Positions 1-64,000 of a stretch of 64,000 nucleotides of DNA are shown piece after piece. Below the pieces are notes generated by a model. That model did not search any database and was not told the DNA's origin. It saw nothing but the letters and a program-made list of their open reading frames with translations. Source of the DNA: Candidatus Methanomethylophilaceae archaeon (GTDB lineage: Archaea; Thermoplasmatota; Thermoplasmata; Methanomassiliicoccales; Methanomethylophilaceae). The translations under genes and the position numbers were made by a program. Position 1 is the first letter of the stretch. Each line of letters starts with the position of its first letter. Location of the stretch: NCBI GenBank assembly GCA_944321505.1, contig CALULN010000021.1:62001-126000 (forward strand), given 5' to 3'.

Positions 1-238
1 CGGTCATCTCCGGCCTCAGCGCGATCTCCCTGTCGCCCTTGTCCCTGAAGTTGTAGAGCTCCTTCAGCACGTTGGGACCGGACCTGAGGACGAACAGCTC
101 AGACTCCTCGAACATGGGGGTGGCCACCTCTCTGAACCCGAAGGTCCTGGCTGTGCTCCTGAGAATGCCTTCGAAGTGCCTCCTCCTCTCCATCTCGTCC
201 GGGAGGAAGTCCCTGGTGCCGCGGGGGCGTTGGATCAT
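1..238 (-). CDS. hisS: Histidyl-tRNA synthetase, N-terminal part (cut by window edge)
   Basis: Charges tRNA-His with histidine in the cytoplasm (class II synthetase). About 79 codons are visible, from the ATG to the window edge. The protein opens with the family signature RGTRDFLPDEM followed by a REVATPMFEESELFVLRSG-type motif 1 region and the start of the RPEMT motif. The start is supported by a TATA-like TTTTTATACC on the minus strand at about 260-269, placing transcription at or next to the ATG. The rest of the gene lies outside the window. Confidence 0.9.
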   Translation of the reverse strand, partial: MIQRPRGTRDFLPDEMERRRHFEGILRSTARTFGFREVATPMFEESELFVLRSGPNVLKELYNFRDKGDREIALRPEMT

Positions 239-278
239 GCCTGCCCGTACCGCTGGTTGGTATAAAAACAGTGTGAGG

Positions 279-1382
279 TCAGCGCCTGACTATGATCGAC
301 ACTATGTCCTCGTCCTGGACCACGTGGTCCATGCCCACGGTCTGCCCGGGGAACTTGGCGCTCTTCCCCCAGACCATGGCGTACCTGAAGTTGGTGCGGA
401 AGGAGCGGTGGATCAGCTCGCAGACGTCGCCGATGGTGTTGCCCCTCTTGACGATCAGCGGGACGTCCAGGTCCGCCTCCTGGCCCTGCGGCTTCAGGTA
501 TATGCGGATCATGTCGATGGTGTCGTACAGTCCCTGCTTCAGCTCCTCCATCCCCATGCCGGTGGCGGCGGACACCGGGAAGCAGCGGTACTCGGAGTTC
601 CTCTCCAGGGCGGCCTCCAGCTGGCCCTCGTTGGCGATGTCCACCTTGTTGACGGCCATGATGGCCTTGATGTACACCCTGTTGCCGGCGAGCACATCCA
701 GCATCTGCTCCACGTCGATGTCCTCGCGGACCACCACCGTGGCGTTCACGTGGCCGTAGGCGGCGGTCATGTCCTTGATGATCTCCGGCGTGATCTTCGT
801 CAGCTTCAGGGTGGGCTTGACTATGATCCCTCCGGAATCGGCGCCGGTGATGGTGACGTCGGGGCGCTTCTGGTTGAGGCGGATGGCGGCGTTCCACAGC
901 TCCTTGAACAGGACGGAGATGTCGGGATTGAAGACATCGACAACCAGCAGGATCACGTCCGCCGACCTGGCGGCGGCGATGACCTCCCTTCCGCGGCCCT
1001 TGCCGCGGGAGGCGTCCTTGATCAGACCTGGCATATCCAGGATCTGGATCTTGGCGTGGTTGTACTCCATGACTCCGGGGACGACGTCCAGTGTTGTGAA
1101 GTGGTACGCCCCCACCTCGGACTTGGCGCCGGTGAGGCGGTTGAGAAGGGTGGACTTCCCCACGCTGGGGAACCCGACGAGGGCGACGGTGGCGTTCCCC
1201 GCCTTCTTGACGTAGAAGCCCTTGGTGTTGCCGCCCTTGGAGGCCTTGCGCTTCTCCTCCTCCTGGGTCAGCTTCGCGATCTTCGCCTTGAGCTTGCCGA
1301 TGTGGCCTTCGGTGGCCTTGTTGTACTTGGTCTTGGAGATCTGCTCCTCCAGTTCCTTTATCTGCTCCTCGATGGTCGCCAT
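279..1382 (-). CDS. DRG/Obg-family GTP-binding protein with TGS domain
   Basis: A 367-residue GTPase of the DRG (developmentally regulated GTP-binding) family, thought to act on ribosomes. Order of parts: an N-terminal coiled-coil helix rich in Glu/Lys (residues 1-45), a G domain with P-loop GFPSVGKST, switch II DMPGL and the NKVD specificity motif, then a C-terminal TGS domain. Length is normal for archaeal DRG. A TATA-like element at about 1415-1425 (minus strand) lies just upstream, back to back with the promoter of the next gene. It is transcribed towards hisS, 40 nt away, with a separate hisS promoter in between. Confidence 0.92.
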   Translation of the reverse strand: MATIEEQIKELEEQISKTKYNKATEGHIGKLKAKIAKLTQEEEKRKASKGGNTKGFYVKKAGNATVALVGFPSVGKSTLLNRLTGAKSEVGAYHFTTLDVVPGVMEYNHAKIQILDMPGLIKDASRGKGRGREVIAAARSADVILLVVDVFNPDISVLFKELWNAAIRLNQKRPDVTITGADSGGIIVKPTLKLTKITPEIIKDMTAAYGHVNATVVVREDIDVEQMLDVLAGNRVYIKAIMAVNKVDIANEGQLEAALERNSEYRCFPVSAATGMGMEELKQGLYDTIDMIRIYLKPQGQEADLDVPLIVKRGNTIGDVCELIHRSFRTNFRYAMVWGKSAKFPGQTVGMDHVVQDEDIVSIIVRR

Positions 1383-1478
1383 CGGCCCGCTCCTTCCCCG
1401 TAGGAAGACGGCGACCTATATTAAGCTTAGAGAGTCCGCGCGCAAGGGTTAATAGATGGCGGGGCTCTGGGGTGGCTC

Positions 1479-2417
1479 ATGGAAGACACGGCCCGCAAGC
1501 CATACGACGGGTTCATGGGGACCCCGTACGCCAAGGTTCTGGGAATCGTCTTGGCGTTCGCGGTCTGCCTGCTGATCCTGTGCCTCACCCCGGTGGGGAG
1601 CATCCTCTACCTTCTGGTAGGCATCATACTCTACGTCATACCGCGCCTGTTCCACGTCCGCGGATTCAAGCCCATGGCGGCGCTGGGAATCGTGTTCCTC
1701 GTGGCCGCCACCCTGATCGGCGCGTTCCTATTCAGCATACCCACCATGGAGCAGCACACCGTGGACGGCATGGACAGCGGCCCGTTCTCCGGGGCGGCGT
1801 ACACCGACAACGGCGACGGCACGTACACGTTCTACGTGGAGTACTCCGGCAGCGAGGCCCCGGAGGTGACCTACGGAGCGGCCAACTGCGGCTTTAACAC
1901 CGTCTACGGCGGCGTCCAGAGGGCGGACATGATCCCCTCCGGAGCCGGATACACCGCCACCCTGGAGTTCGGCAGCGGGACCGCGTACGTCCTCCAGTTC
2001 GTCAGCGGAGGTGACAAATCCAACTACGCCGTCATGACCGAACTGGTCACCCACGGCGACCTGGTGAAGACCGCCCTGACCGGCAACCTGTACAACGTGG
2101 CCATCCCGGTCATCGCGTTCTTCATCATACTGTTCATCATGACGTACATGTGGAAGAAAGCGGAGGAGATGAGGGTGAAGATGGAGGCCGAAGGCAGGCT
2201 CTACCCCAAGGGCGAAGGGGTCTGCAAGGAGTGCGGCAGGATCATCCTCCCGGGCATGACCGTCTGCAGGTGCGGAGCGCCCATAGTGCCTCCGGAGAAC
2301 TACCGTCCGCCGGTGCAGAAGAAGGCCGAGCACTTCGAGTGCTCCGAGTGCGGCAAGCCAGTGCCAGCAGACTCAAAGACCTGCCCGCACTGCGGCGCCG
2401 TGTTCGACGAGGAATGA
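1479..2417 (+). CDS. Membrane protein with extracytoplasmic domain and two C-terminal zinc ribbons
   Basis: 312 residues, function unknown. Three hydrophobic helices (about 18-38, 41-57, 66-87) precede a roughly 120-residue polar, beta-rich segment predicted outside the membrane. A fourth helix (about 208-224) leads to a cytoplasmic tail with two zinc ribbons: CKECGRIILPGMTVCRCG and CSECGKPVPADSKTCPHCG. This suggests a membrane sensor or a scaffold whose tail binds metal. A TTAATAG box about 27 nt before the ATG implies a leaderless mRNA and supports this start. A second, simpler zinc-ribbon membrane protein lies at 11103-11648. Confidence 0.75.
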   Translation: MEDTARKPYDGFMGTPYAKVLGIVLAFAVCLLILCLTPVGSILYLLVGIILYVIPRLFHVRGFKPMAALGIVFLVAATLIGAFLFSIPTMEQHTVDGMDSGPFSGAAYTDNGDGTYTFYVEYSGSEAPEVTYGAANCGFNTVYGGVQRADMIPSGAGYTATLEFGSGTAYVLQFVSGGDKSNYAVMTELVTHGDLVKTALTGNLYNVAIPVIAFFIILFIMTYMWKKAEEMRVKMEAEGRLYPKGEGVCKECGRIILPGMTVCRCGAPIVPPENYRPPVQKKAEHFECSECGKPVPADSKTCPHCGAVFDEE

Positions 2418-2474
2418 AAACCCCGGCATCCGGGCCAGTCAGTTTAATAACGGGGAGCCGTATATACGGCTCGG

Positions 2475-4505
2475 ATGCCCTCTAACACTCAGACCACTTT
2501 GGATTCCGCAGAGCCAGCCAAGGAGAGGAAGAAGACCTCCGTGGCTCAGCGCATGGCGGAGAAGCAGCGCGAGATCTCGGTGACCGAGTTCTTCGAGAAG
2601 AACAAGCACATCCTCGGGTTCGACTCCCGCTCCAAGTCCCTCATCATGGGGATCAAGGAGGCGGTGGACAACTCATTGGACGCCTGCGAGGATGCGGGCA
2701 TACTCCCCGACGTGTCGGTCTCCATCGACAGCCTGGGGGAAGAGGAGTACAGGATCGCCGTGGAGGACAACGGCCCCGGGATCGTGCACTCCATGATACC
2801 CAACGTCTTCGGGCGCCTCCTCTTCGGATCCAGGTTCCACGCGCTCAGGCAGTCCAGGGGTCAGCAGGGCATAGGCATCTCCGCCACGGTGATGTACGGC
2901 AACATCACCACCGGCAAGGCCGCTCACGTCCAGTCCATGGTGGAGGGCGAGGTGGCCAGGGAGATGGACATCTTCATCGACACCAAGACCAACCGCCCGG
3001 TGGTCACCAACGACCGGGCTTTCAGCTGGGAGGGCAAGGAGCACGGCACCAGGATCGAGTACCACATCAAGGGGAAGTACCAGACAGGGAAGCAGTCCGT
3101 GTTCGAGTACCTGAAGGACACCGCCATCGTCAACCCCCACAGCAGGATCTCCTTCACCGACCCCGCAGGCAAGACCTACGTGTTCGAGAGGGCCACCGAG
3201 ATAATGCCCGCCAGGGCCAAGGAGATCAAGCCCCACCCCGTGGGCCTGGAGATCGGGGAGTTCCAGAAGCTGGCATCCAACAGCAAGTGGCCCAATGTGT
3301 ACTCCTTCATGATCAACGACTTCTCCAGGGTGACCCCCAGGATCGCCAGGGAGATCCTCAAGCTGGCGGACGTGGAGGAGAAGACCAAGCCCGACAAGCT
3401 CACCAGGGACCAGTGCAAGGCCATGGTGAAGGCCATCGGCGAGGTCAAGATCATGGCGCCTCCCACGGACTGCCTGTCCCCCATCGGCGAGATGCTGATC
3501 AAGAAGGGACTGATGCACGTCCTGGACGGGCAGCGCCCCGAGTACTACGCCCCGCCGGTCACCAGGGCCCCCAAGTCCGTCAACGGCAACCCCTTCGTGG
3601 TGGAGGCCGGCATCGTCTACGGCGGCGACCTCCCGGCGGACGGGCAGGTGCAGATACTGAGGTTCGCCAACAGGGTGCCGCTGATGTACCAGGCGGGAGC
3701 GTGCGCCATCACCAAGGCCGTCGCCTCCGTGGACTGGAGGAGGTACGGGCTGGAGCAGAGGGGCGGCAAGGGCATACCCTTCGGACCCGCAATCATACTG
3801 GTGCACGTGGCATCCACCAAGGTCCCGTTCACGTCCGAGGGCAAGGAGGCTGTTGCTGACTTCGAGGAGATCACCAACGAGATCGTCCTGGCGCTGAAGC
3901 TCTGCGCCAGGAGCCTCAGGAGCCACCTCAACAAGAACGAGCGCAGGAAGAAGACCCGCGCCAAGTTCGAGATCGTCCAGGAGATCCTGCCGGAGATCGC
4001 CAGGAAGTCGGCGGCCATGCTGGACCGCCCGGTCCCCGACCTGGACATGACCATATCCAAGATCATGAACGTGGTGTGGGTGGAGCCCACAGTGGAGAAG
4101 TCCAAGGACACCAGGAGGATCACCTACACCGTCTACAACTACACCCGCGACACCAGAACCCTGAGGCTCCATGCTCAGCTCCCCAGGGAGAGCGTGAACC
4201 TCTCGCTCTACAGCGGCGACCACTTCGTGGAGATGAACGACGAGGGCAAGGCCACCTGGGAGATCAGGGACATACCCCCGTCCAAGAACGTGCCGGTCAC
4301 CTTCGAGCTCACGGGAGCCATCGCCGACACCTTCTCGGTGGAGGACGTTTACGTCTCAGGAATCAACCCCGTGATAGTCATGGGCGCCGACGCCCTGCCG
4401 GGAGACTGGGGCATAAAGGGCATGGACATCGTGGAGTACGAGTCCGACAAGCTTGTTGACGAGGAAGAGGACAGCGAGGAGGCTGAGATCCTTGACGATG
4501 AATGA
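2475..4505 (+). CDS. top6B: DNA topoisomerase VI subunit B
   Basis: ATPase subunit of the archaeal type IIB topoisomerase, which relaxes supercoils and decatenates DNA as an A2B2 heterotetramer. The GHKL fold is visible: EAVDNSLDACEDAG (N box), VEDNGPGI (G1 box), GQQGIGIS (lid) and the distal transducer lysine region KVPFTSEGKEAV. At 676 residues it is longer than crenarchaeal versions because of an extra C-terminal beta-sandwich (about 540-650) and an acidic tail, as in many Euryarchaeota. It overlaps top6A by 8 nt, so the subunits are translationally coupled. Identification is certain from the motifs. Confidence 0.96.
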   Translation: MPSNTQTTLDSAEPAKERKKTSVAQRMAEKQREISVTEFFEKNKHILGFDSRSKSLIMGIKEAVDNSLDACEDAGILPDVSVSIDSLGEEEYRIAVEDNGPGIVHSMIPNVFGRLLFGSRFHALRQSRGQQGIGISATVMYGNITTGKAAHVQSMVEGEVAREMDIFIDTKTNRPVVTNDRAFSWEGKEHGTRIEYHIKGKYQTGKQSVFEYLKDTAIVNPHSRISFTDPAGKTYVFERATEIMPARAKEIKPHPVGLEIGEFQKLASNSKWPNVYSFMINDFSRVTPRIAREILKLADVEEKTKPDKLTRDQCKAMVKAIGEVKIMAPPTDCLSPIGEMLIKKGLMHVLDGQRPEYYAPPVTRAPKSVNGNPFVVEAGIVYGGDLPADGQVQILRFANRVPLMYQAGACAITKAVASVDWRRYGLEQRGGKGIPFGPAIILVHVASTKVPFTSEGKEAVADFEEITNEIVLALKLCARSLRSHLNKNERRKKTRAKFEIVQEILPEIARKSAAMLDRPVPDLDMTISKIMNVVWVEPTVEKSKDTRRITYTVYNYTRDTRTLRLHAQLPRESVNLSLYSGDHFVEMNDEGKATWEIRDIPPSKNVPVTFELTGAIADTFSVEDVYVSGINPVIVMGADALPGDWGIKGMDIVEYESDKLVDEEEDSEEAEILDDE

Positions 4506-5586
4506 GAGGGATGCGAACACGGTGGGGAACCTCACCACCATCGTGGATTCTCTGTACAGGCAGATGGACGCCGGGGACATCCCCGCCATGAGCCTTCCGC
4601 TGAGGTCCAAGAAGAACATAGAATTCGACCCCGCGCACAACGTGTGGAAGTACGGGAGCCTGGAGACCGTCCGCTCCCTGAAGAACATGAACGCGGCCAT
4701 GATGATGCTCCGCACGGTGTACACCGTGGACTTCATCAAGAGCCAGATCGACGAGCATAAGTCCTCTACGCTAAGGGAGATGTACTACATCTCCGAAGGC
4801 TGGGGCAAGGCCAAGTTCCACAGCCAGGACGAGAGCAACCTCCTGGCGGAGGACCTGGAGGTGATCTCCAAGTGCATGAGGGAGGACTTCAAGCTGCGCC
4901 CCGAGGAGAGCGGTGCCCACGTCTACGGCAACGTGACCTTCCGCACCATGACCAAGAAGGGGATGAAGAGCATCCACTGCATGGACGACGTCTCCGAAGC
5001 GGGATTCGCGGTGCCCTACAACGTGGAGAACGAGACCTTCGAGATCGAGGACACCGACGCCAAGTTCGTCATGGCCATAGAGACAGGAGGTATGTTCGCC
5101 AGGCTCATCGAGAACGGGTTCCCGGAGCAGAACGACTGCATACTGGTCCACCTGTCCGGACAGCCCGCCAGGAGCACCAGGAGGCTAATCAAGAGGCTGA
5201 ACGAGGAGAAGGGCATACCCGTGTGCGTGTTCACCGACGGCGATCCCTGGTCCTTCAGGATCTTCGCCTCCGTCGCATACGGAGCCATCAAGACCGCCCA
5301 CATCTCCGACTACCTGGCCACGCCAACGGCGCAGTTCATCGGCGTGACCGCGTCGGACATCCTGAACTACGACCTGCCCACCGACAAGCTGTCCGACAAG
5401 GACATCGGCGCCCTCAACGCGGAGCTGTCGGACCCCAGGTTCAAGGACGAGTTCTGGGTCTCCGAGATCCAGGCCATGCTGGAGATGAAGAAGAAGTCTG
5501 AGCAGCAGGCTCTGGCCAAGTACGGCCTGGACTACGTCACAGACAAGTACCTTCCCGACAAGCTCGGGGACCTGGGTCTCCTGTGA
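4498..5586 (+). CDS. top6A: DNA topoisomerase VI subunit A (Spo11-like)
   Basis: DNA-cleaving subunit of topoisomerase VI, 362 residues. The winged-helix CAP domain carries the catalytic tyrosine in LREMYYISEGWGKA; the Toprim domain holds the metal-binding acidic residues at AIETGGMFARL and FTDGDPWSFRIF. The chosen start is the ATG in the ATGAATGA overlap with top6B rather than upstream in-frame codons, because the protein then begins at the normal family position and overlapping starts are the rule here. A GC-rich hairpin followed by a T-rich run ends the operon. Confidence 0.96.
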   Translation: MNERDANTVGNLTTIVDSLYRQMDAGDIPAMSLPLRSKKNIEFDPAHNVWKYGSLETVRSLKNMNAAMMMLRTVYTVDFIKSQIDEHKSSTLREMYYISEGWGKAKFHSQDESNLLAEDLEVISKCMREDFKLRPEESGAHVYGNVTFRTMTKKGMKSIHCMDDVSEAGFAVPYNVENETFEIEDTDAKFVMAIETGGMFARLIENGFPEQNDCILVHLSGQPARSTRRLIKRLNEEKGIPVCVFTDGDPWSFRIFASVAYGAIKTAHISDYLATPTAQFIGVTASDILNYDLPTDKLSDKDIGALNAELSDPRFKDEFWVSEIQAMLEMKKKSEQQALAKYGLDYVTDKYLPDKLGDLGLL

Positions 5587-5593
5587 TCCAATG

Positions 5594-5613
5594 CCCGGGG
5601 CGAATGCCCCGGG
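5594..5613 (+). terminator. Hairpin terminator after top6BA
   Basis: A 7-bp perfect stem CCCGGGG/CCCCGGG with a 6-nt loop lies 8 nt after the top6A stop and is followed by TATCTTTCTTT on the plus strand. A T-rich tract after a GC stem is consistent with archaeal termination. Confidence 0.6.
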
Positions 5614-5640
5614 ATATCTTTCTTTGTGAAAATGAGAAGA

Positions 5641-5658
5641 CGGCCGCTGTCGCGGCCG
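5641..5658 (-). terminator. Hairpin terminator after lysS
   Basis: Stem CGGCCGC with loop of 4 nt and GCGGCCG; on the minus strand it is followed by TCTTCTCATTTTC, 15 nt after the lysS stop. It sits back to back with the top6A terminator. Confidence 0.6.
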
Positions 5659-5672
5659 CATTGATGCCGTCC

Positions 5673-7223
5673 TCAGCGGGACTCTTCCAAGATCCTGCCG
5701 AGGACGAAGTCCCTGTCCATGCTGGCCAGGAAGTTGCCGAGCCTGGGGCCCCTCTCCTTGGCGATGAGGATCTCGTACATCACCTTGAACGCGCCCTTAG
5801 CGCCGATGGGGGATGCCGCGCCTGCATCGCTGACCGCCTGGGAGATGGCCTCTGAGGTCCACTCGCCCGCGGAGAGGCGGGAATGCAGGTCCGCGAGGAA
5901 AGCCTTCTCGTCGCCGGAGAGCTGCAACCCGGGCATGACGGCTCCCACGGAGAACCTGTACCTGGCATCCGCGAACCCTCCGTCCAGCCAGTACTTGGCG
6001 GCGGCCGCGCGGATGGTGATGCGGCGGATGTCATCGTCGTCGGCGCCGTCCAGATAGCCCGTGCGCTTCAGGATGTCGAACAGGCCCTCGGTGCTGTCGG
6101 TGAGCTGCACCAGGTTGACGAGATGACCGTAGGGCACCTGCAGCGGCTGCTTCTCCGGGATGACGTTGTTGCGGGAGATCTCGTAGGCCCTCCTGATGTT
6201 CTCGTCCAGGCCGCCGTCCTCGGAGTAGTACTCCCTCTCCACCTTGTCGTACTCGTCGGCGATGATGGGCATGCCGTCCATGTAGTCGTAGTCGATGCTC
6301 TTCTGGGGGTTGACCCTGAGGAAGATGTACTTCACCACCTCGGGCGGATTCATCATGATGGCGTCCATGCCGGAAACCACCGAGCCCTTGGACTTGTGCA
6401 TCTGCTGCACCTTGCCCTTGCTCTTGAACTGGACGAACTCGTAGGGAATCGGTATGGGGGCCTCCCCGTCGAAGATCTCCTTCACGATGACCTTCCCGGA
6501 GTCGTAGGAGCCTCCGGATGCCGCATGGTCCTTGCCGAATGGCTCCACGGATGTGCCGAAGATCTTCCACTTGGCGGGCCACTCCAGCCTCCAGGGCATC
6601 TTGCCCTCGCCCTTGCGGATGTCAGCCTTGCCGTGGTGGCCGCACTTGCACCGGTACTCCACGTACGGGAACTCGTAGCTGTCCAGGATCGGGTCGGTGA
6701 ACCTGCCGCACTCCTCGCAGAGGGGGTTGAAGGGCGCCCAGTCGGGCTTCATGTCCCTGCCGGTGACGTCGCGGAGGATCTCCATGGCCCTCTCGCGCCT
6801 CTTGAAGGCCATGTCGATGGTCTCGGCGAACCTCCCCTGGCGGTAGAGGTCGTGGACGTAGATGACCTCGCACCTGACATCCACCTCCTTCATGGCCCTG
6901 AGGAAGGGCTCGACGTAGTGGTGCGCGTAGCTCTCGTGCTTCCCGCAGGGGCAGGGGATGTCGCAGAGGGGCATGTTGACGTACTGCTCGTAGCTCTCCG
7001 GGAGGAACTCGTACCTCTTGCGGAGAGGGTCGAAGGAATCCACCAGGTAGATCAGGCGGACATCCTTCCCCATGTGCTCCAGGGCGGACCGCACCGACTC
7101 GCCGGTGACGGACTCCCTCAGGCTCCCCACGTGTATCTCCCCGGAGGGGCTGATGCCGGTGGCAATGAGGGGTTTGTCGCATCTCTCGGCGATGTCCTTG
7201 GCGATCACGTCTGCCCAGTGCAT
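5673..7223 (-). CDS. lysS: Lysyl-tRNA synthetase, class I (archaeal type)
   Basis: Aminoacylates tRNA-Lys. This is the class I form typical of many archaea, not the class II enzyme: the HIGH-like motif reads TGISPSGEIHVG, the KMSKS loop is MHKSKGSVVSG, and a four-cysteine zinc knuckle (CEECGRF...CKCGH) lies near residues 175-200. 516 residues is the normal length and includes the C-terminal helical anticodon-binding region. A TATA-like GTTATATAGG at 7251-7260 (minus strand) precedes the ATG with a leader of only a few nucleotides. Methanogens with pyrrolysine may carry both class I and class II LysRS; only the class I gene is visible here. Confidence 0.96.
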   Translation of the reverse strand: MHWADVIAKDIAERCDKPLIATGISPSGEIHVGSLRESVTGESVRSALEHMGKDVRLIYLVDSFDPLRKRYEFLPESYEQYVNMPLCDIPCPCGKHESYAHHYVEPFLRAMKEVDVRCEVIYVHDLYRQGRFAETIDMAFKRRERAMEILRDVTGRDMKPDWAPFNPLCEECGRFTDPILDSYEFPYVEYRCKCGHHGKADIRKGEGKMPWRLEWPAKWKIFGTSVEPFGKDHAASGGSYDSGKVIVKEIFDGEAPIPIPYEFVQFKSKGKVQQMHKSKGSVVSGMDAIMMNPPEVVKYIFLRVNPQKSIDYDYMDGMPIIADEYDKVEREYYSEDGGLDENIRRAYEISRNNVIPEKQPLQVPYGHLVNLVQLTDSTEGLFDILKRTGYLDGADDDDIRRITIRAAAAKYWLDGGFADARYRFSVGAVMPGLQLSGDEKAFLADLHSRLSAGEWTSEAISQAVSDAGAASPIGAKGAFKVMYEILIAKERGPRLGNFLASMDRDFVLGRILEESR

Positions 7224-7301
7224 GGATATCCTGCCGACGATGCACCAGGTCCTATATAACGGATTACGATGAGGCGATGCGGGTCGCTATGCCGACAAGC
7301 T

Positions 7302-7311
7302 TTTTATACGG
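7302..7311 (+). promoter_or_regulatory. TATA box of the Sec61-beta gene (leaderless)
   Basis: TTTTTATACG centred about 25 nt before the Sec61-beta ATG. Archaeal transcription starts roughly 25-27 nt downstream of the box, so the mRNA should begin at the start codon. Representative of the spacing seen at many genes in this window. Confidence 0.6.
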
Positions 7312-7330
7312 AATCCAGAATCCGTAGTCC

Positions 7331-7504
7331 ATGGCCAAGAAGAACGAGGGCGGAGGCTTCTCCCAGTCCGCCGGACTCATGAGGTATTTCGACTCCGAGG
7401 ACACGGACAAAGCCGTCAAGATCACCCCCCGCGCAGTCATCGTCGCGGCCGTGGCGCTCTGCGTCGTCGTCGTCATACTCAACGTGTTCTTCCCCATGAA
7501 CTGA
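7331..7504 (+). CDS. Preprotein translocase subunit Sec61-beta (SecG-type)
   Basis: A 57-residue tail-anchored subunit of the SecYE-beta protein-conducting channel. It begins MAKKNEGGGFSQSAGLMRYF, the typical Sec61-beta opening (Gly/Ser-rich, then SAGLxRYFDSE), and ends in one membrane helix (about 35-53). The well-spaced TATA box supports the start. It sits between divergent lysS and a convergent antiporter gene. Confidence 0.92.
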   Translation: MAKKNEGGGFSQSAGLMRYFDSEDTDKAVKITPRAVIVAAVALCVVVVILNVFFPMN

Positions 7505-7567
7505 TCGGTTCATGGGCCGATGAGCCGTATCCGCGGCTCGAACTCATTCTCAAAAAAATATGGAAGC

Positions 7568-7589
7568 GGGACGGCCCGTAGGCCGTCCC
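7568..7589 (-). terminator. Hairpin terminator after the cation antiporter gene
   Basis: Perfect 9-bp stem GGGACGGCC/GGCCGTCCC with a CGTA loop, directly after the antiporter stop. On the minus strand it is followed by GCTTCCATATTTTTTTG, a strong T-run. It may also block read-through from Sec61-beta in the other direction. Confidence 0.7.
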
Positions 7590-7592
7590 TTC

Positions 7593-8912
7593 TCAAAGCC
7601 TGTCCTCGGGAGTGACCACGTACTCGGTATGGTACTTCTTCCTGAACAGCTTCGAGAGTATGGGCGGTGCGATCAGCGTGGTGGCTATGCACATCAGCAC
7701 GATGATGTTGTACATGTCTGCGCTAACGGCGCTGGCCCCGTTGACGGTGATCCCCAGTCCGATGAGGGCGATGATGATACCCACCTCGCCGCGGGGCATC
7801 ATGCCCACTCCGATGATGCTGAGGGACGAGCCCGGCATGTGGGGCTCGGAGACCTTTGCACCAAGTCCGCATCCGATGAACTTGGTCAGACATGCCATGA
7901 TGATGACCAGCACCGCCGTGCCTATCAGAGCGGGCTTGTCGACGAACGCCTGAAGGTCCACGTTCATCCCCACATACACGAAGAAGAAGGAGACGAACAG
8001 GGTGGTGACCGCCTCGAACCTCTCCTCCAGCTTCCACTCCCAGGCGTGTTCGGCGAACAGCATTCCGGCAAGGAACGCACCGATGATCGCCGCCAGGCCG
8101 ATGATCTCTGCGAGATAGGCGAAGGCCAGGCAGGCGATCACGGACAGGATGAACATGTTGGGGCGGGGGCGTATGTAGTCGGGGTTCTCGCGGAGCTTGG
8201 CCTCGTTCCTCTCCTCGACGCTCTTGTAGAAAGCAGGGACGAGCTTGGCCGCCACCAGGATGATGGCGACGACGAACACCACGGACACCAGAGCGATGGA
8301 GACTATGTTCCCCAGGTCCAGGCTGCCGGTCTCCGCCATGCCGCTGACGATGGCCAGGACGATCATCCCGAGGATGTCGTCGATGACCGCCGCTCCGATG
8401 ATGATCCTGGACTCGCGGGCGTCCATGAGGTTCAGGTCCTTGATGACACGAGCAGTGATGCCTACGCTGGTGGCAACCATCGCCGCACCCATGAACATGG
8501 CATGGTAGATGTTACTGTCCACCATGGTAACGTAGGCGTAGCCCACGAAGAACGGCACCAGCACTCCGAGGAGAGCCACCAGGAAGGCGGTGCGGCCCAC
8601 GGCCGTCAGGTCCTTGACCTTGGTCTCCAGCCCCACCGTGAACAACAGGAATATCACACCCAATTCGGAGAACATCTCCAGAATCATGTGGGTGGGACTC
8701 TCGGATTCCACTCCCCCTTCGGTGACGGGGCTCAGCCCCAGCCAGCTCTCCAGATTGAAATCACCGATGGTGAGATTGACGATGACGATGCCGATGATGA
8801 TCTCGCCGATCAGCCCCGGCATGCCGAACCTCGCGAACACGTAGGATGCCGCTTTCGCGAGGGCGAATATGATTACCAATGTCAGGATGACCTGCTCGAC
8901 ATCCAGCTCCAT
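7593..8912 (-). CDS. Monovalent cation/proton antiporter, CPA2 family
   Basis: Exchanges Na+ or K+ for H+ across the membrane, probably for pH and sodium homeostasis. 439 residues with about 12-13 hydrophobic helices; the paired acidic motif AAVIDDILGMIVLA, which carries the transported ions, is intact, and MFGA/GLETKVKD-type loops match the CPA2/KefB-like fold. There is no C-terminal RCK domain. ATG 8912 is preferred over GTG 8921 because the AT-rich box at 8933-8943 then lies about 26 nt upstream. The heptamer TGACAGG occurs as a direct repeat on both sides of that box and may be an operator. Confidence 0.88.
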   Translation of the reverse strand: MELDVEQVILTLVIIFALAKAASYVFARFGMPGLIGEIIIGIVIVNLTIGDFNLESWLGLSPVTEGGVESESPTHMILEMFSELGVIFLLFTVGLETKVKDLTAVGRTAFLVALLGVLVPFFVGYAYVTMVDSNIYHAMFMGAAMVATSVGITARVIKDLNLMDARESRIIIGAAVIDDILGMIVLAIVSGMAETGSLDLGNIVSIALVSVVFVVAIILVAAKLVPAFYKSVEERNEAKLRENPDYIRPRPNMFILSVIACLAFAYLAEIIGLAAIIGAFLAGMLFAEHAWEWKLEERFEAVTTLFVSFFFVYVGMNVDLQAFVDKPALIGTAVLVIIMACLTKFIGCGLGAKVSEPHMPGSSLSIIGVGMMPRGEVGIIIALIGLGITVNGASAVSADMYNIIVLMCIATTLIAPPILSKLFRKKYHTEYVVTPEDRL

Positions 8913-8949
8913 GATGACCACAACATGACAGGATATTAAAATATGACAG

Positions 8950-8973
8950 GACCGGCGGATCCGCCCGCCGGTC
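8950..8973 (-). terminator. Hairpin terminator after the repeat-protein gene
   Basis: Nine-base-pair stem GACCGGCGG/CCGCCGGTC with a 6-nt loop, followed on the minus strand by CTGTCATATTTTAATA. It is 8 nt after the stop of the upstream gene and just before the antiporter promoter, so it separates two same-strand units. Confidence 0.6.
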
Positions 8974-8981
8974 TTGGGTTT

Positions 8982-10949
8982 TCAAGGCCTTCCGAAGCTG
9001 AAGGTCATCGTGCTGGCACGTGACATCGGAGACCTGGGGAGACCGAAGAATCCGAAGGAAATCCCGACGTGTCCGACCGGGGACTCGACGTCCTCCTCGG
9101 AGACGTCCGCGATATCAGACTCCGCTTCCATGACGGCTGCGGGCTCCGGCACGGGCATGGAGTCGGCCTCGGTGCCGATCGCGATTTCGACGGGCGGCTC
9201 CGCGACTGCCTCAGCGACGCATGCCGCAGAGGGCTCGCATACCTCAGCGCCACATGAGACGGGACCGAGGGCGATGACGTCCTCGGACGGCACCTCGGCG
9301 CTCTCGGAACATACGGCCTCGGGAACGGCGACGGGTTCCGCCATCGGCTCGGATGCCTCGACGGATGCAGGAGCCTCCACGGCGATGACGGGCTCGGTAG
9401 CCGCTATGGATTCCTGAGCTTCCGCAGCCTCTATGACGGGAATCTGTTCGGGGGACTGTATCGCTTCGATGGCCTCGGGGGCCTTGACGGCCATCGCCTC
9501 CTCGGGAGCGGGTATGCTCTCCTGAGCCTCTGCGGACTCGACGGCAGGGACCTCCTCCGGAGACGTGATGGCTTCGACAGCCTCTGCGGACTCGACAGCA
9601 ATGACGGCTTCAGGGGCCACAATGGACTCCTGAACCTCTGGGGCCTCCACGAACGGGACCTCCTCCGGGGACCTGATGGCTTCGACGGCCTCTGCGGGCG
9701 CTATGGCCTCGACAGGCTCCGCAGCCTCGACAGCGATGACGGGCTCGGGTGCGCAGACCTCGGCGACAGACTCTGCCTGCACCAGGGACTCCTTCCCGAT
9801 GGGCTCCGCGAGCAGCACATCCTCTGCGGGAGCCTCGATCGCGATCCGCTCCTCGGCGCACGGGATCATCTCCGGTGCCTCCGCGGCGGCTATGGCCTCG
9901 GGGGCGGAAGCGGCGGAGATCGCGGGGACCTCCGAAGGCGCCTCCAGGTGCTCTGCGGGCGCAGGCATCTCTAGGACGGGGGCCTCGGGAGCGAATGCTA
10001 TGGATTCCCGGACGGGGGCCTCTACGCACCCGACCTCTGCGGGAGCATCTATGACCGCAACGGGCTCTGCCTCGGCAATCGCAGGGACCTCATCGGATGC
10101 GGCGACGGCCGTGAGCTCGGGAGCCGGGCCGATGGCTTCGGCTTCGACGGGCGCCTCCACAGCGGGCACCTCCTCGGACACCGTCATGAACGGGACCTCG
10201 GAACCGTCCGCCGCGGGAACATCCGGAACCGCGGCATCGGACTCGGCAGGGCCCTCCGCCGGGACATCGGCGGCATCGACAGCCTTCAGATCCGGGAAGA
10301 ACTCCACAGCGTCGTCGGGCTCCGCAGCGGCAAGCTCGGACTTGAGGGCGCTGTCCTCGGACGAGACGTCCTCGAACTCCATTCCGGCTGCGGCGATGCC
10401 GGGGACGGCGATGGCCATGGTGTCCGCCACCTCGTCGTGAAGGACCATGCAGGTGGTCTCCTTGATGACGTCGGTGCCCAAGCTGAACCCTGCGAAGGGG
10501 GCGGCGGCCACTTCGGAGACCACAGCGGCTCCCGAAGTGGGCGTGGCATCGACTCTCGCCGGCGCCACGGGGGCGGAGAACTCGTCCATGAAGGAGCCCC
10601 CTCCGGGCCCCAGGACCTCGATGTCCTCCTCGTCGTGCGCGGGCCTGACGACCTCCACAGGGACCTCCGTCGGCATGACGGGCTCCGGTACGCTGACCGC
10701 GGGCTCTGCGGGAGCGGCGGTATGCGCCTCCTCCGCGACATGCTCCACGCCTATGTCGGTGCCTAGTATGTGGCTCGTCTCGTCGACGAGGTCGGCTATG
10801 GCGTCGTAATCCGGATTGACTATCCTCGAAATCGTTACCCTGGCTCTTCTCCCGATGCCGAGCAGCGGCGAAAGGGCGGCCGTGAGGCGTGATGCCAAGG
10901 TCCCCTCATCCCGTCTGCCCGGAGTCCTGTCTCTAGACTCTGAGCTCAT
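8982..10949 (-). CDS. Acidic Ala/Glu/Pro/Val-rich repeat protein, unknown function
   Basis: 655 residues. The first about 55 (from MSSESRDRTPGRRDEGTLAS) are basic and look structured, with an amphipathic helix LTAALSPLLGIGRRARVTIS. From about residue 70 to 620 the chain is a low-complexity acidic stretch of Pro, Ala, Glu and Val, presumably extended or disordered. Three consecutive 36-residue units (EAI-SPE-VP... pattern) form an exact 108-bp period at 9360-9683. The last about 35 residues (VGISFGFFGLPRSP...) return to a non-repetitive, hydrophobic sequence. No signal peptide or membrane helix is seen. ATG 10949 is preferred to the longer in-frame opening because coding character begins there. 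Confidence 0.7.
   Translation of the reverse strand: MSSESRDRTPGRRDEGTLASRLTAALSPLLGIGRRARVTISRIVNPDYDAIADLVDETSHILGTDIGVEHVAEEAHTAAPAEPAVSVPEPVMPTEVPVEVVRPAHDEEDIEVLGPGGGSFMDEFSAPVAPARVDATPTSGAAVVSEVAAAPFAGFSLGTDVIKETTCMVLHDEVADTMAIAVPGIAAAGMEFEDVSSEDSALKSELAAAEPDDAVEFFPDLKAVDAADVPAEGPAESDAAVPDVPAADGSEVPFMTVSEEVPAVEAPVEAEAIGPAPELTAVAASDEVPAIAEAEPVAVIDAPAEVGCVEAPVRESIAFAPEAPVLEMPAPAEHLEAPSEVPAISAASAPEAIAAAEAPEMIPCAEERIAIEAPAEDVLLAEPIGKESLVQAESVAEVCAPEPVIAVEAAEPVEAIAPAEAVEAIRSPEEVPFVEAPEVQESIVAPEAVIAVESAEAVEAITSPEEVPAVESAEAQESIPAPEEAMAVKAPEAIEAIQSPEQIPVIEAAEAQESIAATEPVIAVEAPASVEASEPMAEPVAVPEAVCSESAEVPSEDVIALGPVSCGAEVCEPSAACVAEAVAEPPVEIAIGTEADSMPVPEPAAVMEAESDIADVSEEDVESPVGHVGISFGFFGLPRSPMSRASTMTFSFGRP
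9360..9683 (-). repeat. Three tandem 108-bp coding repeats
   Basis: Units of 36 codons start at 9683, 9575 and 9467 on the minus strand, with openings EAIRSPEEVP, EAITSPEEVP and EAIQSPEQIP. They lie inside the acidic repeat protein and are the most regular part of a longer degenerate array. Confidence 0.85.
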
Positions 10950-11102
10950 GCAATCCCATCCGCGGAGGCGTACGCTTAATGGGATTAAATAAATGACGCC
11001 GAAGGACACGGATCGCATCGGAACCGAAGGGACCCGATGATGCCGCCCGGACCTGCAGGCGGATGGGATACGTTTATAATCATCGGGGATGCTGGCTATC
11101 AC

Positions 11103-11648
11103 ATGGCAGACATCAACTTCTGCACAAGGTGCGGAGAGAACGTGTCCCCCGAGGCGCTGTACTGCCCCGCCTGCGGCACGCCCATCGAAGGACGCGTCGC
11201 GGCTGACGGACGCACCGCGGAGCAGGTCATCGAGGACAGGCTCGCGGAGTCCCGCGTCTCGTGGATCCTCATGCTGCTGATCATCTACGCCATCCCGGCG
11301 ATAGTCGCGGGACTGTACCTGATCATCGAGAAGGACGCCGTGGCATCCATAATGATGGCGGAGCAGAGCTTCGTGGAGTTCATGACCCAGTACGGGATGA
11401 GCGAGTCGCAGCTGCGCACGTACGTCGGCTACATCGGCATCCTCGCCCTGGTCAGCGGCCTGTCCGCTGCGGTCTCCGGGTTCTGCGTCTACAAGAGGAT
11501 GTACTGGATCATCGCCGTCACCGCCTGCGCGGTGGCATCGTTCCTGTGCATGGGCTCGATCTTCGGGTTCCTCATCGGACTGATGGTCACCTGGATGATC
11601 ATCACGTCCAAGCCCCTGTTCAAAGACCAGCAGCCTGCGTCCCAGTGA
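11103..11648 (+). CDS. Zinc-ribbon membrane protein
   Basis: 181 residues of unknown function. An N-terminal zinc ribbon (CTRCGENVSPEALYCPACG, residues 6-24) is followed by a charged linker and about four hydrophobic helices (roughly 52-74, 100-125, 130-150, 155-172). The start is the ATG directly before ADINFCTRCG. A TTTATAAT box at about 11070-11077 lies 27-30 nt upstream and predicts a leaderless mRNA, so the longer in-frame opening is rejected. A hairpin with stem CAGTGAG/CTCACTG spans the stop codon at 11643-11661. Confidence 0.75.
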   Translation: MADINFCTRCGENVSPEALYCPACGTPIEGRVAADGRTAEQVIEDRLAESRVSWILMLLIIYAIPAIVAGLYLIIEKDAVASIMMAEQSFVEFMTQYGMSESQLRTYVGYIGILALVSGLSAAVSGFCVYKRMYWIIAVTACAVASFLCMGSIFGFLIGLMVTWMIITSKPLFKDQQPASQ

Positions 11649-11719
11649 GTCCGGCTCACTGAGGCCGAAACCCCTTCCCCATCGTTTACTTTATAAGCGT
11701 GGCTCGCGTGGGGGCACCT

Positions 11720-12343
11720 ATGCCTACGGACCAGCGGGCCCATTGGAACAGCGTGTACTCCGGTAACTCGGACTATTTCGGACAGGAACCCAGCTGGTTC
11801 GGCAGGAAGTGCGGAGAGGAGATGGCCGCCGCCGGCGCCAAGAGAATCCTCGAGCTCGGACCCGGGCAGGGGAGGGACACCCGCTTCTTCCTCGAGAAGG
11901 GGATGTTCGTCCTGGCAGCGGACTACAGCGAGCGCTCCTGCAGGGACCTCAAGGAGAGGTTCATGGACAGCGTCAGCGTCCTGCACACCGACCTGAAGGA
12001 CGGCCTCAACCTCCCGAAGGACAGCCTGGACGCCTGCTACTCCCACATGCTCTTCACCATGGACTTCACCGACCCGGAGGCCGCGAACCTGATGGACGAC
12101 GTGTCGGTGAGCGTGAAGCCGGGAGGCATGATCTACTTCTCCGTCCGCAACAAGAACGACCCCTCCTTCGGCAAAGGCGAGAGGATCGACGACGACATCT
12201 GGGAGGACAACGGCTTCGCCGTCAGGTTCTGGTCCGAGGATGACATCAGGAGGCTCTTCGGGCGCTATGACATAAAGGCCGTAGAGGAGTTCTCCGAGAA
12301 CGGGAAGGTCCTCTACGGCGTCACGATCAGGAACAGGGATTAG
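11720..12343 (+). CDS. Class I SAM-dependent methyltransferase
   Basis: Transfers a methyl group from S-adenosylmethionine to an unidentified substrate. 207 residues with the Rossmann motif I ILELGPGQGRDTRFF, an acidic motif II end (VLAADYSE) and the post-I region SLDACYSHMLFTMDF. It resembles TehB/UbiE-like small-molecule methyltransferases. ATG 11720 is chosen over GTG 11699 because a CTTTATAAG box at 11689-11697 would start transcription right at this ATG. It ends in TAG and meets the DUF1638 gene tail to tail with a 4-nt overlap. Confidence 0.8.
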   Translation: MPTDQRAHWNSVYSGNSDYFGQEPSWFGRKCGEEMAAAGAKRILELGPGQGRDTRFFLEKGMFVLAADYSERSCRDLKERFMDSVSVLHTDLKDGLNLPKDSLDACYSHMLFTMDFTDPEAANLMDDVSVSVKPGGMIYFSVRNKNDPSFGKGERIDDDIWEDNGFAVRFWSEDDIRRLFGRYDIKAVEEFSENGKVLYGVTIRNRD

Positions 12344-13158
12344 GCGTCCGGAAGGGCCGCCTTGGCCTCCCTGTAGATCTTCTTCGCCGGACCGAGATCC
12401 GCCCATCCGGGCCCTCCGTCCAGCAGCTCCAGGCCCATCTTGTCGCAGACGTCCTGGGCCTCCGCCTTGAAGCGCACCGGATCCGCCAGCGGGGACTCCA
12501 GCATCACTCCGTACTTGTACCCGCAGAGCTCGAAGATCATGCGCATCTCCTCCATGCTGTTGTGGCCGATTCCGCGCATCATCTCGGAAGCGGATATGAA
12601 CGGCACCCAGTTGGAGGCGACGGCGGGGGTGATCAGCAGCTGTCCGGTGTGCGCTCTCAAGAGGTCCAGGTAGCGCTTGCTGCCGCCCACGGCCACACCG
12701 ACGCAGTCGTCGCATACGCAGCCTTCGCAGTCGGTGAACACGAACACCGGCGCGTTGACCTTCGATTCCGCCCACTTCTTGAGATCCCACAGGGCGTTGC
12801 CGCAGAGGCCGTAATAGAAAGCGATGACGTCGGCCTTGTTGCCCATGAACTCCGTCTCCTCCTCCAGCTTCGCCTTGAGGACCTTGGGCTCCGCATGGAG
12901 ACCCAGATCGTTGGAGTAGATCACGATGTTGTACGCATCGGGATCATGATCGAAGGTCCAGTTGAGGAATTCGCTCTCGCTGATAAGGGTGTATTCCAGG
13001 CCCTTCTCCTGCAGCTTGGGCTTGATGGTGGACGCGGGGCCCACATCGGTCATGTAGATCCTCTTGGGATCCGGGTCGTTGGACAGGCTGTAGAGGAGCT
13101 CGTCCTCCAGCATCGGGCACAGTATGACACACAGCGTTCCCTTCTTCACTTCAATCAT
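12340..13158 (-). CDS. DUF1638 family protein
   Basis: 272 residues; DUF1638 proteins are common in methylotrophic methanogens and some anaerobes, often beside corrinoid methyltransferase genes, but their biochemical role is not settled. The opening GTLCVILCPMLEDELLYSL is typical of the family. A cysteine cluster DCEGCVCDDCVG in the middle could bind metal or a cofactor. It overlaps the end of the TetR gene by 8 nt (ATGATTGA) and so is the second gene of a TetR-controlled operon. Confidence 0.8.
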   Translation of the reverse strand: MIEVKKGTLCVILCPMLEDELLYSLSNDPDPKRIYMTDVGPASTIKPKLQEKGLEYTLISESEFLNWTFDHDPDAYNIVIYSNDLGLHAEPKVLKAKLEEETEFMGNKADVIAFYYGLCGNALWDLKKWAESKVNAPVFVFTDCEGCVCDDCVGVAVGGSKRYLDLLRAHTGQLLITPAVASNWVPFISASEMMRGIGHNSMEEMRMIFELCGYKYGVMLESPLADPVRFKAEAQDVCDKMGLELLDGGPGWADLGPAKKIYREAKAALPDA

Positions 13159-13783
13159 CTCCGAACTTCGAATCTATGCACTCCGCAGGGGTATCCATGA
13201 ACCCTACGTCGGCGCATTCCATCAGCGCCAGGATGCGGGGTTCCGTACCATCCGGCAGAATGCCGGTCAGAGCAGGCATGTATGAGAGGAGCACGGACAG
13301 CGCGTCTCCGCGGGTGACGTCTCCGTCATGGAGGCCGCCGGCCAGGGATGACATCCCGGCGTACAGGAAGCGCACCATGGCAGGGGTCCACCTCTCGTCC
13401 GGCAGGTTGCGGCGGGCCCACTCGGCCGCCATCGAGGACACGATGTCCAGGACGGGACCGTGGCGGAACGCCTCCGACACCAGACGTGCCAGCAGCCGGG
13501 AGCGGGAGCAGGCCTCGATCATGTACGCCGGAGGCAGCACCGCCATGTCCTCTCCGATGCCGGACTGACGGACGCTGCGGGAGGCCTTGGTGAGTATGTC
13601 TCCCGCGAAAGCCTCCATCAAAGAGCAGAAGAGCCTCTCCTTGCTCTCGTATACGTAGTAGATACTTCCTATGTGCAGCCCTGTATCCTTCGAGATCATG
13701 CGGATGGTGGTCTCCTCGTACCCGTTGGCGAGGAACAGCCTGATGGCGGAATCCACGATGACCATGTCCTTGCTCTTCTCCAT
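13151..13783 (-). CDS. TetR/AcrR family transcriptional regulator
   Basis: 210 residues with a standard N-terminal helix-turn-helix (IRLFLANGYEETTIRMISKDTGLHIGSIYYVYESKERLF, residues about 14-50) and a helical ligand-binding C-terminal domain that identifies no ligand. It precedes and overlaps the DUF1638 gene. Two copies of a TTGAAC-N2-GTTCAA palindrome lie immediately upstream, so it probably represses its own operon and responds to a small molecule linked to DUF1638. Confidence 0.88.
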   Translation of the reverse strand: MEKSKDMVIVDSAIRLFLANGYEETTIRMISKDTGLHIGSIYYVYESKERLFCSLMEAFAGDILTKASRSVRQSGIGEDMAVLPPAYMIEACSRSRLLARLVSEAFRHGPVLDIVSSMAAEWARRNLPDERWTPAMVRFLYAGMSSLAGGLHDGDVTRGDALSVLLSYMPALTGILPDGTEPRILALMECADVGFMDTPAECIDSKFGDD

Positions 13784-13793
13784 GCTCTGCCTC

Positions 13794-13840
13794 TTGAACT
13801 AGTTCAACTAATCACACAACTAGTATTTGAACTTGTTCAA
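13794..13840 (-). promoter_or_regulatory. Paired palindromic operators for the TetR regulator
   Basis: A perfect 14-bp palindrome TTGAACTAGTTCAA (13794-13807) and a near-perfect copy TTGAACTTGTTCAA (13827-13840). Their centres are 33 bp apart, about three helical turns, so two dimers would bind the same DNA face. They lie 10-57 nt upstream of the TetR start, where the core promoter must be. Confidence 0.75.
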
Positions 13841-13908
13841 CTGACCACTCCGAAGTAAACGGAGACAGAAGGAAACACAGAATCCGCACGAGAATTGAGG
13901 ATTAGAAG

Positions 13909-13991
13909 CGCCGAGAGGGAGATTTGAACTCCCGAGGTGAATCACCACAAACTTTCCAGGCTTGCGCCTTACCGGGCTGGGCCATCTCGGC
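13909..13991 (-). tRNA. tRNA-Ser (GGA)
   Basis: Acceptor stem GCCGAGA/TCTCGGC with discriminator G, anticodon stem CAAGC/GTTTG around loop CTGGAAA (anticodon GGA), a long variable arm GGTGATTCACC as in serine tRNAs, and T loop TTCAAAT. CCA is not encoded. A TTTTAAATC box about 30 nt upstream (minus strand) is a likely promoter. Confidence 0.93.
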
Positions 13992-14026
13992 TTCGGAGTC
14001 CCCTTAACTGCTTTTGATTTAAAACA

Positions 14027-14785
14027 CTATCGTTCTCCGACCACCGGACCCAGCCGCACCGTGTCCTTCAGCACCGGACGACCCAGACGTGCTTCCGACA
14101 ATGTGTCTGCATCGATGTCGGAGACGATGATGCCCTCCTCCTCCGACTGCGCGATCGTCTCCCCCAGCGGAGACAGGACGCGGGACCCTCCGAAGAACCT
14201 CATGTCTCCCTGTGCGCCGATGTTGTTGGCGAACACCAGATACGATGTGCACTCCAGCGCTCTCGCGGGAAGCACCCTCTCGAAGAACGGCCTCGATGAC
14301 ACCGGGGATGCGGAGATGCACACGTTGACATCCGCTCCGGCCAGGGAGCAGGCCTTGGTCAGCTCCGGGAAGAAGATGTCATAGCATACCGACAGTCCGA
14401 CCCTCATACCGTCGCAACGGAACACCGCAGGTTCCGAACCTGGAGAGAACACGTCGCCTTCCGAGAATAGGCCGAAGCTCGGAAGATGGATCTTCCTGTA
14501 GACGGTCATACCTTCGGAGCAGGCCACGGCGCAGTTGTACAGCCTGCCGCCCTCCCCGATCGGCGCACCGACCACAGCCACAGCCCCCGATGCCGAAGCC
14601 GCGTCGCATATGCACCCAAGAGCCTCGGGCACCCCCTCCGCATCGGGGCGGGCGTACCCCGTCAGGAACATCTCCGGGAACACCACAAGGTCCGCATCGG
14701 CATCCCCGATCGCACGCACGGCAGCATCGGCGTTCCCGCGGACGTCCCCCGGTACCGGCCTGAGCTGGCATACCGCCACCCTCAT
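14027..14785 (-). CDS. Carbon-nitrogen hydrolase (nitrilase superfamily amidase)
   Basis: 252 residues. The catalytic Glu-Lys-Cys triad is visible in VVFPEMFLTGY, YRKIHLPSFGLF and GLSVCYDIFFPEL. The lysine region closely resembles the glutaminase domain fused to bacterial glutamine-dependent NAD synthetases. It is divergent from nadE with only 54 nt between starts, so it may supply ammonia from glutamine to NadE as a separate subunit; that role is inference. The ATG before RVAVCQLRPVPG is the natural start. It ends in TAG. Confidence 0.85.
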   Translation of the reverse strand: MRVAVCQLRPVPGDVRGNADAAVRAIGDADADLVVFPEMFLTGYARPDAEGVPEALGCICDAASASGAVAVVGAPIGEGGRLYNCAVACSEGMTVYRKIHLPSFGLFSEGDVFSPGSEPAVFRCDGMRVGLSVCYDIFFPELTKACSLAGADVNVCISASPVSSRPFFERVLPARALECTSYLVFANNIGAQGDMRFFGGSRVLSPLGETIAQSEEEGIIVSDIDADTLSEARLGRPVLKDTVRLGPVVGER

Positions 14786-14839
14786 GCCACCGCCAGCGTT
14801 TTGGGCATAGTTTAAGTTGTGGACGCCGATTGCTCGTGC

Positions 14840-15625
14840 ATGACCGCAGACAGGCTGCCCAGGGCAACCGAGGATGACGCAGAGGAGCTCAGATCCTTCA
14901 TACGCGACTATGTCCGCAGGAGCGGATGCGACGGCGTGGTGGTCGGGCTCAGCGGCGGCATAGACTCCGCCGTGGTCACCAAGCTGGCGGTCGACGCCAT
15001 CGGCGCGGACAGGGTCTGCAGCATCTACCTGCCGATGGACTCCAGCCCCTCCGGCGACAGGGAATGCACCGAGCGCCTCAGCAGCCTTTGGGGCACCGAG
15101 TACGAGTGCATCGACATACAGCCCGCCATAGACGCCTTCAGGGAGATGCTCCACAGCGACCTCTCCCCCATGGACGTGGGCAACATCTCCGCCAGATGCA
15201 GGATGACCGTCCTGTACAGCCGCGCCAAGTCGATGAACAGGATCGTCCTGGGGACATCCAACCAGAGCGAGCTGATGATGGGGTACTTCACCAAGTTCGG
15301 GGACGGCGCATGCGACCTGGTCCCTCTGGCCAACATGTACAAGACCAACGTCCGCCAGCTGGCGAGGCTGCTGGGCATACCGGCGGACATCATCTCCAAA
15401 CCCCCATCCGCCGGGTTCTGGGAGGGGCAGACCGACGAGGACGAGATGGGGATCTCCTACGACCTCCTGGACCAGGTGCTGTACGGCATAGAGCAGGAGG
15501 ACACCGACGTCGCCATCTCCTCGTACACCGGGGTGCCGGTGGACCAGGTGACCGCGATCAGGGACAGGGTCTCGCTGATGGAGCACAAGAGATTGGGCGC
15601 CGCCAGGCCCGGCAACATACTCTGA
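14840..15625 (+). CDS. nadE: NAD+ synthetase (synthetase domain only)
   Basis: Makes NAD+ from nicotinic acid adenine dinucleotide, ATP and ammonia. 261 residues: P-loop GLSGGIDSAV of the ATP pyrophosphatase fold, the GTSNQSELMMGYFTKFGDG substrate loop, and the KPPSAGFWEGQTDEDEMG motif. There is no fused glutaminase domain. ATG 14840 is preferred over GTG 14819 because a GTTTAAG box about 26 nt upstream would put the mRNA 5' end at this ATG. Confidence 0.95.
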   Translation: MTADRLPRATEDDAEELRSFIRDYVRRSGCDGVVVGLSGGIDSAVVTKLAVDAIGADRVCSIYLPMDSSPSGDRECTERLSSLWGTEYECIDIQPAIDAFREMLHSDLSPMDVGNISARCRMTVLYSRAKSMNRIVLGTSNQSELMMGYFTKFGDGACDLVPLANMYKTNVRQLARLLGIPADIISKPPSAGFWEGQTDEDEMGISYDLLDQVLYGIEQEDTDVAISSYTGVPVDQVTAIRDRVSLMEHKRLGAARPGNIL

Positions 15626-15699
15626 AACCCGGACCGATGTCCGCTTCAGACGTCTTCACCAAAATCTTTATCTACAACCCTATCTTAGGGGGATTCCAA

Positions 15700-15772
15700 G
15701 CTCCTGTAGTGTAGCGGCCAATCATGAAGCCCTCTCGAGGCTTCGACTCGGGTTCAAATCCCGACGGGAGCA
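15700..15772 (+). tRNA. tRNA-Glu (CUC)
   Basis: Acceptor GCTCCTG/CGGGAGC with discriminator A; anticodon stem AAGCC/GGCTT around loop CTCTCGA, anticodon CTC; T loop TTCAAAT. CCA is not encoded. A CTTTATCTAC box about 30 nt upstream is a likely promoter. It borders the AT-richer island that follows and could have served as an attachment site, although no duplicated tRNA 3' end was seen. Confidence 0.93.
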
Positions 15773-15964
15773 CTCATTCTCACATATATACCCACTCGTG
15801 TATGTTTTCGCACCTTCCCAGAGGTCAGCGTTCCCGATTATCCGCTCATATCGCATCGACGAGGTCCACCTCATACTCCGAATCCCGAATACATCTCGAA
15901 TGCTGCGATTCTGAACTCTGAACCTCCCCGCCCTTGTTTATAGATGAGATGCCATCCCTTACCC

Positions 15965-16270
15965 ATGGAGGAAGCGAAGGAGTACACGTTCGAAGAGCTC
16001 TGCCAGATAGTCGGAGCCATCGCCGCCGAGTACGGGATACTCAGGGTGTACCTCTTCGGTTCCAGGGCCCGCGGTGACAACCGCCCCGACAGCGACTACG
16101 ATTTCTGTGTCAAGACCCCGAAGGGCATGGGCCTGTTCAAGATGGGCGGGTTCTACGGCAAGCTGGAAGAGGCGCTTGGCACAGGCATCGATATCGTTTG
16201 CGAAGGGTATCTGCGCGACAATTTCAGCAGATCCATATCAAAAGATATGAGGCTGCTCTATGAAGCATGA
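15965..16270 (+). CDS. MntA-type nucleotidyltransferase antitoxin (copy 1)
   Basis: 101 residues. The minimal nucleotidyltransferase motif GSX10DXD is intact (GSRARGDNRPDSDYD). In type VII toxin-antitoxin systems this protein adds AMP to a tyrosine of the partner HEPN toxin and silences it. Its partner here is frameshifted. The start at MEEAKEYTFEEL matches the second copy (MDEVKEYTIEEL) and a TTTATAG box about 25 nt upstream; a longer in-frame opening is rejected. It overlaps the HEPN remnant by 11 nt, the same overlap as in the intact pair. Confidence 0.85.
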   Translation: MEEAKEYTFEELCQIVGAIAAEYGILRVYLFGSRARGDNRPDSDYDFCVKTPKGMGLFKMGGFYGKLEEALGTGIDIVCEGYLRDNFSRSISKDMRLLYEA

Positions 16271-16470
16271 CATAGACATCCTGTATCTCATAGTGGAATT
16301 CTGCAATGAAATAGCCGATGACATCCAACGCTTCGGAACAGACTAGAGGATTTCCTGGATGGCAAGGCCTACCAGATATCCTTACATTCTCAATGGAACG
16401 TATTGGCGAGTTGGTAAAACGCCTCTCATCAGACCTGACTGATGAGTTCAATGGCTATCAGAGCCGAGTG
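16260..16470 (+). pseudogene. HepT-like HEPN toxin, frameshifted and truncated
   Basis: Begins MKHDIDILYLIVEFCNEIA, aligned with MKHDLENINTILEYCDGIIA of the intact copy, then hits an in-frame TAG after 28 codons. Homology continues in a second frame (EDFLDGKAYQISL) and a third (SMERIGELVKRLSSDLTDEF), showing at least two frameshifts. The conserved RX4HXY active-site segment is missing, so the toxin is dead. The need for frame changes excludes a simple pyrrolysine read-through explanation. Confidence 0.85.
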
Positions 16471-16623
16471 AACACCCCAAGTTTGATTCTAAATGTCCAA
16501 CCTCGCGTTTTCTGAAGGAATGGTCCGTCAGTTAAAGCCATGCTTTTGGCAATCGTTAATGATTTGTGGGAGGATGTTGGAAAGGGATCAATCAGATTTG
16601 ATAAGTGTCGAACTCAGGTTACA

Positions 16624-16699
16624 GTTACCGGGAAGTATCCAGAAGGGTAACTGGAAAGTAACCAAAAGTCCGTGATCAGTTACTGCGGTAACCGGAAAC
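16624..16699. repeat. Three short GTAAC-GGAAA direct repeats in a noncoding stretch
   Basis: Copies at 16624-16635 (GTTACCGGGAAG), 16646-16658 (GGTAACTGGAAAG) and 16687-16699 (GGTAACCGGAAAC), followed by an AT-rich GCTATAAATTATA. The surrounding stretch 16471-16745 has no convincing gene. The repeats could be operator sites for a lost regulator or the nearby winged-helix protein. Confidence 0.45.
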
Positions 16700-16745
16700 G
16701 CCCCTTTGTAGCTATAAATTATACGCCATCCTGATTGTTGACGAT

Positions 16746-16940
16746 TCAAACGCCCGTCTTCCTGAATCCTGACCGCGATGTAGTGCCGTTCTCTCTGAGT
16801 CTCGCCATGATCTTCTTCACCATCGGCAAAGATATGCCGGTGACTTGGGCAATCTGTGGCTGGATGAACGAAGGATCCTCAAAGATGCACCTGATGATAG
16901 TCGCGGCATCATCCTTCCCCAAAGCATGATGAGTCTGCAC
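16746..16940 (-). CDS. Small winged-helix protein, likely C-terminal remnant of a regulator
   Basis: 64 residues containing one winged helix (QPQIAQVTGISLPMVKKIMARLRENGTTSRSGFRKTG). The sequence resembles the C-terminal DNA-binding module of divergent AAA_4/AlbA_2 regulators, where it follows a much larger domain absent here, so it is probably a truncated gene. A TATA-like AGATATAAAC at 16951-16960 is present but too close for a clean leaderless start at GTG 16940. Confidence 0.5.
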   Translation of the reverse strand: MQTHHALGKDDAATIIRCIFEDPSFIQPQIAQVTGISLPMVKKIMARLRENGTTSRSGFRKTGV

Positions 16941-17019
16941 AGGCCTGGGAGTTTATATCTTGGATGAAAAACGTGCCATTGTTCCCTCAGAGGCGTATTT
17001 GGTTTGGAGAGGTGACGTC

Positions 17020-17385
17020 TCAATTTTCACTATTCACTTCGGATTCTAAATCTTGTTTGATTTTGAGACATTTCTCCATAAGTGAAGGGATGTCCTTCCG
17101 TATAGTGTTCCATTGTTTAACGAGGTCATTATCATGGTATCTGTGAGCTGCACGGTCGCGTGATGCAGCGATTTCGGACCATGGCACATCGTCGTATTTC
17201 CTCCGTAGCTCTGAAGAAAGTCTCTTCACAACCTCACCAATTTGCAGGATACCAAATGCCGTGCTCCATTGATACTGTAGACTTTCCATGAAATCCTCTA
17301 TATTATCACCATATTGTTGTTTGGTAGCGATGATTCCATCGCAGTACTCCAATATTGTATTGATGTTTTCAAGATCATGCTTCAT
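17020..17385 (-). CDS. HepT-type HEPN toxin (intact copy)
   Basis: 121 residues, all helical. The RX4HXY motif is present as RDRAAHRY; the arginine and histidine form the RNase site and the tyrosine is the residue modified by MntA in characterised type VII systems. The start MKHDLENINT overlaps the end of the MntA gene by 11 nt, giving the order antitoxin then toxin. Together they form a complete MntA/HepT module, inverted relative to the decayed copy about 1 kb away. Confidence 0.88.
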   Translation of the reverse strand: MKHDLENINTILEYCDGIIATKQQYGDNIEDFMESLQYQWSTAFGILQIGEVVKRLSSELRRKYDDVPWSEIAASRDRAAHRYHDNDLVKQWNTIRKDIPSLMEKCLKIKQDLESEVNSEN

Positions 17386-17680
17386 AGAGCAACCTCCTGT
17401 CTTTGAGCACTTTCTTGCTGAAATCATCACGTAACGATTCCTCGCATACGACATCGATCTCTCTGCCGAGGGCGTCTCTGAGATCGGCATAAAATCCACC
17501 GACTTCGAAAAGACCGTAATCATCCGGTGTTAAGATGCAGAAGTCATAGTCACTATCAGCAGTGTTGTCTCCACGGGCTCTGGAACCGAAGAGGTACACT
17601 CGAATCATCCCGTAACGGGCCGCGATGGGTCTGACAATCTGACAGAGCTCCTCGATTGTGTACTCCTTCACCTCGTCCAT
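17375..17680 (-). CDS. MntA-type nucleotidyltransferase antitoxin (copy 2)
   Basis: 101 residues, clearly paralogous to copy 1 along the whole length (KEYTIEELCQIVRPIAARYG...RVYLFGSRARGDN). GSX10DXD reads GSRARGDNTADSDYD. Neutralises the overlapping HepT toxin by AMP transfer, if it acts as characterised homologues do. No third gene is coupled to it. Confidence 0.9.
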   Translation of the reverse strand: MDEVKEYTIEELCQIVRPIAARYGMIRVYLFGSRARGDNTADSDYDFCILTPDDYGLFEVGGFYADLRDALGREIDVVCEESLRDDFSKKVLKDRRLLYEA

Positions 17681-17888
17681 GGTTACAAGATAGCATTTGA
17701 GTTATATCAATGAGGGCGAGACGGAACTCAGCTTTTCACCTGATTTTGACAGAAGCTTCCGCTGATACTTTCTGAAGAGGCAAATTTTGACAATTGCCCA
17801 GTCCCGCTACGCGGGACCCCGTAGCCGCCCCTCTAAAACCTTCTTGGCAGACCGAGTATACGACCGGAGCTTCAGAGAAGAAGGCGTA
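17681..17888. other. Noncoding stretch with one hairpin
   Basis: No gene is supported. A 7-bp perfect stem GTCCCGC/GCGGGAC with a TAC loop lies at 17801-17817. The composition is AT-richer than the flanking core genes. Confidence 0.4.
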
Positions 17889-18116
17889 TCATCCGAGAAT
17901 CGTCTCATTCAAGCGGTTGAAATAATACAGGACGAACCTCCTCTCACCGTCCTTCCTGCGAATCACCGTAGGTATCAACTTCTGCATAGCATCCGTCATG
18001 AAATTCGTCGCCGCCGATGATGCCGATTCGCACAGCAAACGGGTTATGGACACCATCGCCTGAATAAGGAAACCCCTCAGCAGCACCCTGTTCGTCTCAT
18101 TCATGCTTGACATCAT
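17889..18116 (-). CDS. Small hypothetical protein
   Basis: 75 residues, not recognised. A hydrophobic helical N-terminal half (RVLLRGFLIQAMVSITRLL) precedes a basic C-terminal half ending RRKDGERRFVLYYFNRLNETILG. It lies in the toxin-antitoxin island among remnants and may itself be a fragment. The start is uncertain because several Met codons cluster at the 5' end. Confidence 0.3.
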   Translation of the reverse strand: MMSSMNETNRVLLRGFLIQAMVSITRLLCESASSAATNFMTDAMQKLIPTVIRRKDGERRFVLYYFNRLNETILG

Positions 18117-18120
18117 CCTT

Positions 18121-18372
18121 GCTGGCTACAGGAACCTGGACCGCAGGCTCATGACGCTGGATTGATAGAAGGAGGGGAAGATGGACAGGATAAGGGGGAT
18201 GGTGCTGAGCACACCGACCCCCATATCCAAATCTGGTGTGCTGGCACTCATGCCGGACGTCTCCTCCACGACAGCAGAGGCGGTGCTGGGCGGGATGGTG
18301 AGGGATGGCTCCGTCAGGAGGATCGGAGGGAACAGGAACGCCAACCGCATCGGCACCTTTCAGGACGGCTGA
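18121..18372 (+). pseudogene. Remnant of a Fic-like protein: C-terminal winged helix
   Basis: The readable part from 18181 (63 codons) contains ISKSGVLALMPDVSSTTAEAVLGGMVRDGSVRRIGGNRNANRI, the form of winged helix found at the end of many Fic-domain proteins. The same frame upstream reads YRNLDRRLMTLD before two stops, which suggests more of the original protein. An AAGGAGGGG sequence precedes ATG 18181, so a short product cannot be excluded. It runs 13 nt into the end of the convergent MATE gene. Confidence 0.45.
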
Positions 18373-19724
18373 GCCGCCAGGTCCCGTTTCAGCATGCGAA
18401 GTACCAGCAGACCCAGGCACAGCACGATGCTGGATCCGATGACCTCCGCTATGGTCACCCCCCACCACACCATCGTCAGAGACATCGTGAGGGACATGAC
18501 GAAGCAGAAGGGGACCCTCATGAAGTTGCGGAGGGTGGTTGCGCCCAGGGACCAGAGGCCCTTGCCGATGGACTGGAACAGGCTAGCGGTCACCAGTCCG
18601 ATCATGTAGAACGGCAGGAACAGGGAGCCTATGCGGACGAACATGGTCATCTCGTCCGCCAGCTCGGCGGAGGAGCCGGAGTAGGTGAACAGCATCACCA
18701 TGTACGGGGCGATGAGGATGGACACCACAGCGACGACGATCATCACGGTGACCCCTCTCTTCAGAGCGAAGGAGTAGACCTCTTTTATGCGGTCATAGCT
18801 GCGCTGCCCGTAGGCGGCGGCGCTGATTGGCACAAGAGCGGAGCCGAAGGAGACGGCTATCATCGTCAGTATATTGAGGATCCTCCAGCCTGTGGTGTAG
18901 ATGGCTATCCCGTTGGCGGGGTCCACGCTCTCCAGGATGAGGTTCACAAGCAGGGTGGACAGCGAGAGGAGCACCATCTCCAGTGAAGCGGGCACCCCGA
19001 CCCTGAGTATGTCCCGGTCCAGCTCCCTGTCGAAGCGGAACCCCTTGAACCTGAACCTGACATAAGTGCCGCCGCTGACGTAGTAGCGGACAGCAAGCAG
19101 AGATGCGGCCAGCATCGCGACGGCGCTGGCCACCGCGGCTCCGGTGACACCCATGTCCAGGTAGAAGATCAGTATCGGATCCAGGATCATGTGGACAGCC
19201 ACGCCCACCACTTGGATGTGCATGGACCTCTTGGCGGCGCCTTCCGAACGGAGGAGGGCGCTGAAGATGAAGCTGACCATGTAGATGGGGGCGCAGAGCA
19301 TTATGGGGACTCCGTAGGCCATGGTCTCCGCCAGGTACTGCCCAGCGCCAGCGGCCACGAAGAGAGGCTCTGCGGCGAATGCGAATATCGCCGTTATGAT
19401 TATGCCCACCAGGACGCCGATCACCATCACCTGGGAGGCCGCCTTCCCTGCACCCTCCCTATCGCCGATGCCTATGCGCCTGGCGATGGCCTGGGATGCT
19501 CCAGTCCCAAGTCCGTTGCCGATGCCCACGAGTATGAAGAAGAAGGGGAAGACGACGCCGGTGGCTGCGAGCGCACCTGTGCCCAGACCGGAGACCCAGA
19601 TCGCATCTACTAGATTGTTCAGCGCCTGGACGATCATGCCGATGGCGATGGGCACCACCATCACCAGCAGCGACTTCTTCGGGTCGCCGAGGATGTTGGA
19701 TGTACTGGCCTCTCCCTCAGACAT
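18360..19724 (-). CDS. MATE family multidrug/cation efflux protein
   Basis: 454 residues, 12 predicted membrane helices in two homologous halves. The opening NILGDPKKSLLVMVVPIAIGMIVQALNNLVDAIWVSGLG is characteristic of archaeal/bacterial MATE transporters, which export organic cations using an ion gradient. The substrate cannot be told from sequence. Single gene; no coupled regulator. Confidence 0.92.
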   Translation of the reverse strand: MSEGEASTSNILGDPKKSLLVMVVPIAIGMIVQALNNLVDAIWVSGLGTGALAATGVVFPFFFILVGIGNGLGTGASQAIARRIGIGDREGAGKAASQVMVIGVLVGIIITAIFAFAAEPLFVAAGAGQYLAETMAYGVPIMLCAPIYMVSFIFSALLRSEGAAKRSMHIQVVGVAVHMILDPILIFYLDMGVTGAAVASAVAMLAASLLAVRYYVSGGTYVRFRFKGFRFDRELDRDILRVGVPASLEMVLLSLSTLLVNLILESVDPANGIAIYTTGWRILNILTMIAVSFGSALVPISAAAYGQRSYDRIKEVYSFALKRGVTVMIVVAVVSILIAPYMVMLFTYSGSSAELADEMTMFVRIGSLFLPFYMIGLVTASLFQSIGKGLWSLGATTLRNFMRVPFCFVMSLTMSLTMVWWGVTIAEVIGSSIVLCLGLLVLRMLKRDLAAQPS

Positions 19725-19766
19725 GGGGGCGCCCAGAAGGTGCGCTCATATGAAACTATCCATGGG

Positions 19767-20975
19767 TCAGAGCGAGTCGAGGATGTCCCTGATGGAACCT
19801 TTGGCGATTACCACCCTGACACCCGACTCCTCCAGGACCTTGGCGGGCAGCGGCCCGATCTCCGAGACCACCACCGTGCCGGCGTCGCCGATGGATGCGA
19901 TGACCTCCTCGATATGGCGGCGGTGGCTGTCCCCGGAGACGGATGCCCCTGTGTCAACATCGACCCTCCTCAGCAGCCTGTGTGCCTCCCCGGGGCCGAA
20001 GACGTAGAACGCAGGGGCGTTGCCGAATCCGCAGTCCACGTTCTCCCCGTCAGATGATGCGACGGCGATGGCCGTGCCGGCATGGACGGGGGACATGGGC
20101 CTGGGTGCGCAGGACCCGCAGGCGAACTCCTGCGAGCGGTCCTCCCCCAGCTTGCCGATGGCGTCTGCGCGGCACTGCTTGCAGTGCCTCATGACGTTGA
20201 TGCCCATGCCCTCGCAGCGGTCCATGAGCTCCTTGCGCATGGCAGGCGTCGGGGCCTCCATGCCCTCGAACGCCGTGCCCTCTACGGGTATGAGCGGGAG
20301 GATGTTCACGCTGTACGCCCCTCTGGAGCGCACCTCGCGGACGATGTCCGGGATATGGTCCGCGTTGACCCCGGGGATCATCACGATGTTGATCTTCACC
20401 GCCATGCCCAGGGCGACGCATTCGTCCAGACCGCGGAGCTGCCTCTCCAAAAGCAGGGATGCGGCCTCCTCTCCGCGGAGGGTCCTGCCCTCCCAGGTGA
20501 CGCGGCCGTAGACCTTGGCCCCCACGGCGGGGTCCACGGCGTTCATGGTGATGGTGACGAACCTGACGCCGAGATCGTATAGGCGTTTGGCATTGCCGGG
20601 AAGTGCCAGACCGTTTGTGGATATGCACAATGTGAGTCCGGGGTGCTCCCTCCTCACCAGGTCGATGGTCTCGAAGGTGGCCTCGTTGGCCAGCGGGTCC
20701 CCGGGGCCGGCGATGCCGATCACCTTCAGCTCCGGGACCTTCTCCAGCACCTGCCCCACCCTGTCGGAAGCCTGACGGGGGGTCAGCACATCGCTGGTGA
20801 CACCGGGACGGGACTCGTTGCTGCAGTCGTACTTGCGGTTGCAGTAGTTGCATTGTATGTTGCAGGCAGGGGCCACCGGGAGGTGCATCCTGGCGAACCT
20901 GCGGTGGGCCTCGTCGTTGTAGCACGGGTGGGTCTCCACCGCTCTCAGGACCTCTTCCGACGGCAAAACTATCAC
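19767..20975 (-). CDS. nifB: NifB-type radical SAM protein with C-terminal NifX-like domain
   Basis: In diazotrophs NifB fuses two iron-sulfur clusters and inserts a carbide to make the nitrogenase cofactor precursor NifB-co. 402 residues: radical SAM motif CNIQCNYCNRKYDC with the ESRPGV segment diagnostic of NifB, further cysteines at HCKQCRADAIG and CGSC, then a NifX/NafY-like domain (about 300-400). It starts at GTG in a GTGA overlap with the Rrf2 regulator, so the two are one operon. No nifHDK genes lie within the window. Confidence 0.88.
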   Translation of the reverse strand: MIVLPSEEVLRAVETHPCYNDEAHRRFARMHLPVAPACNIQCNYCNRKYDCSNESRPGVTSDVLTPRQASDRVGQVLEKVPELKVIGIAGPGDPLANEATFETIDLVRREHPGLTLCISTNGLALPGNAKRLYDLGVRFVTITMNAVDPAVGAKVYGRVTWEGRTLRGEEAASLLLERQLRGLDECVALGMAVKINIVMIPGVNADHIPDIVREVRSRGAYSVNILPLIPVEGTAFEGMEAPTPAMRKELMDRCEGMGINVMRHCKQCRADAIGKLGEDRSQEFACGSCAPRPMSPVHAGTAIAVASSDGENVDCGFGNAPAFYVFGPGEAHRLLRRVDVDTGASVSGDSHRRHIEEVIASIGDAGTVVVSEIGPLPAKVLEESGVRVVIAKGSIRDILDSL

Positions 20976-21442
20976 TGGACCCTGACCGGCTGGCCGTTGC
21001 GGCACTCCTCGCCCCATCTGACGAGATCCGCCAGCGTCACATGGTCGATGACGCCGGAGACGGCCTCGTCAACCATGGACCACAGCTTAATGGCAGTGCA
21101 GTTCTCGTATCTGGAGCAATGGGCGGACTTCCCCTTGACGCAGGGGATGGAGATCTCTCCCTCCATCTCGCGGATGATGGAGCCGACGGTGTATTCCTCG
21201 GGGGGCTTCGCCAGGCGGTACCCTCCCTTGGGGCCGCGGGTAGATTCCACGAAGCCCGCGGACTTCAGGACTATCATGATCTGCTCGAGGTACTTGGCGG
21301 AGATGTCCTGGGTCTCCGCCACCTCCTTTATGCGGACCGGACGGTCCGTGTTCTCGGCCAGCTGCTGCATCATGCGCAGGGCGTAGCGTCCTTTTGTGGA
21401 AATGAACGTCGTAACTCCTCCGGTTTCTGTTATCCCACCCAT
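20972..21442 (-). CDS. Rrf2/IscR family transcriptional regulator
   Basis: 156 residues. Winged helix at ISTKGRYALRMMQQLAENT through GGYRLAKPPEEYTVG, followed by three cysteines (C-x7-C-x5-C in CVKGKSAHCSRYENC) in the position that binds an Fe-S cluster in IscR and RsrR. It likely senses iron-sulfur status or redox and controls nifB, which it overlaps. The start is ambiguous: the first ATG is given, but a GGAGGAG lies inside it and family members usually begin close to FISTKGRYAL. Confidence 0.87.
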   Translation of the reverse strand: MGGITETGGVTTFISTKGRYALRMMQQLAENTDRPVRIKEVAETQDISAKYLEQIMIVLKSAGFVESTRGPKGGYRLAKPPEEYTVGSIIREMEGEISIPCVKGKSAHCSRYENCTAIKLWSMVDEAVSGVIDHVTLADLVRWGEECRNGQPVRVQ

Positions 21443-21456
21443 TGAGTATGATTATT

Positions 21457-21469
21457 TATGCTTTGCATA
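21457..21469 (-). promoter_or_regulatory. Palindrome upstream of the Rrf2-nifB operon
   Basis: TATGC-TTT-GCATA, a perfect 5-bp inverted repeat 15 nt upstream of the annotated Rrf2 start and overlapping the AT-rich promoter (GCATAAATAATC on the minus strand). It is a candidate autoregulatory operator. Confidence 0.45.
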
Positions 21470-21520
21470 CCAGGGGCGTCCGACGGGCCGGTGCCAGATT
21501 TAAACCCACGTACGGGTTGG

Positions 21521-22279
21521 TCATCCATCCAGGCCCTTGCGGTACCCGGTGGTGAAGTTCTTGTCGTACAGCTTGGACAGCTGGTAGTCGTCCCCCAGGA
21601 ACCATCCGACCACCGTCAGGGCGGTCCTGGTGATGCCTGCCTCCCTGACCTTGCCGGCTATGTCCGCCAGGGTGCCTCTGACTATCCTCTGGTCCGGCCA
21701 GGTGGCCTTGTAGACCACCGCCACCGGGGTCTCAGGCTCGTAGCCCCCGGCGATCAGCTTGGACGAAAGCTCGTCCATGAACCCGGCGGAGAGGAAGATG
21801 ATCATGGTCGCATGGTGCTTCGCCAGATCCTCCAGCTTCTCCCGGGGCGGGACGGGCGTCCTGCCCTCCATGCGCGTCAGTATGACTGTCTGGGACACGT
21901 CCGGGAGGGTGTACTCGCTCTTCAGGACGGCGGCGGTGGCCAGGAAGGAACTGACCCCGGGCACGACGTCGTACTCGATGCCCAGTTCGTCCAAACGGTC
22001 CATCTGCTCCCTGTGGGCGCCGTAGACCGCGGGGTCGCCGGTGTGTACTCTGACCACCTTCTTGCCCTGGCGCTCCGCCGTGGACATGACCTCTATCACC
22101 TGGTCCAGGTCCATGTACGCGCTGTCGTGGATCTCCGCACCCTCCTTGGCCCCCTCCAGGACCTTGGGGTTCACCAGGGACCCGGCGTACACGATCACGT
22201 CCGCCTCGTCTATGAGGCGCTTGCCCTTTATCGTCAGCAGCTCCGGGTCCCCCGGACCTGCGCCTATGAAATGAATCAT
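21521..22279 (-). CDS. cbiF: Cobalt-precorrin-4 methyltransferase
   Basis: Methylates C-11 of cobalt-precorrin-4 with SAM in the anaerobic cobalamin pathway. 252 residues with the SAM-binding loop IGAGPGDPELLTIKG, the YAGSLVNP segment and the TGDPAVYGA motif of CbiF/CobM. It follows cbiL after a single nucleotide. Cobamides are needed by the corrinoid methyltransferases that RamA activates. Confidence 0.93.
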   Translation of the reverse strand: MIHFIGAGPGDPELLTIKGKRLIDEADVIVYAGSLVNPKVLEGAKEGAEIHDSAYMDLDQVIEVMSTAERQGKKVVRVHTGDPAVYGAHREQMDRLDELGIEYDVVPGVSSFLATAAVLKSEYTLPDVSQTVILTRMEGRTPVPPREKLEDLAKHHATMIIFLSAGFMDELSSKLIAGGYEPETPVAVVYKATWPDQRIVRGTLADIAGKVREAGITRTALTVVGWFLGDDYQLSKLYDKNFTTGYRKGLDG

Positions 22280-22280
22280 C

Positions 22281-22988
22281 TCAGAACCCTCCCTTCTTGG
22301 CGATCACCGTGGTGAAATAGCCGTACCTGCGCTTCGGATCCATCGGACCGATGTACTCGTCCTCCATCCCCACGTTGCTGACCACTACCGCATCATCGGC
22401 GCTGAAGCCGTTCCTCTCCATCAGCGAGGCGATCTCCCCCATGGAGTTGAAGGCCTTCATGACCACCACGTTGTCGAACCCCTCGAACGCGTTGGCGACG
22501 TCGGGGTTGTCCTTGGCGTAGGAGACTACCGCCAGGCCCTCCTCGCCGATCATCAGCGGCACCCCCGCCTTGGCGGCGCCGTGGCAGAATGACGGGATGC
22601 CGGGGACCACCTCGGTCTCATAGCCGAGGTCCCTGACCATCCTGTCGATGCGCATGTAGGTGCTGTAGACGGAGACGTCGCCCAATGTTATCATTGCGAT
22701 GTCCTCGCCGCGGTCCAGACGCTCCGCCAGCTCCGCAACCGCCTCCCTGCGGCAAGCCTGCCTCACCTCGTCGCTGGGGTCCATCCTGAACTCGAGCTCC
22801 AGGATGTCCTTGCCGGAGACGTCCACCCTCCTGCGGATGATGTCCAGGGCGGTGCTCCTCTCCCCCCTCACCTTCACGGGGTACGCGATCGTGTGCGCGG
22901 CCTGCAGCGCCTCGAATGCCCTCAGCGTCATGAGGGAGGGGTCTCCGGGGCCCACGCCTATGCCGTACAGCTTGCCTTTGGCGGTCAT
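22281..22988 (-). CDS. cbiL: Cobalt-precorrin-2 C20-methyltransferase
   Basis: Adds the C-20 methyl group that later allows ring contraction in anaerobic cobalamin synthesis. 235 residues; GIGVGPGDPSLMTLRA is the SAM loop, LGDVSVYSTYMRI and VVPGIPSFCHGAAKAG are typical of CbiL/CobI. The start is the ATG before TAKGKLYGIG, not the longer in-frame opening. It is the first gene of a two-gene cbiLF unit divergent from a cysteine-rich protein. Confidence 0.92.
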   Translation of the reverse strand: MTAKGKLYGIGVGPGDPSLMTLRAFEALQAAHTIAYPVKVRGERSTALDIIRRRVDVSGKDILELEFRMDPSDEVRQACRREAVAELAERLDRGEDIAMITLGDVSVYSTYMRIDRMVRDLGYETEVVPGIPSFCHGAAKAGVPLMIGEEGLAVVSYAKDNPDVANAFEGFDNVVVMKAFNSMGEIASLMERNGFSADDAVVVSNVGMEDEYIGPMDPKRRYGYFTTVIAKKGGF

Positions 22989-23038
22989 CGGGCCACGGAA
23001 ACGAATCGGGGATATATTACTTGGTCGATACATCCAAC

Positions 23039-23374
23039 ATGGACCCCCAGTACTCGGAGAGGGTTGCGGAGGAGCTTTCGGGAGACGTCATCGGCAGCAA
23101 CGCCGCATGCCCGTACTATCCCTGCCACGAGGATGGGCAGGACTGCACATTCTGCTTCTGCCCCTTCTACCCCTGCTTGGACCCCGACCTGGGGGAGACC
23201 GTGATCGGCAGGAAGGGGAGCCCCGTGTGGTCCTGCAAGCGCTGCATGCTGCCCCACCGTCCGGAGAACGCGGGAATGATCCATTCGGCTCTGAAGGGCA
23301 GGTGGCCCTGCGGGGACGACGGGCTGGGGCCTCTCTTCCGGAGGGCCAAGGACATGGAGATGTCCTACCGCTGA
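23039..23374 (+). CDS. Cysteine-rich small-domain protein
   Basis: 111 residues with about ten cysteines in the pattern CPYYPC, CTFCFCPFYPC and CKRCMLPH, the Cys-rich small domain often found beside cobalamin genes in archaea. Metal or Fe-S binding is likely; its exact role is unknown. ATG 23039 is chosen over TTG 23021 because GATATATTAC at 23011-23020 would put the 5' end close to it. Divergent from cbiLF with overlapping promoters. Confidence 0.82.
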   Translation: MDPQYSERVAEELSGDVIGSNAACPYYPCHEDGQDCTFCFCPFYPCLDPDLGETVIGRKGSPVWSCKRCMLPHRPENAGMIHSALKGRWPCGDDGLGPLFRRAKDMEMSYR

Positions 23375-23389
23375 CGGTTGCATACACAA

Positions 23390-23590
23390 CTTTATATACG
23401 TCCAATCAGTTGCATAATCAACCAATGTGCGATGCGGGGGCATCGCAGGGAAGGTGATGCGAAAAAAACGTACCATCGTGAAGAACGGCCGCGGCGCCGG
23501 GTGCTCAGACGATATCATGTTTCACCACCACACTAGTACAGTCCTTTTTACCGACGCCGCGAGTCCCGTGCTGGATGCTTCGGCATCCTG
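23390..23590 (+). ncRNA. Candidate small RNA with 5' and 3' hairpins
   Basis: A strong TATA box (TTTATATACG, 23390-23399) has no good gene behind it. About 25 nt later the sequence opens with a perfect hairpin TGCGATGC/GCATCGCA (23427-23446 region), and it ends with GGATGC-TTCG-GCATCC, a UUCG-tetraloop hairpin at about 23574-23589, after a short T-run. GTTG-N6-CAAC palindromes flank the TATA box on both sides. A 67-codon frame from 23457 is possible but shows no recognisable protein and runs into marR. Function unknown. Confidence 0.4.
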
Positions 23591-23629
23591 CGATAGGGAT
23601 ATATACGCTGAAAGTTGCATGAGCATCTT

Positions 23630-24067
23630 ATGCAGGCTGACTCTGATGCGTTCGGCATAATGCCCTTCCCGGTAAGGATGAAGCACTTCATCGATGCCAT
23701 CTCCACGGACACCGTGAAGGACACGGAGTTCAGGCCCTTCGACATACCGTTCATCAGCGTGATAGGCAGGTTCGACGGGATCTCCCAGAAGGACATCTCC
23801 GCCGTCCTCGATTACGACAAATCCTACACCACGCGCATCATCAACCATCTCATCGAGATCGGAGCTGTGGAGAACCGCGCATCCGGCAAGACCCACTCCC
23901 TCCATCTCACCGCCAAGGGCATGACCGCCCTGGAGCTGTCAGTAAGAGTCTCCGAGAGGATAGAGGAGGCGATGTTCAGAGGCTTCACCGAGGAGGAGAA
24001 GAACCTCTTCGTGGAGCTCACGTCCCGGATGGCCAAGAACATGTCCGACTGCCTCAGCGAGATGTGA
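23630..24067 (+). CDS. MarR family transcriptional regulator
   Basis: 145 residues with a central winged helix (FDGISQKDISAVLDYDKSYTTRIINHLIEIGAVENRAS) and flanking dimerisation helices. ATG 23630 is preferred to the TTG five codons upstream, because GGATATATACG at 23597-23607 lies about 27 nt before it. An inverted repeat TGCAT-N9-ATGCA (23616-23634) spans the predicted transcription start and could be its own operator. It overlaps the phosphatase gene, which it probably regulates. Confidence 0.82.
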   Translation: MQADSDAFGIMPFPVRMKHFIDAISTDTVKDTEFRPFDIPFISVIGRFDGISQKDISAVLDYDKSYTTRIINHLIEIGAVENRASGKTHSLHLTAKGMTALELSVRVSERIEEAMFRGFTEEEKNLFVELTSRMAKNMSDCLSEM

Positions 24068-24855
24068 GCATGCCCTACGGAGAGGAGCTCGCATTCGCCG
24101 CGGAGCTGGTCCGCAGGGCCGCCTCGGCATACCATGGGAAGGACCCCTGCGCCAGGACCAAGGAGAACGGCATGGGGGTCTACGACGTGGTCACCGACCT
24201 GGACGTCGGCACGGAGGAGATCATCCGCGGAGCCATCAGGGAGAGGTACCCCGACGACGGATTCGTGGGGGAGGAGACCTCCGCCCGGGACGGCTCCGGG
24301 TCCAGGGAATGGATCGTGGACCCGATCGACGGCACCCTGAACTACGTCAGGGGGATACCGCTCTACGGCACGCAGATCGCCCTGGCCGTGGACGGGGAGC
24401 CGGTGATGTCGGTGATCTACCTCCCGGCGCAGGACGAGCTATACACCGCCACCGAGGAGGACGGGGCGCGGCTCAACGGATCGCCGCTGAGGATGCCGGC
24501 GGAGCCCCGGGATCTGAAGAGCTCCATCGTCGCCATGTGCGACTTCAGCCGCAAGAGCCAGCGCTTCCGGGAGGTCCAGTACCGGATCATCGGGAGCATG
24601 TACGACAGGGTCGCCAGGATCAAGATGTTCGGGGCGGCCTGCGTGGACATGGCCATGATCGCGTCCGGACGGGCGGACATGCACTTCCGCTACATGAACC
24701 ACGTCTGGGACTTCCTCCCAGGCATGTTCCTCTGCCGGTGTGCCGGCGCGTACATACACCCCGGCCTGTTGGAGAAGGGATTCCTCCTCATCGCGTCGGA
24801 TGAGAAGCTGGCTCAGTCCTTCTGCGACTCGGTGCTGGGGAACATAGAGGTGTGA
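24064..24855 (+). CDS. Inositol monophosphatase family phosphatase
   Basis: 263 residues. Removes phosphate from a sugar or inositol phosphate using Mg2+; archaeal members are often also fructose-1,6-bisphosphatases. Metal-binding motifs: FVGEETS, WIVDPIDGTLNYVRG and the late HVWDFLPGMFL. It begins either at GTG 24064, overlapping marR as GTGA, or at ATG 24070; the overlap form matches the operon habit here. Its 3' end overlaps the convergent acetyltransferase gene by 43 bp. Confidence 0.88.
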   Translation: MSMPYGEELAFAAELVRRAASAYHGKDPCARTKENGMGVYDVVTDLDVGTEEIIRGAIRERYPDDGFVGEETSARDGSGSREWIVDPIDGTLNYVRGIPLYGTQIALAVDGEPVMSVIYLPAQDELYTATEEDGARLNGSPLRMPAEPRDLKSSIVAMCDFSRKSQRFREVQYRIIGSMYDRVARIKMFGAACVDMAMIASGRADMHFRYMNHVWDFLPGMFLCRCAGAYIHPGLLEKGFLLIASDEKLAQSFCDSVLGNIEV

Positions 24856-25412
24856 GCGCCGTCCACGTACAGCACCGCCGAGCAGGAGCATGGGTTGCCG
24901 CAGACCGGGCAGTCGTGGCCGTCGGGGAACGCCCTGGGGTCGTTCCAGTAGCCGAAGACCTCCTTGACGGCCCTCAGGCCGTTGCGCTCCAGGACCTTGG
25001 CGATGTTGACCCTGCCGATGACGCTCTTCCAGGCCATGGCGCATACCACGTCCACGCCCCTGGCGGCGAACTCCTCCATGCAGCGGGACACCATCACCGA
25101 ACCCGCCCCCCTTCCTTTGAAGCGGTCGTCCACGGAGACCGACGCTATGTACCCCACCGGGCAGGAGCCCAGGAGTATCCCGCGCTCCGGGTCGTCCAGA
25201 TGGAGAACCGGGTCGATCCTGTCCGGGCCGAGGATGTTGCAGATGGCGAAGCCGATGGGCTCCCCGCCGTCCATGGCCACGAAGCAGAAGTCGCTGTCCG
25301 ACCCTATGGTCTCCTCGAAATCGTGGGGCACCAGGTAGTCTGAGCCCAGCTCGGCCTTGGAGACCTCCATGAGGCCGGGTATCATCCCTTGCTCAAGCTC
25401 TGTCGCGATCAC
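24813..25412 (-). CDS. GNAT family N-acetyltransferase with C-terminal cysteine motif
   Basis: 199 residues. The acetyl-CoA loop reads DDRFKGRGAGSVMVSR, preceded by the beta-strand GYIASVSV, as in GNAT enzymes. After the fold comes a cysteine cluster CPVCGNPCSC, a likely zinc site uncommon in the family. GTG 25412 is used as start because it overlaps the preceding membrane-protein stop as GTGA. The acceptor substrate is unknown. Confidence 0.82.
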   Translation of the reverse strand: MIATELEQGMIPGLMEVSKAELGSDYLVPHDFEETIGSDSDFCFVAMDGGEPIGFAICNILGPDRIDPVLHLDDPERGILLGSCPVGYIASVSVDDRFKGRGAGSVMVSRCMEEFAARGVDVVCAMAWKSVIGRVNIAKVLERNGLRAVKEVFGYWNDPRAFPDGHDCPVCGNPCSCSAVLYVDGAHTSMFPSTESQKD

Positions 25413-26209
25413 AGCCCTTCCACCAGATCCATGATGTAGTCCTCGTAGTTCCACTGCTGGTCCATATGACGGTTCAGGTCCCTCACCGACAGGTAGAGCC
25501 AGATGCCGAAGAACAGAGTGAATGTCACCAGTGTCAGCAGGATCATCAGGACGAAGTTGCGCACCCCGATGACCTGCCTGTACCTCTCCGCCTCCCATCC
25601 CGCGGCGGCGAGGCCGTCGGAGAAGGTGTCGGCGAACCTGAAGAAGCTCTTCTCGTGCCTCTTGGGGAACCCCATGTTGAGGATGATGACCAGGAAGCAC
25701 AGCGCCAGGGAGATGATGCAGGCGGCGATGCCGTACACCGCCCCGCGGTGGGGGTCGTCCATCAGCAGGGCGAAGCAGGGGGCGGCCATGGCGGGGATGA
25801 CGGCCAGCACGAACACGGCCATCCATATGCCCCTGCCAACGTTGGTGGGAACGGCCCTCCTCATCTCCTCTATCCTGCCCCCGTCGCGGAAGGAGCCCTC
25901 CGAGGACATCTCCGACGCCAGGTCGCACAGGGCCTCCATGAGCTCTATGTCGCGCCTGTTGTGCCGGTAGTTCCTGCTGACGGTCAGGTACATCATCGAC
26001 AGGAGCACGCATGTGCCGACGATGATGACCCCCAGGATCTGCAGCTCCCTGTTCTCCTCCGTTCCCGCCAGACCGGTGATGTACAGCACAGCCGTCACCG
26101 TGAACGCCAGGACGACGAGGCACACTATGGAGGGGTAGATCCTCAGGTCCGTTTTGCCGCGCCTGCGTACGGCAGCGGCGACACGGCGCCTGACCGAGTC
26201 GGATACCAT
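25409..26209 (-). CDS. Membrane protein of unknown function
   Basis: 266 residues with four or five hydrophobic helices (about 29-48, 58-80, 130-152, 160-180, 225-245) and a basic, Arg-rich N-terminus. No family recognised. The start is the ATG before VSDSVRRRVAA. It forms a two-gene unit with the acetyltransferase (GTGA overlap) and is divergent from another membrane protein across 42 nt that hold both promoters. Confidence 0.65.
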   Translation of the reverse strand: MVSDSVRRRVAAAVRRRGKTDLRIYPSIVCLVVLAFTVTAVLYITGLAGTEENRELQILGVIIVGTCVLLSMMYLTVSRNYRHNRRDIELMEALCDLASEMSSEGSFRDGGRIEEMRRAVPTNVGRGIWMAVFVLAVIPAMAAPCFALLMDDPHRGAVYGIAACIISLALCFLVIILNMGFPKRHEKSFFRFADTFSDGLAAAGWEAERYRQVIGVRNFVLMILLTLVTFTLFFGIWLYLSVRDLNRHMDQQWNYEDYIMDLVEGL

Positions 26210-26251
26210 TGCGTGGACAACTATAAACGGAAATAAAAACCTGCACCCGAC

Positions 26252-26947
26252 ATGGTCATCGGGAGGATCCTCAGGGAGTCCAGGGACACCGCCCGGCGCG
26301 TCGCCCGGCGCGGCATCGAGAGCGCAAGGGAGATCGCCGAGCCCCGCGGGTCCGTCCGCGAGGCCGTGGGGACCCGTACGAGATCGGTCATCAGACGCAC
26401 CGCAGATTCCGCCGGAGCCGAGTTCAGGAGGATCGAGAAGAAGAAGGCCCCTAAGACGCTGGCACTTGTCGGTCTGGTGGCGGTGGTCCTCTCCTCGTTC
26501 TACCTTGTGAGGCTGTTCTCCTCGCTGCCGACGCTGCTGGAATCCGACACCGGGGACTCCGTGCAGTTGATCCTCTCCGCCTTCGTGATCCTGGTGGTGT
26601 TCTTCCAGTACCTCTACTACGTAACCACCGTGTTCAAGCTCGCATCGGGGATGCGCAGCGCATGGGCCAACATGGTGCGCCTGTCCGGATCCTACATCCT
26701 CCTGCTGCTGATCACCGAGACCGGGCTGCTGGACTACCTGTCCCTGAACCTCGTGGTGGCCAACTCCTGGATACTGGCGGCGGTGATGCTGGCGGTGATC
26801 GTGTACATGCTGCTGCCCAGCATCAGGGAGTTCTTCCTGCCCTCCTACGAGGAGGACCCCGGACTGAAGGGATGGGTGCAGATGGTGTTCTGGATGGACC
26901 CGTTCAAGGATGACGATACCGGATCGGACGTCCCCGAGGGCGCCTGA
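26252..26947 (+). CDS. Membrane protein with long basic N-terminus
   Basis: 231 residues. The first about 70 are Arg-rich and polar (RILRESRDTARRVARRGIES), probably cytoplasmic and possibly lipid- or nucleic-acid-binding. Four hydrophobic helices follow (about 70-90, 100-125, 140-160, 168-188), ending in an acidic tail. No family recognised. An ATAAAAACC box about 25 nt upstream supports the start. Confidence 0.65.
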   Translation: MVIGRILRESRDTARRVARRGIESAREIAEPRGSVREAVGTRTRSVIRRTADSAGAEFRRIEKKKAPKTLALVGLVAVVLSSFYLVRLFSSLPTLLESDTGDSVQLILSAFVILVVFFQYLYYVTTVFKLASGMRSAWANMVRLSGSYILLLLITETGLLDYLSLNLVVANSWILAAVMLAVIVYMLLPSIREFFLPSYEEDPGLKGWVQMVFWMDPFKDDDTGSDVPEGA

Positions 26948-27001
26948 CGGAGCACCCACCCTTAATATAATGCGCGCACATGGGGTCACCCAGGTGCTAC
27001 G

Positions 27002-27493
27002 ATGCTTGTGAACGCAGACATCTACGTCAAGGACATCCCCGGTCAGCTGGTCTCCGCCCTGGAGCCCATGACCACCCTGAACGCCAACATCATAGGCGTG
27101 GTCCACAGCCGCGAGCAGATGGTCAGCGGAAGGATCGCCGTCAACATAACATTCGACGTGGACCCGGACCTCATCGGGAAGCTGAAGGACATATGGATAT
27201 CCAGGGACGTCATCGTAGCCAACATCGGCTCGGTGGTGAAGCTCCACTACCTCAGGTTCATGGCCATCGGCGGCGTGACCGCGGATGCCATGCAGTCCAT
27301 GCTGGACGACGCCAAGGCGGTGACTGAGATCGAGTCCGCCGACATCAGGGTCAGCACCAAGTCCGCCGGAGGCAACACCGCCATGGTCACGGTGGGGCTG
27401 AGGACCCCCGAGGCCCTGGACGCCCTGGACGGCTTCGTGTCCGGCAGATGCAGGGAAGCCGGATACACCTACATCAAGGGGGTGGAGCAGTGA
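27002..27493 (+). CDS. ACT domain amino-acid-binding protein
   Basis: 163 residues. The opening [33 protein letters not shown] is a canonical ACT fold, and a second ACT-like half follows from about residue 85. It lacks a catalytic domain, so it probably senses an amino acid and regulates the neighbouring enzyme. It overlaps homoserine dehydrogenase by GTGA, the usual position of this protein in methanogens. Confidence 0.85.
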
Positions 27494-28493
27494 GGGTCTT
27501 CCTCTCCGGATTCGGCACCGTGGGCCAGGGGCTCATGGAGACCGTGGTCATCAAGAAGGACCTCATCAGGTCCCTGACCGGCGAGGAGCTGGTCTTCGCC
27601 GGCGCGGTGGATTCCAAGACGTATTACATCGACCCCAAGGAGGTGTGCTGCTTCTGCGCCCTGGGCACCAAGGCGTCCGAGGGCACCGTCGGGCACGCCA
27701 AGAGGGACGGGAAGAGCGTCATCGACATCATGGAGCAGTGCGAGTTCGACGTCCTGGTGGAAGCCGGACCCACCAACATCGAGGACGGCGGAGAGGGGCT
27801 GGCCAACATCAGGTGGGCCCTGGAGCACGGGAAGGACGTGGTCACAGTCAACAAGGGCCCGCTTGCGCTGGAGTTCGGAGCGCTCAGGAAGCTGGCGGAG
27901 GACAACGGATGCATACTCAGGTTCGAGGGCTCCGTGGGCGGCGCCATGCCGATAATCAACCTCTGCCGCGAGAGCCTGGCGGGACTGAGGATCAAATCCA
28001 TACAGGGCATTTTCAACGGGACCTGCAACTACGTCCTCAGCAGGATGGACAGCGGGCTCCCCTTCGAGCAGGCGCTGAAGGAGGCGCAGCAGCTGGGGTA
28101 TGCGGAAGCGGACCCCACTTACGACATCGAGGGCTACGACACCGCATCCAAAGTGGTCATCCTGGCCAACTCCGTGTTCGGCAGGGATGTGACGTTCAAG
28201 GACGTGAACCTCTGCGGCATATCGTCGGTCACGCCGGAGGCCGTGGCCATGGCCGAGGAGGAGGGCATGGTCATCAGGCTCATCGGAGAGGTCAGCGGGA
28301 CCAAGCTGGAGGTCTCCCCGAGGCTGGTGCCCAGGAACCACCCGCTGGCCATACCGGGCACGCTGAACATGGCCCTCATCGACACCGACATGGCCGGCCC
28401 CATCACCGTTTCCGGAAGGGGGGCCGGAAGGAAAGAGACCGCCGCAGCAATACTGAGCGACCTCATCGCCATAGCACGCCAGAGGAAGAAGGA

Positions 28494-28497
<4 letters not shown>
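27490..28497 (+). CDS. hom: Homoserine dehydrogenase
   Basis: Reduces aspartate semialdehyde to homoserine, the branch point to threonine, isoleucine and methionine. 335 residues: N-terminal Rossmann loop GFGTVGQGL, the catalytic centre [19 protein letters not shown], and the [20 protein letters not shown] signature. It has no fused ACT domain; the coupled ACT gene upstream probably provides feedback control. Starts at GTG within a GTGA overlap. Confidence 0.93.
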
Positions 28498-30041
<1,544 letters not shown>

Positions 30042-30045
30042 CCCT

Positions 30046-30318
30046 TTGGAGAGATTCGTTGTTACGCTTGTAGGGAAGGACACCGTGGGCATCATCGCCA
30101 AGGTGTGCACCTTCTTCGCCCGGAACGGGATGAACATTCTGGACATATCCCAGACCACCATGAGGGACGTCATCAGCATGACCATGATCGTGGACAGCGG
30201 CGGCATGCCCGCCGAGACCGCGAGGGAGGGCATCGCCTCCCTGGCCTCCGACGTCAGGTGCATAATCCACCTGGAGGAGGACAGCGCCCTCGAGGACCTG
30301 GCCAGGAGGGATGCCTGA
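30046..30318 (+). CDS. ACT domain protein (UPF0237 type), copy 1
   Basis: 90 residues, one ACT domain: [21 protein letters not shown] followed by [21 protein letters not shown]. It starts at TTG 30046, four nucleotides after the cimA stop. Highly similar to the next gene, so a tandem duplication. Likely a ligand sensor for the adjoining UPF0210 protein or for the upstream enzymes. Confidence 0.8.
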   Translation: MERFVVTLVGKDTVGIIAKVCTFFARNGMNILDISQTTMRDVISMTMIVDSGGMPAETAREGIASLASDVRCIIHLEEDSALEDLARRDA

Positions 30319-30590
30319 TGGAGAAGACCATCGTGACCCTCTCGGGGAAGGACACCGTGGGCATCATCGCCAAGGTGTGCACCTTCTTCGCGGAGAACGG
30401 GATCAACATCCTTGACATATCCCAGACCACCGGCGACGGGCGCATAGACATGATGATGGTGGTGGACACATCCGGCTTCAAAGGCAGGTTCAAGGACCTG
30501 GTGGACGGGCTCGACAGAGTGGGCGAGGACGTGGGATGCACCATCAAGGCGCAGCACGAGGCCATCTTCGACATGATGCACAGGATCTGA
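30318..30590 (+). CDS. ACT domain protein (UPF0237 type), copy 2
   Basis: 90 residues, paralogous to the previous gene ([20 protein letters not shown] is almost identical) but diverging after the ligand loop ([16 protein letters not shown]). It starts inside the preceding stop (TGATG). UPF0237 ACT proteins are commonly next to UPF0210 genes in bacteria and archaea; here that pairing is kept. Confidence 0.85.
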
Positions 30591-30594
30591 TAGG

Positions 30595-31965
30595 ATGACG
30601 ATGATCACACTCAGCGAGGTCCTCGAGACCAACAACATGATCCAGCACGAGAACCTGGACGTCAGGACCATCACCCTTGGCATCAACCTGATGGACTGCA
30701 TGACCGACGACCTGGACCGCCTCAACGAGAACATCTACAGCAAGATCACCCGCCTGGCCAAGGACCTGGTGTCCGTGGGAGAGGAGATCTCCCTGGAGTA
30801 CGGGATACCCATAGTCAACAAGAGGATCTCCGTCACCCCCATCGGGATCGTGGGCTCCCCGGCATGCAGGAGCCCGGAGGACTTCGTCACCATAGCGAAG
30901 ACATTGGACAGGGCCGCCGCCAAGGTCGGGGTGAACTTCATCGGCGGCTACTCCGCCCTGGTCATGAAGGACATGACCTCTTCCGACCGGATGCTGATGG
31001 AATCGATCCCCGAAGCGTTGGCGGAGACCGAGAACGTCTGCAGCTCCATAAGCGTCGGATCCACCAGGGCGGGCATCAACATGGATGCGGTCCGCATGAT
31101 GGGCGACATCATCATCAGGACCGCCGAGGCCACCAGGGACAGGGACTCCATCGGCTGCGCCAAGCTGGTGGTGTTCTGCAACCCCGCCGACGACAACCCC
31201 TTCATGGCGGGGGCCTTCCACGGAGTGGTGGAGGGGGACGCCGTCATCAACGTGGGCGTCAGCGGACCCGGGGTGGTGAAGACCGCCGTGGAGAAGGTGA
31301 AGGGCGAGAACTTCGAGGTCCTCTGCGAGACCATCAAGCGCACCGCATTCAAGGTCACCAGGATCGGACAGCTGGTGGGCCACGAGGCCGCCAGGAGGCT
31401 GGGGATTCCCTTCGGGATACTGGACCTCTCCCTGGCCCCCACTCCCGCCGTGGGCGACAGCATCGCCGACATCCTCCAGGGCATGGGATTGGAGAGGGTG
31501 GGGGCGCCTGGCACCACCGCGGCGCTGGCCATTCTCAACGACCAGGTGAAGAAGGGCGGAGTGATGGCGTCATCCTACGTCGGAGGGCTCAGCGGTGCCT
31601 TCATACCGGTGAGCGAGGACCGCAGCATGGCCGAGGCCGCCGAGATCGGCGCCCTGACCCTGGAGAAGCTGGAGGCCATGACCTGCGTTTGCTCCGTGGG
31701 CCTCGACATGATCGCCGTTCCCGGGAGCACGTCGGCGGCCACCATCTCCGGGATCATCGCGGACGAGATGGCCATCGGCATGGTGAACCAAAAGACCACC
31801 GCCGTGAGGCTGATCCCGGTGATCGGCAAGGAGGCGGGGGACCACGCCGAGTTCGGCGGGCTGCTGGGCAGCGCACCCATCATGCCGGTGAACACCTACC
31901 GCTGCGACGGGTTCGTGGACAGGGGCGGCAGGATACCGGCGCCCATCCACAGCTTCAAGAACTGA
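30595..31965 (+). CDS. UPF0210/DUF711 (PFL-like) family protein
   Basis: 456 residues of a widespread family with a glycyl-radical-enzyme-like fold but no known reaction. Recognised from [37 protein letters not shown] and the ending [23 protein letters not shown]. Last gene of the overlapping operon; its partner ACT proteins suggest an amino-acid-responsive enzyme. ATG 30595 is 4 nt after the preceding stop. Confidence 0.85.
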
Positions 31966-32119
31966 GCGGAATGGCCCGCATCATACCGGTCGACGGCGGG
32001 CGATGCCTTCGGACGGGGTCCATGGATGTCACGTTACTGATACGATGACGGGCGGGATGCGCGCGGACGGACGTCCACGCACACCCCCTGAAAAGGTTTC
32101 AGGAAGGCAGGGCCGTGAC
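31966..32119. other. Intergenic stretch between convergent operons
   Basis: No gene, RNA or clear hairpin terminator was recognised between the UPF0210 stop and the MscS stop. Confidence 0.4.
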
Positions 32120-33163
32120 TCAGTTCAGGTTCTCCTCCACGTTCTTGGAGATCGTGCGCTGCTCGGCCGCGAATACGTTGGCATCGCGGCTCTGCGCGAC
32201 ATCGATGCTGTCGCCGAATCCATGTGGGGTGTTGACCACCACCTGCGGGAACGGTATGTTTATCCCATTCCTGTCGAAGAGGAGCTTCAGCTCCCTGTTC
32301 ATGGCCCTCTGGACGATGTATATGTCCTCCTCCTTGCAATTGGACATGAACAGGAGGTCCACGCTGGATGCCCCGAGCGCCGTGACGCCCTTGTAATACG
32401 GCCCCTCGACAATCTCCGGTATCGCGGCCTTGATGGCGTCCAGGTTGTCGCGTATGACCAGCTCCACCCTCTGGAGGGACTCCCCGTACTCTATGGATAT
32501 CGTGGACATGGCCACCGAGTACAGCTGTGATTGGTTCACGACCGATGTTATGTTGCTGTTGTTGACTATCTTAACATTGCCGCCGGCGTCTATTATCCTG
32601 GTGGACCGTATCCCTATCTCGTCCACGGTGCCCCTCCATCCGTCGATGACCACCATGTCCCCCACCTGGAACTCCGACTCAAAGACCATGAACATACCGG
32701 CGATTATGTCCGCTATCAGGCTCTGGGCGCCCAGACCTATGACCAGCGAGAGTATCCCCGCGCTGGCTATCAGCGCGGCCGTGTTGACGCCGAACGCCTT
32801 CAGTATGAGCAACATCGCGAGTATGGCCATTATGTACTTCAGGAAGCTGTTGATCAGCTTCGATGCCGTAATGCCGCCCTTGCTGTGGGACAGCGTCTTG
32901 GTCGATACGAACTGAAGGATCTTCAGTACCACCCATGACAGGAACAGTATCTGTGCGCACCGGATGACCATCGGTATGTTGTGGTATATGTCGTTTATCG
33001 CCTGATTGTCGGATATCAGATCGTTGAACACGGACGTCTCGCCGAATATCTGGTTGGCGAAGACTATCGACAGCAGCATGATCACACCCAGCACGGCTAT
33101 GATCACGTACTTGATCGGCATCTCCTTAATATTATCCATATAATCCCTGCCTTCTGAACTCAT
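32120..33163 (-). CDS. MscS-type small-conductance mechanosensitive channel
   Basis: Opens under membrane tension to release solutes on osmotic downshift. 347 residues: about four N-terminal helices, then the pore helix AGILSLVIGLGAQSLIADIIAGMFMVFE, the beta domain VGDMVVIDGWRGTVDEIGIRSTRI, and the C-terminal alpha/beta domain. It starts in an ATGA overlap with the preceding surface-protein gene, an unusual coupling. MDNIKEMPI, eight codons downstream, is an alternative start. Confidence 0.93.
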   Translation of the reverse strand: MSSEGRDYMDNIKEMPIKYVIIAVLGVIMLLSIVFANQIFGETSVFNDLISDNQAINDIYHNIPMVIRCAQILFLSWVVLKILQFVSTKTLSHSKGGITASKLINSFLKYIMAILAMLLILKAFGVNTAALIASAGILSLVIGLGAQSLIADIIAGMFMVFESEFQVGDMVVIDGWRGTVDEIGIRSTRIIDAGGNVKIVNNSNITSVVNQSQLYSVAMSTISIEYGESLQRVELVIRDNLDAIKAAIPEIVEGPYYKGVTALGASSVDLLFMSNCKEEDIYIVQRAMNRELKLLFDRNGINIPFPQVVVNTPHGFGDSIDVAQSRDANVFAAEQRTISKNVEENLN

Positions 33164-35052
33164 CTTGTGAGGTCCACCTCATATAACTCTGTATTATCCA
33201 GCATGACACTGACCGATATCGGACTGCCGTCCATGCCGGTCACCCCATAACTCGATTGGGTGGGGTCCAGTGTCACATCTACGGTCTGGATCGCGTCCGC
33301 ACCCTGGTAACTAACCGTCGCCTTCAGGCCTGCCAAATCACCGCCCGTGTCACTAACGGTCCAATCGATGGTCATCGTCTGACCGTCGATGGATATGCCC
33401 CTGATCTCCACGAACGGTTCTATCATGCCCTCATCCAACCTGATGCTCCGCATCTCCCCGCCTTCCGAGACATCGCAGGTGACCGCGTATCTGATATCGT
33501 AGGGGATGGTGCCGTCAGGGAACATGTAGCTGACATCTATGTCGAAGGATGTCGCAGCCTCATCCTGGATATCGAAAGCCATGACCTCGTATCCCGAAGC
33601 GCTGAGCGCAACCTGGAAGTTGCTGAAGCTGTCGTATGTGTCGCTCACGAACATATCCACGGTCAGCGTACTGGTCGAACGGTCGAGCGACACCGATGAC
33701 ACGGATGCTGTGGGCGTTGTCTCATCCCATTCAATGACCGCCTGCCCATCGTAGAACACCACCTCATTGCCGTATGGGTCGTTGCATATGATCCTTACAC
33801 CCATGTCCATTTCCTCGGAAGCAACATCGATACCAAGGTCTATGGAATGATACTCGACGGACATATCCACAGGATACTCCGTCCCGTTGAACACCGCCCT
33901 TACATCCCTGAAGTACGAATCCGGATCGTCCACATACAATCCGAAGTCCAGGGTATAGTGGTCCACATCGCCGCTGTATGCGAGATGCTCTGTGAACGCG
34001 GGCTCGCTGGACAGGTAGTATGTGGGCGTGATGACACCATAGTACTCGAAGGATTCGTAAGGCACATCCCTGATCGCTCCGCTTATCACGTATTCTATGT
34101 TGTATGGGTCGGTCACGAAATCGGCTATATTCGTGTAGACTTCCGTACTGAACAGCGGCAGCGGTTGCCTGACGTCGGCGACCACCATGTTCATCTCCAG
34201 CAGGCGATTGTTGGGATCATGGACAGTGAGGTGCACGGTCATATCCATCGACGGCCTGGCCAACGTCACCGTTGCCTGCACATACGGGGAGACGTAACCG
34301 GAGGCCAGTTCCACCTGCCCTCTCCCGGCCTCCTGACACAGGACCCTGTAGCATAGGGACGTCGGCGGGACGTCACTGAGCCGGGTAGTATCGAATGACT
34401 GGGAATCTGTGGGATCCCCGGAGAACTGGAGCACCACCGACTCCATCTCCGGATACTCCGATGATGTGAACTCGATGCTGAAATCCGAATACTTGTTGTC
34501 GGCATCCCTGAGGTTGGCCTTGAAATCGATCTCGTGGGTACTGTAGTTGTATTCAGCCAGCGTGACCTGCATGCCCGCCGCCGGGGTCCTTATGATCCTT
34601 TCGAACACGACGGCGGCGCCGTCGTAGACAGATAACGTATAGCTCATGCCCGGCGACAGATTGTCCTCCGACCCCGTGAACGATGCCTTCCCTGTCACCG
34701 TGGACGTACGGGAATACGTGGCATTGTGCAACGATATGTCCAACGTCGTCTCGGGGGTCATGCCGGTGAACTCGAACGAATAATCTATGGACCATGGGGT
34801 GACGGAATAGTCGAAGTCGGACACGCCCACGTCCGTCAGGAGCACGGGCGCCACTACCACCACCATGGCCACCACCGCAACGGCGGAAACCATCAGCTGG
34901 TTTATATTGATGCTTGGGCCGCTGCTCTTGGCCGCGGGCCCGTCGGTCTTGGCGCCGACCTCCGGGAAGCTCTGAATCTCCGTATAGGATGCAATCTGCG
35001 GCACGCCGGCGTTATACTCCCCGAACCTCTGGATCCAGGAATTGTCGGCCAC
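33160..35052 (-). CDS. Single-pass membrane protein with large extracytoplasmic beta domains
   Basis: 630 residues. The first about 50 are polar and cytoplasmic, a membrane helix follows (LMVSAVAVVAMVVVVAPVLL, about 53-72), and about 555 residues outside show repeated beta-sandwich patterns of 90-100 residues (recurring S-F-Y-x-V-x-D spacing). No Cys-rich or catalytic motif. It overlaps the MscS gene by 4 nt, so it might couple envelope state to the channel; that is inference. Start is GTG 35052; a TTTATAATATACC box about 85 nt upstream gives a real leader here. Confidence 0.7.
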   Translation of the reverse strand: MADNSWIQRFGEYNAGVPQIASYTEIQSFPEVGAKTDGPAAKSSGPSININQLMVSAVAVVAMVVVVAPVLLTDVGVSDFDYSVTPWSIDYSFEFTGMTPETTLDISLHNATYSRTSTVTGKASFTGSEDNLSPGMSYTLSVYDGAAVVFERIIRTPAAGMQVTLAEYNYSTHEIDFKANLRDADNKYSDFSIEFTSSEYPEMESVVLQFSGDPTDSQSFDTTRLSDVPPTSLCYRVLCQEAGRGQVELASGYVSPYVQATVTLARPSMDMTVHLTVHDPNNRLLEMNMVVADVRQPLPLFSTEVYTNIADFVTDPYNIEYVISGAIRDVPYESFEYYGVITPTYYLSSEPAFTEHLAYSGDVDHYTLDFGLYVDDPDSYFRDVRAVFNGTEYPVDMSVEYHSIDLGIDVASEEMDMGVRIICNDPYGNEVVFYDGQAVIEWDETTPTASVSSVSLDRSTSTLTVDMFVSDTYDSFSNFQVALSASGYEVMAFDIQDEAATSFDIDVSYMFPDGTIPYDIRYAVTCDVSEGGEMRSIRLDEGMIEPFVEIRGISIDGQTMTIDWTVSDTGGDLAGLKATVSYQGADAIQTVDVTLDPTQSSYGVTGMDGSPISVSVMLDNTELYEVDLTR

Positions 35053-35247
35053 TTCCGGACAGTTGGAATCATTGATTCCGTTCAGAGCGAATCACCCCTG
35101 GCTACGGAGCCGATAACGCATCGGTGTCAATGGTATATTATAAAACCGTGGATCGAAACACATGGTGTCCTCATACCGCCACGGACACATCGACCGATCA
35201 GAATCAGACTGTAAGAAAAGGAAAAAGAAAGGGGTTTGAGGGTAGGC

Positions 35248-35514
35248 TCATCCTACGATCATCATGTCGTTGACGGTGGCGTCCTCCCTGTGGAGGTCGG
35301 ACACCAGGTCGTCTCTCGACTTGACCTTGGATTCGCGGTACTTGACGGATACCGGCTTGTACTCGCCCGGGTCGCAGGGAGACAGCTGGGTCACATCGTA
35401 CCAGAGGTTGGTGTGGTCCAGTTTGGCCCACTGCCTACCGTCTGCGGTGCGGAGCCCCGTTATCTTCCCCACTGTGGAAGTGGGCAGGTACTTGACGATA
35501 TCGCCGTTCTCCAT
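35248..35514 (-). CDS. DUF2098 family methanogen protein
   Basis: 88 residues. DUF2098 is a small family known almost only from methanogens; its function is unknown. The sequence MENGDIVKYLPTSTVGKI...LDHTNLWYD suggests a compact beta-barrel (SH3-like). It starts 4 nt after the mcrA stop with no promoter between, so it is the last gene of the mcr operon. The chosen ATG is the only start that removes upstream out-of-family residues. Confidence 0.78.
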   Translation of the reverse strand: MENGDIVKYLPTSTVGKITGLRTADGRQWAKLDHTNLWYDVTQLSPCDPGEYKPVSVKYRESKVKSRDDLVSDLHREDATVNDMMIVG

Positions 35515-35518
35515 AGCC

Positions 35519-37174
35519 TTACACCTTGATGACCGCGGAGCGCTCTCCGGCGGGCACGAACTCGCGCAGTCCGCCGCGACCGACTTCCTTGGTGACGTTG
35601 GCGAAGTCGAAGACCAGGTTGGGGTCTGCGAACGCAACGCGGATGAACGGGTTGGCCGTGAAGGCATCGCCGCGGGCGACGTGTGCCGCCTTGGGGATTC
35701 CGGTGTAACCGGACAGGTGACCGACGTTCATGGCGTAGTTGGGGTAGTTGGGTCCCCTGATCTCCATGGGCAGACCCTCATCGGACCTGTAGGAGAACGA
35801 GTTCGCGGAACCGCACTGGTCCTGGAGGTCGTATCCGTAGAATCCGAGCCTTCCAGCCCTCTCCTTGTGCTGCAGCATGGACAGGTACCACATGTTGACA
35901 CCGCAGTTGGCGTCACCGGTCGCCATGGATCCGGCGATACCGGTGGAAGCGGCGGCGACGGTGGCCCTCTGGGATCCACCGAAGTGGGTCTCCATGACGG
36001 CGGGGTACTTCTCGTAGGACTCGAGAGCGTACGCGTTGATGTGGTCGCCGAGCTTGATCAGCTCGTCGTAGTTGGCGGGGTCCAGCTTGCAGAGGCCGCC
36101 GTACTTGTCCTTGATGTAGTCGATGGCGTAGTAGGTGTAGTCCTCGAGGATGTTGTCGGTGTATGCGGCAGAGGCGTACTGGGTGAATCCGACACCTCCG
36201 GACATGTAACCACCGAGGTAGATCTGGTCGTAGACTATGGCACCCAGGGCCACGGCCTCAAGGGCTGCGCGTCCGGGGTCGTCGGGGTAGACACGGTCGG
36301 ACTGAGCGATATCGGCCATGAATCCGAAGGGGATTCCTCCGGGCTCGTTGGGTCCCCTGGCACGCCTGGCGGGCATCATGGTTCCCATGTTCAGGGACTG
36401 GTGCTTCGCGGAGTACGCGAAGTCCGCGATTGCGGCCTCTCCGGCTGCCAGCCTGTAGGCGGTGATGAAAGCCATGGAGATCTGCATCGCAGCGTGCCTG
36501 GAGATGGTACCTCCGTCCATGATCCTTCCGACGATGGTCGGGACACGGACGGCCTGCATCAGGGTCTTGCCGATGGCCTTCTTCAGCTGCTCGGCCTGGT
36601 CCTTCGGGAAGAGCTTGTTGATGTCGATGACGAATCTGGGGTCCAGCTCGTCGATCAGCTCGTCGTCTCCGGAGAAGACCTTGACGTAGGAGTCCGCGAC
36701 CAGCGCGGGGTTGATCTCGGCCATGTGCTCCTGAACCACTGCGCCTCCGGGCATGGTGTGGTTGACAGCCTGGAGGTACTCGTTGATGGTCTCGGGGGTG
36801 ACCTCCTTACCCAGCCTCTTCTCGATGGTGTGGTGGGGGGAGTCCAGACCGACCAGGATGGTCCTCCTGATGTCGTCCCAGGCCTGCTGGATGGCAGGGT
36901 TGTTCACACAGTGCAGGTCATCGACCTCTACGTAGATGTCCGTGTGGGACAGCTGGTAGGGCATCCAGGACCTCTGTCCGAGGGGGACACCGATGTCCTG
37001 GTTCATCATGGGGATGCCACGCTCTTTCGCTATCTTGTTAGCGGACTCCACGAACTCGCGCTTGGACTTGGACTGTCTCCAGCCGCCGAAGCAGTAGTAG
37101 TGGGTGTTGAGCTCGGTAGGCTCCTCTTTGAATTTCTTGTGGACTGCGTCCATAAAGAGCTTCTCGTTAACCAT
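35519..37174 (-). CDS. mcrA: Methyl-coenzyme M reductase subunit alpha
   Basis: Catalytic subunit that releases methane from methyl-CoM and coenzyme B with nickel cofactor F430, as an alpha2-beta2-gamma2 hexamer. 551 residues. Visible sites: Gln148 (axial Ni ligand in GGAVVQEH), Tyr333 of the active site, and all usual modification sites: His258 (N-methyl), Arg271 (C-methyl, in [13 protein letters not shown]), Gly447 (thioglycine), Asp449 and Cys454 in [14 protein letters not shown]. Third to last in an operon with mcrB, D, G; it follows mcrG after 5 nt with a GGAG ribosome site. Confidence 0.99.
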
Positions 37175-37179
37175 TCATA

Positions 37180-37956
37180 TCACTCCTTCACGTTCCAGGG
37201 CTGGAATCCAGCGAGGGTCCTCAGCTTGTGGATCCTGAGGCCGTAGGCGGTGACCTCCTTGTCGTCCCTCATGTCGACTCCTCCGGGGTACGCGGTGAAG
37301 ATGGTGGTCCTCTTGGCGCACTCCTTCAGGGAGGCGGGCTTTCCGACGGAGATCTTCTTGTCGAGGGGCAGGGCGACCTGGTCCTTGACGTACACGACCT
37401 CTCCCTTCTCGGCGTCCCAGACGTACCTCTGCCAGGCGTCGAACATCAGACCGTTCTCGTCCAGACGGCAGGCGTGTCCGTGGACGGTCGCACCCCTGAT
37501 ACCGGTCAGGGCGGGGTCGAAGGTCTCGTTCTCGATCATCTCCTTGGCCAGGACCTCCAGGTCCCTCTCGCGCATCTCGATGATCTGACGTCCGGACAGG
37601 GTTCCGGTGTCAAGTCCTCTGTACCTGGACAGGTACATCCATGCCCTCTGGTAGGGGGAGATGGGTGCGAAGTAGACGGAGTCGGTGAACTGGATGTACC
37701 TGACACGGTCTCCCTTCTTGGCACCCTCGATGGGGGTGACCAGCTGCCTGATGGGGCAGTCGGGCTCCTTGCCCTCCTCGAGCGGGGGGTGGATGGACTT
37801 GTACTCCTCTCCGGGGTTGCGGTGTCCCATGATCCTGACAACGTCATCCATGGCGACAGTGCGGAGCTTCTTCAGCTTCACTTTGGGGTTCATGTACTTG
37901 CGCCTGTTCTGCGCAGGTATGGACTCACCGGGGTAGAATTGTCTCTGATATGCCAT
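37180..37956 (-). CDS. mcrG: Methyl-coenzyme M reductase subunit gamma
   Basis: Gamma subunit of MCR, 258 residues, helps bind coenzyme M and F430. Recognised by YPGESIPAQNRRKYMNP, RIMGHRNPGEEYKSIHPP and GIRGATVHGHACRLDENGLMFD. It lies one nucleotide after mcrD and before mcrA. No mcrC intervenes, unlike the mcrBDCGA arrangement common in other methanogens. Confidence 0.98.
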   Translation of the reverse strand: MAYQRQFYPGESIPAQNRRKYMNPKVKLKKLRTVAMDDVVRIMGHRNPGEEYKSIHPPLEEGKEPDCPIRQLVTPIEGAKKGDRVRYIQFTDSVYFAPISPYQRAWMYLSRYRGLDTGTLSGRQIIEMRERDLEVLAKEMIENETFDPALTGIRGATVHGHACRLDENGLMFDAWQRYVWDAEKGEVVYVKDQVALPLDKKISVGKPASLKECAKRTTIFTAYPGGVDMRDDKEVTAYGLRIHKLRTLAGFQPWNVKE

Positions 37957-37957
37957 A

Positions 37958-38407
37958 TTAATTCCTCATGTCTGATAGTGTGCTTCTGTACTTGGAGTAT
38001 CTTCCGATGGCCAGCGAATACCCGAAGGGTATGACGCGACCGCAGACGGACTTGATGTGCTCGACGACCTCGTTCTGCTCCTCCTCGCTCTCGACGAGGA
38101 GCTCCAGATAGAAGTCGCCGACCGCCTTGGTGAGGAGTATCTCATCCTTCCCGAACCGGATGACCTGACGGCCGGAGTGGTTGTTGTCCATGCCCTTGGC
38201 GGGTCCAGACCCGATGACGGCAGGGAGGTTCTCTCCGGTTATGTCGATCCTGCGGACGTGGTCCAGTATGAACTGGTCGGCGGCGAGCGCGTTGAGCACC
38301 GACTCGGTGGTAGCCGGCGAAAGCAGGCGGTCGGTCATTATCCTGACCTGGGGGAGCGGCACTCCCGCATACTCATCAGTCCTATCTACTCCAGTCATGA
38401 GAATCAC
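37958..38407 (-). CDS. mcrD: Methyl-coenzyme M reductase operon protein D
   Basis: Accessory protein thought to help assemble MCR or handle F430, absent from the purified enzyme. 149 residues including the family segment PLPQVRIMTDRLLSPATTESVLN. Two starts are possible: GTG 38407, overlapping mcrB as GTGA, or ATG 38398 three codons later. Confidence 0.94.
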   Translation of the reverse strand: MILMTGVDRTDEYAGVPLPQVRIMTDRLLSPATTESVLNALAADQFILDHVRRIDITGENLPAVIGSGPAKGMDNNHSGRQVIRFGKDEILLTKAVGDFYLELLVESEEEQNEVVEHIKSVCGRVIPFGYSLAIGRYSKYRSTLSDMRN

Positions 38408-39738
38408 AGCTTCTTGGCGATCTTCTTGGCCTCCTTGCCAACGACCTGGATCGGGGTCCTGAACTCGTCGAGACCGCCGAAGACCTCTTTGAACAGTCCG
38501 GACGTCGCCTCAGCCGAGAAGGTCTGGGTTCCGCCGTCGAGACAGTTGGCTGCAGTGACTGCGGGGATCAGGACACCCTTGGAGTGCCTGGTGACCACGT
38601 GGTTGCCGTGGAACAGTCCGGGTCCGCCTCCACCGTAGATGGAGTGGGAGAAGAAGGACATTCCGACGCACACACCCATGGACCTTCCGTAGTCTGCGGA
38701 GGGCAGGCCGGTCTCGTGCTCGAGGATATCGTTGTAGTACAGGATGGTTGCGGGGACACCCTGGGCGGCCCTGGCGGCACCGACGTTGACCATGACGGCG
38801 GCGACCATTCCGACGGACGCGTAGGCGTTCCACATGGGCATGTCGTCGGTGGTGTAGACCTTGTATCCGCTGGGGAGGGTCTCCTTGACCTTGACGACGC
38901 CGTTGTCGATGGCGTACTCCATGAGGGTCTCGATGACGGTTCCGACGGTTCCGGTCTTGCCGTTCTTCTTGACGATGGAGTAGAGCATGTTGTTGGCGTT
39001 CAGTCCCTCGTAGGCGAGAGCGAGCAGCGCACCCCTCTCGAAGGGTCCGTTGGCGTCACCCATCTCGAAGGAACCCATCTGCTCGAACAGAGCGGACAGG
39101 GCGACACCCTGCATGGCGTTCCTGTTGACCAGGGCGACCACGTGGTTGGCCATGATGTTCCTCAGAGCGTAACCTGCACCCTCGTTGTTCTGGGGGATCT
39201 CCAGGATGGACTTGACGTTGGCGCCGGTGAATCCGACGGTCTGGGGGTATCTGCCCCAAACGGCTCCCTTCACCATGTTGGCCTTGTGCATCGGGATGTT
39301 GAACTCGTCGATGATGGCCTGGACGGTTGCGGAAGCGGCGGCGGTGAAGCCGGTGGTGTACTCGACACCTGCGTTGACCCTGTCCTCGGGAACGACCACG
39401 ACGATGTTCTTTCCGCCGGACTTGACCTCGACAACGGTGTCGTCGCCGTCGTAGACCTGGACCATGTCCTTGATCCTGGCGGCAATCTTGTCAGCGCTCG
39501 CGACGAGCGGGATGTCGATCTCCTTGCCCAGGATCTGGCATCCGTCGCCTGCCATCTTTCCGGTCTTGAGAGCGCTCTCAATGCCGGACAGGCTGACCGC
39601 GACAGTCCTCTTGGTCAAGGATGCAATCCTCTGGATTGCCTTGTTGCGCAACGGGCTGATGGCTTCAAGGGGCACATCCTTAGCGATGCGCTTTCCCCTG
39701 TCGTCATACAGGTCGATTACGTCCTCGTATTTTGGCAT
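38404..39738 (-). CDS. mcrB: Methyl-coenzyme M reductase subunit beta
   Basis: Beta subunit of MCR, 444 residues, contributing active-site residues (the SIYGGGGPGLFHGNHVVTRHSKG segment is the family hallmark, including the tyrosine facing F430). First gene of the operon. A GGAGGT ribosome site lies 6 nt before the ATG, so unlike most single genes here it is translated from a leadered mRNA. Confidence 0.99.
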   Translation of the reverse strand: MPKYEDVIDLYDDRGKRIAKDVPLEAISPLRNKAIQRIASLTKRTVAVSLSGIESALKTGKMAGDGCQILGKEIDIPLVASADKIAARIKDMVQVYDGDDTVVEVKSGGKNIVVVVPEDRVNAGVEYTTGFTAAASATVQAIIDEFNIPMHKANMVKGAVWGRYPQTVGFTGANVKSILEIPQNNEGAGYALRNIMANHVVALVNRNAMQGVALSALFEQMGSFEMGDANGPFERGALLALAYEGLNANNMLYSIVKKNGKTGTVGTVIETLMEYAIDNGVVKVKETLPSGYKVYTTDDMPMWNAYASVGMVAAVMVNVGAARAAQGVPATILYYNDILEHETGLPSADYGRSMGVCVGMSFFSHSIYGGGGPGLFHGNHVVTRHSKGVLIPAVTAANCLDGGTQTFSAEATSGLFKEVFGGLDEFRTPIQVVGKEAKKIAKKL

Positions 39739-39820
39739 TTTATACCTCCGTTTTCATATAAAGTGGCAGAAAGACACGCTTTTTGCCTTGTCCCTTGCGA
39801 TTAGGGTATTCGAATCCATG

Positions 39821-39830
39821 CATATAAAAC
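39821..39830 (-). promoter_or_regulatory. Probable mcr operon TATA box
   Basis: GTTTTATATG on the minus strand, about 85 nt upstream of the mcrB ATG, predicting a leader of about 60 nt that includes the GGAGGT site. A second box CTTTATATGA at 39754-39763 is too close to the ATG to use it as a leaderless start. The whole 39739-40011 spacer is AT-rich and holds no gene. Confidence 0.5.
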
Positions 39831-40011
39831 CCGCATACGAACGCCATTTTCCTGGTATTTTACACTAAACTTACATGAATACTAGGGAATATCCCGGATT
39901 CCATGCATCATATACGTGCATTGGTGCACATATATATTCAATTTCATCGACATGCGGATGCCGGTGCGGATGCCGTGCGGAAAACGGCTAAATACTCGTT
40001 CGGAGGGGCCG

Positions 40012-41244
40012 TCACAGCCCCGGCGGGGCTCCGTGCAGACGCTCGGATCCGTAGAGGCGGTTGCCCTCCCTGTCCGGGTCCATGGTGCTCACCTCCAGCC
40101 CCGGCACGGTCATGCGCACCACCGGCACGCCGAACTCCGGGCGGGTGAGGTCCTTGCACACGACCATGTCGAAGCCCCCGTCCATGAGCGCGCCGAGGAC
40201 GGTCTCGATGTCGTCGAGCACGTACTCGGAGGCGCGGTTGGGGATCTCCGACAGCCGGACCGTCTTCCCCGATGGGGAGAACCACATGCGGTTGGCCAGT
40301 TTCATGGCCTCGTAGCCCATGTCCTGCACCTGCTTCTGCAGCTGGGCGTTGATCTTGGCGCCGTGCTTGTGGGTGGTCCTGCTCTGGGCCACCTCGGTCA
40401 GCGCCCTGACGCAGGCGATCTCCGGGTCCAGGTGGGTGCCCACGCCGATCACCAGCATCTCCGGGTCCCTGGTCCTCACATCGTCGGCGGCGGCGCCGAT
40501 GGTAGGGATGCCGATGTCCGATGTCAGGTCCTTGAGATGCACCTCTATCCCCGCGTCGGCGAACATCTCCAGCAGGCGGGCGGCCTCGGTCCCCGGCTCG
40601 TCGATCTCGATATCGGCGCCGGCGTGCTCGTTGAACTCCGCTATGGACCACGCGTCCCTCTCGATCAGCTCGAAGAGCCCGTGGAGGATCGCCTCCTCCA
40701 AGGTGTTCCCCGCCGCCAGGCCGTTGGTGTGGAACCTGTACAGCTGCAGGTCGGTGGTGGGCTTGTAGGGATAGAACGCCTCGCAGGCCGGGACCCACAC
40801 CGGGCATCCGCGGAAGAGCTCGTAGCCCTCGGTCCATGCTATCTCGGCCCCGCGGACCATCCCCGCCACCGAAGGCGGCAGGTTCAGCTCGTACGGGTTC
40901 ACCGCCAGGCCGTTGTCCGCGGCCTGCTCGTATGTCCCGTAGACGATCTCGTCGTCCGGACGCATCTCGGCGGAGTGGCGCTCTATGGCTTCCATGACGG
41001 CAGAGGCCAGTGCCTGCTCCCGGGTGGCGCCCTTGCCGTTGTAGAACCCCTCGGTGCCCTTGGCGGTCACCGCCCTGCGGAGCGAGAACACCGGTATCCC
41101 CAGGTTGTCCTTGGGGGTTATGTCCTCGGGCATGTCCATGCCCGCCTCCTTGAGCAAAGGTATGGCTCTCCTCACCGTCTCCTCCGGGGGCACCGTCCTG
41201 ATGCCGGTCTCCGGGGAGGCCTTGCGGCATCTGTTCAGCATCAT
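40012..41244 (-). CDS. YcaO-domain protein, probable McrA glycine thioamidation enzyme (methanogenesis marker 1)
   Basis: YcaO enzymes use ATP to activate a peptide carbonyl; in methanogens the enzyme converts the active-site glycine of McrA to thioglycine. 410 residues with the nucleotide-binding clusters SAVMEAIERHSAE and LFELIERDAWS, and GYNGKG-type residues (FYNGKGATREQALASA). Located directly upstream of the mcr operon on the same strand and overlapped by a Lrp/AsnC regulator (ATGA). The helper TfuA, when present, is often adjacent; none is seen in this window. Confidence 0.88.
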   Translation of the reverse strand: MMLNRCRKASPETGIRTVPPEETVRRAIPLLKEAGMDMPEDITPKDNLGIPVFSLRRAVTAKGTEGFYNGKGATREQALASAVMEAIERHSAEMRPDDEIVYGTYEQAADNGLAVNPYELNLPPSVAGMVRGAEIAWTEGYELFRGCPVWVPACEAFYPYKPTTDLQLYRFHTNGLAAGNTLEEAILHGLFELIERDAWSIAEFNEHAGADIEIDEPGTEAARLLEMFADAGIEVHLKDLTSDIGIPTIGAAADDVRTRDPEMLVIGVGTHLDPEIACVRALTEVAQSRTTHKHGAKINAQLQKQVQDMGYEAMKLANRMWFSPSGKTVRLSEIPNRASEYVLDDIETVLGALMDGGFDMVVCKDLTRPEFGVPVVRMTVPGLEVSTMDPDREGNRLYGSERLHGAPPGL

Positions 41245-41726
41245 GGCAGACCCTCCGGCCCGCCGATGTAGAGATCTAGATCCGCATCGGGATTCATGGG
41301 GACGGCGTCCACCAGGACGTCCACCTCCACGTTCCTGACGCTGGGCATCTTCAGGAGCTTGGTCTGTATCATCTCGTAGAGCTCGTCCACGCTGCGGGTG
41401 TAGACCTCGCAGACGATGTTGTGGTCGCCGAAGGCCTTGAAGGCGGCGGACACCTCCGGATAGGACATGAGGTTCTCCAGCACCACCGATGCCGGGGCGC
41501 CGATGACCTGTATCATCACCAGGGACCTCATGAGGCCCAGCTTGGTCTCGTCCAGGCGCAGGGAGTATCCGGATATGACGCCGTCCGACTCCATGCGGGC
41601 TATGCGGCGGCTGACGGTGGCCTTGGATGTGCCCAGCCGGTCGCCGATGCTGCCCATGGGGGTGCGGGAATCCCTCCGCAGCATCCTGAGAATCTCGATG
41701 TCCTTGGCGTCGAGGCGCTCCTGCAT
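41241..41726 (-). CDS. Lrp/AsnC family transcriptional regulator
   Basis: 161 residues: winged helix (MGSIGDRLGTSKATVSRRIARMESDGVI, about 24-51) followed by the RAM ligand-binding domain (LVMIQVIGAPASVVLENLMSYPEVSAAFKAFGDHNIVCEV). These proteins assemble as octamers and respond to amino acids. It is the first gene of a unit with ycaO, so it may adjust McrA modification to cell state. AT-rich boxes lie within 30 nt upstream. Confidence 0.9.
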   Translation of the reverse strand: MQERLDAKDIEILRMLRRDSRTPMGSIGDRLGTSKATVSRRIARMESDGVISGYSLRLDETKLGLMRSLVMIQVIGAPASVVLENLMSYPEVSAAFKAFGDHNIVCEVYTRSVDELYEMIQTKLLKMPSVRNVEVDVLVDAVPMNPDADLDLYIGGPEGLP

Positions 41727-41762
41727 ACCCCGCCTATATATCAGAATATAGTAAAAGGTTAA

Positions 41763-41779
41763 GGGAGGGGGACCCTCCC
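41763..41779 (-). terminator. Hairpin terminator after the DUF169 gene
   Basis: Stem GGGAGGG/CCCTCCC with a 3-nt loop, followed on the minus strand by TTAACCTTTT. It divides the DUF169 gene from the regulator-ycaO unit. Confidence 0.6.
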
Positions 41780-41789
41780 CCGGGAGACC

Positions 41790-42500
41790 TCAGTCCCTCT
41801 TGGCCTTGGTGAGCACGCCCTCGGCGTAGACCTCGATGTCCTCGGCCATCCTGGGGATCTCGGCGTAGGGGATGCCGATGGCCATCTCGTCGGACTTCAT
41901 GTCGGTCTTCTTCCTGCATCCGAAGCAGCCGATGGAGATGTTGACGGTCTGCTTCATCAGGGGGTACGCGGTCACGTCGGCGCAGGCGCACTGGAAGGGC
42001 GCGGTGACGTAGACGGCGCGGCCTCCGCCGTGGCGCAGGTGCAGGGCCTCGAACCAGTAGACCCTCTCGGGGATGTCGATGACCGCCACCACATCAGGCT
42101 CGAAGTCGGCATCCTTCAGGGGGCAGACCACCTCTCCGTCGGTGGCGTAGTCCACGTCTGCGATGGTGTCGAACATCTCGGAAGAGGCCTTGGCGTCCTC
42201 GTGGATGCCCATGCCCAGGTGGAACTCCCCGCTCCTGACCTTCTCGGGGCGCTCGGTCATGCCGAGGGTGCAGGCGCCCACCATGCATCCCTGGGACTCC
42301 AGGGGCATGCGCAGGCAGGCTCCGTCCTTGGCGGCGAAGACCGCCTGGCAATGGCTGAGCTGCTTCTCGGGGACGTCGAACCCTCCGGGGAAGGCCTCTC
42401 CCTTCTTCACCAGCTTGATGGCCACGGGCTCGTGCCTGAGGCCGATGATGCGCTTGAACTTCTCGCTGATCGCCTTGTTCTTCTCCAGCATGTCAGACAT
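41790..42500 (-). CDS. DUF169 family protein
   Basis: 236 residues of a family (DUF169, ArCR-type) frequent in methanogens and other anaerobes and often linked to one-carbon metabolism; no reaction is established. Typical segments: RIIGLRHEPVAIKLVKKGEAFP, HCQAVFAAKDGACLRMPLES, and a late cysteine region YVTAPFQCACADVTAYPLMKQ...CFGCRKKTD that may bind Fe-S or metal. A CTATATAAG box about 30 nt before the ATG gives a very short leader. Confidence 0.8.
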   Translation of the reverse strand: MSDMLEKNKAISEKFKRIIGLRHEPVAIKLVKKGEAFPGGFDVPEKQLSHCQAVFAAKDGACLRMPLESQGCMVGACTLGMTERPEKVRSGEFHLGMGIHEDAKASSEMFDTIADVDYATDGEVVCPLKDADFEPDVVAVIDIPERVYWFEALHLRHGGGRAVYVTAPFQCACADVTAYPLMKQTVNISIGCFGCRKKTDMKSDEMAIGIPYAEIPRMAEDIEVYAEGVLTKAKRD

Positions 42501-42565
42501 GGTTCCTGTGTATGGATGGACGGCTTATATAGTTGTCATCGGCGTTAACTCGTGTTTAACGATGA

Positions 42566-43120
42566 GTCTGCCACGGTCGTGCGGGCATCGGCGGCAGGAT
42601 CTCATCCAGGAGCATCTCGAAGCGCATCGCGGGCCAGGGGCTCAGACTGTCTCACGTCACCGCAGAGGAGTACATGGCCTACATCACCGAGGCGATGCTT
42701 ATGTCCAGGGCCGGCAGGATGGATTCCTCCACCCGCGGATACCTGCGCACATCGGACAAATTCTACGCCTCTGATATCGGCATCAGGAACTTCATCGCCG
42801 GGGCGAGGATCGACGATATCGAGGGGATCCTGGAGAACGTGGTGTACAACGAGCTGGTATACAGGTACGGAAACGCATCCGTGTGCGACGTCAACGGGCT
42901 GGAGGTGGATTTCATCTCGGAGGCCGACGGACGCCTGATGTACTTCCAGGTCAGTGTCAGCATCGGCGACGCCGGGACCCGCGAGAGGGAGCGGAGACCG
43001 CTTAGGGCGCTCAGAGACGGATATCCCAAGACGGTCATCATCTACGAGGGCTTCCCGCAGAAGGACATCGACGGCATCAGGATCGTCGGCATCCTGGAAT
43101 GGCTCACCGGATGCGGATGA
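42566..43120 (+). pseudogene. DUF4143-type AAA ATPase, C-terminal remnant
   Basis: Only the DUF4143 part remains: SISKRIAGQGLRLSHVTAEEYMAYITEAMLMSRAGRMD, KFYASDIGIRNFIAG and the nuclease-like end NGLEVDFISEADGRLMYFQVSV. The N-terminal AAA domain with its Walker motifs is absent; the frame closes upstream at TGA 42563. A short product from ATG 42674 is possible but would lack the ATPase. Two full-length relatives occur at 48977-50329 and 56673-58040. Confidence 0.8.
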
Positions 43121-43235
43121 TCGGACTACCCATCCACTCTCTCGGAGACGATGGTCGGCTCCTTGGAATCGAAGGCGATGCCGTACAGCACTTCAATCGG
43201 GTTCAGATTGCGACAAAAAGTGTAAAAAGAATTGT

Positions 43236-43257
43236 GCCGGCGCCTCATGGCGCCGGC
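43236..43257 (-). terminator. Hairpin terminator after ramA
   Basis: Perfect 9-bp stem GCCGGCGCC/GGCGCCGGC with a TCAT loop, then ACAATTCTTTTTACACTTTTT on the minus strand. The rest of 43121-43235 holds no convincing gene. Confidence 0.75.
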
Positions 43258-43265
43258 GGTCACGG

Positions 43266-44891
43266 TCAGATGACCGGGGTGAGCCTGGCGAACTCGTACA
43301 CCTTCTCGGGGCAGTTCATCTCGCAGGCCTGGCAGGCGGTGCCCAGGCACAGGTCGGAGCGGACGTTGATGGTGGGCCCCTCGGTGACCTTCAGCGCCCT
43401 CTCGGGGCAGCCGCGCTCGCACTTCCTGCATCCGGTGCAGCCGTCGAAGCTGCCCCTGAGGATGAGGCCCACCTCCTCCATGGTGTGGACGCCTCCTCCC
43501 ACGTCGGGGATGTCGGACTTCACCACCCTGACCACCTTCTTCGGCGGCACCAGGGCGGGCATGGATCCCAGGCCCTCCATCTCCATCATCTCGCTGTACA
43601 TGTCGAAGGACATGCCCTCGGTCCAGTAGGCCAGCTCCAGCACGTACATCTTCTCGAAGATCTCGTTGCCGGCGAACATGATGTGATTCGCCGAGATGGA
43701 GTTGGCGACGGACTGCATCTCGTCAAGGGTCTCGGCGTCCCTGAGGAGGTCGTGGGCCATCATCAGAGAGGTGTTGCCCAGCTGGTAGACCTCGTCCAGG
43801 ACCCTGGGGATCATGCCGCAGTACTGGGCCTTGACGGCATCGACATATGTTCCGGAGGCGCCGGCCATGTACATGGTGCGGACGTCGCCGTCGTCGATGC
43901 CGACCTCCTTCATCAGGGTGCGGTGGCCGGCGCGGATGGCGCCCATGGCCTTCCCGGCCTCCTGGACGTCCTCCTCGGTGAAGTAGATCCCGTTGGTGAA
44001 CTTGAGGCGGTGCTCCTCGTTGACTATGTGCGGCAGGGATATGGCTCCGGACTTCAGGCCCTCCGCCATGGCGGAGACCACTCCGGTTCCGGTGATCCCC
44101 CTGGCCTGGTAGTCCAGGATCTTGACCTCCCTGCCGGTGAGGGGATCCACCTTGCAGGTGGTGATGGGGACCAGGCGGTCGTCCAGGACGATGTTGTCCC
44201 ACATCCCGTCCTCGGAGATGCTGACGTCGGAGATGGCGCCGGGGGCGGCGAGGATGCCGTACTTGATGGACTGACCCTCCATGGCCGGGCCGGCGGCGGC
44301 GGAGCCGGAGTACAGCTGGCCGTCGTGGTAAAGGCCCATCTCCGCGTTGGTGCCGTAGTCGGTGACCATGCAGGTCTCGTCCTTCTCCAGCATATGGGAC
44401 TTCATGATCATGGCCAGGGCGTCGGCTCCGATCTCGTGCCTGATGGCCGGGGGTATCAGCACCTCCACCTCGGGGTTGATTCCGGGGATGCCGATGGTGC
44501 CGGCGGTGGTGACGTGGGCGGAGCGGTCGGGGCTCTTGACGCCCAGGGACTTGAGCTTGTTCTTACCGGCGAAGGCCAGGTCGCGGACCTCGATGTTCTC
44601 GAAGATGGACAGCTGGATGGGGTTCCCGCAGACGGAGATCCTCCTGATGTCCTTCATCTTGTCCTTCCCGTAGAGGGAGATGAGGTTCTGGATGGTGCCC
44701 ATGATGATGCCGTGGCCCACTTCGGAGCCGGACTTCATCCAGAAATGCAGGTGATCCATGATGTTGGCGCCCGGGAGGGGGTGCCTGACGGTGATGGCTG
44801 TGTCGAGGATCCTGGCGTTGTCGTCCAGATCCACCAGGTGGGACCTGAAACCGCTGGTTCCGAGGTCCAATGCGACTCCGTAATTCGGCAT
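43266..44891 (-). CDS. ramA: RamA-type corrinoid protein reductive activase
   Basis: Reduces the inactive Co(II) of methyltransferase corrinoid proteins to Co(I) with ATP and low-potential electrons, so that methylamines or methanol can feed CoM methylation. 541 residues: an ASKHA-like ATPase body (GVALDLGTSGFRSHLVDLD, DYGTNAEMGL, GASGTYVDAVKAQYCGMIP) and a C-terminal pair of [4Fe-4S] motifs (CTGCRKCERGCP and CLGTACQACEMNCP). ATG 44891 is chosen over 44909 because GGTTAATATA at 44911-44920 lies 25 nt upstream. No methyltransferase gene is adjacent. Confidence 0.93.
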   Translation of the reverse strand: MPNYGVALDLGTSGFRSHLVDLDDNARILDTAITVRHPLPGANIMDHLHFWMKSGSEVGHGIIMGTIQNLISLYGKDKMKDIRRISVCGNPIQLSIFENIEVRDLAFAGKNKLKSLGVKSPDRSAHVTTAGTIGIPGINPEVEVLIPPAIRHEIGADALAMIMKSHMLEKDETCMVTDYGTNAEMGLYHDGQLYSGSAAAGPAMEGQSIKYGILAAPGAISDVSISEDGMWDNIVLDDRLVPITTCKVDPLTGREVKILDYQARGITGTGVVSAMAEGLKSGAISLPHIVNEEHRLKFTNGIYFTEEDVQEAGKAMGAIRAGHRTLMKEVGIDDGDVRTMYMAGASGTYVDAVKAQYCGMIPRVLDEVYQLGNTSLMMAHDLLRDAETLDEMQSVANSISANHIMFAGNEIFEKMYVLELAYWTEGMSFDMYSEMMEMEGLGSMPALVPPKKVVRVVKSDIPDVGGGVHTMEEVGLILRGSFDGCTGCRKCERGCPERALKVTEGPTINVRSDLCLGTACQACEMNCPEKVYEFARLTPVI

Positions 44892-44910
44892 GATTCGGAA
44901 TCGCAACATC

Positions 44911-44920
44911 TATATTAACC
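44911..44920 (-). promoter_or_regulatory. TATA box of ramA (leaderless)
   Basis: GGTTAATATA centred 25 nt upstream of ATG 44891; its position decides between the two possible ramA starts. Confidence 0.6.
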
Positions 44921-44993
44921 TTTTAAACGGCGTCAATCGCGGTATGAAAAACAAGATGGGGAAAAGGGTTGAGAGGTGCACATATGCGCAAGG

Positions 44994-45165
44994 TGGGGGC
45001 AAGGGGATTTGAACCCCTGTCAGCGGGTTTCCACCACGCGGGGAGCTACCCCGCGCGAAATCATAGGGTCATCGCTCCAGTCACTCATCAACTGGTCAGC
45101 AAACCCATTTCCAATCACGCTCTATAACTGGAGCCCGCCAGTCTGCCAGGTTAGCCTATACCCCC
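44994..45165 (-). tRNA. tRNA-Trp (CCA) with a 99-nt intron carrying a box C/D guide RNA
   Basis: Exons: acceptor GGGGGTA/TGCCCCC with discriminator A, anticodon stem GCGGG/CCCGC, anticodon CCA at 45131-45129. The intron (45127-45029) follows nucleotide 37, the usual archaeal place. It contains box C-like GTGATTG, D' CTGA (45099-45096), C' TGATGAG (45090-45084) and a D-like ATGA (45072-45069). Guide ACTGGAGC pairs with the anticodon loop and GGGTTT with the 3' exon. By the rule of the fifth nucleotide before box D or D', these point to C34 and C39, as in known euryarchaeal tRNA-Trp introns. The D-stem has a mismatch in my fold. Confidence 0.88.
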
Positions 45166-45189
45166 GTGAGACTGATTGTGTGATCAGGT

Positions 45190-45297
45190 TCACTTCTTGC
45201 GCATCTTCTGTGCTCTCTTTCTTCTCCTCATCTTCTTCTTGCGCCACTTCCAACGCTGGTTGCCGCGTTTCTTCCAGGCGCGCGAGCTTCTCTTCAT
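45190..45297 (-). CDS. rpl41e: Ribosomal protein eL41
   Basis: 35 residues, more than half Arg/Lys. The C-terminal two thirds, WKWRKKKMRRRKRAQKMRKK, fit the eL41 pattern WRKKRMRR-KRKRRKMR. It forms a single helix in the ribosome at the subunit interface. An AGGAAGGAA ribosome site precedes the ATG. It lies between tRNA-Arg and tRNA-Trp on the same strand with no separate promoter evident, so all three may share one transcript. The first about 13 residues extend beyond the usual eL41. Confidence 0.8.
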   Translation of the reverse strand: MKRSSRAWKKRGNQRWKWRKKKMRRRKRAQKMRKK

Positions 45298-45332
45298 GTC
45301 GGTTCCTTCCTGAGCGCCTTGGCGCTCCGAGG

Positions 45333-45407
45333 CGGGCCCGTCGGGATTCGAACCCGAGGCGTCTGGCTTAGAAGGCCAGCGCTATATCCTAGCTAAGCCA
45401 CAGGCCC
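45333..45407 (-). tRNA. tRNA-Arg (UCU)
   Basis: Acceptor GGGCCTG/CGGGCCC with discriminator G; anticodon stem CTGGC/GCCAG around loop CTTCTAA, anticodon TCT; T loop TTCGAAT. CCA is not encoded. A CTTTAAATCG box about 30 nt upstream is the likely promoter for the tRNA-Arg, eL41, tRNA-Trp group. Confidence 0.94.
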
Positions 45408-45493
45408 GCAGTGAGCCTGCCCATCACGTCATGCGATTTAAAGCTTTACCAGGGAACGGCGCCCGTCATCGCTTTTCCCCATATTAATGGAAA

Positions 45494-45512
45494 GAGGGGG
45501 CACTGCCCCCTC
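45494..45512 (-). terminator. Hairpin terminator
   Basis: Perfect 8-bp stem GAGGGGGC/GCCCCCTC with an ACT loop, just after the membrane-protein stop, followed on the minus strand by TTTCCATTAATAT. Confidence 0.6.
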
Positions 45513-45521
45513 GTTTCGCCC

Positions 45522-46130
45522 TCAGAGCACCGGGATGAGCGACTCGGAGGAATTCATCAAACCGCTTACGTAGTCCAGCACCGTGCCGTTCCCGGAGAGG
45601 ATGAACGCCGCCTCCAGGATGCACCAGAGGCCGATGATCAGCAGGAACGGCCAGGCGTTGAGGATCTTCCCGAACAGCTGGATGATGTCCTGGATGAAGC
45701 CGGCGATCATGTAGATCACGGCACCGATGACCAGGGCCGCGATGACCCTCGGCCAGGTCTCGGACAGGAACTCCAGATTGCCCGTGAGGCCCCCGAGGTA
45801 CACGTACACGCATGCCATCACCAGCAGTGCCAGCACAAGCGCGAAGTTGACCTCCCTGAAGGGACGGATGATCAGCGTGAAGCATGCGATCGTTATGACG
45901 ATCATCGTCGCCGAGCCCCAGCCGGTGTCGATGGTCAGGGCGACGAACACCATGAATATCCCCACGAGGAGGCCGATGAGGACCAGCACCTTGTACAGGA
46001 AGCTCTCCTTGTCCTTGACGTAGGATATGACCACGGCGATAGCCACCAGCCCCATGAACATGAGGCATATCTCCGGAACGCCGTGGGTGTTCAGCGCGTC
46101 CACCACGGAGTCCCAATTGAATCCGGTCAT
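45522..46130 (-). CDS. Six-helix membrane protein, unknown function
   Basis: 202 residues with about six hydrophobic helices (20-36, 46-66, 70-88, 93-112, 125-150, 158-178). No motif recognised. It is a single gene; the stop is followed by a clear terminator. Confidence 0.65.
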   Translation of the reverse strand: MTGFNWDSVVDALNTHGVPEICLMFMGLVAIAVVISYVKDKESFLYKVLVLIGLLVGIFMVFVALTIDTGWGSATMIVITIACFTLIIRPFREVNFALVLALLVMACVYVYLGGLTGNLEFLSETWPRVIAALVIGAVIYMIAGFIQDIIQLFGKILNAWPFLLIIGLWCILEAAFILSGNGTVLDYVSGLMNSSESLIPVL

Positions 46131-46161
46131 GATGACTCGTAGGTGCCTGATTCTACTTAAT

Positions 46162-47055
46162 TCATAGACCCAGGATGCGGGCCATGTTGCCGCCCAGGAG
46201 CTTCTCCAGCAGGGAGTCGGTGCACCAGCTCCCTTTCTTGATCAGATCGATGAACATCCTGGTGCAGAACCTCTCGTCGTAGAGCGGGAAGTCGGTGCCG
46301 AAGACCACCCTGTCGGGGAACCTGGACATGGCTTCTCCAAGGCGGGAGTGGACCATCTCCGCATCCTCCGGCCACCAGCCCTGCAGGGCGGAGCAGTCGG
46401 TGCAGACGTTGTCGCAGGCCTCCATCAGGGGGTACAGCTCGTCGTGGAACTTGCCACCCATGTGGGCGATGATGAACGTCGTGTCTGGATGGTTCTCGGC
46501 GACGCGGCGCATGTTGGACGGGTGGCAGTACTTCTCGTCGAGAGGGGGCAGCGCCATCCCGGCGTGGGTGACCACGGTCAATCCGAACTCCTCGGCGGTG
46601 TCCCAGAACCTGTCGTACTTCGGATCGTCGGGATAGAACCCGGTGGCGGGGTACATCTTCAGCCCCTTGGGGTCGTATCTCTTGACGAAGCGCTCCATCA
46701 TCTCGCAGGCGTCCCGGCGGTTGGGGTCGATGCCTATGAACGGCAGGAAGCGGTCGTCCACCCGGCAGCGGGTGAAGACCCAGTCGGTGTAGTCCTCTAT
46801 GCCCATGGCCGTCCCCAGCAGCCCGAAGTCGGTGATGAGGACGATGCCGTAGTCGATGTTGTTGGCGTCCAGGCTGGCGATGGGCTCGTCGATGGGCACG
46901 TCGTAGTCCGAGAACGGCACCGCATCGTCGAGATTGAAGTCGAACACCCCGTCGTACAGCTCCTTGAACTTCAGGACCGGCTCCATGTACTTGCGGACCG
47001 CCTCGTCGGGCAGGGAGCGGCGCTCCCACATGTGCATATGCGCATCGATGATCAT
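46162..47055 (-). CDS. Amidohydrolase-2 family metal-dependent hydrolase
   Basis: 297 residues, TIM barrel of the ACMSD/amidohydrolase-2 type. Metal ligands: IDAHMHMWE (His-x-His), TVVTHAGM, FIIAHMGG and the late aspartate in VVFGTDFPLYD. It may act as a decarboxylase or hydrolase on a small carboxylic acid; the substrate is unknown. It starts in an ATGA overlap with the phosphatase gene. The longer in-frame opening is rejected. Confidence 0.85.
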   Translation of the reverse strand: MIIDAHMHMWERRSLPDEAVRKYMEPVLKFKELYDGVFDFNLDDAVPFSDYDVPIDEPIASLDANNIDYGIVLITDFGLLGTAMGIEDYTDWVFTRCRVDDRFLPFIGIDPNRRDACEMMERFVKRYDPKGLKMYPATGFYPDDPKYDRFWDTAEEFGLTVVTHAGMALPPLDEKYCHPSNMRRVAENHPDTTFIIAHMGGKFHDELYPLMEACDNVCTDCSALQGWWPEDAEMVHSRLGEAMSRFPDRVVFGTDFPLYDERFCTRMFIDLIKKGSWCTDSLLEKLLGGNMARILGL

Positions 47056-47492
47056 CTCAGCTCCTCCAGGATCCCTCTGCACCCTCTGACCACGTCCTCG
47101 TAGGTCCTGTCGAAATCGCCGGTGTACCACGGGTCGGCGATGCCGCGGTCCTCGCCTGCGAAGGACATCAGCAGGCGGACCTTGCCCTCGAGATCCCCGC
47201 CTGTCATCGCCCTCACGTCGCGTAGGTTCTGCATGTCCATTACGGCTATGATGTCAAAATTGCGGTAATCATCGGACGTCATGCGCCTGGCACTGCGGTG
47301 TCCGCAGGGAACGCCGTGCTCCCGCAGCACCCTGCGGGTGCCCTCGTGCACATCCCATCCCTCCGCCTCGGAGCTGGTGCCGGCTGATGCGACCTCGACA
47401 TCAAGGCCCGCTTCGGACACCATGTACCTCATGACGTACTCGGCCATGGTGCTCCTGCAGATGTTGCCGTGGCAGACGAACAGAACGCGCAT
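47052..47492 (-). CDS. Low-molecular-weight protein tyrosine phosphatase family
   Basis: 146 residues. The P-loop CX5R is intact at the N-terminus (VCHGNICRST) and the general acid lies in ADPWYTGDFDRT. Could remove phosphate from tyrosine or arginine in proteins. The ATG before RVLFVCHGN is the family start. Coupled to the amidohydrolase gene. Confidence 0.9.
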   Translation of the reverse strand: MRVLFVCHGNICRSTMAEYVMRYMVSEAGLDVEVASAGTSSEAEGWDVHEGTRRVLREHGVPCGHRSARRMTSDDYRNFDIIAVMDMQNLRDVRAMTGGDLEGKVRLLMSFAGEDRGIADPWYTGDFDRTYEDVVRGCRGILEELR

Positions 47493-47568
47493 AGATGACC
47501 CAAGCATCCGCGGTATGTTATCCTTCCGCATCGCAACCATGAACATCCTCCGGATGCATGGCACAGGT

Positions 47569-47784
47569 ATGCCGATAGTCTCCGTGCGCATGTACCCCGG
47601 CAGGGGGGACGACCTGAAGATGAGAATGTCAGAAGCGGTGGCGGATGCCGTCTCCTCAACGCTCGGGATACCGCGGGAGGCGGTGACCGTGGCGGTGGAG
47701 GAGATCCTCCCGGAGGACTACGATGAAGCGATGGGTTTTCTGGGAGGGGATGTCTTCATCAGGGAAGGCAGAAGAGTCCGCTGA
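47569..47784 (+). CDS. 4-oxalocrotonate tautomerase-like protein
   Basis: 71 residues, tautomerase superfamily. The ATG leaves Pro at position 2 (MPIVSVRMYPG), the catalytic base in this family, which decides the start over several upstream in-frame Met codons. It probably isomerises enol/keto acids; the substrate is unknown. Overlapping promoters with the divergent phosphatase gene. Confidence 0.82.
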   Translation: MPIVSVRMYPGRGDDLKMRMSEAVADAVSSTLGIPREAVTVAVEEILPEDYDEAMGFLGGDVFIREGRRVR

Positions 47785-47832
47785 CGTCCGCCCATCATCT
47801 TTCCCGTAAACGAATAAATCAGAATGAGCGGG

Positions 47833-47853
47833 GGGTTAGCCCCTCGCTAACTT
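47833..47853 (-). terminator. Possible terminator of the InlB-repeat surface protein
   Basis: Imperfect stem GCGAGGGG/CCCCCCGC (minus strand) with a 4-5-nt loop, followed by TCATTCTGATTTATTC. One mismatch, so weaker than the others listed. Confidence 0.4.
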
Positions 47854-47855
47854 GT

Positions 47856-48767
47856 TTACTTCCTCATCAGCGCGAAGGCGACGACCACCAGCAGGATGAT
47901 GACGAACACCATCAGGGCGACGACCACAGTGTCGTTGCTGCCGCTTCCGCCGGAAGGCGCAGGCTCGGATCCGGGCTCCGGAACCGCTCCGTATGCGGCC
48001 TCGAAGGCCAGAGAGTCCCCAGTCAGGTCGCCTGCGGCGATCACGTACTGTCCGGAGTAGACCTTGCCGTTCAGCTCCCATCCGATGAAGGGTGCGCCGT
48101 CCGCCCTGTCGGGGAGGATGTGCAGCACGACCACATCGCCCTCGGCGAACTTGCCGCGGGACTCGCCGTCGATGATGACCTCGACGGTCACCTCAGGCTC
48201 AGGCTCGGGGGCGTCTCCGTAGACGGCCGCGAAGGTCAGGGGCCCTGCGGCGACATCCTCCGCGGTGACGGTGTAGGAGACAGCGTAGATGTCCTCGCCC
48301 AGCTTCCATCCGATGAAGGGCGCTCCGTCAGCGTTGTCCGGCAGGACCGGCAGGCTGACGGTGTCTCCCGCTCCGAAGGCTCCGAGCACGGTTCCGCCGA
48401 CGGTGACCTGGATGGTCACGCCGGGTTCGGGCACCAGGGTCTGCTGGTAGCAGGCCTCGAAGCCGATGAGCACACCGGCTTCGACATCAGCCTCGGTGAT
48501 CACGTACTGGCCAGTGTAGTACCCGGGCCTCTCCGTTCCGTCGACGAGAATCTGCCAGCCGAGGAACTCGAAGCCGGTCTTCTCCAGGACGGGGAGGTTC
48601 ACCACGTCGCCTGCCGCCATCTCGTACGTCTTGCCGTTGATGCTCACCTGCACGGTGGGCTCCACGATCAGGGGTGTCACCATCATGGGGCTCATCATGT
48701 AGAAGAAGGTGGCCGCAAGGATCAGGTGTATGTCGCGCCTGTTCTCCCCCAGCCCGTCGGAGCCCAT
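47856..48767 (-). CDS. Surface protein with InlB/Listeria-Bacteroides-type repeats
   Basis: 303 residues. After an N-terminal hydrophobic segment (LILAATFFYMMSPMMVTPLI, signal or anchor) come three repeats of about 70 residues, each with GDVV-LPVL...FIGW and an ITAEDV-type end. A Pro/Gly/Ser-rich spacer and a C-terminal membrane helix (VVVALMVFVIILLVVVAFAL) follow. This is the beta-grasp repeat of many surface adhesins. Probably displayed on the cell surface; ligand unknown. Confidence 0.8.
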   Translation of the reverse strand: MGSDGLGENRRDIHLILAATFFYMMSPMMVTPLIVEPTVQVSINGKTYEMAAGDVVNLPVLEKTGFEFLGWQILVDGTERPGYYTGQYVITEADVEAGVLIGFEACYQQTLVPEPGVTIQVTVGGTVLGAFGAGDTVSLPVLPDNADGAPFIGWKLGEDIYAVSYTVTAEDVAAGPLTFAAVYGDAPEPEPEVTVEVIIDGESRGKFAEGDVVVLHILPDRADGAPFIGWELNGKVYSGQYVIAAGDLTGDSLAFEAAYGAVPEPGSEPAPSGGSGSNDTVVVALMVFVIILLVVVAFALMRK

Positions 48768-48863
48768 ACGTAGATGCCATGCGCAACAGGTATTTCAGAA
48801 TGGCCCGGCTACCGATTGCGGGGATGCTCCGGTCAGGCGCCGGGGACTGGGACCGGCGTCACG

Positions 48864-48949
48864 AGAGATTCCCGCTGCGTGTATGTTTTGGGTTTCAGAG
48901 ATTCCCGCTACGTGTATGTTTTGGGTTTCAGAGATTCCCGCTGCGTGTG
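48864..48949 (+). repeat. Tandem 33-bp repeat, about 2.6 copies
   Basis: Units begin at 48864, 48897 and 48930 (each AGAGATTCCCGCTGCGTG...), with a single G/A difference in the second and the third cut short. The repeat ends 28 nt before the ATPase start, so it may belong to that gene's control region. In one frame it would read RFPLRVCFGFQ, but no gene is supported there. Confidence 0.85.
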
Positions 48950-48976
48950 AGCCAGCATACATTGATATTCCATGGG

Positions 48977-50329
48977 ATGCATTTCAGACAAGCTATGAAG
49001 GTGTTCAGAAGGAAGATCTACTCCCGAATGCTGGAATGGAAGGAGTGCAACGGCGGATGCGCACTGATGATCGAAGGGGCGAGACGCGTCGGCAAGACGA
49101 CCGTCGTCAGGGAGTTCGTGAGCAGGGAGTACCGCAGCCACATCATCATCGACTTCTCCGCCCGCGACAAGGGGATAGAAGAGCTCTTCCACAGCTTCGG
49201 CAGCGGCATCGATGCGTTCTTCAGAGAGCTGCAGCGCCTCACCGGGGTGCGCCTCTGGGAGCGCCGGAGCGCCATCGTCTTCGACGAGGTGCAGCTGTTC
49301 CCGCTGGCGAGACAGCTCATCAAGCACCTGGTTGCCGACGGACGCTACGACTACATCGAGACGGGATCCCTGATCTCCATCAAGAAGAACATCGAAGGCA
49401 TACTGATGCCGTCGGAGGAGATGTCCGTCGACATGCACCCGATGGACTTCGAGGAGTTCCTCTGGGCCAAAGGCGACGATGTCACGTTCCAGCTTGTGAG
49501 GGAATCCTTCGGATCGGGCGAACCCCTCGGCGAATCCGCCCACAGGCGCATGATGGGGCTGTACACCGAGTACATGATCGTCGGAGGGATGCCGCAGGCG
49601 GTGGAGGCTCTCCTGAAAACGAACAACTACGATGCCGTGGAGAACGCGAAGCGCGGGATACTCAGGGTGTACTCCGAGGATGCCGTCAAGATCAACGCAA
49701 GGAGGATACTCTCCGCGCTCCCATCCTTGCTGTCGAAGCACGACAAATCCTTCAGCCCCGGCGAGATAGCCAGGGACTCCCGCACGAGGGACTATCTGGG
49801 TGCGGTGGACTGGCTCAGCGAATCCAAGATGGTGAACGTGTGCCGCAGGGTCACCGACCCTGACCCCGCCCCGGACATGTACGTGGACGGGAACTCCTTC
49901 AAGCTGTACCTCCTGGACACCGGTCTGCTGCTGACGGCCGCGCTCATGTCCAACATCGGCGACAGGGACGGGATGTACGACAGCATAAGGCGGAACCGCC
50001 TGGGAATCAACAAAGGCATGCTGTTCGAGAACATGGTGGCACAGGAGCTCGTCGCCGCGGACCTGCCCCTCAGGTTCTGCCGCTTCAGCGACGGCGACGC
50101 CAAGACAAGCTACGAAGTGGACTTCCTCATCTACCGGGGAGGCAAAGTGTCCCCTGTGGAGGCCAAGTCCGGGATCTCGTCCAGGCACGCATCCCTGGAC
50201 AGGTTCGCGGAGAAGTACGGGAAGAGGGTGTCGGAGGCGTACATCATCCACACCAAAGGCCTCAGGAAGGACCGTGACGTGACGTACGTCCCCATATACA
50301 TGACATCGCTCCTCCTTGAGAGCGTCTGA
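48977..50329 (+). CDS. AAA ATPase with DUF4143 domain (AAA_14)
   Basis: 450 residues. Walker A GARRVGKTT, Walker B SAIVFDEVQLF, sensor ETGSLISI, then the DUF4143 part: winged helix SFSPGEIARDSRTRDYLGAVDWLSESKM and a nuclease-like fold with YEVDFLIYRGGKVSPVEAKSG (D...E-x-K). The family is abundant in host-associated prokaryotes with unknown purpose, perhaps defence or a regulatory switch. Starts at ATG 48977 or 48995 are both possible. It follows a 33-bp tandem repeat. Confidence 0.85.
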   Translation: MHFRQAMKVFRRKIYSRMLEWKECNGGCALMIEGARRVGKTTVVREFVSREYRSHIIIDFSARDKGIEELFHSFGSGIDAFFRELQRLTGVRLWERRSAIVFDEVQLFPLARQLIKHLVADGRYDYIETGSLISIKKNIEGILMPSEEMSVDMHPMDFEEFLWAKGDDVTFQLVRESFGSGEPLGESAHRRMMGLYTEYMIVGGMPQAVEALLKTNNYDAVENAKRGILRVYSEDAVKINARRILSALPSLLSKHDKSFSPGEIARDSRTRDYLGAVDWLSESKMVNVCRRVTDPDPAPDMYVDGNSFKLYLLDTGLLLTAALMSNIGDRDGMYDSIRRNRLGINKGMLFENMVAQELVAADLPLRFCRFSDGDAKTSYEVDFLIYRGGKVSPVEAKSGISSRHASLDRFAEKYGKRVSEAYIIHTKGLRKDRDVTYVPIYMTSLLLESV

Positions 50330-50376
50330 GGCTGGCACCTGTCGGACGTCACGCATGCGCCCGCGCACATGCAAAT

Positions 50377-50386
50377 GTTTATTTTT
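50377..50386 (+). promoter_or_regulatory. Probable TATA box of the shikimate operon
   Basis: GTTTATTTTT about 70 nt upstream of the first gene, predicting a leader of about 40 nt with a GTGAGAGG ribosome site before the ATG. Confidence 0.5.
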
Positions 50387-50451
50387 CGCCCGCAGATGCG
50401 CACACGAACCGAAGTGCTCCCGGAAGGGACGCCGAAGACGGAAGTGAGAGG

Positions 50452-51243
50452 ATGTACGGCAAGAACATTCGCATGGAGAGGATCATCGACAGGAGGACGG
50501 GGAACGCCGTCCTCATCCCCATGGACCACGGGATAAGCTCCGGGCCCATGGACGGGCTCTACGACATGAGGAAGACGGTGGACGACGTCACCGAGGGGGG
50601 CGCCACCGGCGTCATAATGCACAAGGGCCTCATCAGGTACTCGTACCGCAGCTCCGGGAAGGACGTCGGTCTGATCCTCCATCTCTCCGCATCCACCAGC
50701 CTCGGGCCCAGGACCAACAGCAAGGTCCTGGTGGCATCCATCGAGGAGGCGATCAAATGCGGCGCCGATGCCGTCTCGGTGCACATAAACTTCGGATCCG
50801 AGGACGAGCCCTCCATGCTGGAGGCCGTCGGGGACGTGTCCCGCAAGTGCAGCGAGTGGGGGATGCCCCTGCTCATAATGGCCTACCCCCGCGGGCCGCT
50901 GGTGAAGAACCAGTACGACCCCGAGGCGGTGGCGCACTGCGCCAGGGCGGCCGCGGAGCTGGGCGCCGATCTCGTGAAGGTGAGCTACACCGGCGACATC
51001 GACTCCTTCAGGGACGTCTGCCGCGGGGCGCTGGCCCCGGTGGTCATCGCCGGCGGGCCGAAGATGGACTCCGACATGGACCTGCTGAACATGGTCCACG
51101 ACTCCATCGAGGCCGGAGGGAAGGGCGTGTCCATCGGACGCAACATCTTCCAGAACAGAAACGTCAGAGGGATCACCAGGGCGGTCTCCAGCATCGTGCT
51201 GGAGGGCTACAGCGTCGAAGAGGCCGCCGAGTTCCTGAAGTGA
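50452..51243 (+). CDS. 2-amino-3,7-dideoxy-D-threo-hept-6-ulosonate synthase (archaeal AroA')
   Basis: First step of the archaeal shikimate route, joining a 6-deoxy-5-ketofructose phosphate unit to aspartate semialdehyde; it replaces DAHP synthase. 263 residues, class I aldolase barrel: VLIPMDHGISSGP, MHKGLIR, and the Schiff-base lysine at LVKVSYTGD. The phosphate-binding end reads GGKGVSIGRNIFQ. It opens a six-gene operon whose next gene is its pathway partner, which makes aldolase confusion with fructose-bisphosphate aldolase unlikely. Confidence 0.92.
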   Translation: MYGKNIRMERIIDRRTGNAVLIPMDHGISSGPMDGLYDMRKTVDDVTEGGATGVIMHKGLIRYSYRSSGKDVGLILHLSASTSLGPRTNSKVLVASIEEAIKCGADAVSVHINFGSEDEPSMLEAVGDVSRKCSEWGMPLLIMAYPRGPLVKNQYDPEAVAHCARAAAELGADLVKVSYTGDIDSFRDVCRGALAPVVIAGGPKMDSDMDLLNMVHDSIEAGGKGVSIGRNIFQNRNVRGITRAVSSIVLEGYSVEEAAEFLK

Positions 51244-51247
51244 TAGC

Positions 51248-52261
51248 ATGAAGACGGTCGCCGTCAGGGCGGACGCCGCCCGCGACATGGAGGACAGGAA
51301 GGCCTTCGTCACCGAGGGCCTGGAATCGGGGATGAGCGTCTTCATCCTCAGGAAGGGGGACGAGGGGTTCGAGTCCATCGGCAGGTTCGAATCCATCTAC
51401 TTCGAGGACGGCCAACCCGTTGACGACAGGGTGGCGTACTGCACCATCGACACCCCCGAGGACCAGGAGAGGGCGCTGTCCCTCGCCGGGAGGAAGGACA
51501 CCGTGATCGTGAAGGCGGGGGACTGGACGGTCATCCCGCTGGAGAACATGATCGCCAGGTTCAGGTCCTCCGGCACCAGGGTGTTCGCCGAGGCCTCCAC
51601 CAGAGAGGACGCGGAGCTGTACCTGAAGACCATGGAGAACGGGGTGGACGGCATCGTGGTGTCCGTGGACGACCCGTCCGAGGTGTCCGCGTTCAAGGGA
51701 CTGTGCGTGGAGGAGGAGGACTCCGTGCTGACGGAGGTCACCGTCACCGGAATACGCCAGACCGAGATGAGCGACAGGGTCTGCGTGGACACCTGCTCCA
51801 TGATGGTCCCCGGGGAGGGGATGCTGGTGGGCTCCTACTCCAACTGCCTGTTCCTGGTCCAGTCCGAGAGCGAGGAGAACGGGTACGTGGCGTCCAGGCC
51901 CTTCAGGGTCAACGCCAGCGCGGTGCATGCGTATATCAAGGTCCCCGGCGGGAGGACCAGGTACCTGTCGGAGATATCCTCCGGGGATTCCGTGGTGGTC
52001 TGCGACCGCTCCGGGAAGTCCAGAGCGGTCTCCGTGGGCAGATGCAAGAACGAGCTCCGCCCCATGCTGATGGTGGATGCCGAGCTGAACGGGAGGAGAT
52101 ACAGCATCGTCCTCCAGAACGCCGAGACCGTCAAGCTGGTCACCAGGGACGGTGCGGTGTCCGTCACCGCCCTGAAGCCCGGGGACAGGGTCCTGGCGGA
52201 GGTCACCGAAGGCGGAAGGCACTTCGGCATGGCCGTCGAAGAGACCATCACGGAGAAGTAG
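51248..52261 (+). CDS. 3-dehydroquinate synthase II (archaeal AroB')
   Basis: Oxidatively deaminates and cyclises the previous product to 3-dehydroquinate with NAD+. 337 residues; family segments include the N-terminal KTVAVRADAARDMEDRK and VGSYSNCLFLVQSESEENGYVASRPFRVNASAVHAY. Ends in TAG, followed at once and in frame by the ATG of the next gene, so any UAG read-through would make a fusion protein. Confidence 0.93.
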   Translation: MKTVAVRADAARDMEDRKAFVTEGLESGMSVFILRKGDEGFESIGRFESIYFEDGQPVDDRVAYCTIDTPEDQERALSLAGRKDTVIVKAGDWTVIPLENMIARFRSSGTRVFAEASTREDAELYLKTMENGVDGIVVSVDDPSEVSAFKGLCVEEEDSVLTEVTVTGIRQTEMSDRVCVDTCSMMVPGEGMLVGSYSNCLFLVQSESEENGYVASRPFRVNASAVHAYIKVPGGRTRYLSEISSGDSVVVCDRSGKSRAVSVGRCKNELRPMLMVDAELNGRRYSIVLQNAETVKLVTRDGAVSVTALKPGDRVLAEVTEGGRHFGMAVEETITEK

Positions 52262-53545
52262 ATGAGGGTCTGCGCCGCCTTCGGCCGCCCCACGGAGCTG
52301 AGGCCGCCCATGGGCGAGTACCGCCTGGACGTGTTCGGCACCGCCCCGGAGGGGCTGGGGGAGGAGGATGTCCTGACCCTCTGCGGGCACCCCGCATCGG
52401 AGATACCCGCGGGGTTCAGAGGGCTGGTGGACAGCGGCGAGGCCGTTGTCCCCGGGTTCAGATGCATCAGGTCCATCCATGATTTCGAGAGGACGCCGGA
52501 TGCGGGATCGATCGTCAGCATGCTCTCGGAGGGGGACCAGGAGGTCTCCAAGGGAGCGTACATGGTCAACGACCTGGAGGACCTGCATTCCATCTTCACA
52601 GCGTCGAAGGCTCTGAACAGGAGGCACCTCATCCTGGGGATGGGGGAGCTGGGAGCGGTCACCAGGATCAGGCAGACCCTGCTGGGCAACGAGTTCACCT
52701 TCGGGTACATCGGCGAGCCCACCGCTCCGGAGCACCTCACCGCGGACGACATCCACCCCCTGTGGTACGACTGCCGGATCGCAGGCATCCTAGGCCATCC
52801 GCTGGGCCATTCCCTGTCGCCCGCGATGCAGGATGCGGCGATGAGGACGGCCGGGATCAACGGCATCTATCTGAGATTCGACACCCCGTCCCTAGAATGT
52901 CTGGGGGACGTCGTCCGGGAGTACCGTATCCGCGGCATGAACGTCACCATACCCTACAAGCGGGACGTGGTCCCGCATCTCGATTCGATCTCCGATTCCG
53001 CGGAAGCCGTGGGAGCGGTAAACACAATCATCAACGATGACGGGGAGCTCACCGGCCACAACACCGACGTAGCCGGGATCGTGCACTCCTTCAAAGAGGC
53101 GGGTACACCAATGAAGGGCATGAAGGTCCTGCTCATTGGCTCCGGAGGGGCCGCCAGGGCGGCCGCCCGCGCCTGCGCGGTCTCCGGATGCGAGGGGACG
53201 GTGATCGCCCGCAACAGGACGACATCCGGAGAGATGTGCCGGGACTTCGGCCTCGGCCGCACCGACAGCCCAGACGTGTCGGGATACGACGCGGTGATCA
53301 ACTGCACCCCCATCGGCATGGACGGCGATTCGCCATACCCCATTGACCTCACCACGCTGCACGAAGGGCAGACGGTCCTGGACATGGTGTACAACCGCAG
53401 GACCCTGCTGGTCTCCGAAGCGGAGAGGAGAGGATGCGGAATCGCCTCCGGACTGGAGATGCTCATCGGTCAGGGCGCCGAATCCTTCAGGCTCTGGTTC
53501 GGGAAGGAGCCCGATACGGACGCCATGAGGAGGGCGGTGTCATGA
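52262..53545 (+). CDS. aroDE: Bifunctional 3-dehydroquinate dehydratase / shikimate dehydrogenase
   Basis: 427 residues. Residues 1-165 form a compact type I dehydratase: YRLDVF, the SIHDFERTP histidine and the Schiff-base lysine in EVSKGAYMVND are present although the domain is shorter than usual (about 220). Residues about 175-427 are AroE: ILGHPLGHSLSPAMQDAA, NVTIPYKRDVVPHLD, GSGGAARAAA and NCTPIGM. The two consecutive shikimate steps are thus on one chain, as in plants and some other microbes. It overlaps the kinase gene by ATGA. Confidence 0.92.
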   Translation: MRVCAAFGRPTELRPPMGEYRLDVFGTAPEGLGEEDVLTLCGHPASEIPAGFRGLVDSGEAVVPGFRCIRSIHDFERTPDAGSIVSMLSEGDQEVSKGAYMVNDLEDLHSIFTASKALNRRHLILGMGELGAVTRIRQTLLGNEFTFGYIGEPTAPEHLTADDIHPLWYDCRIAGILGHPLGHSLSPAMQDAAMRTAGINGIYLRFDTPSLECLGDVVREYRIRGMNVTIPYKRDVVPHLDSISDSAEAVGAVNTIINDDGELTGHNTDVAGIVHSFKEAGTPMKGMKVLLIGSGGAARAAARACAVSGCEGTVIARNRTTSGEMCRDFGLGRTDSPDVSGYDAVINCTPIGMDGDSPYPIDLTTLHEGQTVLDMVYNRRTLLVSEAERRGCGIASGLEMLIGQGAESFRLWFGKEPDTDAMRRAVS

Positions 53546-54366
53546 CCTCCCACGGGAAGTCCTACGGAGCGGTGTCCGTGATCAACGCCATACCCTGCGG
53601 CATCGGAGCCACCATGGGGATATCCCTGGAGACCAACGTCACCTACACCGAAGGCGGAGAAGGGAGGGACATCGATATCGTGGGCGCCAGGAACATGAGC
53701 AAGGCCATGGCCCGCATCTGCGTGAAGAAGACCCTCGAGAGAATCCGCGCTGACCGCTCCACGCCGTATTCGCTGACGATAGACTCGCAGATCCCCCCGT
53801 CCAGGGGGCTGAAGAGCTCCAGCTCCGTCTGCAACGCCATAATCTCCGCCGTGCTGCAGGAGCACGGAGCGGAGATGGACACCATAGAGATGATCCGCCT
53901 GGGCGTGGAATGCGCCAGGGAGGCGAAGGTCACCGTAACCGGCTCCTTCGACGACGCCTGCGGCTGCCACCTGGGCGGGCTGGTGTTCACGGACAACCGC
54001 AGGGACATGCTGCTGAGCAGGACGGAGGTCCCGTCCTACGACGCGGTGCTGATGATCCCCAAGGAGACCATCGAGAAGAAGACCATCTCCGTGGCGAAGT
54101 ACGCCGCGAAGCACGACGAGATGCAGAGGATAATCGAGACCGCCAGGGAGGACCCTTTGGCGGCGCTGACCGCCAACGGGAGGCTGGTGGCGGACGTCAT
54201 AGGTGTGGACAACTCCCTGGCCGAGAGGGCGCTGGAGCTGGGCGCCCTGGCGGCAGGGGTCACCGGCACCGGGCCTGCGGTGGCGGTGATCGCAGAGAGA
54301 GGAAAGGGGAAGGGCATCGCCAGGAAGCTTGGCGGACGCTTCATCCTCGCGGAGACCAGATCATGA
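53542..54366 (+). CDS. aroK: Shikimate kinase, archaeal GHMP type
   Basis: Phosphorylates shikimate with ATP. 274 residues of the GHMP kinase family used by archaea, unrelated to bacterial AroK: ATP loop PPSRGLKSSSSVCNAI, N-terminal substrate strand SVINAIPCGIGATMGI, and the late motif GVTGTGPAVAVIAE. Overlaps its neighbours by ATGA on both sides. Confidence 0.94.
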   Translation: MTSHGKSYGAVSVINAIPCGIGATMGISLETNVTYTEGGEGRDIDIVGARNMSKAMARICVKKTLERIRADRSTPYSLTIDSQIPPSRGLKSSSSVCNAIISAVLQEHGAEMDTIEMIRLGVECAREAKVTVTGSFDDACGCHLGGLVFTDNRRDMLLSRTEVPSYDAVLMIPKETIEKKTISVAKYAAKHDEMQRIIETAREDPLAALTANGRLVADVIGVDNSLAERALELGALAAGVTGTGPAVAVIAERGKGKGIARKLGGRFILAETRS

Positions 54367-55619
54367 TATCTTTCAACGGAGGAACGGCCGAGGGGAAGGT
54401 GTCCCCTCCGCCGTCGAAGAGCCACACCCACAGGGCGATCATCATGTCCGCCCTGTCCGGAGGCAGGTGCAGGATCGGCAACCCGCTGCTGTCCTTCGAC
54501 ACCAGGTCGACCATAGACGCCGTAAGATCCATGGGGGCCGAGGTCACCGAAGGCAATGGCTTCGTCGACGTGCGCTGCCCCTCGCTCCATGCGCCGGACC
54601 GCCCGATAGACGTGGGCAACTCCGGTACCACCCTGAGGCTGATAACCGGCATCGCCTCGCTGTTCGGCTCCGAGACCGTCCTGGACGGCGACGAATCCAT
54701 CAGGAAGCGCCCCATGGGGCCGCTGCTGGAGGCGCTGTCCGCCTGCGGAGCTGTGTGCACCTCGGACAACGGCAGGCCCCCTGTGAGGATCAGAGGACCC
54801 ATAACGTCCGATTCGATAGGGATTGACGGGAGCATGAGCTCCCAGTTCGTTTCCTCCGCCATCATGGCCGCTCCGCTGACGGAGAAGGGCATGGAGGTCC
54901 GCATAAAGGGGGAGCTCGTGTCCCGCCCGTACGTGGACATAACCATCCACATGATGGGGAGGTTCGGCGTCTCCGTTGAAGAGACGGAACAGGGTTTCCG
55001 CATACCCAGGCAGCACTATTCGCCGACGGACTACCGCGTGCCGGCGGACTTCTCCTCGGCGGCGTTCCCCCTTGTGGCGGGCGCGTTGGGAGGATGCGTG
55101 ACCGTGGACGGAATGGACCTCTCCGACCCCCAGGGGGACAAGAGGATAATCGACGTCCTCAAAGCAGCAGGATCGGAGGTCTCCGTCTCCGGGGACGAGG
55201 TGACCTGCAGGCGCACCGGAAGGCCGAAGGCAATCGACGTGGACATGTCGGACATACCGGACCTGTTCCCTGTAGTCGCGGTGCTGCTGAGCACCGCCGA
55301 CGGCACCAGCAGGCTGTACGGCGCCCCGCATCTGAGGTTCAAGGAGAGCGACAGGATTGCCCTCACGGAGAGGATGCTCAATACCTTGGGCGCAGACATA
55401 CGCGGCACCGACGACGGATGCATAATCTACGGCGTGGAGCGCCTCCATGGCGGCAGGATCGAGCACAACGGCGACCACAGGATGCTGATGGCCGCGGCGG
55501 TGGCATCGCTGGTGGCTGACGGCCCTGTCGAGATGGAGGATGACGGCTGCTGGAACGTGTCCTATCCGGGGTTCCCGGAGCAGATGAGGTCGCTGGGGGT
55601 GAGCGTGCGTACTCGGTAG
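54363..55619 (+). CDS. aroA: 3-phosphoshikimate 1-carboxyvinyltransferase (EPSP synthase)
   Basis: Joins phosphoenolpyruvate to shikimate-3-phosphate. 418 residues: PPSKSHTHRAIIMSALSGG, VGNSGTTLRLITGIAS, RKRPMGPLLEAL, and the C-terminal LRFKESDRI and HGGRIEHNGDHRMLMAAAVAS motifs are all intact. It ends in TAG. The end of the reading frame overlaps what looks like the true 5' end of the chorismate synthase gene. Confidence 0.95.
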   Translation: MISFNGGTAEGKVSPPPSKSHTHRAIIMSALSGGRCRIGNPLLSFDTRSTIDAVRSMGAEVTEGNGFVDVRCPSLHAPDRPIDVGNSGTTLRLITGIASLFGSETVLDGDESIRKRPMGPLLEALSACGAVCTSDNGRPPVRIRGPITSDSIGIDGSMSSQFVSSAIMAAPLTEKGMEVRIKGELVSRPYVDITIHMMGRFGVSVEETEQGFRIPRQHYSPTDYRVPADFSSAAFPLVAGALGGCVTVDGMDLSDPQGDKRIIDVLKAAGSEVSVSGDEVTCRRTGRPKAIDVDMSDIPDLFPVVAVLLSTADGTSRLYGAPHLRFKESDRIALTERMLNTLGADIRGTDDGCIIYGVERLHGGRIEHNGDHRMLMAAAVASLVADGPVEMEDDGCWNVSYPGFPEQMRSLGVSVRTR

Positions 55620-55633
55620 GCACCACCCTCAGG

Positions 55634-56683
55634 GTGCGCCTGTTCGGCAGGAGCCATGCGGAATGCATAGGATGCATCCTGGAAGGCGTGCCGAAAGGCA
55701 CGCCGATAGACTCGGAATACATAGAGAGCCAGATGGCTCTGCGCAAGCCCTCCGACGGCATCGGCACCCCACGGAAGGAGAAGGACGAGGTCATCATAGA
55801 ATACGGCGCCCCCGGCGGGATCTCCGACGGAGGTCCGATCCTCATGGCCATACGCAACGGCAACAGGAACAGCTCCGCATACGCGGGATTCGCCAGGACC
55901 CCCCGTCCGGGGCATGCGGACCTGCCGGCGCTGTTCAGGTTCAGAGACTATGATGTCGCCGGAGGGGCTCAGTTCTCCGGCAGGATGACCGCACCGCTGG
56001 TCGCCGCTGGCGCTGTGGCGAAGACCTTCCTCAGATCCAAGGGAATGGAGGTGGCCGCCTGCAGCTCCGCCATCGGATCGGTATCCGACGCTCATGACCG
56101 CACCTTCGCGGAGGTGGTTGGATCGACGATATTCCCCACCAGGGCCGCGGATGCGGAGCTGGACGCCGCCATGAGGGAGGAGATCCTCTCCGCCGGCAGG
56201 GACGGCGACAGCGTGGGGGGCATCGTGTCCTGCATGGTCACCGGCATACCCATCGGCACCGGCGGAATGTGGTTCGACGCCCTGGACGTGTCCGTAACGA
56301 GGATGATGATGTCCATTCCCGCCGCAAAAGGGGTGGAGTTCGGGAAGGGTTTCTCCATCGCATCCATGCGCGGATCGCAGAGCAACGACCCCTACACGGT
56401 GAGGGACGGCGGGATCGTCGCAGAGAAGAACGACATGGGCGGAGTCGTAGGGGGGATGTCCGACGGGATGCCCCTGACCTTCAGGGTCGCGTTCAAGCCC
56501 ACGCCGTCCATCGCCAAAGAGCAGAGGACGGTGGACCTGAAGGCCATGACCGACGCCACGGTGTCGGTCAAGGGAAGGCACGACCCCTGCATAGTCCCCA
56601 GGGCGGTGGCTGTGGTGGAGGCGATGGCCGCCATAGCGGTCATGGACCAGGTGCTCTCGTTCCCTCCAGATATCAAGGCGTAG
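55634..56683 (+). CDS. aroC: Chorismate synthase (5' end uncertain)
   Basis: Makes chorismate from EPSP with reduced FMN. 349 residues from GTG 55634: FGRSHAECIGCILEGVPKG, RNSSAYAGFARTPRPGHAD, the SGRMTA loop and GSQSNDPY are family motifs. Homology starts earlier: the same frame upstream reads YSVGTTLRVRLFG, the normal N-terminus, but no ATG, GTG or TTG precedes it there. Thus the start may be non-standard, there may be a one-base frame change near a GGGGG run at 55595-55599, or the N-terminus is shortened. The usual ESHG is RSHA here. Ends in TAG. Confidence 0.88.
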   Translation: MRLFGRSHAECIGCILEGVPKGTPIDSEYIESQMALRKPSDGIGTPRKEKDEVIIEYGAPGGISDGGPILMAIRNGNRNSSAYAGFARTPRPGHADLPALFRFRDYDVAGGAQFSGRMTAPLVAAGAVAKTFLRSKGMEVAACSSAIGSVSDAHDRTFAEVVGSTIFPTRAADAELDAAMREEILSAGRDGDSVGGIVSCMVTGIPIGTGGMWFDALDVSVTRMMMSIPAAKGVEFGKGFSIASMRGSQSNDPYTVRDGGIVAEKNDMGGVVGGMSDGMPLTFRVAFKPTPSIAKEQRTVDLKAMTDATVSVKGRHDPCIVPRAVAVVEAMAAIAVMDQVLSFPPDIKA

Positions 56684-58040
56684 GACCATAGCGTCCTGGC
56701 TCGCCCATGCGGAACTCCGGCAGGGGCCTGGGGATGAACAGGCAGTCCGGGAACCCTGCCGCGAACAGAGGATAGCATTCAACGCCTTTGCCGTCTACAC
56801 ATATGTTCTCCGTACCCAGCTTGATCCCGCGTTCTATGCGGCCGTCCCTCATCACGGAGTCCATGGACCTGGAATGAGGATTGATGCTGCCTCTGACCTG
56901 AATCGCCGTTGGTATGCCGTCGAAATCGGTGACGAAATCCATCTGCGTGGTCTTCCTGACATAGTTGAATGCTTCCACACCCTGTGAGTGTAGCATGGCG
57001 GCGACGAATCCCCTCCCCAACGGGTCATCCGACAGCCGCACCTGCGGATCGGATACCCTCTTCGCGGCACCCGGAATCATCGAAGCCAGCAACCCGACGT
57101 CGCATATGTGCATCCTGAAGAGGTTCCACCGTGCCATGAACGGAACCACGAGGTCATCAGCACGACAACATGGGAAACAGATGCCGGCATCAATGAGCCA
57201 GCCTATGCATCCGTCGTACTCTCTGCGCCCAACCTTGCCAGCGGACCCGACGGCACTGTAGCGGAACCTGGTGTCGTCGGCCTGAGCGGCGACGGACTCC
57301 AGACATCCTGGAATCCTGCTCCTGTTGCTCACGTCCGAATACATCTCCGCATCGCTCAGGAATTTATGAGCCAGCACCCTCTGTGCTTCAGCGACGTCCT
57401 CCGCATCACCGGTCGCGACCAGAGCACGCACGGCCTCCGGCATGCCGCCTGCGACCAGGTATTCCCTGAGCATCCTGTCCATGAAGTCCAGCTCGAACTT
57501 TTCCATCGGCTCCTTGGAGAGGATGCTGTCCTTCACAAGAGAGATCATACTGTCGCCGAGCCCTTTTGCACGGAGGAACTCCTCGAAACCCATCGGGCGC
57601 ATCGGCATGCGGTTCTCATACCCTACGGGATAGTGCGGCTGATCGACGCCTCTCACGTACGGGAACGATGTCAACGCTATGACGTCCCAATCCGGATCCT
57701 GTGTGAACGGTTTGAGACAGGTGCGGGCCCCCGGGCAGAACTGGACCTCATCCAGTACTATCAATGTCTCCCCCGGCACGAGAGCATCCTTTCCGAAGAC
57801 CTTCCGCATCTTGCGGATCAACGTATCCGTGTCGAGATCCTCCGAGAATATCCTGCGGAACTCAGGGCGCATCTCGAGGTCGATCTCCACATAGTGCCTG
57901 TATCCCGCCCCGAATCTGCGGACGGCCGTGGTCTTCCCGACCCCGCGGGGGCCGGAGATCGTCAGGGATTTGCGATTCGGATTGGATCTCCAATCCGCCA
58001 GTTCCTTGTCTATCTTCCTCCCGAAGAGCGTCTGCTCCAT
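56673..58040 (-). CDS. AAA ATPase with DUF4143-like C-terminal domain
   Basis: 455 residues. Walker A GPRGVGKTTAVRRFG, Walker B ETLIVLDEVQFCPGA, then YLVAGGMPEAVRALVATG and a nuclease-like tail (TQMDFVTDFDGIPTAIQVRGS). Related to the ATPase at 48977-50329 but well diverged. Overlaps the end of aroC by 11 bp, tail to tail. Three palindromic elements with a 33-bp period lie right before its start, an uncommon control region. Confidence 0.82.
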   Translation of the reverse strand: MEQTLFGRKIDKELADWRSNPNRKSLTISGPRGVGKTTAVRRFGAGYRHYVEIDLEMRPEFRRIFSEDLDTDTLIRKMRKVFGKDALVPGETLIVLDEVQFCPGARTCLKPFTQDPDWDVIALTSFPYVRGVDQPHYPVGYENRMPMRPMGFEEFLRAKGLGDSMISLVKDSILSKEPMEKFELDFMDRMLREYLVAGGMPEAVRALVATGDAEDVAEAQRVLAHKFLSDAEMYSDVSNRSRIPGCLESVAAQADDTRFRYSAVGSAGKVGRREYDGCIGWLIDAGICFPCCRADDLVVPFMARWNLFRMHICDVGLLASMIPGAAKRVSDPQVRLSDDPLGRGFVAAMLHSQGVEAFNYVRKTTQMDFVTDFDGIPTAIQVRGSINPHSRSMDSVMRDGRIERGIKLGTENICVDGKGVECYPLFAAGFPDCLFIPRPLPEFRMGEPGRYGPTP

Positions 58041-58055
58041 AAGGTGAAGATTAGA

Positions 58056-58145
58056 CTACTTTTTTCTAGATAAAAGTAGTTGGTTATGCCACTTTTTTCT
58101 AGATATAAGTAGCTAATATCACTACTTTATGCTAGACAATAGAAG
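58056..58145 (-). promoter_or_regulatory. Three 24-bp palindromic elements with a 33-bp period
   Basis: Elements at 58056-58079, 58089-58112 and 58122-58145, each an imperfect palindrome of type CTACTTTTTTCTAGATAAAAG around a central CTAGA. Their start-to-start spacing is exactly 33 bp, about three helical turns, so proteins would line up on one face. They fill the gap between the 298-residue protein gene and the ATPase start 15 nt away, overlapping the likely promoter. Confidence 0.8.
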
Positions 58146-58160
58146 AGAACAATGTAATCA

Positions 58161-59057
58161 CTACTCCCCGTCAACACGCATCGCCTCAAGGAGCTCTTCA
58201 ATAGCTTCCAAACGATGCCTCCATTGTCTGTAAAGATCCGCGACGATCGGGTCGGATTCATTCTCATCTATGAGGTATCCGGCATAGCGTTCCAATTCTG
58301 CGGCATAATCCTCATCTGATTCGGGCATCTCCCCCTTCCAGATTCCAACGGTCTTGCATGAGATGTTCTCGTGACAAAGAGGATGAAGACGCAGACGGCA
58401 GCAGAACATGCACCAGAATCCCTCCAGGATCTCCTGCAGCCTGTCCGCAGACAAACCTCTGTCCAAGGCTCTGTTGAATATCGATTTGAAACCACGGATC
58501 CTGTCCTCCATGCCCGGAAACTCATCGTATGGGAACGATTCCATCGTCTCGATGAAGAGCTGACGAACCGACAGCGTAGAATCAGACAGCTTAGCGCTTG
58601 GCTCCGCCGCCCTGATAGCCCTCCTCAGCCTCCCGAATTCATTCTGGAATTGGAACGGGGCATCGTGACACTCCATATCCGCAACCGCTTCCAGACCCGC
58701 TTTACCATGATATCTGCTGATGAAATCCTCGGCTTCGATGCCGGCGAACATTATGACCTCATCATCGCACGGAGGGCTGAGGATATGTCCAGAGTATGAT
58801 ACTCTGATGATGTCCTGGCCCTCATGATCCCATGATATGTACGGCATATCATCATAGGCGACTTCGTCCCCTTTTCTGTACCAGCAATGGGGGAGGCCGA
58901 TGTCCTTGTCCAACGACTCGCGTATCCTCCTGTGGACAAGCGTCATGAACCTGTTGAACAACACGTCGTAAGGCGGTTCACCGGCCTCTGCTAGATACTT
59001 GGAGATGTACACATATGCAATCTTCTCCGCATACCCTTCATCACCGACAGCCATCAT
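58161..59057 (-). CDS. Hypothetical protein upstream of the ATPase
   Basis: 298 residues, soluble, not recognised. Cys/His residues cluster in two places (FWCMFCCRLRLHPLCHENISC near 213-233, and GLPHCWYRK near 54-62), so metal binding is possible. Helical C-terminus rich in Glu and Arg. It ends TAG directly followed by TGA. Same strand as the ATPase downstream; the iteron-like block lies between them, so they are probably separately started. Confidence 0.55.
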   Translation of the reverse strand: MMAVGDEGYAEKIAYVYISKYLAEAGEPPYDVLFNRFMTLVHRRIRESLDKDIGLPHCWYRKGDEVAYDDMPYISWDHEGQDIIRVSYSGHILSPPCDDEVIMFAGIEAEDFISRYHGKAGLEAVADMECHDAPFQFQNEFGRLRRAIRAAEPSAKLSDSTLSVRQLFIETMESFPYDEFPGMEDRIRGFKSIFNRALDRGLSADRLQEILEGFWCMFCCRLRLHPLCHENISCKTVGIWKGEMPESDEDYAAELERYAGYLIDENESDPIVADLYRQWRHRLEAIEELLEAMRVDGE

Positions 59058-59183
59058 TCACAACCACCTCCGCTGAGGATCCGAAATAACAATCCCCGGA
59101 ACAGAAGATGCAGCAGGAATGAATGTTGATAATGCTATCGCACGGCAGGCGATGCCTTCACATCACAGTTCTTCCGAGGATTG

Positions 59184-59738
59184 TCAGACCAGTCTTATCA
59201 GCTCGAACCTGGTCATGTTCTCCGGGTTGTCCTGGACGTCCGCGTCCCGGAGGCAGAGGCCGTAGTGCTCCCCCGCGTCCATCCTGCATACCGCTGCGCA
59301 TCCCTCGTCCAAGGTGCCGTCCGCCAGCATCTCCGCGGCGTAGGCGGTGTCCTCGCACTCCGTCCACTCCGCATCCGGGTACAGGGCCTTCAGATGCTTC
59401 CTGGACTGCAGCAGGGCCTGGATGTGGGAGACCAGCCTGACGACCTTCGAATCGGGGGCCTTGGTGAACACGCAGTGGCGGATGGGGCACCATCCGGTCC
59501 TGAGGACCTCCACATCCTTCCCCTCGGTGGCGCGGACGCTCTCCATCACCGGCCCTGCGAAGGCGTTCTCCACCGCCAGGACCCCCAGGTCGGCCTCCCC
59601 CTTCTCCAATGCATCCATCACGCCGGCAGCGGACATGAGCGGTATCAGCTCGTACTCCATGCCCCCCTGGGCGCAGAGCTCCTTGGCCATGGCCTCGGTG
59701 TTGGAGAACGGAATGCCCATGTAGCCGACCCTGAACAT
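59184..59738 (-). CDS. pheA: Prephenate dehydratase, catalytic domain only
   Basis: Converts prephenate to phenylpyruvate for phenylalanine. 184 residues with the periplasmic-binding-like fold VGYMGIPFSNTEAMAKEL, LGVLAVENAFAGPV, and a late TRFELIRL. The usual C-terminal ACT domain (Phe feedback) is missing, the protein ending where that domain would begin, and the ESSxxG loop is degenerate; identification is therefore likely but not certain. ATG 59738 is preferred to TTG 59759. It lies 2.5 kb after the aro operon, on the other strand. Confidence 0.72.
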   Translation of the reverse strand: MFRVGYMGIPFSNTEAMAKELCAQGGMEYELIPLMSAAGVMDALEKGEADLGVLAVENAFAGPVMESVRATEGKDVEVLRTGWCPIRHCVFTKAPDSKVVRLVSHIQALLQSRKHLKALYPDAEWTECEDTAYAAEMLADGTLDEGCAAVCRMDAGEHYGLCLRDADVQDNPENMTRFELIRLV

Positions 59739-59815
59739 CGGCCAGGTGATTCCGGACAACGTAGATAAGGGGTTCGAAAGGCAAAGCCGAAATACGAGGT
59801 CACATTGGCCAGGTC

Positions 59816-61012
59816 ATGAATCCGGAACCTTTCGTTCCCTCGAAGCTCTCACTGATCACCCTGCTGGTCGGCTCCATGCTGATCCTCATGGGTGGTGCCG
59901 CGGTGGCCCCGGCGCTACCGCAGATATCCCTGGCTTTCCCGGAGTACGACGGGATCTGGATCACCATGATCATCACCCTGCCCTCCCTGGCCATCGCCGT
60001 CACCGGCTTCGCCGTGGGCATGATGGCAGACAGGTTCGGCAAGGTCAGGACGCTCTGCGTCTCCCTGGCGGTGTTCGCCGGTGCCGGCATGTCCGGATAT
60101 GTGATCGACGACCTCCCCCTGCTGCTGGTCAGCAGGTTCTTCGTCGGAGTGGGCATCGCGGGGCTGACATCATGCATCACCGCCCTGCTGTCGGAGTACT
60201 ACCACGGCACTGCCAGGGTCAAGGTGCTCAGCTACCAGTCCGCGGCCATGGGCATCGGGGTGCTGGTGCTGGAGACCGGCGGAGGCGCCCTGGCTGGATT
60301 CGGATGGCATTCGCCGTTCCTGATCTACGGGCTGGGCTTCGTGATACTGGCACTCGTCATCGTGTCCCTGAGGGAGCCAAAACCCATGGAGATCTCCTCC
60401 GCCAGACCCGCCGACGGCAGGACCGGTGACAGATCGATCGTCCTGTACTGCTACATCGGCATCTTCTGCACCATGCTGTTCTCCTTCACCCTGCCCACCC
60501 GCCTGCCTACATACATGGCCGAGGTCCTTGGGGAGGCGTCCCTCATGAGCGGGATAGTCCTGGGAATCCACGGGACGGTTCAGGCATGCGTCACCCTCAT
60601 GCACAGGAGGATCGCCGACCATGTCGACAGATTCGCCATAATACCTCTGGGATTGTGTCTCATCGCGATCTCGCTGGTGATGTTCGCCCTGCCCGCCGGA
60701 CTGGCGGTGACGATCGTCAACGCATGCATAATGGGCGTGGGCATCGGGCTGATCTCACCGACGGTGGTGAACCTCCTGGCGGAGCAGGTGACGTCCGACA
60801 CCTCCGGTAAAGTGATGGGGGGATACAGCACCCTGCTGAACCTGGGCCAGTTCATCTGCACCTTCGCCGTGGCAGGGCTGCTGCTCATCGAGCCCGGTGT
60901 GGCGCAGACCTTCCCCGTCATGGGGCTGTTCGCCTTCGCGGTCACCGTGCTCTTCGCTGTACTGTACGTCACGAAGTACAGGGGGAAGGACTCAAGGGCC
61001 CTCAGGGCGTGA
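59816..61012 (+). CDS. Major facilitator superfamily transporter
   Basis: 398 residues, 12 predicted helices. The conserved loop between helices 2 and 3 is present as GMMADRFGKVRTL and the overall pattern matches drug/proton antiporters of the DHA1 type (Bcr/TetA-like). Substrate unknown. Its end overlaps the convergent EamA gene by 21 bp. Confidence 0.88.
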   Translation: MNPEPFVPSKLSLITLLVGSMLILMGGAAVAPALPQISLAFPEYDGIWITMIITLPSLAIAVTGFAVGMMADRFGKVRTLCVSLAVFAGAGMSGYVIDDLPLLLVSRFFVGVGIAGLTSCITALLSEYYHGTARVKVLSYQSAAMGIGVLVLETGGGALAGFGWHSPFLIYGLGFVILALVIVSLREPKPMEISSARPADGRTGDRSIVLYCYIGIFCTMLFSFTLPTRLPTYMAEVLGEASLMSGIVLGIHGTVQACVTLMHRRIADHVDRFAIIPLGLCLIAISLVMFALPAGLAVTIVNACIMGVGIGLISPTVVNLLAEQVTSDTSGKVMGGYSTLLNLGQFICTFAVAGLLLIEPGVAQTFPVMGLFAFAVTVLFAVLYVTKYRGKDSRALRA

Positions 61013-61870
61013 CAAAGCCACGACGGACACCAGCATCAGCAGGATCCCCAGTCCCGCCGTCAGGGTCAGGGGCTCGTCGAAGAACAGTATGCCGAGAGCC
61101 GTCGCGACCATGGGTTCGGCAAAGGCTATCACCGATGCCTTCCCGGGATCCATCCTCTCCAGTCCCCATGTGTACAGCACGTAGGGGACAAGGGTGATCA
61201 TCACACCCAGACCCAGCATTACCAGGATCGATTGCATATCGGCGGCCGCCGATGCAATATCCATTGGAGAGGAGAACGGCAGCAGGCACACCGCCGCTAC
61301 GAGGAAGGTGTAGGCGGTGACGGTGGTCGGATGGTACCTGTCCGCCGCGATGCGGCCGAATATGCTGTACAGGGCGTACCCGAACCCTGACCCGAGGCCG
61401 ATGAGCAGCCCTGCGGCGGTGATGCCGTTGTCCCCTCCGAGGATGCCGGAGGCCAGGGCGCATCCGGCGAATGCGGCTATGAGAGCCAGCACCTTCATGC
61501 GTGTCAGCTTCTCGTGGAAGAGCGCCACCGACATCAGCATCACCATGCACGGAGCGGTGTACAGCAGCACCGAGGCCGCCGACATGGTCATGGTCTCGAT
61601 GGCCGTGAAGTAGCAGATGTTGAAGAACACGATGCTGCAGACCCCTGTGCCCAGGAACATCCACAGGTCCCGAGGGCGTATGCGAATCTTGGAGCGGTCG
61701 GTGACCGCCAGCACCGCCAAGAGAATGACGGCGGTGACGGCGCATCTGATCTCGGTGACCTGCACCGGCGTCAGCCCGATGCCGTAGAGGTACCTGGAGA
61801 AGACGCCGATGGAGCCCCACAGCGATGCCGCGGCGATGACAGACAGCGCTGCTGTGCTCTTCCCGTCCAT
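60992..61870 (-). CDS. EamA-family (DMT superfamily) transporter
   Basis: 292 residues, 10 helices made of two EamA repeats (about 8-135 and 148-290; the second ends YVLYTWGLERMDPGKASVIAFAEPMVATALG). Such proteins commonly export amino acids or metabolites; the substrate is unknown. ATG 61870 is preferred over 61882 because a GATTTAACCC box about 25 nt upstream implies a leaderless mRNA. Confidence 0.88.
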   Translation of the reverse strand: MDGKSTAALSVIAAASLWGSIGVFSRYLYGIGLTPVQVTEIRCAVTAVILLAVLAVTDRSKIRIRPRDLWMFLGTGVCSIVFFNICYFTAIETMTMSAASVLLYTAPCMVMLMSVALFHEKLTRMKVLALIAAFAGCALASGILGGDNGITAAGLLIGLGSGFGYALYSIFGRIAADRYHPTTVTAYTFLVAAVCLLPFSSPMDIASAAADMQSILVMLGLGVMITLVPYVLYTWGLERMDPGKASVIAFAEPMVATALGILFFDEPLTLTAGLGILLMLVSVVALSRPEGP

Positions 61871-61908
61871 GGTGCCTCCCACCGCCGATTCGGGTTAAAT
61901 CGGTTCGC

Positions 61909-64000
61909 CTACTCTCTGCGGATCGCCGACGCCAGGCGCGACGCCAGAGCGGACAGCGCCTCCAGCGGCCTGCCGCCGCTGACCCACATGATGCCGTGAT
62001 AGGATGCGGCGGCGATGCCTATCGCCAGGATGAACGCCAGCACCCATGAGGAGCTCTCGCTGATGGCGGACTGATCCACCGTCAGGGTCCCGTACACAAG
62101 GGTGATGATGTAATCCCCCGCCTCGGTGCCCGGAAGGGCCGCCGGGACGAATGTGTTGGCGGAAGAGCCGGGAGCGGTCTGCTGGCCGGTGAAGACCCAG
62201 ATGAACCCATCATCGCCGAAGAGCTGTCCGTTCACGACCGTCACCTCGTTCCCGGTAAGAGGCTCGCCGTCGTACATCCCCTGCACGGAGGAGGACTCCA
62301 CAGTGAGCCCGGCAGGAGCCACGGTGACGGAGACTCCGAACATCGTCGGGACGCATCCCGGCCTCTCCACCTTCACCCACACGACGCCGCTGTCGGAGAC
62401 ATGGGTGACGGTCGGAACGTCGGATACGAATGTCGTGCCGTCCGTGCTGTAGGAGACCTTGTCCCCCTGCATGGTGCCGATGACGGTGACAGCGATGTGC
62501 TCCGATCCGTCATAGACGCCGGTGTAGCCGTTGACGGTGATGCCGGTGATGTCCTGCAGACCGTCGTAGACTATCCTGTAGGGTATGCTCACCGTGCCGG
62601 TGAGGTTCCCTATGCCCTCCGCCACCACGTAGACGCAGTCTCCAGTGACGTTGACGGTGTCGCCGACGTAGGACAGGATGTAGTCCTCGACCTCGACCAG
62701 AGGCACCCCGTTCAGCGTGGCAGTGATGCCGGGCCTCACCTCGGCGCCGGTGTACATCTGATCCGGAACGGGGGCGATGGATACGTCTTCCATGGACGCG
62801 GGAACTATCATGAAGCCGATCTCCCTGACGCCGGAGAAGTTCCCTCTCCCCTCGATGATGATGACGGCGGTTCCTGCGTCGGTGTTGTCAGCGTAGCGCA
62901 GCTCGTAATCCTCCCACTCCGTGAGAGGAGCGCCGTTGAAGACGGCTGATATGCCGGGCTCGATCGGAGAGCCTGTGTACACCCTATCGTCGACATCGCC
63001 GATCCCGAATCCGTCCACCGATGCAGGGGAGATGTCGAACGTCAGGTGCCTGTAGCCGGTGAAGTTGCTGCCGTCCACGGCCCTGAGGACCACCGTTGCC
63101 GTTCCTGCTTCGATGTTGTCGTGGTACTCCACGGTGTAGTGCATGCCTTCGATCAGTTCCGACCCGTTGTACTCCGCGGATATCTCGGGAGTGTGGGCGG
63201 ATCCATGGTACACGGCATCATCCAGGTCCGCTATGTCCACCAGATCCAGATGCGCACGGCCGATGTCGAATCCGACGGTCAGCGACCCTTCGAAGTTGCC
63301 GTCCTCGACGGCGGTGACCGTCACGTATGCCGTTCCGGCATCGTAGTTGTCCGCATAGGACAGCGTGTAGTCCCTACCGGCTACGAGCGTCATGCCTCCG
63401 AACTCGACCAAAACATCCGGTTCCACCGCCGATCCCGTATGGGTGAGGCCGTCTGGAACGGTCACATGGGCGGAACCCAGATCGGCCTTCTCTATGATCC
63501 ATGTGAACGCCGTGGCCTTCAGCGAGTAGTTGCCGGCGTCGGAGCCTTCCATCACGACCCGGACATGATAGGTGCCGGCATCGGTGGCGCTGATGTCGCC
63601 TTCGAGATGCAGTGCGACGTCGTCGCCCTGCGCGATATCTGCGGAGAAATCGCCGAGCTCCGCGGTGTGCTTCTTTCCATCGTATATGAATCCGGTCTCG
63701 GACACCGACACGCCGATGGGTTTCCTCTTGATTTCGAAGGTGCCGTACGCCTCCCCGGTGAAGTTGCCTCTGCCGCTGATGGACACGGTGGCGGTGCCGG
63801 CGTTGACGTTATTGGAGTAGGACACGTCGTAGTCGCTGCCCTCGGCCAGAGCATTGCGGTTCCAGGTCACAGTGACATCGGGTCTGATCTCGGAGCCGTC
63901 GTAGGTCTGATCGGAGATGCCGCCGATGACCGCGTTTTCAATCGATGCGGGGACGATGCTGAATGTTAGCTCTTTCTCACCGGAGAAATTGCCTGTGCCA
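61909..64000 (-). CDS. Large surface protein with repeated beta domains (5' end outside window)
   Basis: At least 697 residues visible. Six or more repeats of about 75 residues share YTGS-PEI...NG-L-EG-DY-LSY-DN--AGTA-V-V-G-GNFTG, the pattern of MBG/YDG-type adhesion repeats. A non-repeat region follows (about 500-640 of the visible part), then a membrane helix (WVLAFILAIGIAAASYHGIMW) and a short basic tail, so it is anchored by its C-terminus with repeats outside. Ends in TAG. The start and signal peptide lie beyond 64000. Confidence 0.82.
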   Translation of the reverse strand, partial: GTGNFSGEKELTFSIVPASIENAVIGGISDQTYDGSEIRPDVTVTWNRNALAEGSDYDVSYSNNVNAGTATVSISGRGNFTGEAYGTFEIKRKPIGVSVSETGFIYDGKKHTAELGDFSADIAQGDDVALHLEGDISATDAGTYHVRVVMEGSDAGNYSLKATAFTWIIEKADLGSAHVTVPDGLTHTGSAVEPDVLVEFGGMTLVAGRDYTLSYADNYDAGTAYVTVTAVEDGNFEGSLTVGFDIGRAHLDLVDIADLDDAVYHGSAHTPEISAEYNGSELIEGMHYTVEYHDNIEAGTATVVLRAVDGSNFTGYRHLTFDISPASVDGFGIGDVDDRVYTGSPIEPGISAVFNGAPLTEWEDYELRYADNTDAGTAVIIIEGRGNFSGVREIGFMIVPASMEDVSIAPVPDQMYTGAEVRPGITATLNGVPLVEVEDYILSYVGDTVNVTGDCVYVVAEGIGNLTGTVSIPYRIVYDGLQDITGITVNGYTGVYDGSEHIAVTVIGTMQGDKVSYSTDGTTFVSDVPTVTHVSDSGVVWVKVERPGCVPTMFGVSVTVAPAGLTVESSSVQGMYDGEPLTGNEVTVVNGQLFGDDGFIWVFTGQQTAPGSSANTFVPAALPGTEAGDYIITLVYGTLTVDQSAISESSSWVLAFILAIGIAAASYHGIMWVSGGRPLEALSALASRLASAIRRE

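What the first reader, a model, noticed from the sequence alone, without database searches (positions are those of the whole stretch)
58056..58145. Three palindromic 24-bp elements at exact 33-bp steps before a DUF4143 ATPase
The array fills the gap upstream of the ATPase start. Perfect three-turn phasing implies cooperative binding of a dimeric protein on one DNA face, or an iteron-like nucleoprotein site. DUF4143 ATPases have no defined role, so a dedicated control element is a useful lead.
Basis: partly seen in the sequence, partly recalled or inferred. Interest (0 to 1): 0.6.

Follow-up and report, generated by a model that had tools for sequence, protein, structure and literature searches.

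The report
Private repeat arrays before PDC-S01 ATPases
The three repeats are one case of a rule seen in archaea and bacteria: genes for a very common but untested family of suspected anti-virus ATPases are preceded by a short array of DNA repeats whose sequence is private to each gene and whose spacing is fixed by the ATPase subfamily, which suggests that each ATPase binds and controls its own promoter.

Summary
The array is real: three 24-bp elements (58056-58079, 58089-58112, 58122-58145) at exact 33-bp steps. Two are good palindromes; the third has decayed. The element is unique in its genome, and the closest relative of the ATPase (about 51-52% identical, same gene order) keeps it.

The larger finding is family-wide. 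Of 130 related ATPase genes from Methanomethylophilaceae and many bacterial phyla, 111 carry 2-6 direct repeats upstream, spaced 32 bp (70 intervals) or 33 bp (133). Unrelated neighbouring genes: 1 of 144, against 57 of 79 family genes (Fisher p=1.4e-33). Unit sequences differ between paralogs in one genome but are shared by close orthologs. Sister ATPase subfamilies have their own spacings: 23 bp (28 of 30), about 40 bp (16 of 30), 27-29 bp (14 of 30). All are PADLOC 'phage defence candidates' PDC-S01 or PDC-S27, abundant and experimentally unvalidated.

Best explanation: each ATPase (AAA+ domain, winged helix, PD-(D/E)XK-like domain) assembles on its own promoter array and autoregulates; private sequences prevent cross-talk. 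Binding and the sign of regulation are inferred. The 298-residue ORF is not involved; 'one DNA face' is not a general rule. I found no report of these arrays in the literature searched.

The parts
58056..58079 (-). array copy 1 (promoter-proximal), near-perfect 24-bp palindrome CTACTTTTTTCTAGATAAAAGTAG (plus-strand reading)
58089..58112 (-). array copy 2, imperfect palindrome CCACTTTTTTCTAGATATAAGTAG
58122..58145 (-). array copy 3 (distal), diverged and hardly palindromic CTACTTTATGCTAGACAATAGAAG
58070..58075 (-). TATA-like stretch TTTTAT (minus strand) inside copy 1, about 30-35 nt before the ATPase start; candidate core promoter element (inferred by eye)
   Evidence: sequence; comparison with other arrays
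56673..58040 (-). ATPase gene, 455 aa, AAA_14 with DUF4143-like C-terminal part, PADLOC PDC-S01 group A
57573..57974 (-). AAA+ domain (residues 23-156) with Walker A GPRGVGKT and Walker B LDEVQ
57105..57404 (-). predicted winged-helix region (about residues 213-312), candidate DNA reader
   Evidence: secondary structure of the model; Orc1/Cdc6 matches; domain assignment is my reading
56769..57023 (-). PD-(D/E)XK-like domain (about residues 340-424); residues kept as E/E/K by at least 90% of relatives are Q366/Q381/R383 here
48864..48948 (+). second array in the window: three copies of AGAGATTCCCGCTGCGTGTATGTTTTGGGTTTC at 33 bp, unrelated in sequence to the first
48995..50329 (+). paralogous group-A ATPase downstream of that array

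Best explanation
The array is the private operator of the ATPase gene. The ATPase, an AAA+ protein with a predicted winged helix, binds its own array of 3-4 directly repeated sites; neighbouring protomers touch each other, and that contact fixes the step (32-33 bp in this subfamily; 23, about 40 or 27-29 bp in sister subfamilies). Because the array abuts or overlaps the core promoter, the assembly controls transcription of the ATPase itself, most likely as negative feedback that a change of state of the ATPase could release. Each paralog reads a different sequence, so 10-30 copies in one genome do not cross-regulate. Shown: the array, the spacing rule, the privacy, and co-inheritance and co-transfer with the gene. 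Inferred: that the ATPase is the binder, cooperativity, autoregulation and its sign (repression favoured), and any link to defence.
For: Arrays precede 111 of 130 group-A genes in two domains of life, with 203 intervals of 32 or 33 bp; neighbours 1 of 144 against 57 of 79 family genes, p=1.4e-33. The spacing follows the protein subfamily while the unit sequence does not: 23/46 bp in 28 of 30 group-B genes, 38-42 bp in 16 of 30 group C, 27-29 bp in 14 of 30 PDC-S27. Units of paralogs in one genome are no more alike than shuffled ones, whereas unit similarity rises with protein identity across genomes. Array and gene are kept together in a syntenic relative, are absent together elsewhere, and move together between genera. 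The model shows AAA+ plus winged-helix architecture whose solved matches include DNA-bound Orc1/Cdc6. In many members the last copy runs into a TATA-like box or the -35 position.
Against: No binding or expression data exist. The promoter-overlap statistic is modest and was chosen after seeing the data (13 against 4.5 expected TATAAT-like hexamers at 16-19 nt). Partial tests do not agree on which protein domain tracks the unit: winged helix in archaeal pairs, C-terminal domain in bacterial pairs. About 15% of group-A genes show no array by this scan, and Ruminococcus albus and Fusobacterium copies showed none above shuffles. The window protein and its third repeat both look degraded.
Confidence: 0.66

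Rival explanations
1. The array is bound by a separate regulator, host-encoded or encoded nearby, that controls the ATPase; the ATPase itself does not bind it.
For: Direct-repeat operators are usual for dedicated regulators; a TetR-type gene in this window has its own palindromic 33-bp-spaced operator (window 13794-13842).
Against: It would need a different regulator for each of 10-30 paralogs per genome, because the units are unrelated; no constant partner gene stands beside the ATPases looked at, and the 298-aa ORF is absent from the syntenic relative that keeps the array.
Confidence: 0.12
2. The array is not mainly a promoter operator but a DNA address for the ATPase's work: a loading, assembly or self-recognition site (origin-like, partition-like or mobility-related) that happens to lie upstream.
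For: Iteron-like form; structural matches to Orc1/Cdc6 initiators on origin DNA; gene plus array move as a compact block of about 1.9 kb between genera, and similarity to a third genus begins at the array.
Against: Arrays lie at the promoter (about -120 to -32 from the start codon) and copies elsewhere in the locus are rare (3 of 111 loci); tens of arrays on one chromosome make replication origins implausible.
Confidence: 0.13
3. The repeats act as RNA (hairpins or a small RNA) in the ATPase leader.
For: Some units are palindromic and could form hairpins.
Against: No Rfam match; bacterial units are not palindromic beyond shuffles; in many members the TATA-like or -10-like box lies downstream of the array, so the array would not be in the ATPase mRNA.
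Confidence: 0.04
4. A chance or decaying repeat with no function.
For: The third copy in this window is degraded and the window protein has lost conserved residues.
Against: The family-wide association is p=1.4e-33 against neighbouring genes, recurs in two domains of life, and holds subfamily-specific spacing to within about 1 bp in groups A and B.
Confidence: 0.03

Closest known systems
PADLOC PDC-S01 (phage defence candidate, single gene; AAA_14-DUF4143 ATPases)
   Same: The window ATPase and its group A, B and C relatives match these models (window protein 4.8e-89). Reported as an ATPase fused to a PD-(D/E)XK-type domain, solitary, very abundant, often many per genome (PMC12988326).
   Different: The two papers read report no cis-element or regulation; defence activity is unvalidated. 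The window copy lacks the usual E/E/K residues of the PD-(D/E)XK-like domain.
PDC-S27 (ATPase_2/DUF234 ATPases)
   Same: Sister-type AAA+ ATPases, also with upstream repeats, often palindromic.
   Different: Spacing 27-29 bp, fewer and less regular copies; different ATPase family (PF01637).
Orc1/Cdc6 initiators on origin recognition boxes
   Same: AAA+ plus winged helix bound to DNA sites; among the best solved structural matches (2qby, 2v1u).
   Different: TM-scores only about 0.3; no PD-(D/E)XK-like domain; here the sites are private per gene and lie at promoters.
Plasmid iterons with autoregulated Rep proteins
   Same: Short direct repeats at a fixed step beside the gene for the likely binder (general knowledge).
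   Different: Chromosomal, tens per genome, no sign of an origin, and the protein is an AAA+ ATPase, not a classical Rep.
P. abyssi Walker-type ATPase PABY2304 (PDB 2qen)
   Same: Best structural match (E 4.5e-08, TM 0.43/0.54).
   Different: 14% identity and 350 residues against 455 here.

Membership tests
PDC-S01 (PADLOC) | match to the PADLOC profile models | tested here: met
   PDLC04786 E=4.8e-89 over residues 6-430
PDC-S01 (PADLOC) | protects against phage | not testable with these tools
   unvalidated in the literature read (PMC12988326)
AAA_14 (PF13173) | Pfam gathering score and Walker motifs | tested here: met
   61.3 against 27 bits; G30, G35, K36, D97, E98 invariant in the alignments
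DUF4143 (PF13635) | Pfam gathering score | tested here: not met
   20.7 against 28.1 bits for the window protein; paralogs pass
PD-(D/E)XK-type nuclease | conserved acidic and lysine residues (E366, D368, E381, K383 columns) | tested here: not met
   window protein has Q366, D368, Q381, R383; ortholog L016 and most relatives keep E/D/E/K
Autoregulatory operator | repeats adjoin or overlap the promoter of the gene for the binding protein | tested here: inconclusive
   position fits; promoter statistic modest; transcript starts unknown
Autoregulatory operator | the gene product binds the repeats and changes expression | not testable with these tools
   needs gel shift and reporter assays
Plasmid-type iteron origin | one origin per replicon with Rep gene, replication function | tested here: not met
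   chromosomal locus beside aroC-like and pheA-like genes; many arrays per genome, each at another ATPase gene
Orc1/Cdc6 initiator | sequence membership in the family | tested here: not met
   Pfam gives AAA_14, not Orc/Cdc6; only fold-level resemblance
Described RNA family (Rfam) | covariance-model match | tested here: not met
   no match up to E=1 in 57800-58400

The most novel reading that the evidence does not exclude
PDC-S01 and PDC-S27 ATPases form a large class of self-addressed immune switches: each protein is held inactive or primed on a private array beside its own gene, and the array-bound complex is itself the sensor of invasion, so that disturbing it both releases the ATPase effector and induces its gene. 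Diversification of array-protein pairs lets one genome hold tens of independent switches.
Probability: 0.14. Interest if true: 0.92.

Novelty: new variant of a known kind. Interest (0 to 1): 0.76.

Why it matters
PDC-S01 is reported as the fourth most common defence family across prokaryotes (PMC12988326) and the most frequent individual locus in a rumen survey (PMC13356809), with no validated function in the papers read. A DNA element that accompanies most sampled members, differs in sequence between paralogs and has subfamily-diagnostic spacing gives the family an immediate biochemical handle: the likely DNA ligand of each protein can be read from its own upstream sequence. It also poses a general question: how tens of paralogous protein-operator pairs stay independent in one small genome, a natural set of orthogonal regulators.

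Tried and rejected
Shared host regulator: rejected, since units of paralogs in one genome are no more alike than shuffled sequences. Role of the 298-aa ORF: rejected by synteny. Chance: rejected by shuffles and neighbour controls. RNA element: no Rfam match. Strict one-face phasing as the rule: not upheld by the 23, about 40 and 27-29 bp subfamilies. Universal palindromy: not upheld for bacterial group A. Pinning DNA specificity to one protein domain by partial Mantel tests: mixed result, not claimed. First control set was contaminated by divergent neighbours sharing the array and by tandem paralogs; redone without them. First genome-contig scan with the single protein found nothing; the alignment scan worked. 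Sequence search of solved structures gave only weak AAA+ matches. Literature: one paper names DUF4143, three name PDC-S01, and none that was read describes arrays; AAA_14 as a search word gave only noise.

Full report
OBSERVATION. The three elements are present as described: 33-bp direct repeats at 58051-58149, 24-bp cores at 58056, 58089 and 58122. Shuffled windows do not reach the observed number of core matches (expected 0.04, seen 4). Copies 1 and 2 are palindromic (dyad scores 11 and 7), copy 3 is not (2). The element is unique in the 1.385-Mb genome except for one 3-mismatch site that turned out to be the array of a paralogous ATPase.

WHAT THE GENE IS. The minus-strand ORF 58040-56673 encodes a 455-aa protein: AAA_14 (1e-16), sub-threshold DUF4143, PADLOC PDC-S01 at 4.8e-89. 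AlphaFold2 gives a confident model (pLDDT 90.4) with an AAA+ domain, a predicted winged-helix region (about 213-312) and a PD-(D/E)XK-like C-terminal domain; the last two assignments are my reading of the secondary structure and motifs. Foldseek's best solved matches are P. abyssi 2qen and DNA-bound Orc1/Cdc6. In the window protein, residues that at least 90% of relatives keep as E/E/K are Q366/Q381/R383, so this copy is probably catalytically dead if the others are nucleases (inference). The host is a Methanomethylophilaceae-level archaeon: congeneric genome G005 has contigs of the same lengths as the named record 'uncultured Methanomassiliicoccales archaeon isolate O65_L3_319319_idba_bin.3'.

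THE FAMILY RULE. The genome holds about 21 AAA_14 genes. Reading upstream of the paralogs showed that most have their own repeats. In 450 kb of the own genome only 15 direct-repeat arrays of period 18-50 were found, and 6 of the roughly 9 non-coding ones lie just upstream of these ATPases. In group A (the window's type), 46 of 53 archaeal genes and 67 of 79 genes from a named genome scan covering Bacilli, Clostridia, Bacteroidales, Spirochaetes, Endomicrobium, Azoarcus, Coriobacteriia and others have arrays at 31-34 bp with score at least 10; three loci are duplicates between the two sets. After removing duplicates, 111 of 130 genes have arrays; 203 intervals are 32 or 33 bp; most have 3-4 copies. 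Neighbouring genes that neither share the upstream region nor belong to the family: 1 of 144 at score 15 or more and period 31-34, against 57 of 79. Arrays above shuffles also occur on an Agathobacter plasmid, an Acinetobacter plasmid and an uncultivated phage-like contig; Glaesserella is borderline; Ruminococcus albus and Fusobacterium copies showed none.

SUBFAMILIES HAVE DIFFERENT STEPS. Group B (about 430 aa, PDLC04790): 23 or 46 bp in 28 of 30. Group C (about 404 aa, PDLC04787): pairs, often palindromic, at 38-42 bp in 16 of 30. Group D (PDC-S27, ATPase_2/DUF234): often palindromic units at 27-29 bp in 14 of 30. A spacing that follows the protein subfamily across unrelated unit sequences is what protein-protein contacts between bound ATPases would produce; this is the main argument that the ATPase itself is the binder (inference).

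PRIVACY AND CO-INHERITANCE. Within the own genome, units are at background similarity (mean 4.9; background mean 5.6). In G045 (10 group-A and 20 group-B matches, 20 upstream regions read), 14 usable units are no more alike than shuffled ones (6.0 against 5.8). Across genomes unit similarity rises with protein identity. The syntenic relative in G005 (51-52% identical) keeps the array between the pheA-like gene and the ATPase although the 298-aa ORF is absent; five other genomes with the pheA-like gene but no ATPase there have no array. A 98%-identical ATPase occurs in different genera with its array, inside a block of about 1.9 kb (93% DNA identity, L018/L100), and similarity to a third genus starts at the array. 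Copy number can differ between close relatives: proteins 96.7% identical have 3 against 2 copies (L203/L204).

MECHANISM. In many archaeal members the last copy runs into a TATA-like box about 25-35 nt from the start codon, and in many clostridial and bacillar members into a -35 position with TATAAT about 17 nt further on; the pooled statistic is modest (13 against 4.5 at 16-19 nt, chosen after seeing the data). This favours transcriptional autoregulation by a cooperative assembly. Repression is favoured over activation because of the occlusion geometry, but that is not shown. Which domain reads the DNA is unresolved: partial Mantel tests favour the winged helix in archaeal pairs and the C-terminal domain in bacterial pairs.

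KNOWN OR NEW. PDC-S01 is known as an abundant, unvalidated defence candidate (PMC12988326, PMC13356809). The searches made here turned up no mention of upstream arrays; the original paper defining the PADLOC candidates was not available, and only an open-access library was searched. I therefore rate the arrays as a new variant of a known kind: autoregulatory multi-site operators, on a new class of protein and at unusual scale.

LIMITS. Start codons were assigned by rule; the repeat score threshold is arbitrary; bacterial loci are the 80 best matches to one peptide pattern; ORF calling for controls was simple; groups C and D are less uniform than A and B; nothing here shows binding, regulation or defence directly.

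Noticed in passing
window 13794-13842: A palindromic repeat pair (TTGAACTAGTTCAA / TTGAACTTGTTCAA) with 33-bp period sits directly before a TetR-type regulator gene (13151-13783, minus strand), a likely TetR operator.
   Followed up: partly
window 58161-59057: 298-aa ORF between the pheA-like gene and the ATPase has no Pfam or NCBIfam match and is absent from the syntenic locus of G005.
   Followed up: partly
window 42584-43108: A partial match to the C-terminal half of a group-C PDC-S01 ATPase (184-aa open frame), probably a gene remnant.
   Followed up: no
L074:10321-10398 (own genome contig C23): Three near-identical 28-bp repeats (GCGAGCATAAAAATTACGCTCC...) between a 2445-aa repeat protein gene and a large helicase-like gene; not an ATPase of this family.
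   Followed up: no
G045 (1.6-Mb genome; probably the named MAG Candidatus Methanoplasma sp. Cf509_bin46, by the length of contig C4): Holds about 10 group-A and 20 group-B ATPases, an extreme expansion for so small a genome.
   Followed up: partly
L018 1191-3173 against L100: The nearly identical ATPase blocks shared between genera are flanked on both sides by about 50-120 bp of mutually similar sequence, which may mark how the block moved; the flank also holds remnants of a group-B 23-bp array.
   Followed up: no
G001 contig C31, 18570-23929: Group A, PDC-S27 and group C ATPase genes lie within about 6 kb, a small cluster of these otherwise solitary candidate defence genes.
   Followed up: no
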